DNA from: an uncultured Nitrospirota bacterium
GTDB lineage: Bacteria; CG2-30-53-67
NCBI GenBank assembly: GCA_947259355.1
Contig: CAMYMF010000039.1
Location: 1 to 36,359, forward strand
DNA length: 36,359 nt
Reading direction: 5' to 3'
This document shows positions 1-36,359 of the stretch, piece after piece. The position numbers and the translations under genes are program-made. Numbering within the stretch: the first letter of the stretch is position 1; each line of letters starts with the position of its first letter. A model generated the notes under the pieces. That model made no database searches and had not been told where the DNA came from. It saw only the letters and a program-made list of their open reading frames with translations.

Positions 1-5
1 TGGAA

Positions 6-332
6 ATGAGCAATTTTTTCGATGAGCAAGGCCGCACAAGGGTTTACGACGAGGCGTACTCATTGTACGTCGAGGAAGTAAGCCCGCGGAGAACGCAGCT
101 CATCAGGAAAAGGGCCGTTTCCAGATGTAAACCAATTAGACGACCGGCATATGGAGGAGATTCATGCGGGGGAAGCGAGAGAGAGGGGAGATATGAACGT
201 GCCAGCAAGACCCAGAGAAACGGACGGGCTGCGGCGCAAAGACCGTTGCATGAGGGCCCTCTCCCCCGGTGCGCGCCGTTAAGGGGCGCCGCCACCGGGG
301 GAGAGGCATTGCTGACGTCAGGATGGCAGTAA
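6..332 (+). CDS. Doubtful small ORF at the window start
   Basis: An open frame of 108 codons starts at the ATG at base 6. I do not recognise any family. The first 35 or so residues are acidic and protein-like (MSNFFDEQGRTRVYDEAYSL), but from about residue 40 the translation becomes arginine- and glycine-rich and runs through a large inverted repeat, which is typical of non-coding DNA. Either a short gene has lost its end by frameshift, or the whole frame is spurious. The upstream region lies outside the window, so the ribosome site cannot be judged. Confidence 0.2.
   Translation: MSNFFDEQGRTRVYDEAYSLYVEEVSPRRTQLIRKRAVSRCKPIRRPAYGGDSCGGSEREGRYERASKTQRNGRAAAQRPLHEGPLPRCAPLRGAATGGEALLTSGWQ
258..306. 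repeat. Perfect 14-bp inverted repeat (large hairpin)
   Basis: CCTCTCCCCCGGTG at 258-271 is the exact reverse complement of 293-306. Within the 21-base spacer, GCGCC (273-277) can also pair with GGCGC (285-289), so one long GC-rich hairpin forms. It lies downstream of the minus-strand cytochrome gene that ends at 360. There is no T-run on either side, so it is not a canonical intrinsic terminator. It may protect an mRNA 3' end or be a REP-like element. Confidence 0.6.
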
Positions 333-359
333 TGAAATCAGCAGTGGGTCGAGCTCACA

Positions 360-722
360 TTATTTCACGTGACATTCGTTGCATTTGAGTGGAGGATTCT
401 TCCCGGCTGCCTTCTGCTCCTTGTGGCAGCCTTGGCAATTCTTGTGCAAGGCGTCCTTGTACGAGGGGGCGTCGCCGGCCTTGGCCTGATGGCACTCGGA
501 ACACGGCTTCGGCGCCGTATCCCCGGCTTTCGCCATGTGATGACAAACGAGACAGTCCATGTTCACCCGGTCCTGATGTTTGTGGTGCTCGAACTTGACC
601 GGCGCCATCGCTTTCTTGAACTTGTCGAGGTTGATGACCTCGGGACCATGATGGGCGAGCGCGAGGGTCGCGCCGAGTACGAGAGCCCAGAAGGTTACTG
701 CAGCGACTACTGTCTTCTTCAT
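360..722 (-). CDS. Periplasmic tetrahaem cytochrome c3-like protein
   Basis: This 120-residue protein begins with a Sec signal peptide (MKKTVVAAVTFWALVLGATL, cleaved near ALA-HH). It carries four CxxCH haem c attachment motifs at residues 57-61 (CLVCH), 74-78 (CSECH), 96-100 (CQGCH) and 114-118 (CNECH), plus extra histidines near residues 46-49 and 62 that could be distal ligands. Size and motif number fit the class III cytochrome c (c3/c7) family, small periplasmic electron carriers for hydrogenases or formate dehydrogenases. The start at 722 is chosen because AAGGAGG lies just upstream and the signal peptide begins there; a longer frame to 791 has no such support. The fdnGHI genes 3 kb away are possible partners, which is inference. 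Confidence 0.9.
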   Translation of the reverse strand: MKKTVVAAVTFWALVLGATLALAHHGPEVINLDKFKKAMAPVKFEHHKHQDRVNMDCLVCHHMAKAGDTAPKPCSECHQAKAGDAPSYKDALHKNCQGCHKEQKAAGKNPPLKCNECHVK

Positions 723-916
723 GCCGAATCCTCCTTGGTGAATAAGGTGTTTAGGTCTTCCGGCGCCCCCAAGCAAACCCTTTGCATCCACCGGTCTTGA
801 AACCCTAAGCCAGCGATTTAATTCAGTTTTCCCAAAAAAATTGCACGTTTAACTTATCTGTATGCAGCCTCTTCACCTGATAAACGGATGGTGGAGCAGG
901 ATATTCATGGGGACCG

Positions 917-951
917 AAAAAAAAGGCCCACCACCCTGCCTTCGCGGGCCC
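917..951 (-). terminator. Intrinsic terminator candidate
   Basis: Read on the minus strand, GGGCC (950-946) pairs with GGCCC (929-925) and is followed by eight T residues (924-917). It sits just beyond the end of the decayed LysR gene and would have terminated it. The stem is short and the loop long, so strength is uncertain. Confidence 0.5.
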
Positions 952-1400
952 TCAAAGAAGGGCCACGACGTTGAGCGCTGCAAGCCCGTTGCCCTGCGTG
1001 CCAAGATATTCTTCCATGATTTTGCGCGTCCCCGAACCGACTTCCCGTAACACAAAGGGCAGTGTCCCGAGGGCCTGCAGGGTGATCGTCTCCTTCAGTG
1101 GTCAGGCTGCCGGCGCGACAAGGATGAGCTCGTCTTCGAACACCGCTCGGTACGTCAGCCGTTCAGGCTCCATCATAGAGAATCTGAGCTTCCCGGGTCG
1201 GCAGGATTTTGCGGGATACACGGTCAAAGAGAAGAGAGTCCAGTGTGTTCTCCAGGTTCTTCACATGCTCGCTGACCGTGGGCTGGCTGAGACCCAGCTC
1301 CGACGCTGCATTGGTAAAACTCCGGTTTCGATAGACCGCTGTGAAAATATTGAGCTGATTGAGTTCCGTGAGCGATGGCTCACGTCTGACCCCTCTGGCG
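952..1400 (-). pseudogene. Decayed LysR-family regulator
   Basis: From about 1372 the minus strand encodes a good LysR winged-helix N-terminus (LTELNQLNIFTAVYRNRSFT, then AASELGLSQPTVSEHVKNLE and LFDRVSRKILPT). It stops at a TGA near 1165. In a different frame a stretch typical of a LysR effector domain follows (LTYRAVFEDELILVAPAA, stop, then LGTLPFVLREVGSGTRKIME), ending at 952. The middle of a normal regulator of about 300 residues is missing, a second stop interrupts the C-terminal part, and no start codon is in frame before the helix-turn-helix. This indicates an internal deletion with frameshift. The DNA-binding part resembles LysR regulators in general; the original target is unknown. 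Confidence 0.8.
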
Positions 1401-1536
1401 CGCCGACGCCCGCCGTGCGAGGGGAAACGATCAAAACCCTTCTGGGATCTGCCAACTATAGTCCGAAAGCCGGACCGATGGCAACCCTAAAAATAGCCGG
1501 ATGCGCTGGGATCCCAACCGAACGGACAGGACGCTT

Positions 1537-2241
1537 TCAACGTGCGGTTAGGTGGGCTGTGTGTTGGTCGAGCGTTCGTCTGAACTGGATGGCCGAGAAA
1601 GGCACTCGAACACCCGACCCCAAGAAAAGGGCCCGGGCGCTCAATCCGGGGCTTTGATAATAACTCTCCATAGCCCGATTATCGAATTGTAAGGCGGCAC
1701 CCTCCAGCGCCACCCCTGCAAAGAGGCCGCGGCTTCGGGAATACGAATAGATCTCCGCCTGAAGCCGCACGTCGGTACCTGCTCCGGTGTGGCGCCCCAC
1801 GGGGCCGGCTGCAACGGAGGCGTCCGCCCCCAGGGTAAACTTTCCTTGCATCAATGCCTCAATATTCTTTCGGCTCTTGAAAACCAGGATGATATCGGTC
1901 GACTGCACCCCGATCTGCCAGCCGATGCTGCCGCCGGTGAGTATCACAAAAGCAGGGCTGCTCCAGGAACCGGTCTCGTTCCGCACCGAAAGCACCCCGC
2001 GACCATGGCGCGCCCCGATGATGAAACCCGCCTTGATCACACCGGGAATCACAGCAATGCCCTGGGCGTTGTTCAGCAAAGACGGCGGAATGAGGTCTTC
2101 CGGAATCGCCATGATTTCGCTGAGCACTTCGGTGGCGTTCTTCACCCGTTCGTCGATTTTGTCCGTCACTGCAACTGTCTCGACGACACTAAGCAGAAAC
2201 ACAAGAATCACCGTCAGGAGCTGTAAACCGGAACGTTTCAT
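1537..2241 (-). CDS. SYLF-domain (YSC84/DUF500) exported protein
   Basis: The 234-residue protein starts with a signal peptide (MKRSGLQLLTVILVFLLSVV). A SYLF lipid-binding domain covers roughly residues 30-200, recognised by AQGIAVIPGVIKAGFIIGAR, the segment WSSPAFVILTGGSIGWQIGV, and FTLGADASVAAGPVGR. Family members bind phosphoinositides in eukaryotes; the bacterial exported forms have no settled role. The start at 2241 follows an AAGGGGGGAAG ribosome site. The last 35 residues (from LGSGVRVPFS onward) do not look like the usual family end and come from a tRNA-like stretch, so the natural C-terminus may have been replaced. Confidence 0.88.
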   Translation of the reverse strand: MKRSGLQLLTVILVFLLSVVETVAVTDKIDERVKNATEVLSEIMAIPEDLIPPSLLNNAQGIAVIPGVIKAGFIIGARHGRGVLSVRNETGSWSSPAFVILTGGSIGWQIGVQSTDIILVFKSRKNIEALMQGKFTLGADASVAAGPVGRHTGAGTDVRLQAEIYSYSRSRGLFAGVALEGAALQFDNRAMESYYQSPGLSARALFLGSGVRVPFSAIQFRRTLDQHTAHLTAR

Positions 2242-2385
2242 CGCTTCCCCCCTTCTTACAATAAAGGCTCGATCGCACGCTTTGCAGAAAACGGAACCGC
2301 CTGCTATATCTCTAGATCGGTTTGGCCAGCCTGTCAAGCGGATAGGGACGCGGAAGCGATCTGTTGAACAACCGCGAAGACTCCG

Positions 2386-3255
2386 CTATGAGACATCTTC
2401 GGAGATGTGAACCTCAGGAAGGAGGGTCGGTGCGGTCGGGGTCGATCGGGGCGGGGCGTGCGGATCCCAGCCACAGTGCGGGCAGCATGGCCTGTGCCGG
2501 TCTCGCGCCCTGTTCATTTCCTCGGCAAAGCCCGACGCCAGAATACCGGTGGGCAGGGCCACCGTTCCGATGCCGAGGATGGCAATGATCGCGCCCAACA
2601 CTTTACCCGCGGCGGTCATGGGATAGACATCGCCGTAACCGACGGTCGTCAGGGTGGCCACACCCCACCACATGGCGGCGGGAATGCTCGAGAAGGCTCC
2701 TGGCTGGCGCTCATGTTCCACGTGGTACATGAGACTCGATGCAATGACGAGCAGAACCAGAACCACGAAGACATTGATAATTAGCTCCTCTTTTCTCGCG
2801 CGAAGCACATTCCCGAAGGTTTTGAAAGACCGGGAGTAACGGCCGATCTTCAAAAGGCGGACGAGCCTGAAAAGGCGGGCTGCGCGCAGAAAGCGACTGT
2901 CAAAGTCGAGAAAAATGAGGAAGAATGGTGCCACGGCCAGCACATCGATCACAGCCATGGGTGTCAGCATATATTTCACCCGTCCCCAAAAGGGGGATCG
3001 AAAGCGTGGATCCACCGTGCAGGCCCAGACCCGAAGCAGATATTCAACGGAGAATATGGCAATGGAAATGACGTCAAAATAATGAAAGAAATGGTGGTAG
3101 CGCAGCTTGAGCGCAGCCACCGTCTCCAGGATGACGACCACCACATTCAGCACAATCAATGTGATGAGGAACAGATCCACCGAGCGGCTGACGACATCCC
3201 CGTGGGCGGCCTTTTCCAAAATCCGGTACGTCCGTTTTCTTGCCTGCTCCAGCAC
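2386..3255 (-). CDS. Voltage-gated potassium channel (Kv-type)
   Basis: This 289-residue inner-membrane protein has six membrane segments. S1 begins near residue 27, and S4 is arginine-rich (RAARLFRLVRLLKIGRYSRS). The pore helix and selectivity filter are ATLTTVGYGDVYP, and a long S6 follows. It belongs to the Ion_trans family of tetrameric potassium channels that open with membrane potential. The cytoplasmic tail carries CCPHCGWDPH, a half zinc-ribbon-like cluster. The likely start is GTG at 3255, with AAGG about 10 bases upstream. It appears to be a single-gene unit, upstream of and divergent from the formate dehydrogenase operon. Confidence 0.93.
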   Translation of the reverse strand: MLEQARKRTYRILEKAAHGDVVSRSVDLFLITLIVLNVVVVILETVAALKLRYHHFFHYFDVISIAIFSVEYLLRVWACTVDPRFRSPFWGRVKYMLTPMAVIDVLAVAPFFLIFLDFDSRFLRAARLFRLVRLLKIGRYSRSFKTFGNVLRARKEELIINVFVVLVLLVIASSLMYHVEHERQPGAFSSIPAAMWWGVATLTTVGYGDVYPMTAAGKVLGAIIAILGIGTVALPTGILASGFAEEMNRARDRHRPCCPHCGWDPHAPPRSTPTAPTLLPEVHISEDVS

Positions 3256-3793
3256 CGTCGGTTACCCTTCACGAGAGGACGACTCCGGCCGTCCCTTTTG
3301 TTGAATTGGGATAGGTTTTGTGCGTGTCAGCGTGATCTTTATCGGCCAAAGCGCGGTCAGCCTTGAGGCGGATCGTTGTCGACGGGACTGCAAAACGGCC
3401 CGGTGGGGGATCCGCCGGTATCCCACTCAGAAGCCACGAAGGCCGTGAAAGGCCAATTTATCTCTTTTTCGTATTTCTTCCCCCAAAGCCTTGACAAGAC
3501 GGGAACTTGTGGTACGGTTGGGCTGCTTTTTTTCTTATAGAATAGAGATAGATACCATTCCAACCGGTGTGACACTTCATATTCCTGGGGGAGAGGCAAT
3601 TGAATGCCGAGAGGAATAGAAATGACCCCCGTTAGAGCGGACTGCCTGTCAGGGCGTACACTTACCCGCAAATCCGCGGAAGTTCCCAACGCATCAGCCG
3701 CCCCAATGACCTGGCTTCAGGTTTTTAAATATCCGGCAGCACCAAGAGGAGCGCTTCACACCCACCAAAACCTTATTCAAAAGGGGAAGGCCT
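3256..3793. promoter_or_regulatory. Divergent intergenic region upstream of fdnG
   Basis: I see no convincing gene in these 538 bases. The region lies between the channel gene and fdnG and must hold both promoters. TTGACA at 3491-3496 followed by TACGGT at 3513-3518 (16-base spacer) is a weak sigma-70-like candidate pointing to fdnG, and the T-run and AT-rich stretch at 3527-3550 may mark the transcription start zone. That would leave an fdnG leader of about 250 bases. I could not place a sigma-54 site or a known riboswitch. Confidence 0.35.
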
Positions 3794-6700
3794 ATGGATA
3801 TTTCAAGACGTAACTTTCTCAAGGTCTCCGGAGGGGCCGTTGCGGCAAGTACCGTCGGACTTGAACTGACGGCCCCCCAGGAGGCCGCGGCCCGGGAGCT
3901 GCCCATCGCGGGGGCCAAGACGACCACCACCATCTGCCCCTATTGCGCGGTGGGCTGCGGCATCGTCGTTCATACCAAGGACGGCAAAATCATCAACACC
4001 GAAGGCGATTCGGACCACCCCATCAATGAGGGAACCCTCTGCTCCAAGGGCGCAGCCCTTTACCAGATGGTCAACAATCCGATGCGGCTGACCAAACCGC
4101 GCTACCGCAAACCCGGGGGCACGGCTTGGGAAGAGGTGGAATGGGACTGGGCCCTCGATGAAATCGCCAAACGGATCAAGGAGGCTCGGGACAAAACCTT
4201 TGTGCGCTTCAACGCCAAAGGCCAGCAGGTCAACCGGACCGACGGGCTGGCCCACGTGGGAAGCGCCGCGTTGGACAACGAGGAGTGCTACCTGCTGCAG
4301 AAGTGGCTCCGCTCCCTCGGCCTGATCTATATCGAACATCAGGCACGGATATGACACTCCGCGACTGTTGCGGCTCTGGCAGAGTCGTTTGGACGCGGTG
4401 CAATGACGAATCACTGGATCGACATCCGAAACGCCGATGTCATCCTGGTTATGGGTAGCAATGCAGCGGAGAACCACCCCATTAGTTTCAAGTGGGTCAT
4501 GGATGCGAAGAGCCGCGGGGCCAAGCTTCTGAGCGTTGATCCCCGGTTTACACGGACTTCGGCCAAGGCTGACGTCTATGCCCCCATCCGCTCGGGCGCC
4601 GATATTGCCTTTCTCAGTGGCATGATGCACTACCTCATCGAAAACAAGCTCTACGATGACTTCTACATCAAGCACTATACGAACGCGCCCTTCCTGGTCA
4701 ATGAGAACTTCAAAATGCCGGGCGATCTGGACGGCATCTTCTCGGGCTACAACCCGGCGAAGCGCAAATACGACAAGAAGGCCTGGGCGTTTCAGACCGA
4801 CATGGACGGGGTCGTTAAGAAAGACATGAGCCTGAGCCACCCCATGTCGGTCTTTCAGCTCCTGAAAAAACATGTGGCGCGTTATACGCCGGAAATGGTC
4901 GCGAGCATTACCGGCACGCCCCAGGACAAGCTGATGGAGATCTACAAGATATACACCTCCACGGGCACACCCGATCGGGCGGGCACCATCATGTACGCCA
5001 TGGGATGGACCCAGCACACCGTCGGGACCCAGATCATCCGGAACATGGCCATGATACAGCTCATGCTCGGCAACATGGGCATTTCCGGAGGCGGCGTCAA
5101 CGCGCTGAGGGGGGAGAGCAACGTCCAGGGATCGACGGACCATTGCCTGCTCTTCCACATCCTGCCGGGGTACCTGAAAACGCCCCGAGCTTCCAATGTC
5201 TCCCTGGCGGCCTACAACGAACGGTGGACGCCCAAGACCAACGAGCCCAACAGCGCCAACTGGTGGGGCAACTATCCCAAGTACTCGGTGAGCCTCCTCA
5301 AGGCCCACTATGGGGCCGCCGCCACGGCCGACAACGAGTTCGGCTACCAGTGGCTCCCCAAGCTCGACGACGGGCAGAATGCCTCCTGGATTCAGCTCTT
5401 CCACGAGATGTTCCAGGGGAAATTCAAGGGCTTTTTCGCCTGGGGTCAGAACCCGGCCTGTTCCGGTACCAATGCGGGCAAGGTCCGCGCCGCCATGGGG
5501 AAGCTTGACTGGATGGTCAATGTGAACCTCTTCGACAACGAGACCGGCTCCTTCTGGAAGGGCCCCGGGATGAATCCCGGCGATATCCAGACGGAAGTCT
5601 TCCAGCTTCCGGCGGCGGCCTCGGTGGAGAAGGAGGGAAGCATTACCAATTCGGGCCGCTGGGCGCAGTGGCGTTACAAAGCCGCGGAGCCCATGGGCGA
5701 GTCCAAGCCCGACTCCGAAATCATGAACGAGCTCTTCTTCCGCGTGAAGAAGCTCTATGAAAAAGAAGGCGGCGCCTACCCCGATCCCGTGGTCAAGCTC
5801 GACTGGAACTACGGTTACAAGGGGCCCGACGGCAAGATCAAGGAGCTCGACATCCACGCCGTCGCCAAGGAGATCAACGGCTACTTCCTGGAAGACCGGG
5901 AGATCAAGGGAAGACTCTACAAGAAGGGAACCCTGGTACCGAGCTTCGGCTTTCTCCAGGCCGACGGGTCCACCTCGTCGGGCAACTGGCTCTACGCCGC
6001 GTCCTACACGGAGAAGGGGAACATGATGGCCCGCCGTTCCAAGGAGGACCCCACGGGTCTCGGCCTCTACCCCGAATGGTCGTGGTGCTGGCCGGTGAAC
6101 CGGCGGATCATCTACAACCGCGCGTCGGTGGACGAAAACGGCAGGCCGAGGAATCCCAAGCGGCCGGTCATTTACTGGAGCGGAAAGAAGTGGGTCGGGG
6201 ACGTGCCCGACGGCGGGTGGCCGCCGCTGGCGAACCAGGCAAAGACCAAGCTGGCCTTCATCATGAAGCCCCACGGCGTGGCCCATATTTTCGGTCCCGG
6301 TCGGGCCGACGGGCCGTTCCCGGAGCACTACGAACCGCTGGAGTGCCCCATTCAGGAGAACCCGATGAGTAAGAACCACCGGGTGAACCCCGCCACGAAG
6401 CTCTTCTTCGAAGCGGAAGGCGGCAAGCAGACCCCGAAAGAGGGCGGCGGTTTCAAAGAGGACGTCTTTGCCACCTGCGATATCCGCTATCCCTTTGTGG
6501 CGACCACCTACCGGGTGACGGAACACTGGCAAACGGGGGTCATGACCCGGCACCAGCCCTGGCAGCTGGAGATGATGCCACAGAACTTCTGTGAGCTGAG
6601 CCTGGAGCTGGGCAAGGAGAAGGGGATCAAGAGCGGCGACACCGTGAAGGTCAGCTCCGCCCGTGGCGAGGTCACTGCCATCGCCATCGTCTCGTCCCGT

Positions 6701-6886
6701 TTCAAGCCGTTCAAGGTGCTCAACACGACGGTCCACCAGGTGGGGCTCCCCTGGTGCTTCGGCTGGCAGTTCCCCGAGGATGGCAGCGGGTTCGACAGCT
6801 CCAACCTGCTGACCCCCACCGTGGGGGACGCCAATACCATGATTCCTGAAACCAAGGCCTTCATGGTCAACGTGGAAAAGGCGTGA
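3794..6886 (+). CDS. fdnG: Formate dehydrogenase-N alpha subunit, selenocysteine-containing
   Basis: The periplasmic catalytic subunit oxidises formate to CO2 at a molybdenum or tungsten bis-MGD centre. The gene reads as one 1030-residue protein if the TGA at 4352-4354 is decoded as Sec187 (ARI-U-HSATVAALAESFGRGA). This matches the Sec-His pair and following FGRGAMTNHW block of FdnG proteins, and the length is close to E. coli FdnG. A twin-arginine signal (RRNFLKVSG) is present at residues 5-13. A 4Fe-4S site is given by CPYCAVGCG and the later LCSKGA. The C-terminal cofactor-cap domain contains a molybdopterin-binding type ending. The start is preceded by AAAGGGGAAGG. It is first in an fdnGHI operon, with 13 bases to fdnH. 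Confidence 0.97.
4362..4387 (+). promoter_or_regulatory. SECIS hairpin of fdnG
   Basis: CGACT (4362-4366) pairs with AGTCG (4383-4387), and TGC (4369-4371) with GCA (4379-4381), leaving a seven-base apical loop GGCTCTG. The loop begins 18 bases after the TGA, within the usual distance for SelB-binding bacterial SECIS elements. The G-rich loop start agrees with the E. coli fdnG element. It lies within the coding frame. Confidence 0.8.
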
Positions 6887-6899
6887 GGGAGGTGATGAC

Positions 6900-7703
6900 A
6901 TGACGACTCAAGTATATGCGCAAGGCAGAACCAGAAATCAGGCCGGACGCAAGGGTCTTCTCGTCACGCCCGAACGCTGCACGGCGTGCCGGGGGTGCCA
7001 GACCGCGTGCAAGGAGTGGAACCACCTGCTTGCGGAGAAGACCGTCAATTGGGGAACCTATGAAAACCCCCCCGATCTGACGTCCAACCTCTACAACAAG
7101 ATCCGTTTCGTGGAAGTCACGGGCAACAAAGATATCGACTGGCTCTTCATCAGTCGACGATGCGTGCACTGCGGCGACGCGGGGTGCATGGAGATCTGTC
7201 CCTCTCCGGGGGCGCTCTACCGGACCCGGGAGGGCATTGTCGCCTACGACCGGGACAAGTGCATCGGCTGCAAACTTTGCCAGGCGGGCTGTCCTTTTGA
7301 CATCCCGCGCTACGATGCGGACGACCGCGTCACCAAGTGCCATCTCTGTGACGACCGGGTTCCCCATGGTTTGGAGCCGGCCTGCTCCAAGGTCTGTCCG
7401 ACCGATGCGATCCGTTACGGCGATTGGCAAAGCCTGATCGCGCAGGCGAAAGAGGAGGGATACCAGACCGTCTACGGCGAGAAGGACCTGGCTGGACTGG
7501 GAATCCTCTACGCCTTCAAAGAGAAACCCGAGTACTACGGCTTCGACTCGACGCCGGGGATCCCGGCCAGCGTTGCCTTCTGGAAGGGCGTGCTCAAACC
7601 ACTCAGTCTTCTCGGTCTGGGTGCTTCCGTCGGCGCGGCCCTGGTCCACTATGTCACCATCGGCCCCAAGGAGGACGAGGAGAGCGAAGGAGGTGCGGCA
7701 TGA
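6900..7703 (+). CDS. fdnH: Formate dehydrogenase-N beta subunit, 4x[4Fe-4S]
   Basis: The electron-transfer subunit passes electrons from FdnG to the membrane cytochrome. It has four cysteine clusters of the DMSOR/FdnH type: CTACRGCQTACKEW near residue 27, CVHCGDAGCMEICP near residue 90, CIGCKLCQAGCPFD near residue 121, and CHLCDDRV followed by CSKVCPTDA. A C-terminal membrane anchor (PLSLLGLGASVGAALVHYVT) tethers it on the periplasmic side. It is 267 residues, slightly shorter than E. coli FdnH. The ribosome site is GGGAGGTGATGAC before the ATG. The gene ends in an ATGA overlap with fdnI. Confidence 0.96.
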   Translation: MTTQVYAQGRTRNQAGRKGLLVTPERCTACRGCQTACKEWNHLLAEKTVNWGTYENPPDLTSNLYNKIRFVEVTGNKDIDWLFISRRCVHCGDAGCMEICPSPGALYRTREGIVAYDRDKCIGCKLCQAGCPFDIPRYDADDRVTKCHLCDDRVPHGLEPACSKVCPTDAIRYGDWQSLIAQAKEEGYQTVYGEKDLAGLGILYAFKEKPEYYGFDSTPGIPASVAFWKGVLKPLSLLGLGASVGAALVHYVTIGPKEDEESEGGAA

Positions 7704-8302
7704 TGAAAATGGTGCAGAAAGCAACACCGTGGGAGCGGTTCAACCACTGGGTCCTGCTCCTGAGCTTCTTCGTGCTGACGTTGACGGGTCTCGGATTCCT
7801 CTACAATTCTCTCAGCTGGATCAACACGGCTTTCGGCGGTGTGCATCTGGCCCGGGGGATCCACAACTGGGCGGGCATCATCTTCGCGGCCTCCCTGGTG
7901 CTGACCATGGCGAACTATCTCGGCGAATCGCTGAAGTTCGGTTCCGATGATTTCGCTTGGCTCGGCCAGCTCGGGGGGTATCTCTCCGGCAGGGAAGCCC
8001 CGCCTCAGGGGAAGTTGAACGCCGGCCAGAAGCTCTTCTACCTCCTGGTGCTTGTGGCGGGTCTGGTGATTTGTGCATCGGGCCTGATCCTCTGGATGGG
8101 TGCCGCGCAGGGGACCATGCAGCTGGTACATCTGCTGCACAATCTTGCGTTTCTGATATTGGTCATCGTGGTGCCCTTTCACGTCTACGCGGCCACGGCC
8201 CTCAATCCGGGCACTTTCCGGATCATGACACGGGGCACGGTGCCCCTCAAATGGGCGAAGAAGCACCATCCGAAATGGGTCAAGGAGTTGGGACTGGAAT
8301 AA
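7700..8302 (+). CDS. fdnI: Formate dehydrogenase cytochrome b subunit
   Basis: This 200-residue integral membrane protein carries the haem b groups that deliver electrons to quinone. Four membrane helices are visible. Candidate haem ligands are the histidines in RFNHWVLLLS (helix 1), RGIHNWAG, LVHLLHNLAF and VPFHVYAAT (last helix), matching the FdnI/FdoI cytochrome b556 pattern. Its ATG at 7700 overlaps the fdnH stop by four bases, implying translational coupling. A long hairpin follows 18 bases after the stop. Confidence 0.95.
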   Translation: MMKMVQKATPWERFNHWVLLLSFFVLTLTGLGFLYNSLSWINTAFGGVHLARGIHNWAGIIFAASLVLTMANYLGESLKFGSDDFAWLGQLGGYLSGREAPPQGKLNAGQKLFYLLVLVAGLVICASGLILWMGAAQGTMQLVHLLHNLAFLILVIVVPFHVYAATALNPGTFRIMTRGTVPLKWAKKHHPKWVKELGLE

Positions 8303-8319
8303 GGCATAGCTGATCAACC

Positions 8320-8348
8320 CGGAGAGGGGAGCGCCCCTCCCCTCTCCG
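8320..8348 (+). terminator. Strong hairpin after fdnI
   Basis: CGGAGAGGGGA (8320-8330) is perfectly complementary to 8338-8348, with a seven-base loop. No T-run follows, so it is more likely an mRNA-stabilising or partially attenuating hairpin between fdnI and the downstream selenoprotein gene than a full intrinsic terminator. Confidence 0.5.
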
Positions 8349-8403
8349 AAATGGACACCGTCAAACCGGCATCGGTACGACCCTTTTCAGGGGAGAGGCT
8401 TTC

Positions 8404-9072
8404 ATGCTCAGACGCGCCCTTCTTCTCGTGTCATTCCTGCTGCTATCCCTGGCCGCCGCCGCCGAGGATCGGCGATACGACGTCCCCATCGGCAATGCCC
8501 CCCAGAGAGGCCCGGCCGATGCCCCGGTCACGATTATCGAGTTCATCGATTTTCAATGACCCCACTGTGTGGCGGCCGGTCCGGCCGTGCGAAGAATCCT
8601 CGAGGAACACAGCCAGGAGGTGCGTCTCGTTCTGAAGAACTACCCCTACAGGTACCGGGACTTCGCGCGCATCGCAGCCCAGGCGGCCCTGGCGGCCGGC
8701 GATCAGGAAAAGTACTGGGAGATGCATGACATCCTGCTGGAACGCTCCCCCATGCTCGACCGGGCCAGCCTCGTCAAGTATGCCGGGGATCTGGGTCTTG
8801 ATCTGGACCGCTTTGAAAAAGATCTCGACAGCCCCAAACACCAAGATCTGATCGATGGGGATATCAAACTGGCCGAGTCGTTGGACATCTACAACACACC
8901 GACCTTCTTCATCAACGGCCGAAAGGTGGTGGGAAACGCCCCCTATGAATACCTCAAGAAGGTCGTCCAAGAGGAGCTGAAGAATGCCGGCAGCCCGAAA
9001 GCACTTCCCTGCGGTGAGTGTCATCTCCATGCTCCTGTTTCTGATGCTGGCGGGATGCGGGCAGCGCGGTGA
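8404..9072 (+). CDS. DsbA-like thioredoxin-fold selenoprotein (UPHC active site)
   Basis: Read from the ATG at 8404 with the TGA at 8557-8559 as Sec52, this gives a 222-residue protein. A signal peptide (MLRRALLLVSFLLLSLAAAA) is followed by a DsbA/thioredoxin_4 fold with the active site FIDFQ-U-PHCVAAGP, where relatives have CxxC. It continues through LVLKNYPYR and the cis-proline loop YNTPTFFINGRKVVG. It should act in the periplasm as a disulfide oxidoreductase or reductase. The ribosome site AGGGGAGAGG precedes the start. Without Sec decoding, the signal peptide and first active-site residue would be cut off from the rest. Its end overlaps the cytochrome c peroxidase start by 89 bases in another frame. 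Selenoprotein DsbA-like proteins are known in sulfate- and metal-reducing bacteria. Confidence 0.92.
8573..8587 (+). promoter_or_regulatory. SECIS hairpin of the DsbA-like gene
   Basis: CGGCC (8573-8577) pairs with GGCCG (8583-8587) around a five-base loop GGTCC that starts 19 bases after the TGA. The loop begins with GGT, as in known bacterial SECIS loops. It lies inside the coding frame. Confidence 0.75.
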
Positions 9073-10063
9073 GCTGCAGGCAACCGGCCCGGTTCCCATT
9101 CCGAAGGAAAACCCTCAGACACCGGAAAAGATTGAACTGGGCAGAATTCTCTTCTTCGACCGGCGGCTCTCGGGCGACGGGACCATGAGCTGCGCGACCT
9201 GCCACGTGCCTGAGATGGGATTCTCCGACAACCAGGCCCTCTCCCTGGCCTATCCCACCACCAAGAGCTGGCGCAACACGCAAACCTTGGTCAACATCGC
9301 CTTTGCCAAGGCCCTCTTTCACGACGGGCGGGTCAGCTCCCTGGAGGAGCAGGCGGGACACCCCGTGCTCTCGCCCTTCGAGATGAACCGCAACCTCGAC
9401 TACGTGGAGGAGGTGCTCCGTTCGGTGCCGGAGTATGTGAGTCTCTTTCGCAAAACATTCGGCAACGACGATATTAGCAAGGAGCAGATGGCCCTGGCAC
9501 TGGCCGCCTTCCAGCGGACGCTTGTGTCGCGCAACGCACCGCTCGACAAATTCCTCAATGGCGACAAAGGGGCCCTGTCCGCCGATGCGCAGAAAGGGCT
9601 CGCGATCTTCCAGGGCAAGGGCCGCTGCATCGAGTGCCACCATGGAGTCAATCTCTCCGACAACCGCTTTTATGCACTCAACGTTCCGGAGAACCCTAGA
9701 TTCGTCGACGATCCCCGGGTGGCTGCCACACGGCGTTTCGTGGCAAAGATCAACGGGTACAAGAAGTTCAAGACCCTTGATGTCGATCCCGGCCGCTACC
9801 TCGTCACCAAAGACAAGAAGGACTGGCGGGCCTTTCGCACGCCCACCCTGCGGGACATCGCCCGACATGGGCCGTACATGCACAACGGGATCTATGCAAC
9901 CCTGGAAGAGGTGATTGATTTCTTCGACCGGGGCGGGGGCGAGAAGAACGGCGTGCTGCAACCACTCGGCCTGAGCCCGGAAGAGAAGCGACAGCTGAAA
10001 GCGTTCATGACCGACGCCCTGACGGGGGATGAGATCATCGTCCGCATGCCGAAGCTGCCCTGA
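8984..10063 (+). CDS. Dihaem cytochrome c peroxidase (CcpA/MauG family) lipoprotein
   Basis: The 359-residue protein has a lipoprotein signal (LFLMLAGC, Cys25 lipidated) and two haem c motifs, C70ATCH74 and C215IECH219. Further family motifs are GRILFFDRRLSGDGTMSC, FHDGR, LSPFEM, and the C-terminal FRTPTLRDIARHGPYMHNG that contains the distal haem ligand methionine. It would reduce hydrogen peroxide in the periplasm using electrons from small cytochromes, or act as a related MauG-type enzyme. The start has GAGGAG seven bases upstream, inside the preceding selenoprotein gene. The 89-base overlap suggests co-transcription and coupled translation with it. Confidence 0.93.
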   Translation: MPAARKHFPAVSVISMLLFLMLAGCGQRGELQATGPVPIPKENPQTPEKIELGRILFFDRRLSGDGTMSCATCHVPEMGFSDNQALSLAYPTTKSWRNTQTLVNIAFAKALFHDGRVSSLEEQAGHPVLSPFEMNRNLDYVEEVLRSVPEYVSLFRKTFGNDDISKEQMALALAAFQRTLVSRNAPLDKFLNGDKGALSADAQKGLAIFQGKGRCIECHHGVNLSDNRFYALNVPENPRFVDDPRVAATRRFVAKINGYKKFKTLDVDPGRYLVTKDKKDWRAFRTPTLRDIARHGPYMHNGIYATLEEVIDFFDRGGGEKNGVLQPLGLSPEEKRQLKAFMTDALTGDEIIVRMPKLP

Positions 10064-10083
10064 GGCCGGGCAGAGTATCCGGT

Positions 10084-10118
10084 CCCTCACGACGATTGCT
10101 CATGCAATATTCGGGCTA
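10084..10118 (-). repeat. Dispersed gene-end repeat, copy A
   Basis: On the minus strand this reads TAGCCCGAATATTGCATGAG followed by CAATCGTCGTGAGGG. Its first three bases are the stop codon of tamB. Related copies occur at 19341-19379 and 31792-31830, and shorter ones at 19003 and 17079. It lies between the convergent ends of the peroxidase gene and tamB. Confidence 0.8.
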
Positions 10119-13100
10119 CTCCCTTTCAATGCGATAGATGAGATCCCCACCACTTTCGAAGCCGTATTCCGTCTGCACCAACCATTTGCTGCTGATTTGG
10201 TAACGCAGCCGGAAGGTGCTCACCGGATCAAAGAGGCCGATGCCGTAACTCACATAGAGTCGGGGCGAAAGATACTTCCCGATGAAGACAGTCGCTTCGT
10301 CCGCAGCGCTTCCGCCCTCGATCTCAATCTCTTCAATGCCGAACATGCTGCCGACCTGCTCCGCCAGCAAACCGCCGCCGGTGAGGCCGAGAGAAAGGGC
10401 CGCGTCGTAGAGCATCTCTCCCTCGGCGCCGGTGGCCTGCTCCGAGGGACGTCCCAGCACGAGATACGAGAGGGCATCGGTCTGGTCCAGAGAGGGTGAC
10501 GAAAAAAGCTCCATCCGGGGCTCCCGCAGCGTGCCGCGCACATCGACCCCCGTCATCAGCGCTCCCGTGCGCCGCACGGCCCGGACATCGAGTCCGGGAT
10601 CGTCAATGGGCCCGCCCGTAAAGAGGAGCCGTCCCCGCTCGATCTCGAGGTTCTGTCCGTAGGCTCTATACTTGCCGTCGAGGACCTGAAGCTCCCCCTG
10701 GCCGGTGGTCAGTTTCTCCGGCGTGTCCACGGCAGTGACACTGCCGGTGATCTGGCCGGTGAGACCAAAACCACTGAAGGCCACGTCATCGCCCAGGCTC
10801 AACTGGACGCGGGTGACGATCCGCCGTCCGGGGGCCGCTGCATCGTCGGTCTCCTCGGTCACAATGATCACATCCCGGGACCGGGGGACACCGCCTGAGA
10901 GCTCCAACGGCTCGATGCGAGCGGAAGGCACATGGACTTTGCCCGATACGTCGATCCCTTCGCGCTCGAAACGCAGCCGCAGATCGGGCGAGGCTAGCAC
11001 CCGGGCCTCCGGAAGGTTTACAATCTCAACCTCTTCGCCATGCACCACCAGCGTCCCCGGAAAACCCGCCTCAGGTGCCAGGTCCACCTCACCGCTCAGG
11101 GCCATTTGACCGCTACCGGAGGTGGCCTGTCCTGTGATCGTGATGAATGTCTCCCCCCGACTGGCCGCCTCCAGCCGGACCCCTTGGAGTCGAATTCCGA
11201 GCACCGGTACGGCAGCCTGCCCGTCGGCGAGGCTGAGGGTGCCCCGCACAGTCGGCTGCCGGAGAGATCCCGAAAAGACCAGATCCGATCGCACCGCCCC
11301 CTGCACATCGCTCAGCTCGGGAAGAAATGCGGGCACCCACCCCAGCTGCAACATCTCGCCACGGAGGGAACCGCTGAGCCTCCTTTTTTCGGCGCTCAGA
11401 TCGAGCGGCGTGAAGGGCGCGATTCGGAGTGCGCCGTCCACGCCCCCGCCCTCCGCCAGAGCGAGTGTGAGTTCCGCTGTCAGGTCCGCCTCGTCCGTTC
11501 GAAGGGTCAGAGCTCCGGCATCGAATCGCAGGACCAGCGGTGCCTCAAAGCCCGCCGCGTAGGTCAGTCTGCCCCCGTCGGTCCTCAGGACCGCCGTTCC
11601 CTGAAGCACCCTATCCGCGCTGAGTGTTGCATCGGCCTCACCATCCAGAGTGCCGTCGATCTCCAGGGTCGGGGGGAGTCCGTGCTGGAAAACCGCCAGG
11701 GGCAGACGGGTCAGCATCAGCCGGGCCCGGCCCTGGGCATCGCGACGCCGGTCGACCTGGAGGCAAATCTTCGACGGGTCGTTTTCCCAACAGAGCTCCT
11801 CCGTCCCAACGGCATCCCGCGCCACCGTCACGCCGCCCGGCTCGGCCAGTTCCCAGACGCCCAGGCGGATGGCGGCGAGACGCACGTCCTCAACCATCCC
11901 CACCCATCGGCCTTTGCCGTATCCTCCGGACAGGACCATGTCCAGCGCCGCCTCGTCGGACACGGCATGGAGGGCCAGTTGGTGGGCTGAAACGGTGCCG
12001 GTTCCGTTCAGACGAAGTCGCTCAACGGTACGCCCCGCCAGCACGAGCGCGCCGCCGTTCACTTGCAGCCGTGATGCCCCCTCTGCCGTGAGGTCCAGAT
12101 CCAAGTCGGCCTTCAGGGTGCCCGCGTGAGCATCCTGCACAGCCATCCCGGTCCCCCGCAGGGCTGCCGTGATACGGGGCCCCTGGCGCGCACCCGTCAC
12201 GGTCCCAGTCCCGCGCAAGCGCCCCTGTCCGCCCGGCAGGAGATCGGCCAAATCTCCGGCGTCGATCTCCCAGGCCAGGTCCCAGTGATCTTTCAGGGAG
12301 CCCGATGCCTTGAGTACAGCCGATCCGGATCGTAGCGAAACGCCCGAGAGCGTGTAGTGTTGGCCGCGTATGTCAAGACTACCGGCCGCCTGAAAAGGAT
12401 GCCCCCGCAGAACGCCCGCCACGTTGGAAACGGACAGCAATGTGCGCCCGGTACCCTGGCGGGAGGCACGCACCGAAAGAGCCAGACGGCCGGGCCATTG
12501 CGGCCAAAGCCGGCCGGGGTCCAGAGCCCTTCCGTTGGCCTGCAGGCTCCAGGACATCTCCGGTCGCCAGCGTAGATCGCCCCGTCCAGAAAGCTCGCCG
12601 TCGAGGAGGCCTGCGCGGATGGTGTCCAGAACCAGAGCCGTCCGGCTGCCTGAGCCGCTCACCGTCCAGTGCCCCTCCGGTATCTGCCGCCCGGCGACGG
12701 TCGTTTTCGCATCCAGGGCATAGGCATCGGGCGTGCCCCGGACGGAAAACTCCCCGGCAGCGCTTCGCAACGCCGGGTCTTTTCCCGTCAACGGCCACTG
12801 CAACTCCTGCCACCGGCCACGCAGGTCAAAACGGGCCTGTCCCCCTTCGGCGCGATAGTTCCCGATCATCTCAACGCGACCTGCTTCTTCCGGTCTCGAC
12901 ACCGTCAGCTTTGAAATGTCCCAAAGGCCATCTTTTCCCCGCAGCGCAAAATCGAGTAGGGCTTGTCCGTAGCGCGTCTCGGAAAGCGCCAGACTCCCCT
13001 CAAATGCCATCCACGCGCGCGCCCCTTCCCCGGCGATGCGTCCTGTGACACTTGCCGCCGGCCAGGCAGTCTGAACTTTCTGCAGCGACATATCGCGAAG

Positions 13101-13853
13101 ATCCAGGCCGCCCTGCCAGGCAGGCTCTGACAGCAGATTCTCTGCGGTGGCCGTCAGCACCACCTCGCCGGGATCCCTCAGATGCTGGACAACTTCCAGC
13201 TTCTTGAGCGTTCCCTTCACGGTGCCTTCGCCACGCAGGGGAGACCATCCCGTCGGCTCGGCCGACCACTCGACACGCAGGTCCACCGGGTAATCCCTCC
13301 TGGGCTCCAGGACACCCGCCAACCGCACGGCAAACTGGGGGAACGCAACATGAAGGTTTCGGATCTGGACCGCCCGGGGACCTATGGTCGCGTCAGTCTT
13401 GAGCGCTTCCACCACGATGGGCGAGTCTGCCCCGGGTCGATAGATCTTCAAATCCCGAAGGGCAACGTTCTCCAGTGAAACGGCAAGGGGAAAGCGAATG
13501 TCCGGCGGCGCCATCGGCGACGGTCGGGCCTGCTTTGCTTTAAGGCGAAGCGTCAGGCCTTTAGCCTTTACTTGGGTGGCTTGGAGGTGTCTGGAGAGTA
13601 GGGCCTTGGGGTTCCAGTCAAAAAGACATGTGTCCAGGCTCATGTTCACCGTCTCGTTCTCATAACGAAGGCCCGAGAGCTCAAGGGGGCCGAGAATCCG
13701 GCCGCGGGCCGTCTCGAGCGTGAGTGTTCCCGGCGCCACAGCGGTTGCCCCTCTCATCGCCCAATGCAGCCCCCGCTCCGTCGTCACGAGAAACGTGACC
13801 GCCACAGCGAGGAGAAGCACGATGATCAACAGAAAGAGCAGAATCCGTTTCAT
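10116..13853 (-). CDS. tamB: Translocation and assembly module subunit TamB
   Basis: This 1245-residue AsmA-like envelope protein has an N-terminal membrane anchor (ILLFLLIIVLLLAVAVTFLV). A very long region of repetitive beta-strands follows, predicted to form a lipid-carrying groove across the periplasm. The C-terminal DUF490/TamB domain has the typical DALSYLVLGRP block about 90 residues from the end and finishes LVQTEYGFESGGDLIYRIER. TamB works with TamA in outer-membrane biogenesis, and lipid transport is the current view of the family. The start at 13853 overlaps the tamA stop by four bases (ATGA), a sign of coupled translation. The stop codon TAG is the first triplet of a dispersed repeat. 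Confidence 0.95.
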   Translation of the reverse strand: MKRILLFLLIIVLLLAVAVTFLVTTERGLHWAMRGATAVAPGTLTLETARGRILGPLELSGLRYENETVNMSLDTCLFDWNPKALLSRHLQATQVKAKGLTLRLKAKQARPSPMAPPDIRFPLAVSLENVALRDLKIYRPGADSPIVVEALKTDATIGPRAVQIRNLHVAFPQFAVRLAGVLEPRRDYPVDLRVEWSAEPTGWSPLRGEGTVKGTLKKLEVVQHLRDPGEVVLTATAENLLSEPAWQGGLDLRDMSLQKVQTAWPAASVTGRIAGEGARAWMAFEGSLALSETRYGQALLDFALRGKDGLWDISKLTVSRPEEAGRVEMIGNYRAEGGQARFDLRGRWQELQWPLTGKDPALRSAAGEFSVRGTPDAYALDAKTTVAGRQIPEGHWTVSGSGSRTALVLDTIRAGLLDGELSGRGDLRWRPEMSWSLQANGRALDPGRLWPQWPGRLALSVRASRQGTGRTLLSVSNVAGVLRGHPFQAAGSLDIRGQHYTLSGVSLRSGSAVLKASGSLKDHWDLAWEIDAGDLADLLPGGQGRLRGTGTVTGARQGPRITAALRGTGMAVQDAHAGTLKADLDLDLTAEGASRLQVNGGALVLAGRTVERLRLNGTGTVSAHQLALHAVSDEAALDMVLSGGYGKGRWVGMVEDVRLAAIRLGVWELAEPGGVTVARDAVGTEELCWENDPSKICLQVDRRRDAQGRARLMLTRLPLAVFQHGLPPTLEIDGTLDGEADATLSADRVLQGTAVLRTDGGRLTYAAGFEAPLVLRFDAGALTLRTDEADLTAELTLALAEGGGVDGALRIAPFTPLDLSAEKRRLSGSLRGEMLQLGWVPAFLPELSDVQGAVRSDLVFSGSLRQPTVRGTLSLADGQAAVPVLGIRLQGVRLEAASRGETFITITGQATSGSGQMALSGEVDLAPEAGFPGTLVVHGEEVEIVNLPEARVLASPDLRLRFEREGIDVSGKVHVPSARIEPLELSGGVPRSRDVIIVTEETDDAAAPGRRIVTRVQLSLGDDVAFSGFGLTGQITGSVTAVDTPEKLTTGQGELQVLDGKYRAYGQNLEIERGRLLFTGGPIDDPGLDVRAVRRTGALMTGVDVRGTLREPRMELFSSPSLDQTDALSYLVLGRPSEQATGAEGEMLYDAALSLGLTGGGLLAEQVGSMFGIEEIEIEGGSAADEATVFIGKYLSPRLYVSYGIGLFDPVSTFRLRYQISSKWLVQTEYGFESGGDLIYRIERE

Positions 13854-15598
13854 AGGTCTGGTCCCAATGTGAAATGAAGTCGCCACGGATTTCCCCGCTC
13901 GCTCACTGCAGAGGCCAGATCGAGCCGGATCAATCCCACCGGCGAGCGCCATCGCAGGCCCCCGCCCACCCCTTCGTTGTACGATTCGGAGGGTGAATCA
14001 AAGGCATTGCCCACGTCGTAAAAAAGGGCGGCGCTGAAGTTCCGGGGAAGTTTGTGTTCATATTCGACACTCCCCACCAGCAGGTGCTTCCCTCCCACAA
14101 CCTCACCCGAGCTGTCCGTCGGTCCCAGCGAGCGGTACGCATAGCCCCGAATGCTCTGATCGCCCCCCGCAAAGAAGCGCAGCGATGCCGGAATCTCGGA
14201 GAACTCCGAAACCAGGCTCGTGCCGCCGTCGCCCCGCAGAAGGATCCTGCCGAAATCCCGCACACCATAGATATATTTGAAGGAGAGCCGGCACTGCAGA
14301 AAGGAGGTATCCGAGAGAAAGGCATCGTGGGCCCCCTTGACCTCCAGAAGTACCCGATACCCCCGGGTGGCGTAGATGCGGTCATCGGCTTTGATTCTCG
14401 TCCAGCTCATCCCGGGGAGAAGGAGGTTGGACTCTCCCTTCTCGTCACCCACGCTGAAGTCCTCTCGTTGATACTTGACAAAGACGGTCTCTTTCCATTT
14501 GCCCCGCAGGTGGTGGTCACTCACACCGAGAGAAAAGGTGTCACTCTCACTGGTGTCCGTCTCCTCTCGCAACCACCCTGCCGTGTAGTTCCGCTGCTCT
14601 ACCAGCGGGTTCTTCAGCGGTACGATGTAGCGGGTGGTAAAGTTGCTGCGGACCTCCGAGAGCCGCAGTTCGGTGCGCATCTGGTGACCCCAGCGATTGA
14701 TGCGGCGGCTGTCCCACCCGAGGCTCCCCCTTAGGCCGGTATCGGTCCCGTATCCTATGCCGGCCGTGTACTGCTGGCGTTTCAGCGGCACCAGCTTCAC
14801 CTCTACCGGGATCTCCAGCCCTTCGGCCAGGTCTCGGCGGGGCCGCACTTCGATCTCGCTGAAGTAGTTGCCGTCACGCAGCGCGTTCTGAAGTTGAAAC
14901 AGGCTCGATTGCAGGTAGGGATCGCCCCGCTTGAAGGTGACGAAGCGGGAGAGGAACTCGGCGCTGAACTTTTTCTGCTGAAAGCGCACCTCACCGAAGC
15001 GGTACCGCGGCCCCGTCTCCAGATGGAGTGTGACGACTGCCGCGTGCTTTTCCGGTGTGACTTCGATGCGATGCTCCGTCAGTTCCGCATCGAAGTAGCC
15101 CCGGTTTAGTGCGAGCCGCTGCCACCTTCGCTTTTCCTTCTCGTACACCCCGTGATCGAGGATGCTCCCGTTCTGCAGGGGATAGGCAGCAATGAGATCT
15201 CGCAGTGCCTTGTCATCCGAACCGGCGCCCAAAATACGCAGCTTCAGGTCGCGCACCCGCACAGGCTCTCCCGGAAAGACGGTGTACCGAACGCGCCAGA
15301 GGTCCCCCTCTCGGCGGAGTTCCCCCTCCAGCCGCGGCGCATAATAACCGAAGGGCTGCAGGGAAGGTCCGATCTCCTCAAAAGCCCTTTCATAGAGGCG
15401 CTTCACAAGCGGATCCGTCAGATTGGTGCGGTCCTTGTATTTCTCGATACTGAGCGACGCCCGCACGTTCTCCAGCAGCGCACCTTCCACGCCGGCAATG
15501 CTCACCTCGATCCCGTTGGGCGCAGCTGCAGCTGCCGGCAGTGCGAAGAGGGCCCAAGAGAGCAGGACCCATGTGATGACACTGAGACGTATTGGCAT
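13850..15598 (-). CDS. tamA: Outer-membrane Omp85-family protein TamA
   Basis: The 582-residue product begins with a signal peptide (VITWVLLSWALFALPAAAAA). Three POTRA-like domains cover about residues 25-260 (for example YPLQNGSILDHGVYEKEKRR and FVTFKRGDPYLQSSLFQLQN). A 16-strand beta-barrel domain follows, carrying the Omp85 loop-6 motif in FFAGGDQSIRGYAYRSLGP and ending in LHFTLGPDL. It partners the downstream TamB. A longer open frame reaches 16033, but only the part from the ATG at 15598 resembles the family, and the longer one would overlap the rhodanese gene. The ribosome site is weak. Confidence 0.94.
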   Translation of the reverse strand: MPIRLSVITWVLLSWALFALPAAAAAPNGIEVSIAGVEGALLENVRASLSIEKYKDRTNLTDPLVKRLYERAFEEIGPSLQPFGYYAPRLEGELRREGDLWRVRYTVFPGEPVRVRDLKLRILGAGSDDKALRDLIAAYPLQNGSILDHGVYEKEKRRWQRLALNRGYFDAELTEHRIEVTPEKHAAVVTLHLETGPRYRFGEVRFQQKKFSAEFLSRFVTFKRGDPYLQSSLFQLQNALRDGNYFSEIEVRPRRDLAEGLEIPVEVKLVPLKRQQYTAGIGYGTDTGLRGSLGWDSRRINRWGHQMRTELRLSEVRSNFTTRYIVPLKNPLVEQRNYTAGWLREETDTSESDTFSLGVSDHHLRGKWKETVFVKYQREDFSVGDEKGESNLLLPGMSWTRIKADDRIYATRGYRVLLEVKGAHDAFLSDTSFLQCRLSFKYIYGVRDFGRILLRGDGGTSLVSEFSEIPASLRFFAGGDQSIRGYAYRSLGPTDSSGEVVGGKHLLVGSVEYEHKLPRNFSAALFYDVGNAFDSPSESYNEGVGGGLRWRSPVGLIRLDLASAVSERGNPWRLHFTLGPDL

Positions 15599-15786
15599 GA
15601 ATGTGATCAACCCGCCGGCAACAACACATGGAAACCAAGGGGTGTGATGGAACAGGTTGTGGACCAGCGCGCAGGCGATGGCCTCCCCGGACGGCACACG
15701 GCGGCCTGGTGAATCGAAAGCAAACGATCTTCCCCGCAGAAAACCTCTTTCAAAGGGGCACGACCTCCCAGCGGGCCGATGCCAGA

Positions 15787-16104
15787 TTATTCCAGAGGAT
15801 AACCCGCCGCTTTCCAGCCTCCCACACCACCACGAAGCACGGCCGCACGGGTAAAGCCCTCTTTCAGGTATTCCTCGGCCTGACCGACCGCACTTCCCTC
15901 CCCCGGTCAGGCACAGTAGAAAATGATCTCCTGGTCCCGAGGCAGGTTGCGGCGCCTCGCGTTGAACTCGTCGAAAGAGATGGCCCCTTCCAGACGGTTT
16001 TGAATGTATTTTTCCTCTTCCACGTAGGCGCAAACCAACAGCGCTTCTCCCGACACCACCTTTCGACGGGTTTCGGCTGCCGTGAAGCGAACAGGTCTTG
16101 TCAT
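15787..16104 (-). CDS. Rhodanese-like selenoprotein
   Basis: From the ATG at 16104 (GAGGAG six bases upstream) the frame gives 105 residues if the TGA at 15909-15907 is read as Sec66. The core is QEIIFYCA-U-PGEGSAVGQA, then YLKEGFTRAAVLRGGVGGWK and the rhodanese ending AAGYPLE. In related single-domain rhodaneses the loop reads YCxCPxE, so Sec replaces the second cysteine. An earlier N-terminal block (YIQNRLEGAISFDEFNARR) is also rhodanese-like. No signal peptide is visible, so it is probably cytoplasmic, handling sulfane sulfur or selenium. Stopping at the TGA would remove a third of the domain, including the GGVxGWxxAGYP signature. Confidence 0.88.
15876..15890 (-). promoter_or_regulatory. 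SECIS hairpin of the rhodanese-like gene
   Basis: On the minus strand CGGTC (15890-15886) pairs with GGCCG (15880-15876), with one U-G pair, around a five-base loop GGTCA. The loop starts 22 bases after the TGA. The hairpin is almost the same as that of the DsbA-like gene. Confidence 0.75.
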
Positions 16105-16127
16105 GGTGTACTCCTCAGTCTTGACAA

Positions 16128-17066
16128 TCATGGTTTGCCATCACTGCTTTCGTGCACGCATCTTTGAGCGTCACCATCATAATACAGACGGGAAGATCGC
16201 ACAACCGATGCCGACGGCCTGTGGTCAACCTGTGCTCCGGCGCGTGCCGCAGCAACCGATTCGAGCCATTGCAGCCACCGGTCCCGAAAACGCTCGGGAG
16301 AGAGGGCGTAAGTTCGCTCGAAGGCTCTCCTGAAACTCTCTCCAGCTGCCATTCGGGCCAGAAGCTTCCGGACGGCCTGGTCGCCGAAGTTACCGATCAG
16401 ATAACCAACGAGATGATGGGCCGATGAGTAGCTCAGCTTCTGCCGCACCCGAATATCCTCCGGCGTCGGGGAGAGGGGATCGAAGTCACGGTGCCATTTC
16501 AGTTTGCGCAGGAGGGTCTTTGCGTCGTATCGTCCGGCGTCCTGTCCGGCCGTGAACGACGCCAAGCCTTCGCCGAACCAGAAAGGATCCTTTCGCGCCC
16601 CCTCCAGGCCGGTGATGCCGGCCGTCTGATAGTGCACCACATGGGTCAACTCATGGGCCATAAGTTGGAAAAGATGCTCCTCCTTCAGAAGTGGCCAGGA
16701 GCGCGGCGACTGTAATGATATGCCGTCGGCCGTGGCCCAGGCCTTCAGCCAGGGGTAGCCCCTTCGCTGAACGGCCTTTTCCAACTCCAGATGATTGGGA
16801 TACACGGTCACGATCACCGGCCTCGACAGGGTGCCCCACCGCGAGGCTTTTACCAAACCGGCCCGGACGGCCGCTTCCACAAGCGGAAGGACCCCTTGAT
16901 CTTCCTCTAAGTGGTAAATGGTCAGGGGCAGATCGCTTACCCGGTAGAGACGGTATGCTTCAAGGTCATAAAAGACGGAGGGGAGACAAACGGCGCACCC
17001 CTGAAGGCCGATGAATAGGAGCAAAATCACGAGCGTCGAAGTTGTGTAGCGCTGGATCACGGTCAC
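16128..17066 (-). CDS. Lipoprotein with peptidase MA-like (gluzincin) domain
   Basis: The GTG start at 17066 has AAGGGG six bases upstream. The 312-residue product has a lipoprotein signal (TTSTLVILLLFIGLQGCAV). The zinc motif is in LMAHELTHVVHYQTAG, and a downstream glutamate is supplied by PFWFGEGLASFTAGQDAGRY. This HExxH...GEGxA arrangement is typical of the peptidase MA family of gluzincin metalloproteases. It would sit on the periplasmic face of a membrane. The substrate is unknown. The stop lies 23 bases upstream of the rhodanese-like gene start, so the two may be co-transcribed, with tamAB further downstream. Confidence 0.85.
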   Translation of the reverse strand: MTVIQRYTTSTLVILLLFIGLQGCAVCLPSVFYDLEAYRLYRVSDLPLTIYHLEEDQGVLPLVEAAVRAGLVKASRWGTLSRPVIVTVYPNHLELEKAVQRRGYPWLKAWATADGISLQSPRSWPLLKEEHLFQLMAHELTHVVHYQTAGITGLEGARKDPFWFGEGLASFTAGQDAGRYDAKTLLRKLKWHRDFDPLSPTPEDIRVRQKLSYSSAHHLVGYLIGNFGDQAVRKLLARMAAGESFRRAFERTYALSPERFRDRWLQWLESVAAARAGAQVDHRPSASVVRSSRLYYDGDAQRCVHESSDGKP

Positions 17067-17078
17067 TGCAGGCCCCTT

Positions 17079-17094
17079 GCCCGGATATTGCATG
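17079..17094 (+). repeat. Short partial copy E of the dispersed repeat
   Basis: GCCCGGATATTGCATG matches bases 3-18 of the dispersed repeat (copy B) exactly. It lies just upstream of the lipoprotein ribosome site, in the reverse orientation to that gene. Only the terminal 16 bases are shared, so chance or a degraded copy are both possible. Confidence 0.5.
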
Positions 17095-17315
17095 GGGGAG
17101 GGCGATGAAAGATGATCACCAAGCCGCACGCGTGCCAAAGCCGAAAAGCTGGGCTATAATGGAATGCCGCGGATGAGGCAGACCCAGGTGCGGGCTCCGA
17201 ACGTACGTTTCAGGCCATGCGGTAGAAAATAGTGCGGGACGCAGCCGCTGTCAAGACAGGATTCCGGCATAATGGCGCGCCACGAAGCGCCGGTGCAATA
17301 GATCGATAAATCACG

Positions 17316-18998
17316 ATGAAATTTTTCCGGACACGGGAAGAGAGACAAAAGGCCTTCGAGGAGGTTCAGGGTCGTTTGGCAACCTGTGAAACCGATGTTG
17401 CCGAGTTGCAGGATCGTCATACAGCTTTTATCGAATCGGTGCCGGACGCGCTCCTCTTTGTCGGTGGCAATGGCCGGATCGCATTGGTTAATTCGCAATT
17501 GGAGGCCCTCTTCGGTTATGATCGCAGTGATCTGATCGGTAAGGATCTCGGCTGTCTGATTCCGGAGCGATTTCGCGCACGTCATGTCGAGCATGTGCAG
17601 CGGTTTCTCGCCGCCCCCGCCGTCCGCTCCATGGGCGAGCGGTCCGACATTTTCGGCCTCAGACGAGACGGCACGGAGTTCCCCGCGGATATCAGCCTGA
17701 GCCCGCTCCACTTCAAGGGAGAGCTTTATGCGGCCGCGGCCATCCGGGACGTCACCGAGCGCAAGCGGGCGGAGCAGGAGACCCGGCGCAATCTGGAGAT
17801 GCAGCGGGTCATGTGCGCGATCCTGAAAAGCTCCCTCCAACCGACATCACTGAACGCGCAGCTGCAGGACATCCTCAATCAAATCGTTTCCATCCCCTGG
17901 CTGGCCCTGCAGGCCAGAGGCTCCATCTATGTCGTCGAAGACGACCCCGAGTGCCTGGTGCTACGGGCCCAATGTGGGCTTTCCGAGGCCCAGCAGAAGA
18001 TCTGTGGGCGAATTCCCTTTGAAAAGTGTCTTTGCGGCAAGGCCGCGGCCGGCGGGCAGCCCCTCCACGCCGCACAGGTCGATGCAGACCACGAGATACG
18101 CTACGTGGGAATGGTGCCGCACGGGCACTACTGCGTTCCCATCATCTACCGTGACCGCACCCTCGGTCTGATCAACGTGCACCTGAAGGAAGGACACGGC
18201 CGGCGTCCCGAAGAGGAGGAGTTCCTCACGGCCGTCGCAAACACCCTGGCGGGGATCATCGAACGTCACCGTGCCCAACTGGACCGAGAGCGCCTGCACA
18301 AAAAGCTCGCCCATACGGAGAAACTCGCTGCCATCGGCCGGCTGACCGCAAACGTTGCCCATGAAATTCGAAACCCTCTCACCACCGTGGGAGGCTTTGC
18401 CCGAAGGCTCAGGAGCCAGTTGCCGGCAGGAAACCGGGGAAGGGAGTACGCCCAACGGATTCTCACCGATGTCAAACGCCTGGAGGAGCTCCTGGGAAAC
18501 GTCTTGACCTATACCCGGGAGATGGAGCCTGTGCTGGCCAAAGAGGACCTGCATGAAATCATCGATCATCTCCTGTCGCAGGCGGATGGGGCTTGCCGCG
18601 CGCAGTCCGTGCGGGTGGAGAAAGTCTATGCCGACATCCCGCTGGTCCGCGTCGATCGAGGCCAGATCGGGGAGGCTCTGGGGTACCTGATCACCAACGC
18701 GGTCGATGCCATGCCCCAGGGAGGGACACTCTCCATTGCCACCGGTCGTGACACTCGCGGGGAGCGATCCTATGTCACGGTCGCAATCTCGGATACGGGG
18801 CAGGGGATCGCGGAAAAGGACCTGAGCATGGTTTTCGAACCCTTCTTTGTGCTGCAGGAAACGGTCGGCACATCCCTGCTCGGTCTTCCCATCTGCCGGA
18901 AGATCATCGAAGCACACGGCGGACTCATTGGCGTCTCCAGTGTCGTGGGTGAGGGCTCGACCTTCAGCGTCTATCTGCCCAGCGACTTCTCCGACTGA
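17316..18998 (+). CDS. PAS-GAF sensor histidine kinase
   Basis: The 560-residue protein lacks membrane segments and is probably cytoplasmic. A short coiled-coil start is followed by a PAS domain (residues 36-150, SVPDALLFVGGNGRIALVNS) and a GAF domain (about 170-310, with CLCGKAAAGGQPLHA, a pattern seen in GAF modules with cysteine pairs). The HisKA dimerisation domain has phospho-acceptor His349 in VAHEIRNPLTTVGGFARRL. The HATPase has an N-box (YLITNAVDAMP) and a G1 box (SDTGQGI). The second glycine box is altered: after FEPFF, where GTGLGL is usual, it reads VGTSLLGL. No response regulator is adjacent, so the partner is unknown. Confidence 0.92.
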   Translation: MKFFRTREERQKAFEEVQGRLATCETDVAELQDRHTAFIESVPDALLFVGGNGRIALVNSQLEALFGYDRSDLIGKDLGCLIPERFRARHVEHVQRFLAAPAVRSMGERSDIFGLRRDGTEFPADISLSPLHFKGELYAAAAIRDVTERKRAEQETRRNLEMQRVMCAILKSSLQPTSLNAQLQDILNQIVSIPWLALQARGSIYVVEDDPECLVLRAQCGLSEAQQKICGRIPFEKCLCGKAAAGGQPLHAAQVDADHEIRYVGMVPHGHYCVPIIYRDRTLGLINVHLKEGHGRRPEEEEFLTAVANTLAGIIERHRAQLDRERLHKKLAHTEKLAAIGRLTANVAHEIRNPLTTVGGFARRLRSQLPAGNRGREYAQRILTDVKRLEELLGNVLTYTREMEPVLAKEDLHEIIDHLLSQADGACRAQSVRVEKVYADIPLVRVDRGQIGEALGYLITNAVDAMPQGGTLSIATGRDTRGERSYVTVAISDTGQGIAEKDLSMVFEPFFVLQETVGTSLLGLPICRKIIEAHGGLIGVSSVVGEGSTFSVYLPSDFSD

Positions 18999-19002
18999 GC
19001 CC

Positions 19003-19379
19003 TAGCCCAGATATAGCATGAGCAAATCTACTGCGGGGCCGGACTTGTCACGGCGTAGCATTCTGCGAAGACGGATAAGCTGCCATATGCCGCGTTGCAG
19101 CGAATTTCGCCATCCGGTGGCCCTATACGCAAATGCGCTGGTATTCGAATGCCTTAGCGCACCCTCCTCTGCGTTCCGCTCCCTGCGACGTACCACACAG
19201 GGTACGCCTCAGTCGCGCGCCTTGAGCAGACCACGCTACAACCCTCTCGACACCTCACCATATTTGCAAACAGGACCACTGAAATATTGCAATATGCCTT
19301 CAGCCAGAAAATTCTTTGCGCCTTACCCATGTTGCCTCTACGGCCTCTCGTCACGATCACTCATGCAATATCCGGGCTA
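19003..19379. mobile_element. 377-bp element with imperfect terminal inverted repeats
   Basis: The left end TAGCCCAGATATAGCATGAG (19003-19022) and the reverse complement of the right end, TAGCCCGGATATTGCATGAG (19379-19360), match at 18 of 20 positions. The interior has no convincing gene; open frames in it do not resemble proteins. The size, inverted ends and position between two convergent genes fit a non-autonomous transposable element (MITE) or a deleted IS. No target-site duplication is obvious. It borders the damaged ggt gene and supplies its stop codon. Confidence 0.5.
19341..19379 (-). repeat. Dispersed gene-end repeat, copy B
   Basis: This 39-base copy is identical to copy C (31792-31830) at 36 of 39 positions. 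It begins, on the minus strand, with the TAG stop codon of the ggt gene. It is also the right end of the 377-bp element. Confidence 0.85.
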
Positions 19380-20985
19380 ATATCCAGCGGCCAGGCCGCC
19401 TCGCCGCGGATCGGCCGCCCCGCTGCGCCGACCCGTTACCGGATCCACCACGATACTCGAGGCCGCCCCCAGGGTCTCGCCCACCACCACCCGGTGCCCC
19501 ATTCCCCGCAAGAGGCGCAGCGTATCCAGACTCACTCCCTCTTCCACCGACAGCGCGTCGGGCAGCCACTGATGATGCACCCGGGGTGCATTGACGGCTT
19601 CCTGAATGTTCATGCCGTGGTCGATCACATTCATGATCACCTGCAAGACGGTGGTGATGATTCTCGGACCGCCGGGGCTTCCGGTAATGAGAAACGGTCT
19701 GCCTTTTTTCAGCACGATGGTTGGCGACATGGAGCTCAGCATCCGTTTCTTCGGTGCAATCGCGTTGGCCGCCCCGCCGACCAGGCCGTAGGCATTGGGC
19801 ACGCCCGGTTTGGCGCTGAAGTCGTCCATTTCGTTGTTCAGCAGAAAGCCCGCGCCTTGTACAACGATGCCGGAGCCGAAGCTGAAATTGAGGGTAAAGG
19901 TGTTCGCCACAGCATTGCCCTCCCCGTCGATGACGGAGAAGTGTGTGGTTTCCAAGCCCTCCCGCGGGAGCGCCCCCGGTGCAATGCCGGCCGCGGGGCT
20001 TGCCCGCAGGGGATCGATCTGCTGCCGCAGCGCGACGGCATACCCCTTGGAAACCAGCCAATCCAGGGGCACTGAAAAGAAATCGGGGTCCCCCAGGTAT
20101 CGGGCGCGGTCGGCATAGGCCCGCTTCATGGCCTCTGCCATCCGATGAATCGTCGCCGCGCTGTTGTGGCCGAGCGCACGGCAGTCGTATCCCTCCAGGA
20201 CATTCAGCATCTGGGCGATGTGCACCCCCCCGGAGCTCGGCGGAGACATGGCGTAGATCTCGTAGCCGCGGTAGATAAAAAGCTGCCGGCCCCGTGACGG
20301 CGAGCGCACGCAGGGTCCGGGCGAGTTCTTTTTGCACGAAGCGTTCACCCCGTTCGTAAGGCGTTCCGTCGGATTTGAAAAATACGGCCCGGGTGGCAGG
20401 GCGCTGCCGGAGTCGCTCGGCCATCTCCTGGATGGCTGCACTGAACGCGGGGGAGACGACGAAGCCCGACTCGGCCAAGCGTATGGCCGGAGCCAGGGCC
20501 TGCGCCAAAGAGAGGGTCCCGTATTTCTCCAGGGCCAGCGCGAGACCGGCGACCGTCCCGGGAACGCCGACCGCCAGATGACTGAACCGGCTCAACTCGG
20601 GATCGACCCGCCCCTCTCCATCGAGAAACATGTCGGGCGCAGCCCGGGCGGGGGCCGTCTCCCGATAATCGATGGCGACGACGTCACCGGTTCGCGCGGC
20701 GTAGACCAGCATGAATCCGCCGCCGCCGAGATTGCCCGCCCGCGGATAGGTCACCGCCAGCGCGAAACCAACGGTCACCGCCGCGTCCACGGCATTGCCG
20801 CCGCTTCGCAGCACCCCAAGCCCCGCTTCCACGGCCAGCGCCTCTTCACCGACCACCATGCCCTGGGCGGCCGACACCGGTGTGACGATGTCCCGTTCAC
20901 TCAGAATGGCCGGCTGTCCGGCGGCCGTGACCGGCAGCAGACAGAGCAGGATCAGCAGAGAGCAGACCGAACCCTTTCGGCCCAC
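19377..20985 (-). pseudogene. ggt: Gamma-glutamyltransferase, broken by deletion and frameshift
   Basis: The N-terminal part (from a possible GTG at 20985 with signal peptide CSLLILLCLLPVTAAG) shows GGT motifs such as GGNAVDAAVTVGFALAVTYP, GNLGGGGFMLVY and YRETAPARA. Near 20281 the frame changes. The downstream frame carries the rest: YRGYEIYAMSPPSSGG, the small-subunit start with catalytic threonine in ETTHFSVIDGEGNAVA, NNEMDDFSAKPG and MSPTIVLKKGRPFLITGSPG. By comparison with E. coli Ggt about 40 residues between AFY and YRGY are missing. A deletion that is not a multiple of three explains both facts. The enzyme normally matures by autocleavage in the periplasm and degrades glutathione. An assembly error is the alternative. 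Confidence 0.85.
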
Positions 20986-21025
20986 AGGACGTTTCCATTG
21001 CAAGAAACGAGGGGTGGGAACCCCG

Positions 21026-23086
21026 CTAGAGCGAACAGAGGCCGTGAATCGAGTCGCAGGCTTCACCGTAGAGTCTCTCCAGCCAATTCTCCCGGCGGAA
21101 GTCGCCAATCATGGGCAGACCGCATGCCGAACAGGACTGCAACTTGGATAGGCGCCGCACGATCCGCTGAATGGTGGCGACAAAGGTGGCATGGCTCCAG
21201 GTGAGCGGCGAGACCGACAGAGGCTCACCCGTGAACGGATGGACCTGCTCGGCCATGACGCCCGAGGGGAGCGCGTGCTCTGCAGCCCAGTTCACGATTT
21301 CCATGGCCTCCTTCATCTCGGCCTCATTCTGCGCTTTTTCGATTACAAAGTCCGCATACCAGAGGGTGCAGATGAACCACGGGTTCCCCGGCACATCTCG
21401 GCTCACACGATGGTAGATATCCCCTTCGTACCGGGCCATGCCGCCGACGCCCGTCCGGATCCAGAGACGCTTCTTCAGGGCGGCCATCGTCGCTGCGATG
21501 CGGGGATCTCCCGCCGTGTACATCCCGAATGCAAAGAGCCCCCAGAAACTGGCATCCACGCCGATGTCCACTGCGAGTGTTCCGTCGCCGTTGCGCTGGA
21601 TCATGCGGCAGAATCGGTTGGCCTCTTCCCGCCAGAGATGGGTCGATGCCGCATCCCGAATCTCGGCCGCGGCCTGCCGATACTCTGCGGCCTTGTCGAC
21701 CTCTCCAAAGACGGTGCAGAAGAGGGACGCGGCCGTGAGCCCGCCGAAGACGGCCCCCACGGTGAAGCTGAGAATCCCCCGCCGCTCCTCCCAGAGATCA
21801 TAGGAGGGTGCCGGCAGACCGGTCTCCTGGTCCCGATAGGCCGTCATGAAATCGGCCGCAGTCTTGATCAGAGAGCGGTAGAGTGGTTTGATGAACTCGA
21901 TGTCCCGATAGATCACAAAGTGCTGCCACAGGGCCCAGAGGACCAGGGCTGTTTCATCCTCCTGGATTGGCAGCTGCCGCTGCCCGTTTTCGATCCAGGG
22001 ATGCCAGGAGGATGCCGGTGTGCCGTCGGGATTGTACTTGTGCAGGAGGTAGCCCTCATGGCCGATGACTCGCGCGATGAATCGGTAGAAATTCTCCGCC
22101 GGGACCGGGTAGCCCGCCACGTCGAGGGTATGGGCCACGAGCGCCCCGTCGCGCGGCCAGACATAGGAGTAGGTGTCTCGGTTGAATTGAATCACATCCG
22201 AATCATTGGCCGCCAGGATGGCGCCGTCTCCGTCAATCTGGGTCGACAGAACCAGCAGACTGCGGCGGTAGAGACGCTGGATCTTCTCGCTGAACCACTC
22301 CATGGGAGGTGTTTCTTTGCGGGCCCAGATATTCCAGTAGCTGCCCGTCCGTTGGATGAAACTCTCCGGACCTCGCGCTCGAACGACCCCATCGAGCTGC
22401 CGCACCGCAGACCAGCTCCGCCCCGCGCTTACCCAGTAGTGGGCCCGTTGACGCCCAAGCTCGGCCAGCTGCAGGGTCACCGATATCACTGAATCGACCG
22501 ATCCCTGGGCGACGGGGTTTCCCGAGAGGATCCCGTCCTCCGCATCCCGATAGGTCCCCTCCTTTCCGCCGACGCCCCGCTGGCCGACGGCATACTGCGA
22601 CAGGCCGTCGGCGCCGTCACCCCGGGCGTTGGCCAGAAAATACCGCCCCCCCTTGTAGTGAACGATGCCGCCGCTTTCCGGATCGAAGGTGGCCGTGTCC
22701 CCGATATCATTGCCCGATATGTTCAAAACCTGCTGAAAGAAAATGCGAATTTCCCGAGGAGCCGGCTGGAGGTTTTCCACGTCAACTTCACGGAGATAGA
22801 CGTCTTCGTGAAAGTCGACCGTGTCCCGGCAGAAGAGCCGAACCCCCAGCCCCTTGTGAAAGAGGGTCACGTCGGTCACGAGGGTATCCTCACCGTACTT
22901 CAGATCGATCTCCCACTCGGGTCCGACCCAGGAAAAACGGCCCGACACCCAGACCCCGAAACGTAGTGCCTCCCCCCGGACATGATTCTCCTGACCCACG
23001 TGGGGATAATAAAAATCGCGGATGCGGTAATGACGGTCAAAACAGACCAGAAGATTGCGGTTTCCTACCGGAATGTCACGGGGCAT
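21026..23086 (-). CDS. Glycoside hydrolase family 15 (glucoamylase-like)
   Basis: The 686-residue protein has the GH15 bacterial layout: an N-terminal beta-sandwich domain (residues 1-260) and an (alpha/alpha)6 catalytic domain (270-640). Family signatures include YSYVWPRDGALVAHTLDVAG, WHPWIENGQRQLPIQEDETA, the catalytic acid region APSYDLWEERRG, and the second acid region LPSGVMAEQVHPFTGEPLSV. Related enzymes hydrolyse glucosidic bonds in maltodextrins or trehalose. No signal peptide is seen, so a cytoplasmic role in storage glucan or trehalose turnover is likely. The tail has CSACG. The start at 23086 follows GAGGAG at eight bases. Confidence 0.92.
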   Translation of the reverse strand: MPRDIPVGNRNLLVCFDRHYRIRDFYYPHVGQENHVRGEALRFGVWVSGRFSWVGPEWEIDLKYGEDTLVTDVTLFHKGLGVRLFCRDTVDFHEDVYLREVDVENLQPAPREIRIFFQQVLNISGNDIGDTATFDPESGGIVHYKGGRYFLANARGDGADGLSQYAVGQRGVGGKEGTYRDAEDGILSGNPVAQGSVDSVISVTLQLAELGRQRAHYWVSAGRSWSAVRQLDGVVRARGPESFIQRTGSYWNIWARKETPPMEWFSEKIQRLYRRSLLVLSTQIDGDGAILAANDSDVIQFNRDTYSYVWPRDGALVAHTLDVAGYPVPAENFYRFIARVIGHEGYLLHKYNPDGTPASSWHPWIENGQRQLPIQEDETALVLWALWQHFVIYRDIEFIKPLYRSLIKTAADFMTAYRDQETGLPAPSYDLWEERRGILSFTVGAVFGGLTAASLFCTVFGEVDKAAEYRQAAAEIRDAASTHLWREEANRFCRMIQRNGDGTLAVDIGVDASFWGLFAFGMYTAGDPRIAATMAALKKRLWIRTGVGGMARYEGDIYHRVSRDVPGNPWFICTLWYADFVIEKAQNEAEMKEAMEIVNWAAEHALPSGVMAEQVHPFTGEPLSVSPLTWSHATFVATIQRIVRRLSKLQSCSACGLPMIGDFRRENWLERLYGEACDSIHGLCSL

Positions 23087-23203
23087 ATGGCTGCACTCCT
23101 CTTTCGCGGATCGAATCGGGGCCGCGGCCGACGACGGATCTAACACTGGGGGTCTCTATATTTAGCAGGACTCTATCCTATTTGCGAAGGGGAGGCAAAC
23201 GCG

Positions 23204-23358
23204 GGAAGGCAGAGGACGGAAGACAGAGGACGGAGGACGGAAGACAGAGGACGGAAGGCAGAGGACGGAAGGCAGAGGACGGAAGGCAGAGGACGGAGGA
23301 CGGAAGACGGAGGACAGAAGACGGAAGGCGGAGCACGGAGGACGGAGGACAGAAGATA
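23204..23358. repeat. Degenerate purine-rich tandem repeat (GGACGGA type)
   Basis: About 155 bases consist almost only of purines plus regularly spaced C, built from variants of a 7-8-base unit such as GGACGGA, GGACAGA and GGAAGACAGA. The minus strand translates to low-complexity PSSVLRP-type peptides that are not a real protein. It fills the interval between the GH15 gene and the downstream Tyr/Arg-rich protein; I see no gene in 23160-23489. Confidence 0.9.
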
Positions 23359-23489
23359 GTGGGCGCCGGGCAGTGGGCCGAGAACGGAAGAGCGAGAAAC
23401 GCGAAGACCAAAGAGAAGGCGGGGCAACTTTTGAAGCGCCACCGGGCGCGGGTGGGTTGGGCCCGCGCCCGGTGAGGCTTCGTCAACCC

Positions 23490-23882
23490 TTACCGGCAGC
23501 CGTAGCCGTAACGGGGACCATAGTGCCGTCCGTATCCGTATCCGGGCCGGTAGAGATGTTTTTGTTTGTGCCGCCAGTAACGGCGCGCGTCTTTGCGGCT
23601 GTCCCGATAGCCCTCCCGGTAGCCGTCCCGATAGCGGTAGCCGTCATCGTAGCGGTCATGGCGATCGTATCGGTCATACCGATAGGCGTAGGGACGTGCC
23701 CCGTGGGCCACCGGCGCACTTACATGGGGGTGATGCACGAGATGGTCAAGCAGCACGGTCGACGCCACCCCGATGGCAATGCCTTGCCATCGATGACGAC
23801 TCTTCTCTCCGGCCGCTGCCGGCGTGGCGGCCACCGCACTGAAGACAACCAGAACCGCGAGGGGAAGTATCCACTTCTTCAT
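23490..23882 (-). CDS. Exported Tyr/Arg/Asp-rich low-complexity protein
   Basis: The 130-residue product has a clear signal peptide (MKKWILPLAVLVVFSAVAAT, cleavage after PAAA) and an AAGGAGG ribosome site. A glycine-containing hydrophobic segment (IAIGVASTVLLDHLVHH) follows. The C-terminal half is built of DRYD, YRDGYREGYRDS and GYGYGRHYGPRYGYG repeats. I do not recognise a defined family; similar small secreted proteins with glycine-zipper and YR-rich tails occur in many proteobacteria. The function is unknown; surface or periplasmic binding through aromatic and arginine residues is only a guess. An AT-rich promoter zone lies upstream. Confidence 0.75.
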   Translation of the reverse strand: MKKWILPLAVLVVFSAVAATPAAAGEKSRHRWQGIAIGVASTVLLDHLVHHPHVSAPVAHGARPYAYRYDRYDRHDRYDDGYRYRDGYREGYRDSRKDARRYWRHKQKHLYRPGYGYGRHYGPRYGYGCR

Positions 23883-24035
23883 GTCGAACCTCCTTCTAGA
23901 AAAGGTGAACTGCGAGCCCTCACCCGCCACCCCCCCGATCCTGTGTTTTCTAAACGGCTGTCCTTCGTGTTTATTCAGGAGAATCTCAAGCACCATCCAC
24001 TTTCCCCTTCGTTTCGGTCGCCTGAGCCCCGTTGC

Positions 24036-24112
24036 TAATTTGAAAATAAAATCTTATTTAACAATAATTTAGAATAAAAAAGTTCATCCTTAACTTTATG
24101 TTGATCGTGGGT
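24036..24112 (-). promoter_or_regulatory. AT-rich promoter zone
   Basis: This stretch is very AT-rich in an otherwise GC-rich window (for example TTGTTAAATAAGATTTTATT on the minus strand). It lies 150-230 bases upstream of the exported YR-rich protein and directly downstream of the NfeD-like gene, so it most likely holds the promoter of the former. Exact boxes could not be assigned. Confidence 0.4.
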
Positions 24113-24124
24113 CGAAAAAATGAA

Positions 24125-24559
24125 TCAGCTCTGCCCGTCCGCGTCCGGCAACTCGGCCTTCACCAGGAGGGTGAGCCCCTCCACATCGAGAACCCGCACG
24201 GGCTTGCCAGGCTCCACCGGCGGCTCTCCGCCAGCCACCTCACCACGCCACAGCTCGCCTCGAATCTGCACATAGCCCGAGGGTGCCAGACGGTCCCGGG
24301 CCACTCCGGTGGCCCCCACGAGCGGATTGGCTTTGCCTGCGCGGTCCCAGTCATAGGCATGTTTGACCAGGGGGAACATGAGGAGATCCTTGAACACCCA
24401 GAGACCGATGAGACTCCAGAAGATCCAGGCGGGAAAAGACACCCAGCGCCCGAGCAGGAGCATGATCAGTATGACCGCCGCCAGCCCAGGGATCTGCACC
24501 AACACATAGCGCAGGAAGAGGCGCGTCGAGTGCTTTCGGCTGCTGCGGTGTCTGGCCAC
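24125..24559 (-). CDS. NfeD-like membrane protein
   Basis: The 144-residue protein has two membrane segments (LAAVILIMLLLGRWVSF and AWIFWSLIGLWVFKDLLMFP). A C-terminal OB-fold domain follows (ANPLVGATGVARDRLAPSGY, VQIRGELWRGE, VRVLDVEGLTLLVK). This is the NfeD C-terminal pattern; such proteins usually partner SPFH/stomatin proteins or membrane proteases, but neither is adjacent here. The start is GTG at 24559 with GGGAGGA upstream. Confidence 0.85.
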   Translation of the reverse strand: MARHRSSRKHSTRLFLRYVLVQIPGLAAVILIMLLLGRWVSFPAWIFWSLIGLWVFKDLLMFPLVKHAYDWDRAGKANPLVGATGVARDRLAPSGYVQIRGELWRGEVAGGEPPVEPGKPVRVLDVEGLTLLVKAELPDADGQS

Positions 24560-24628
24560 CTGATTCGTCCTCCCGGATGGGGTCCATTAAAGCCGGCCGG
24601 ACATGCACCATCCGGCGCTGACAACAGA

Positions 24629-26077
24629 CTATAGCAGACTGGTGCCCCCGTCACCACCGTCGCCTGGGGAGGACGGCACCTCGTGGTAGCGGCGGCGGAA
24701 CAAGAAGTACGCAGCGATTCCTGCCAGGATGGTTGCCGCGCCATAGAGGGCAATCTGCGGATTATCCCGAACGAAAAAGTAGACGATCCAGAGGTTCCCG
24801 AGAATGAAAAGCGCCGGTGTCACGGGATAGCCGACGGTGCGGTAGGGCCGTTGGGCGCCGGGTCTTTTCATCCGCAGGATCATCATGCCCGCCACCGTCA
24901 GCATGGCAAAAAGCGACAGGGTGAATCCGATGTAGAGGAGCAGCAGGTCGAAGGCCGCGCTCAGCACCATGGCCGCAGCGATGACCCCCTGAAGGCAGAT
25001 GGCAGCCGCAGGGGTTCCGCTGACGCGGCTCACCCGCCCGAAGACAGGAAAGAATGCCCCGTCCCGGGCCATGGCATAGTACACCCTGGGACCCGACATG
25101 ATCATGGCACTGATGACCGAGAGAATGCCGAACATGACGGCGCCCGAGAAGAGCCTGCCCGCCCGGGGACCGAAGAGGGCCAGCGAGGCTTCCGCCCCCA
25201 CCTCGATGACTCCCGACATCTGCTCGGCGGACAAGGCATAGACAAAAACCACGTTCAGCAGCAGATAGAGCACCAGCACGAAAAGGGTCCCCATAAAGAG
25301 GGCCAGGGGGATGTTGCGCGCCGGGTTTCGTATCTCGCCGCCCAGATAGGCCGCCGCGTTCCAGCCGCTGTAGGCAAAGGAAACAAAGATGAGGGCGTTG
25401 GCGAAACGCTCCGAAAAGACCACCTCGAGGCCGGTCTGGGGTGCGAAGTGGCTGGTGCTGCCACGACCGAACCCGAGGCCCAGGATGACCAGAAGAAGAA
25501 TCACGCCGATCTTGAAAAGGGTCAATCCGTTCTGGACTTGACTGCCGAAGGTAAGGCTGGCAACGTGAACCAGCGAAAAGAGCAGGATGATCCCGACGGC
25601 CAGGACCGTCGCGGCCGCCGTGCCGCCCCCCTCCCCGCCGACCTGCGAGACCGCCAATGCTGCCCGAAGCCCCTCGGGCATGGCCCGCAGACAGTAGTTG
25701 GACGCCGCGATGGCCGACGCGGCGATGGGCGCGGAAAATCCAACAATCAATGAAATCCATCCGGAGAGGAAGCCAACAAGCGGTCCGAAACTCTCTCGCA
25801 GATAGACATACTCTCCCCCGGCCTTGGGAAACATGGCGCCCAGTTCCCCGTAGCTCAGGGCGCCGCAGAGTGCAAAAAGCCCGCCCACGAGCCAGCAGAT
25901 TACCAGTGCCCTGGGGTCCCCCAAGCGTTCCATGATCAGTCCGGATGTCGTGAAGATACCGGTGCCGACCATGCTCGCCATGACCACGAAGGTCGATGTG
26001 GTGAGACCAATCCTTCGTGTGAGGCGGTCCGCACGGGGCTCGGTCTGGTCGGTATTGGAAACCTTGCCTGTGGACAT
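24629..26077 (-). CDS. APC-family amino acid permease
   Basis: The 482-residue inner-membrane transporter has about 12 hydrophobic helices. The first helix has the substrate-binding glycine motif SMVGTGIFTTSG. Other APC-family signatures are PKAGGEYVYLRESFGPLVGF and SFAYSGWNAAAYLGGEIRNP. It resembles the LAT/cationic amino-acid-polyamine branch that exchanges or imports amino acids by proton or amino acid coupling. The exact substrate cannot be read from sequence. The ribosome site is weak. It lies 73 bases after alkD on the same strand. Confidence 0.92.
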   Translation of the reverse strand: MSTGKVSNTDQTEPRADRLTRRIGLTTSTFVVMASMVGTGIFTTSGLIMERLGDPRALVICWLVGGLFALCGALSYGELGAMFPKAGGEYVYLRESFGPLVGFLSGWISLIVGFSAPIAASAIAASNYCLRAMPEGLRAALAVSQVGGEGGGTAAATVLAVGIILLFSLVHVASLTFGSQVQNGLTLFKIGVILLLVILGLGFGRGSTSHFAPQTGLEVVFSERFANALIFVSFAYSGWNAAAYLGGEIRNPARNIPLALFMGTLFVLVLYLLLNVVFVYALSAEQMSGVIEVGAEASLALFGPRAGRLFSGAVMFGILSVISAMIMSGPRVYYAMARDGAFFPVFGRVSRVSGTPAAAICLQGVIAAAMVLSAAFDLLLLYIGFTLSLFAMLTVAGMMILRMKRPGAQRPYRTVGYPVTPALFILGNLWIVYFFVRDNPQIALYGAATILAGIAAYFLFRRRYHEVPSSPGDGGDGGTSLL

Positions 26078-26150
26078 CGCAGTTTACACTGATTCGAGCC
26101 CGCCGGAAATGCCGCCCTTGCCTGCGCGGCGCTCAGCGGGATGGATCAAC

Positions 26151-26885
26151 TCACCGTTTATGGGGGTACAAATATTCCTGTCGCTTCGCTGCGGGAAGTC
26201 TTTCGATGGCATAGCGGAGCATGGTGCGGGGCATCCGGTGCCCATGGATCTTGAGAAAGCTCTCCGCCGTCTCCGAGTGGCGCTTGCCCACCTCCCGGAG
26301 CATCCAGCCGACCGCCTTGTGTATGAGGTCCACGTCATCGCCCAGGAGCAGCTCGGAAATGTTAAGCGTCTCTTGGAATGCCCCTTCTTTGATGTAATGA
26401 AAGGTCGAGAGAATGGAGATCCGGCGCTCCCACAAACTCGGGGAGCGGGCCAGGCGGTACAGGGGGACTTTGCTCCGGGATTTCAGATAGGCGCCCACGA
26501 TCTGTTCGGCCGACACATCCACAAGATCCCAGTTGTTGATCCACGCCGTGTGGGAGAGGTACAGATCATAAACGGCCTTTTTCTGCGACGGCCTACGCCC
26601 CCTATAGCACTGGATCAACAGCAGCAGTGCCAGGAAGCGCTCCTCATGTACGGGAGACGTAAGAAGCGAGACCACCTCATCGAGAGCCATGTCCCCGCAG
26701 GACCCAGCGAGTCTGCGCAGTACGGGCACGCGGACGCCGAGGAAGCTGTCACCCTCGCCGTACTCCCCCGGTCCCGTTTTGAAGAAACGCTGCAGCACGG
26801 CCGCCCTCTCGGGATCCCCCAGCTTTTGCAGCTTCTTCCGCAGCGCCTCCGCCGAAACCGAAGCGGCCCGTCTCGTTGATTTCAT
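26151..26885 (-). CDS. alkD: DNA alkylation repair protein AlkD
   Basis: The 244-residue, all-helical HEAT-like repeat DNA glycosylase family (AlkD/AlkC) is recognised by GDSFLGVRVPVLRRLAG, HEERFLALLLLIQCY, WINNWDLVDVSAEQIVGAYL, WERRISILSTFHYI and HKAVGWMLREVGKR. AlkD removes N3- and N7-alkylated bases without flipping them, using aromatic residues (the Trp in NNWD is one) and an aspartate. It is cytoplasmic. The start lies 22 bases after the SixA-like stop, so the two are probably co-transcribed. Confidence 0.94.
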   Translation of the reverse strand: MKSTRRAASVSAEALRKKLQKLGDPERAAVLQRFFKTGPGEYGEGDSFLGVRVPVLRRLAGSCGDMALDEVVSLLTSPVHEERFLALLLLIQCYRGRRPSQKKAVYDLYLSHTAWINNWDLVDVSAEQIVGAYLKSRSKVPLYRLARSPSLWERRISILSTFHYIKEGAFQETLNISELLLGDDVDLIHKAVGWMLREVGKRHSETAESFLKIHGHRMPRTMLRYAIERLPAAKRQEYLYPHKR

Positions 26886-26907
26886 TTTTTGTGTCCCGGA
26901 CCCCGCG

Positions 26908-27369
26908 CTACGCGATGTGGGGCATGAGCGCCCACCGGATCACCCAACCCTCTCCGTTTGATTCCTCCTGGAGGCAGAGGATCCCCCCGTTCTGGAATTT
27001 GAATACCGGGCGGTCTGGCCGGCCGGTGATCAAATATGCCGTGAGCCGCTCCATGAACGGAAGATGTCCCACGAGCATGTGCCGATTGCCCTCCTTGAGC
27101 GTCGCTGCGAAGGCGGCGACGTCATCCAGCGGCGCCAATCCGGAACGCTGCCGCACACCGCCCGCAGGCTTGAGCGCATCGGCGAGTATCTCCGCGGTCT
27201 GCTGGGCGCGTTTCTTACCGCTGTGTTCGATACACGAGACACGCACACCGTAGCCGGCCGCGACCTCGGCCATGCGCGCCGTCTCCGCCCGCCCCTCCTC
27301 AGAGAGCCCCTTGTCCGGATCGATCTCCTTTGGAAGACTCTTGCCGTGTTGCACGAGAAACAAAACCAT
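26908..27369 (-). CDS. SixA-like histidine phosphatase
   Basis: The 153-residue protein has the histidine phosphatase superfamily fold. The nucleophile motif is LVQHGKSLPKE, then GLSEEGRAETARMAE, IEHSGKKRAQQTAEIL and the second histidine in HMLVGHLPFMERL. The usual RHG is QHG, a variant common in SixA-type proteins of this kind. SixA dephosphorylates phosphohistidine in E. coli ArcB and the nitrogen PTS; the substrate here is unknown. The start at 27369 follows AAAGGGGGA. The ORF continues upstream, but only this part matches the family. Confidence 0.88.
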   Translation of the reverse strand: MVLFLVQHGKSLPKEIDPDKGLSEEGRAETARMAEVAAGYGVRVSCIEHSGKKRAQQTAEILADALKPAGGVRQRSGLAPLDDVAAFAATLKEGNRHMLVGHLPFMERLTAYLITGRPDRPVFKFQNGGILCLQEESNGEGWVIRWALMPHIA

Positions 27370-27421
27370 GGTGTCCCCCTTTAGGCACGCCCCGAGAGCC
27401 CTGGCACTTTTGCACAGCGCC

Positions 27422-28063
27422 TCATGAACGGGGCTCCCGCCAATCGCGGTAGGCCTGCACCAGCTCCCGCAGCGACGCCTCGATCCGATCGTAAGCCCGC
27501 GCTTCGAGCAGTTTGCGGTCGAAGATACTGCCGCCGAAGGCCACCGCCGAGGCACCGCACTCGAAGTAGGCCCCAAGGGTCCCGGCGCGCACCCCCCCGC
27601 AGGCCAGCAGCTCCACGTCACCGAAGGGCCCCCGGATTTCCCGGAAATACTCCGGCCCGAAACAGTGAGCCGGAAATACCTTGACCATGGATGCCCCCAG
27701 CTGCCACGCCCGAAAAATCTCCCCAGGCGTCAGGGCACCCGGAAAGCAGGGGACCCCTCGGCGCCGGCAGCCTGTCACCACCTCTTCCACGACGGTGGGC
27801 AGGACGACAAAGGTGGCGCCGGCGTCCAGGGCGGCATCCAGGTCCTGCGCCGTCAGCACCGTCCCGGCGCCGACGGCGATCGCCGGTCCCACCGCACCGG
27901 CCAAGGCCCGGATCAACGCCACGGCCCCCCGTGTATTCATGGTGACTTCCAGGGCCTGCAAGCCGGCTGCGCGGGCCGCGCCGGCAATGGGCACGACCAT
28001 CTCATGATCGATGCCGCGCAGAATACCGAGCAGCGGAAGCGCCTTGAATCGAGCCAAGTCCAT
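27422..28063 (-). CDS. eda: KDPG/KHG aldolase
   Basis: This 213-residue class I aldolase (2-dehydro-3-deoxyphosphogluconate aldolase family) cleaves KDPG to pyruvate and glyceraldehyde-3-phosphate in the Entner-Doudoroff pathway, or handles related keto acids. Motifs are LLGILRG, the catalytic Glu in LEVTMNT, GAGTVLTAQDLDAALDAGA, the Schiff-base Lys in SMVKVFPAHCFGPEYFRE and the phosphate-binding CGGVRAGTLGAYFECGASAV. It is cytoplasmic and likely a trimer. The start at 28063 gives the normal family length. The other Entner-Doudoroff gene, edd, is not in the window. Confidence 0.94.
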   Translation of the reverse strand: MDLARFKALPLLGILRGIDHEMVVPIAGAARAAGLQALEVTMNTRGAVALIRALAGAVGPAIAVGAGTVLTAQDLDAALDAGATFVVLPTVVEEVVTGCRRRGVPCFPGALTPGEIFRAWQLGASMVKVFPAHCFGPEYFREIRGPFGDVELLACGGVRAGTLGAYFECGASAVAFGGSIFDRKLLEARAYDRIEASLRELVQAYRDWREPRS

Positions 28064-28102
28064 TAGACGTTCTCTATTGCAGGGTATCGGTGGGTCGGGC
28101 AA

Positions 28103-28498
28103 TCAGACGCTATAGCTGTTGATGCCGTTTTCGTTTTTGAAAATGAGGCGGGTGCCGTTTTCGAAGGAGAGCGTCACCTCCGCCCCCCCGGAAATCCCTC
28201 GGGCCTCGCAGGAAACCACGACCTGTCCCTTGAGCCCATATTCCTCGCCCAAGTCGATGAGGGGGCAGGAAAAGCCCTCCTCCGTGGCCTCCACCGTCAT
28301 CGGTCCGTCCTCATCCTCCGCCCAGAAGATGGTTCCGCAATCGAAGTAGAGCATGTGCCACTGCCCGTCGCATCGCAGATAGACGGCATTGGCTTCATCG
28401 ATGACGCTGCCGCGATAGCAGTACTGCTGGCAGATCAGTGCTTCACAGATTTTTCCATCGAGCTCGGGGGACTTGCCGTGGATCAACGGTGTTTCCAT
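28103..28498 (-). CDS. Hypothetical protein, acidic, Cys-rich N-terminus
   Basis: The 131-residue product is acidic and without signal peptide or membrane segments. Its N-terminal third has ALICQQYCYRG, and it continues with HMLYFDCGTIFWAEDEDGPM and a beta-rich C-terminus (GAEVTLSFENGTRLIFKNEN). I do not recognise a family. The alternative upstream TTG at 28519 adds seven residues; the ATG at 28498 follows GAAGGGG and is preferred. It precedes eda by 39 bases and may be in the same transcript. Confidence 0.7.
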   Translation of the reverse strand: METPLIHGKSPELDGKICEALICQQYCYRGSVIDEANAVYLRCDGQWHMLYFDCGTIFWAEDEDGPMTVEATEEGFSCPLIDLGEEYGLKGQVVVSCEARGISGGAEVTLSFENGTRLIFKNENGINSYSV

Positions 28499-28540
28499 GA
28501 ACAGCGGACCCCTTCGCAAACAAATGATGCCCTTGGATCG

Positions 28541-29041
28541 CTACGCCAGCGCCGCCGCACGATAGTCGGCGCCGTCAACCCATCCCATCTCACCGAAACC
28601 GGCAATGTAACGCACCTTCTCAACATACAGCCGGTAGAACTGAAAATCGGGCAACTCAATATAATGTTCCGCACCCGGGTGGGCCGCCAGGTAGGGCTGC
28701 ACCAGTCGCGAGCGATCGGTTTCCTGCTCGGTCCGACCAATGAGGGTCACCCTGGGTCGGGCCAGCGCATCTTCTTCGAACAGCTGCGGTGCAATCAGGA
28801 TGGATGCCCGGGGATCTCGGGACAGGTAGTGTTGATGCTCGGCCAGCGCGCTGAGAAACATGACCACATCGCCATTCTCCCGGGGGAGCAGGTCCACCAG
28901 CGATCCGAAGGGAAAGCCCGACCCCTTCATCAGAGTCGCCAGCATGCCGCGACGGCTCTCACGCACCAGCGGCCATGCGGCGGACGCCAGATGGGGCGCA
29001 TCCCGCAGTCTCCTTTCTCGTGTCTCGCCTGACCCTTGCAT
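28541..29041 (-). CDS. Pyridoxamine 5'-phosphate oxidase-like (HugZ-type) flavoprotein
   Basis: The 166-residue protein has the split-barrel FMN-binding layout: RRGMLATLMKGSGFPFGSLV, VVMFLSALAEHQHYLSRDPR, ASILIAPQ, PRVTLIGR, and the C-terminal YRLYVEKVRYIAGFGEMGWV with histidine-rich middle region HPGAEHYIELPDF. This combination is characteristic of PPOX-family proteins related to HugZ haem oxygenase. Haem degradation is possible, but a general flavin reductase role is equally likely. The start follows AGAGGAGG. Confidence 0.88.
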   Translation of the reverse strand: MQGSGETRERRLRDAPHLASAAWPLVRESRRGMLATLMKGSGFPFGSLVDLLPRENGDVVMFLSALAEHQHYLSRDPRASILIAPQLFEEDALARPRVTLIGRTEQETDRSRLVQPYLAAHPGAEHYIELPDFQFYRLYVEKVRYIAGFGEMGWVDGADYRAAALA

Positions 29042-29108
29042 ACACGACCTCCTCTGTTTTCACGCTGCCCCGTGGCCGTCCCAGTACCATGCAGAAGCAC
29101 GGGGCGAC

Positions 29109-29396
29109 TCACTCGACACGGCCCGCCTCATCGCAATAGCAGGCGTCCGTCTGGTATTTGTCCCAGAGCGCCTTGACGGCTTTCAACTCCTCCAGATGGT
29201 TCAGGATCGGTTCACCCCCCTCGATGACGCGCTCCCCATCGATCAGCACCGGTGCAGCCGCGCCTGCAGGCAGTCCCTTGACGGGCCGTCTGTCAGCCTT
29301 GACGGTCCGCACCTCGTGGGCCAGACAGAGACTCTCAAGGGTCTCTTGAATGGCATCACATTTTCGACAGGGCGCTGTGCGAAAAAACCGGATCAT
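29109..29396 (-). CDS. Glutaredoxin-like small thiol protein
   Basis: The 95-residue protein begins MIRFFRTAPCRKCDAIQETL, giving a CxxC (CRKC) active site at the end of the first strand. It ends in a helical region with ACYCDEA. The glutaredoxin-like fold is inferred from the CxxC and a cis-proline-like segment (AAAPVLIDGERVIEGGEPIL). It is presumably a cytoplasmic thiol oxidoreductase. A strong terminator-like hairpin lies only 32 bases upstream of the start, so transcription may begin or be attenuated there. The ribosome site is moderate. Confidence 0.8.
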   Translation of the reverse strand: MIRFFRTAPCRKCDAIQETLESLCLAHEVRTVKADRRPVKGLPAGAAAPVLIDGERVIEGGEPILNHLEELKAVKALWDKYQTDACYCDEAGRVE

Positions 29397-29427
29397 GACG
29401 ATGCGCTCTTCCCCGGGCTGATCGAAC

Positions 29428-29472
29428 AAAAAACCGCCGTCACCCCCCCACTTGGGTGACGTATACGGCGGT
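29428..29472 (-). terminator. Terminator or attenuator upstream of the glutaredoxin-like gene
   Basis: On the minus strand ACCGCC, a six-base bulge, and GTCACCC pair with GGGTGAC and GGCGGT, followed immediately by TTTTT. This is a strong intrinsic terminator shape. It lies downstream of the histone-like gene but only 32 bases before the glutaredoxin-like ATG, so it may end the upstream transcript or regulate the downstream one. Confidence 0.75.
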
Positions 29473-29578
29473 CTGTTCATCTCACACCCGTCAGCGGGAA
29501 ATGATTATAGCCACAACCGCCCGGGAAAACAAGTGGAATATCCCTTGTACGGAGAGATACCCCCCGGCGCGCACTGGG

Positions 29579-29636
29579 AAAAACGGCTCGGGTGCCCGCC
29601 GCTGCGTCCGGCGCGGCACCCGGGAGAAGACCGTTT
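29579..29636 (-). terminator. Probable terminator of the histone-like gene
   Basis: GGGTGCC (29621-29615) pairs with GGCACCC (29596-29590) and GCCG with CGGC inside it; an outer AAACGG/CCGTTT pairing is also possible, and TTTTT follows on the minus strand. It lies about 100 bases after the histone-like stop. The interval 29481-29733 otherwise holds no convincing gene. Confidence 0.5.
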
Positions 29637-29733
29637 CAAAAGAGTCTGTCTCCGACACCGCTGGAGCAATGCCGGAGAGAATGGACCTGTCGGACAGCGG
29701 GGGGAATTTGGAGAGGAAGGTTCGCAAGAGGGA

Positions 29734-29931
29734 TCACGATAAGGTGAAATCGCGGTCCATCACCGTCTTTCTACCGTCGCTTTTTGCATTGCTGATCGCC
29801 CGGTCGCACAACTGGCGAATCATGTCGGAGAGCTGCGGAGCCACGTTGCCGGCCGTATTCAAGCCGGACTCCTCCCTGATGTAATTCTTCAACTTCGAAA
29901 CAACTACCAGCACTTCCTTTTCGCTACCCAT
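29734..29931 (-). CDS. Small bacterial histone-fold protein
   Basis: The 65-residue protein from the ATG at 29931 reads MGSEKEVLVVVSKLKNYIRE, then SGLNTAGNVAPQLSDMIRQL and CDRAISNAKSDGRKTVMDRD. This is the pattern of the short single-histone-fold proteins of bacteria such as Bdellovibrio Bd0055: a lysine-rich first helix, a long central helix, and the conserved GRKTVMxRD segment carrying the Arg-Thr pair and Arg-Asp clamp. Such proteins dimerise and bind DNA. An ATG two codons earlier lies only three bases from AAGGAG, so the second ATG, at eight bases, is preferred. It is divergent from the YbjQ operon. Confidence 0.85.
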   Translation of the reverse strand: MGSEKEVLVVVSKLKNYIREESGLNTAGNVAPQLSDMIRQLCDRAISNAKSDGRKTVMDRDFTLS

Positions 29932-30158
29932 GTTCATTTCTCCTTCTGAAAAGTCGATTGTTGACGGAACCCCTGTTCCGGCGGTGTTTGTAGCAGATCA
30001 ACGTACAAAACACAAGCGAAAAGAGATTGCCGGCGCGCCATCTGGAGCTTCTATGGGGAATCAACCGAGCCTTTGCGCTTGATTCCATGCGCGAGATGGG
30101 ATAAAGTTCGCTCCGTGGCCCCCGGGGAGATCCTGTGGGTCGAAGGGGAGGAAGACCG

Positions 30159-30473
30159 ATGATTCTGACAAATATCGAGACCGTACCGGGCAAAACGATT
30201 GTGGAGCATTTCGGCCTGGTGCAGGGCAGCACCATCCGGGCGAAACACGTGGGTCGGGACATTATGGCCGGTTTGAAGAACATCGTCGGCGGCGAACTGA
30301 AGGGGTACACAGAGCTGATGAAGGAGTCCCGCCGGGAGGCCACCAATCGAATGATTGAAGAGGCCCGCCAGCTCGGGGCGAATGCCATCGTGAACGTGCG
30401 TTATGCCACCTCGTCGGTGGCTCAGGGCGCCGCGGAGCTCTTTGCCTATGGCACGGCGGTGCGTGTCGAATGA
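30159..30473 (+). CDS. YbjQ-family (DUF74/UPF0145) protein
   Basis: The 104-residue cytoplasmic protein has typical YbjQ motifs: TVPGKTIVEHFGLVQGSTIR, RDIMAGLKNIVGGELKGYTE, SRREATNRMIEEARQLGANA, IVNVRYATSSV and AYGTAVRVE. Family members form pentamers and are annotated as putative heavy-metal-binding, though the function is unsettled. AGGGGAGGAAG precedes the start. It is first in a three-gene unit with a second, membrane-anchored YbjQ protein and an M48 peptidase. Confidence 0.93.
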   Translation: MILTNIETVPGKTIVEHFGLVQGSTIRAKHVGRDIMAGLKNIVGGELKGYTELMKESRREATNRMIEEARQLGANAIVNVRYATSSVAQGAAELFAYGTAVRVE

Positions 30474-30506
30474 ATCCCCCGGAAATGATGCAGCAAGAGG
30501 TGTCTC

Positions 30507-30965
30507 GTGGTTGAGCTGGCAATCCTCATCGGTCTCATCGCCGTCGGCTATTTTGCGGGCTCCGCGGCCGAGAGGCATCATTACCGCAGTATCGCCGAGC
30601 GGGAGGAGGCTTTTCTACACCTGCCCGCGATCACTTTCAAGAGTTCCGAGACTCTTGGAGATGTGGCAGAGAGTCGCCTTGTGACCGGATGTGCCGTGAT
30701 CTCCGTGGATTATTTCAAGCGCATTTTGGCCGGTCTGCGCGCGCTGGTGGGCGGTCGCGTCAAATCCTATGAGTCGCTCATTGACCGTGCCCGGCGTGAG
30801 GCCGTCCTGCGCATGAAGGAGGCCGACCCGACCGCCGATATCATCGTCAACACACGCATCGAAACCTCTTCCATCTCCAAGGGACCGACCAACCGGGAAT
30901 CTGTCGGCACCATCGAGGCCCTGGCCTACGGAACGGCGATACACCTGAAAAAGCAAGGGACATGA
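30507..30965 (+). CDS. Membrane-anchored YbjQ-family protein
   Basis: This 152-residue protein starts at GTG (30507) with AGAGGTG upstream. An N-terminal membrane segment (LAILIGLIAVGYFAGSAA) is followed by a divergent YbjQ domain: VISVDYFKRILAGLRALVGG, RVKSYESLIDRARREAVLRM, DIIVNTRIETSSISKG and ALAYGTAIHLK. It is a diverged paralogue of the preceding gene with an anchor added. Its stop overlaps the next ATG by four bases, so translation is coupled to the peptidase. Confidence 0.9.
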   Translation: MVELAILIGLIAVGYFAGSAAERHHYRSIAEREEAFLHLPAITFKSSETLGDVAESRLVTGCAVISVDYFKRILAGLRALVGGRVKSYESLIDRARREAVLRMKEADPTADIIVNTRIETSSISKGPTNRESVGTIEALAYGTAIHLKKQGT

Positions 30966-31768
30966 AATACACGCCCCGCCGGATCACCGAGAATGTCAAT
31001 ATCTCCAAAACGTCTCCCCTACGGGAATTCTTTACCCTGCTGCTCGGCATTCTCGCATTTCTCGTTGGTGTCTATTTTCTTCTCGGACTCGCCGTCAACC
31101 TGATCGCGCCCCGTATCTCGACCGGCCTGGAAGACCGTCTGGCCAGTCTGTTCACCGCCTACTACGCCGCAGAAGAGGCCGAGTCGCCGGTGCAGGCGCA
31201 CCTGCAGGCGCTCCTGGATGACTTGGCCGCAGCGGCCGATCAGCACAATCGGTCCTACCAGGTGCATGTCATTGTCGACCCGATGGTGAATGCCGTAGCC
31301 CTACCCGGTGGGCACATCGTCCTCTACTCGGGTCTGCTCGATCAGGTCCGGTCCGAGAATGAAGTGGCCATGATCCTGGGCCATGAGCTCGGTCATTTTG
31401 CAAACCGAGACCATCTCAAAGGCCTGGGTCGGGGGCTGGTGCTGGTCGCTCTCTCGGCCGCCATCCTGGGCGTGGACAGCAAAGCCTCGCAAATGCTGCA
31501 GTCGCTGCTGGTCACCACCGAAATGCGTTTCTCCCGAAAACAGGAGCTGCTGGCCGATGCCTGGGGGCTGGAACTCCTCGTTCGCAAATACGGGCATGCC
31601 GGCGGCGCCACCGATTTCTTCCGCCGGGTCCACGAAAAGGAAAGGGGAAAACGCTTCGCCTACCTCTTCGCCACCCACCCCTATCCGGAAAAGCGGGTCC
31701 GCTCCCTGGAGATGTTCATCCGAGAACGGCAAATACCCGTGGACGAAACGGTTCCCTTCTCCCGGTAG
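30962..31768 (+). CDS. M48-family membrane metallopeptidase
   Basis: The 268-residue protein has one N-terminal membrane segment (LLLGILAFLVGVYFLLGLAV, residues 26-45) and a zinc protease domain with HELGH at residues 141-145. The third zinc ligand is probably the Glu in KQELLADAWGLELL, and the substrate-side segment is NAVALPGGHIVLYSGLL. The ending FATHPYPEKRVRSLE is typical of M48B/M48C proteins related to HtpX and BepA. It is most likely an inner-membrane protease facing the periplasm. It is last in the operon with two YbjQ proteins, which suggests a joint role. Confidence 0.93.
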   Translation: MKYTPRRITENVNISKTSPLREFFTLLLGILAFLVGVYFLLGLAVNLIAPRISTGLEDRLASLFTAYYAAEEAESPVQAHLQALLDDLAAAADQHNRSYQVHVIVDPMVNAVALPGGHIVLYSGLLDQVRSENEVAMILGHELGHFANRDHLKGLGRGLVLVALSAAILGVDSKASQMLQSLLVTTEMRFSRKQELLADAWGLELLVRKYGHAGGATDFFRRVHEKERGKRFAYLFATHPYPEKRVRSLEMFIRERQIPVDETVPFSR

Positions 31769-31791
31769 TCTCTTCCGCTCGAATGATTCTT

Positions 31792-31830
31792 CGGCCTGTC
31801 GTCACGATCACTCATACAATATTCGGGCTA
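31792..31830 (-). repeat. Dispersed gene-end repeat, copy C
   Basis: This 39-base copy matches copy B at 36 of 39 positions. On the minus strand it begins with the TAG stop codon of the LysE-family gene. It lies between the convergent ends of the M48 peptidase and LysE genes. Confidence 0.85.
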
Positions 31831-32460
31831 GAATGACTGCCAGCCGAAATAGAGAAACCAACCGCCGAAGAGAATCAGAAAGAGGCCACAGACGAGAATG
31901 CCCCCCTGATAGATGTGCTGCGGAATCAGTTCCCGGCCGCGGCTCACGGCGTAGGAAACGGCACTGTACCAAAGCAGGTCGGCCAAGATGTGGCCGGCAA
32001 AAAAGAACAATATCCCTGGGACGCCGAATTTCAGCGCCGAAGCCAGATACCCCATGCCGATGGTGGCCCACCAAAGGGTCCAGTAGGGATTGGAAAGACT
32101 GGCAAGGATCCCGTGAACAACGGAACTGCCCGACGGCCCACCCGTCGGCGCCTGGTCCGGCAGCCGCAGCCTCCGGGCGCTGCGAACCATGGCCGCGCCC
32201 AGCCACCAGAGCACCATCCCGCCGGCGATCCCAACCGTCCCCAGAACGGGCGGGCGGGTAAGGTACGGCCCCAGCCCGCCGAGGACCAGCGCCACCAGTA
32301 TCAGCTCCAGGATACCGTGCCCCAGCACCACCAGGGGCCCCACCCAGAACCCTCGCTCAGAGGAACCGGCGATGGTGACGGACAGCATGGGGCCGGGCAT
32401 GAGCGCACCGGAGAGGGCAATCATGAATGACGTAAAGGCGATAAATAAAAGGCGTTCCAT
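31828..32460 (-). CDS. LysE-family exporter
   Basis: The 210-residue inner-membrane protein has six helices and the LysE/RhtB family N-terminus (TSFMIALSGALMPGPMLSVT), plus SLSNPYWTLWWATIGMGYL and the C-terminal GGILVCGLFLILFGGWFLYF. Members export amino acids or other small solutes. The ATG at 32460 overlaps the resB stop (TGATG), so the two are co-translated. A functional link of this exporter to cytochrome c maturation is not established. Confidence 0.9.
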   Translation of the reverse strand: MERLLFIAFTSFMIALSGALMPGPMLSVTIAGSSERGFWVGPLVVLGHGILELILVALVLGGLGPYLTRPPVLGTVGIAGGMVLWWLGAAMVRSARRLRLPDQAPTGGPSGSSVVHGILASLSNPYWTLWWATIGMGYLASALKFGVPGILFFFAGHILADLLWYSAVSYAVSRGRELIPQHIYQGGILVCGLFLILFGGWFLYFGWQSF

Positions 32461-33182
32461 CAGTCGCTGTAACCTCTCTTCTTTCCGGTGAGAAACGGCA
32501 GGGGCAACGCGCCGACGAGAAACACGACCGATCCAATCAATGCCAGCCATGCACCGGGATCGTGGGCCACTTCACACAGGGCAACCGGTACGGGGCGCAA
32601 ACGGAAATCCTTGAGATAGACCGGGATCCCTCGATAAAAGGCGGGCCGGTTCGGCCCCAAACGCTTGCTGAAACGCCCCTCGGGCGTCCGAAAAATAACC
32701 TCGGCGCCGTAGTCCCGGGGCATCCCGCTAGGATAGGGCGTGACGTCGATCCGGTTCAGCTCGAGGGCCGCCACGAGACGGGGCACCTCGATCGCGCGGC
32801 CCCGCACCAGCACAATCCCTGTCTCTTTGAATCCAGTGGACGCACTGACCAGATGGGCCAGCAGAATCAGCAGGAAACCGAGATGGGTCACATGGGCCCA
32901 GAGCGAAGGCCCCGGCCGCAGGGCGCGGATCGTGCAGACCAGCGTGTTGAGGGTCAACACCGCCAGCAGCAGGACGGAGAGCGGCAGCCATCCGTTGATC
33001 CCGAGATGGCGGCGGCCCATGTCGGACCACCACGCAAAGAGCGGCATGGCATTCATGCCGGCGTGGGCCTCGGGGTAGCGGGGCATCAGATACGCGCCGA
33101 CGAAGAAGACCCCGATCAGCACGGTCAGAACCCAGACCGTCAGTTTCAGGGAGGACAACCATTGGAGGATCCATTTCGCCAT
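32460..33182 (-). CDS. resB: ResB-like cytochrome c biogenesis protein
   Basis: The 240-residue membrane protein of the ResB/Ccs1 family helps deliver haem for system II cytochrome c maturation. Helices include LTVWVLTVLIGVFFVGAYL, LSVLLLAVLTLNTLVCTI and HVTHLGFLLILLAHLVSAST, with a periplasmic domain holding RLVAALELNRIDVTPYPSG, VIFRTPEGR and PVYLKDFRLRPVP, and a last helix near residue 215. It is about half the length of B. subtilis ResB, as often seen in this group of bacteria. ccsA lies 282 bases upstream, separated by a terminator. Confidence 0.88.
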   Translation of the reverse strand: MAKWILQWLSSLKLTVWVLTVLIGVFFVGAYLMPRYPEAHAGMNAMPLFAWWSDMGRRHLGINGWLPLSVLLLAVLTLNTLVCTIRALRPGPSLWAHVTHLGFLLILLAHLVSASTGFKETGIVLVRGRAIEVPRLVAALELNRIDVTPYPSGMPRDYGAEVIFRTPEGRFSKRLGPNRPAFYRGIPVYLKDFRLRPVPVALCEVAHDPGAWLALIGSVVFLVGALPLPFLTGKKRGYSD

Positions 33183-33343
33183 CGCTTATCTCCAATCGGG
33201 TGGGCCCGGCTTACATCTGGCTGCTCTGCTGGAAACGAGCCATTTTTCGCAAGCGCCAGGCGACCGAGGGGCTCTGCGGAGGCGTACTCTGTCCGTACGC
33301 CGCACAAAGAAGCCCCGAAGATCACCACAAGATACCGCAGTGT

Positions 33344-33362
33344 AAAAGCCGCCGGAGGCGGC
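33344..33362 (-). terminator. Intrinsic terminator after ccsA
   Basis: GCCGCC-TCC-GGCGGC followed by TTTT on the minus strand forms a compact hairpin about 100 bases after the ccsA stop. It separates ccsA from resB. The rest of 33183-33464 shows no gene. Confidence 0.75.
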
Positions 33363-33464
33363 ATTCATTCTATAAAGCGGGGCATGCGCCCCTCCTGCGC
33401 GAAGCACAGGAAGGGTAAGCATAACGCAGAGATTGCGGAAAAGGGCCGTTTCCACGACAAACCA

Positions 33465-34220
33465 TCAGAAGGTGTGCGAGGACTTCATCAACAACCCCAC
33501 CCCCAAATACGTAAACAAAACCACCGCAAAGCCGACAATGGCCAACACCGCGCGCGTCGATTCGCGCCAGCCCCGCACGATGCGCGCATGCAGATAGAGC
33601 GAATAAAAGAACCAGACAATGGTCGTCCAGAGCTCCTTCGGGGTCCAGAGCCAGTAGGTGCCCCAGGCATAGTAGGCCCAGATACCGCCGGCGATCATGG
33701 CCACCGAAAAACAAAGATATCCCCAGAGGTTGGCCTGGTACTCGGCCCGGAGGGAACGTGCATCCCGGTCCGAGAGGAAATAGTCGATCCCGCCGAGAAA
33801 CCCGATGGCAAAGAGCGCGTAAGCCACAAACGACAGGGCCACGTGCACTTCGAACCAGAGGGTTCTGAGAACCGGCGGAAGGGGCCGCAGCTCCCGGGGC
33901 GCCAGAAGGTCGAAGACCAGCATGAGCGTGGCGAGGACACTGCCCCCTTCCAGAAATGTGAGCGAACCGTAGCGGCGGTAAAAAACAATTGAGAGCAATG
34001 CCACACAGAGGGCGAAAAACGACAGCGTGTCGAAAACACCCACCAAAGGCAACCGTCCCGCCTGAACCCCACGCAAGCCCAGGGAGCCCGTATGCAGCCC
34101 CGCCGCCACCAGCACGGCCCAAGGCTTCCAGCGCAGTGGCGCCAGGCTTGCCGCGAGATAACCGGCCAGCGCACCGCCATAGAGAACGAGGAACCACCCG
34201 TGGAGCGACAGATCAGGCAT
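33465..34220 (-). CDS. ccsA: Cytochrome c assembly protein CcsA (ResC)
   Basis: The 251-residue polytopic membrane protein of the CcsA/CcmC haem-handling family has about eight helices. The tryptophan-rich WWD-type segment is YYAWGTYWLWTPKELWTTIV, with Thr where Asp is most common (WxWDPKE). Histidines that may ligate haem lie in LWFEVHVALSFVAYALF and SLYLHARIVRG. It would join ResB to present haem to apocytochromes at the periplasmic face. The start at 34220 gives a standard family length; the frame continues upstream but is non-homologous there. Confidence 0.92.
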   Translation of the reverse strand: MPDLSLHGWFLVLYGGALAGYLAASLAPLRWKPWAVLVAAGLHTGSLGLRGVQAGRLPLVGVFDTLSFFALCVALLSIVFYRRYGSLTFLEGGSVLATLMLVFDLLAPRELRPLPPVLRTLWFEVHVALSFVAYALFAIGFLGGIDYFLSDRDARSLRAEYQANLWGYLCFSVAMIAGGIWAYYAWGTYWLWTPKELWTTIVWFFYSLYLHARIVRGWRESTRAVLAIVGFAVVLFTYLGVGLLMKSSHTF

Positions 34221-34355
34221 GGCGCATTCTACACACTTCGCGAGCGGGGCACAAGGGTCATATGGAGACGGCGGGACGTCCCCGGTGATTTGACAAGGCC
34301 TGGGAGCTCTGGCACTATTTTTTGCGAGACAAGAACTTTTATCAGGAGGTGTACG

Positions 34356-34820
34356 ATGGGAACGGTTCGTGTAGGCAATAAGGCCCCCGATTTCACGCTG
34401 ATGGACGCCAACAGCAACAAAGTCCGGCTCTCCGATTTTGCAGGGAAGAAAGTGATTCTTTACTTCTATCCCAAAGACAACACACCGGGCTGCACCCAGG
34501 AGGCCTGCGACTTCCGGGATGCCAAGAAGAAGTTTGACCGCAAAGGTACGGTGATCCTCGGCGTCAGTCCCGATAGTGCCAAGAGCCATCAAAACTTTCG
34601 CGCCAAATACGATTTGCCCTTCGTTTTGCTCTCCGATCCGGAGAAGAAGGTCGCCGAAAAATACGGGGTCTTCAAAGAGAAAAAGATGTATGGCAAGACG
34701 GTTATGGGTATCGAGCGGTCCACCTTCCTCATCGACGAGCAGGGGAAGCTGGCCAAGGAAATGCGGGGCGTCAAGGTGAAAGGTCACATCGACGAACTGC
34801 TGGAGCTGGTTTCGCACTGA
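34356..34820 (+). CDS. bcp: Peroxiredoxin Bcp (PrxQ type)
   Basis: The 154-residue cytoplasmic thiol peroxidase has the catalytic block FYPKDNTPGCTQEACDFRD, with peroxidatic Cys and a second Cys five residues on, as in atypical two-Cys PrxQ/Bcp. Other motifs are KAPDFTLMDANSNKVRLSDF, GVSPDS, LPFVLLSDPEKKVAEKYGV and IERSTFLIDEQGK. It reduces peroxides using thioredoxin. Unlike some relatives in this group, the active site is cysteine and not Sec. The CAGGAGG ribosome site precedes the ATG. It is followed closely by the HD-GYP gene. Confidence 0.96.
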   Translation: MGTVRVGNKAPDFTLMDANSNKVRLSDFAGKKVILYFYPKDNTPGCTQEACDFRDAKKKFDRKGTVILGVSPDSAKSHQNFRAKYDLPFVLLSDPEKKVAEKYGVFKEKKMYGKTVMGIERSTFLIDEQGKLAKEMRGVKVKGHIDELLELVSH

Positions 34821-34831
34821 AGGCCCGAGCC

Positions 34832-36049
34832 ATGGAAAACGCCACCACGGAAAAACGAAACCTCGACAAGTGCCACCGCTCCTTTCGCCTCATTATGGAT
34901 CTGCTCGATCTGACGGACCACACGTTGGAGGGGCTGTGCGAGAAATGCTCCGACTTGCCCGATCAAAAGTTGATGATTACCCGCATCCTGGACCAACTGC
35001 TCAGTGTGCCCCGGCATGGCAATGGGGTCACCGCCGCCAACCGGCCGCGCTATCTGACGCTGCTCTATTTCCAGAACGATCGCACGTCCCTGCAGGGGGA
35101 TCTCTTCAGACTGGGCGATAACGGTTTCGCCACCATCGCTTCGGGCATCTCCCTGACCGAACGGGCGAGCGTCTCCTTTGATCTGACCCGCGAGGACGTT
35201 CTGGAATTCGACTGTCCACCGGACCCCATCTCGCGGAAGAAATTTCAAGAGCGGTTCCATCCGGAGCTGCGCAAGTGGATCGGCGAGCCGATCACCAATT
35301 GCGTCGGATATCACATGCACGGGGAGCCCGAGGGCATCGTGATCGGCTTCAATTACCCGGAGGGCGTGAGCCGCTACGACGGCGAAGTGATGAAGTCCCT
35401 GGCGGTCACCGTCAGCTCGCTCTCGACGCTGGCCTACCAGATCACCGAGATCAAGGAGGGGTTCATCTATCTGATCGAATCCCTGGCCCGCGCCTCGGAA
35501 GTCAATGACGAAGATACGGGCAACCATATCGTGCGCGTCAACACCTATGCCAAACAGCTGGCCATGGCCATGGGCCAGCCCGAGAGCTTCTGCAACGAAA
35601 TCGGGCTGGTGGCCCAGATGCATGACGTGGGAAAGATCCATACCCCGGCAAGCATCCTGAGAAAAGCGGGTCCTCTGAGCCCTGAAGAATGGAAAGAGAT
35701 GGAACAGCATACACTTCAGGGGGAAAGAATCCTGGGAAACGCACCGCGGCTGGCCATGGCGAGACACATTGCCTGTGCCCATCACGAGAACTATGACGGC
35801 AGCGGCTATCCCAAGGGGCTGAAGGGAAATGAAATTCCTCTGGAAGCGCAGATCGTGAAACTGGCCGATGTCTACGACGCGCTGCGATCCCACCGGCCCT
35901 ACAAGGAGGCCCTGCCCCACGATGCCGCCATGCGGATCATCTTCGGCACGAACGGTCACGTCCGGGCCGCCCATTTCAACCCCGTGCTGCTCGACAAGTT
36001 CCGACGGGAAGCCGGGACCATTGAGGCGATCTACCAAAAGCTGGGATAA
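34832..36049 (+). CDS. HD-GYP-domain phosphodiesterase-like protein
   Basis: The 405-residue soluble protein has an N-terminal GAF-like region (about residues 40-200, with YLTLLYFQNDRTSLQGDLFR) and a C-terminal HD-GYP domain. HD-GYP marks are NHIVRVNTYAKQLA, QMHDVGKIHTP (HD pair), RHIACAHHENYDGSGYPKG (GYP motif), and KLADVYDALRSHRPYKEALP. These hydrolyse cyclic di-GMP in active members. Only 11 bases separate it from bcp, so it probably shares that transcript. All metal-binding HD residues expected are present. Confidence 0.92.
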   Translation: MENATTEKRNLDKCHRSFRLIMDLLDLTDHTLEGLCEKCSDLPDQKLMITRILDQLLSVPRHGNGVTAANRPRYLTLLYFQNDRTSLQGDLFRLGDNGFATIASGISLTERASVSFDLTREDVLEFDCPPDPISRKKFQERFHPELRKWIGEPITNCVGYHMHGEPEGIVIGFNYPEGVSRYDGEVMKSLAVTVSSLSTLAYQITEIKEGFIYLIESLARASEVNDEDTGNHIVRVNTYAKQLAMAMGQPESFCNEIGLVAQMHDVGKIHTPASILRKAGPLSPEEWKEMEQHTLQGERILGNAPRLAMARHIACAHHENYDGSGYPKGLKGNEIPLEAQIVKLADVYDALRSHRPYKEALPHDAAMRIIFGTNGHVRAAHFNPVLLDKFRREAGTIEAIYQKLG

Positions 36050-36074
36050 ACGACAATGAAGGGTTCTTACCTCC

Positions 36075-36359
36075 TCACAACCCCCGCTGCCACTCCTGGC
36101 GGACCCCTTTGGAACCGTCCAGGTAGCCCGCCAGTTCGTCGAGCAGCCGGGCCTTGTCCTGAGGGAATCTTCCCGAAAGGGCGGCGTAGTTGGAGGCGTG
36201 ATTGCTTCGAAATATCGTGCCCCTCAGCTCGAGGTCCTCGATGATCCAGCGCATCTCCCGGAGCGTCTCGGAGGCGGTGAGTTGCTGAAAGCGGCCCGTC
36301 TCGATCCAACGCTGCAGGGGGGTGCCGGGCGCCGGCATGACGGAGAGAAAACTCAGATA
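36075..36359 (-). CDS. Radical SAM protein, C-terminal part (cut by window edge)
   Basis: The minus-strand frame enters from beyond the window with FLSVMPAPGTPLQRWIETGR and runs to the stop at 36075. The segment LRGTIFRSNHASNYAALSGR followed by FPQDKARLLDELAGYL is a recognisable C-terminal signature of a group of radical SAM proteins. The catalytic CxxxCxxC motif would lie outside the window. It converges with the HD-GYP gene, 25 bases apart. Confidence 0.75.
   Translation of the reverse strand, partial: YLSFLSVMPAPGTPLQRWIETGRFQQLTASETLREMRWIIEDLELRGTIFRSNHASNYAALSGRFPQDKARLLDELAGYLDGSKGVRQEWQRGL

Follow-up and report, generated by a model that had tools for sequence, protein, structure and literature searches.

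Genes and features at the histone locus

The window, that is, the whole stretch of 36,359 nucleotides analyzed here, carries on its minus strand a 65-codon open reading frame (ORF) at 29734–29931 (stop codon included), as seen in the ORF list and in the sequence itself. The frame begins with the ATG at 29931–29929 and ends with the stop codon at 29736–29734. The earlier note had placed a 65-residue product here, which agrees with our examination, and the product carries the motif GRKTVMDRDF. The features of this gene and its surroundings are as follows.

29734..29931, minus strand: gene for an α3-truncated bacterial histone of 65 aa, recognized from the ORF, homology, selection, and the predicted fold
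29940..29947, minus strand: ribosome-binding site AGAAGGAG, which precedes the start codon at 29931 by 8 nt and is kept in the congener (genome G001)
29987..30015, minus strand: candidate promoter TTGTGT-17 nt-TACAAA with TGC ahead of the second hexamer, inferred only
29649..29678, minus strand: 13-bp hairpin with a weak T tract, about 55 nt past the histone stop codon; a possible but weak terminator
29428..29472, minus strand: strong hairpin and then T6, in the interval that separates the histone gene from the next gene on this strand; a similar hairpin occurs in the congener

A second ATG lies in the same frame 6 bases further upstream, at 29937 of the window. In the alignment with the congener, a 1-base difference puts the equivalent ATG out of frame; thus, 29931 is the correct start. 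The histone protein is 91% identical to its counterpart in the congener, and the aligned genes show 6, 2, and 14 differences at the first, second, and third codon positions, respectively, with a dN/dS of 0.125. Judging from this comparison, the gene is under purifying selection, and the distribution over codon positions is that expected for a coding gene in the called frame. On the plus strand, a 142-aa ORF overlaps the histone gene. This frame ends inside the histone gene in both the window and the congener, and it is not required to explain the conservation. Syntenic blocks shared by the two genomes lie between 21 and 33.6 kb in the window, with 77–87% DNA identity, and since G001 is an independent assembly, contamination is argued against. 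At the histone locus itself, synteny is complete in the congener and lacking in the sister genus.

As for expression, the earlier note had described a clean ribosome site and a terminator of the gene's own, and had regarded the gene as separately expressed. The ribosome site is a good one and also occurs in the congener. The terminator fares less well: the T tract of the hairpin at 29649–29678 is poor, the terminator scan did not pick this hairpin up, and its conservation in the congener is only partial. In the candidate promoter, the first hexamer and the TGC are identical in the congener, where the second hexamer is TATTTA; the consensus promoter scan did not list this candidate. Separate expression of the histone gene is plausible from these signals, in that the gene stands alone, is divergent from the ybjQ genes, and is preceded by a good ribosome site as well as a candidate promoter, while the part of the claim that concerns the terminator is weak. 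The hairpin at 29428–29472 is located about 260 nt downstream of the histone gene and directly ahead of the next gene, and it could either end transcription there or serve as an attenuator for that gene.

The minus-strand region 29396–29515 has a leader-like layout before the gene of a small CRKC-motif protein: a TATAAT box (kept in the congener), the hairpin with T6, and a likely start codon at 29396 follow one another in this order. In its layout, this leader looks like a transcription attenuator. The CRKC-motif protein gene downstream of the histone gene gave no Pfam match, and an Rfam search of the whole window, including this leader, gave no match. On the plus strand, 30159–31768 contains two tandem YbjQ-family genes and, directly after them, an M48 peptidase gene; this block is divergent from the histone gene and is syntenic in the congener. 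Across phyla, no neighboring gene was found to recur except among close relatives, and the neighbors offer no functional clue.

Sequence similarity and predicted fold

In a phmmer search against all PDB sequences, the best match was HBb/Bd0055 of Bdellovibrio bacteriovorus (PDB 8CMP, 8FVX, 8FW7, 9EZZ, and 9F0E) with an E-value of 7.6e-13, and the identity to this protein is 48% across 58 aligned residues. The second match was the Leptospira FtF histone HLp (E 4.4e-06). A family-profile search matched HBb at E 5.7e-27 and also the archaeal histones HPhA, HMfA, and HMfB. The scores with curated models are sub-threshold: 16.9 bits for Pfam PF00808 (cut-off 21.4) and 21.7 bits for the archaeal histone model NCBIfam NF043032 (cut-off 50). 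Therefore, pipelines relying on those models would miss this histone or leave it unnamed. With the Pfam histone model, only 19 of the 66 relatives reach even an E-value of 0.001, and the counts of histone-bearing bacteria obtained from Pfam-type models are for this reason probably too low.

An AlphaFold2 monomer model, built from 66 natural homologues (mean pLDDT 92.6), consists of α1 at residues 11–22, a long α2 at 30–51, and an α3 of three residues at 59–61. The top Foldseek matches of this model were HBb structures (best 2.6e-06; TM 0.86–0.90). In the VIA-align comparison, HBb gave Z 9.2–9.8 with an rmsd of 0.8–1.3, HLp (Z 8.0–8.2) and HTkC (Z 7.7) came next, and the nucleosomal archaeal and eukaryotic histones ranked lower, with Z <7. 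The identities in the structural comparisons are 47–49% to HBb and 34–36% to HLp. The sequence matches and the predicted fold together bear out the proposal that this is a bacterial single-histone-fold protein. In the α3-truncated histone family of Schwab et al. 2024, α3 has only 3–4 residues and the motif RxTxxxxD is present (PMC11390915); our protein has both the three-residue α3 and this motif, as R54-K55-T56 ... D61. The shortness of the third helix, on which the earlier note had remarked, is thus a defining trait of the family and no oddity. The archaeal HMfA and HMfB have the histone fold and the RKT...D motif in common with the window histone, which differs from them in its shorter α2 and much shorter α3, at about 20% identity and Z 6.4–6.7.

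Counterparts of HBb and FtF residues for DNA contact, clamp, and oligomerization

In the HBb crystal structure, DNA is contacted by T8, S9, and K10 at one interface and by K12, T23, S24, A25, K52, T53, and R57 at the other, while R51 and D58 form a clamp with D49 as a helper (PMC11317129). HBb positions are converted to those of the window histone by an offset of +3. Seven of the ten contacts are kept (S12, K13, K15, T26, K55, T56, and R60), and three are changed (T8 to V11, S24 to A27, and A25 to G28). The whole R54-D61 clamp is kept together with the helper D52, and the basic residues of α1 are K13, K15, and R19. Among the dimer-core residues of HBb, L31, I35, and L38 are identical (L34, I38, and L41), and V11 and I59 are replaced by the hydrophobic L14 and F62. 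The window histone therefore shares with HBb its length, its fold, the tiny α3, the RD clamp with the extra D, the KT motif of L2, the S-K-x-K opening of α1, and dimer-core residues. Besides the three changed contacts and F62, it differs from HBb in carrying the acidic D59 instead of an alanine (A56 of HBb) beside the DNA-contacting R60, in its lower net charge (+1 versus +3 in the HBb segment), in its tree clade, and in the phylum of its host.

The dimer–dimer contact of the FtF tetramer is made by an Arg six residues and an Asn two residues before the clamp Arg, at the C-terminal end of α2/L2. The corresponding residues are N48 and D52 in the window histone, and D52 is invariant within its clade. 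Because N48 and D52 stand where the FtF histones have R and N, a tetramer of the FtF type and the accompanying wrapping seem unlikely.

Relatives and distribution

A tree of 68 histone domains, which are short, is mostly unresolved. It nevertheless contains a supported clade (98/93) in which the window histone groups with other stand-alone proteins (26 in all), and most members of this clade share NTxGNVAP in the alignment. Their hosts include Planctomycetota (with anammox genera), Bdellovibrionota, Myxococcota, Eisenbacteria, and the candidate phylum of the present host. HBb forms a separate supported pair, and the ZZ histones fall outside the clade, although the tree places the window histone near their histone domains. 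Among the related loci, ZZ is present in 27, none of which is within the clade. ZZ histones, such as those of B. bacteriovorus (L067) and Haliangium (D0LYE7), share the GRKTVMDRDF core, with 53–72% identity in the rows examined; the near-invariance of DGRKTVMD among the related loci is partly a search bias, because this peptide was a search seed. Unlike these proteins, the window histone belongs to a supported stand-alone clade and has no N-terminal ZZ finger, and its stop-to-stop frame of 87 codons leaves no room for one (C4 and C2H2 sites). The identification as a ZZ histone was rejected for lack of this finger. The window histone is thus an α3 histone of HBb-like anatomy that lacks a zinc finger, yet it is no strict HBb orthologue.

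The host appears to belong to CG2-30-53-67, a lineage that the literature regards as a candidate phylum and in which genes of sulfur cycling (Dsr) occur (PMC11406059). The histone was found in 4 of the 8 species that the comparison covered for this small phylum. In the sister genus, two genomes have a histone of 73–74% identity at another locus. Four further genomes, of which two represent a third genus and two another family, lack the histone despite a completeness of 94–100%. The main text of the survey that lists the phyla in which bacterial dimer histones occur mentions neither Nitrospirota nor CG2-30; the range of HBb-like histones is thus extended by this candidate phylum. Histones of the group also occur in MAGs that bear the names Gammaproteobacteria, Nitrosovibrio, and Lysobacteraceae (L017, L045, and L046); the carriage may be genuine and sporadic, or the bins may be misnamed or contaminated. 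Relatives of the α3 histones, with 42–44% identity to the window histone, are encoded by two viral contigs, each about 44 kb long (IMG/VR; L143 and L144). The histone gave no match in phage or plasmid collections, and with only distant viral relatives at hand, a mobile origin was rejected.

Probable mode of action

The window histone is, in our judgment, probably an α3-truncated, HBb-like bacterial dimer histone, that is, a dimeric nucleoid protein that bends or coats DNA independently of the sequence beside HU/IHF. In the literature, the bacterial dimer category was obtained by sequence (CLANS) clustering, and our assignment is based on the similarity to HBb and on residues: the R and N of FtF histones are absent, and RKT...D and the basic α1 residues are present. 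It is a genuine and ordinary addition to a family whose description dates from 2023–2025, and no new kind of protein. By analogy with HBb, from which we infer dimerization, DNA binding, bending, and abundance, the α2 helices of two 65-residue chains would lie antiparallel and thereby join the chains. This dimer would then grip the DNA backbone at minor grooves with S12, K13, and K15 at the start of α1, with the T26 region of L1, and with K55, T56, and R60 of L2/α3, while the R54-D61 clamp and D52 would brace loop L2. Binding would take place without sequence preference, and the DNA would be bent or coated, alongside HU/IHF. The low net charge and D59 count against this reading. The reports on the HBb protein itself disagree, one describing a straight coating of DNA by Bd0055 (PMC10627809) and the other describing DNA bending (PMC11317129). 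The genome encodes four HU/IHF-family proteins, and no second histone was found in it, including by a search with the profile A1, which returned the window histone only. The histone therefore need not be the main DNA organizer and may be one of several, a situation different from that in Leptospira, where HU is lacking. An HBb-like histone thus persists beside a full HU/IHF set.

Other readings were weighed against this one. The sub-threshold Pfam and NCBIfam scores and the 142-aa ORF on the opposite strand could be taken as signs of a spurious ORF or of a chance resemblance to histones. The probability of this is negligible: the matches to solved histones at E 1e-12 or better, the confident histone model, the low dN/dS with dominant third-position changes, and the synteny in an independent genome rule it out and uphold the view of the earlier note that the gene is real. 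A tetrameric, DNA-wrapping histone like HLp (9QT0–9QT2) and HTkC (9F2C) is very unlikely. These FtF histones are the next-best matches in sequence and fold, and they share the α3-truncated fold, the RxTxxxxD-type L2, and the α1 lysines. Residue 64 is moreover a Leu, which corresponds to I61L in the switch mutant of Bd0055, where three changes including I61L (the others to F and H) jointly shifted the in vitro binding mode (PMC10627809). However, the other two switch positions are N48 and S51 here, the Arg and Asn of the dimer–dimer contact are replaced, and the identity to HLp is lower than that to HBb. With the tetramer residues absent, this reading was set aside, and the protein probably forms no tetramer and does not wrap DNA.

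There is also a small chance that the protein is related to the ZZ histones but serves as a regulator of low abundance; its zinc finger would have been lost or never acquired, and it would act at certain sites or with partners instead of coating the DNA in general. The GRKTVMDRDF core common to the ZZ histones, an identity that is higher to the ZZ histone of B. bacteriovorus (59%) than to HBb (48%), the poor expression of that ZZ histone, and the four HU/IHF-family proteins are in line with this reading. It is opposed by the missing zinc finger, the position in a clade of its own without ZZ histones, the retention of most DNA-contact residues, and the finding that no conserved partner gene adjoins the histone gene across phyla. 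It is unlikely, too, that the SKLKNYI...NTxGNVAP clade is a distinct subfamily with a DNA geometry of its own, different from both the bending by HBb and the wrapping by FtF histones.

Repeat elements in the window

The window also contains members of a MITE-like repeat family with the ends CATGCAATAT(T/C)CGGGCTA, at 19003–19385 and 31788–31830, and other copies were found at G000:C3:17864-18045 (L139) and L092:4305-4434. The termini gave 115 matches in the genome, as compared with 0 for the reversed control pattern, and many of them are arranged as inverted pairs with a spacing of about 182 bp. One copy folds into a hairpin over nearly its full length (−102 kcal/mol). Directly downstream of the histone gene, the congener has a copy at a position where the window has none.
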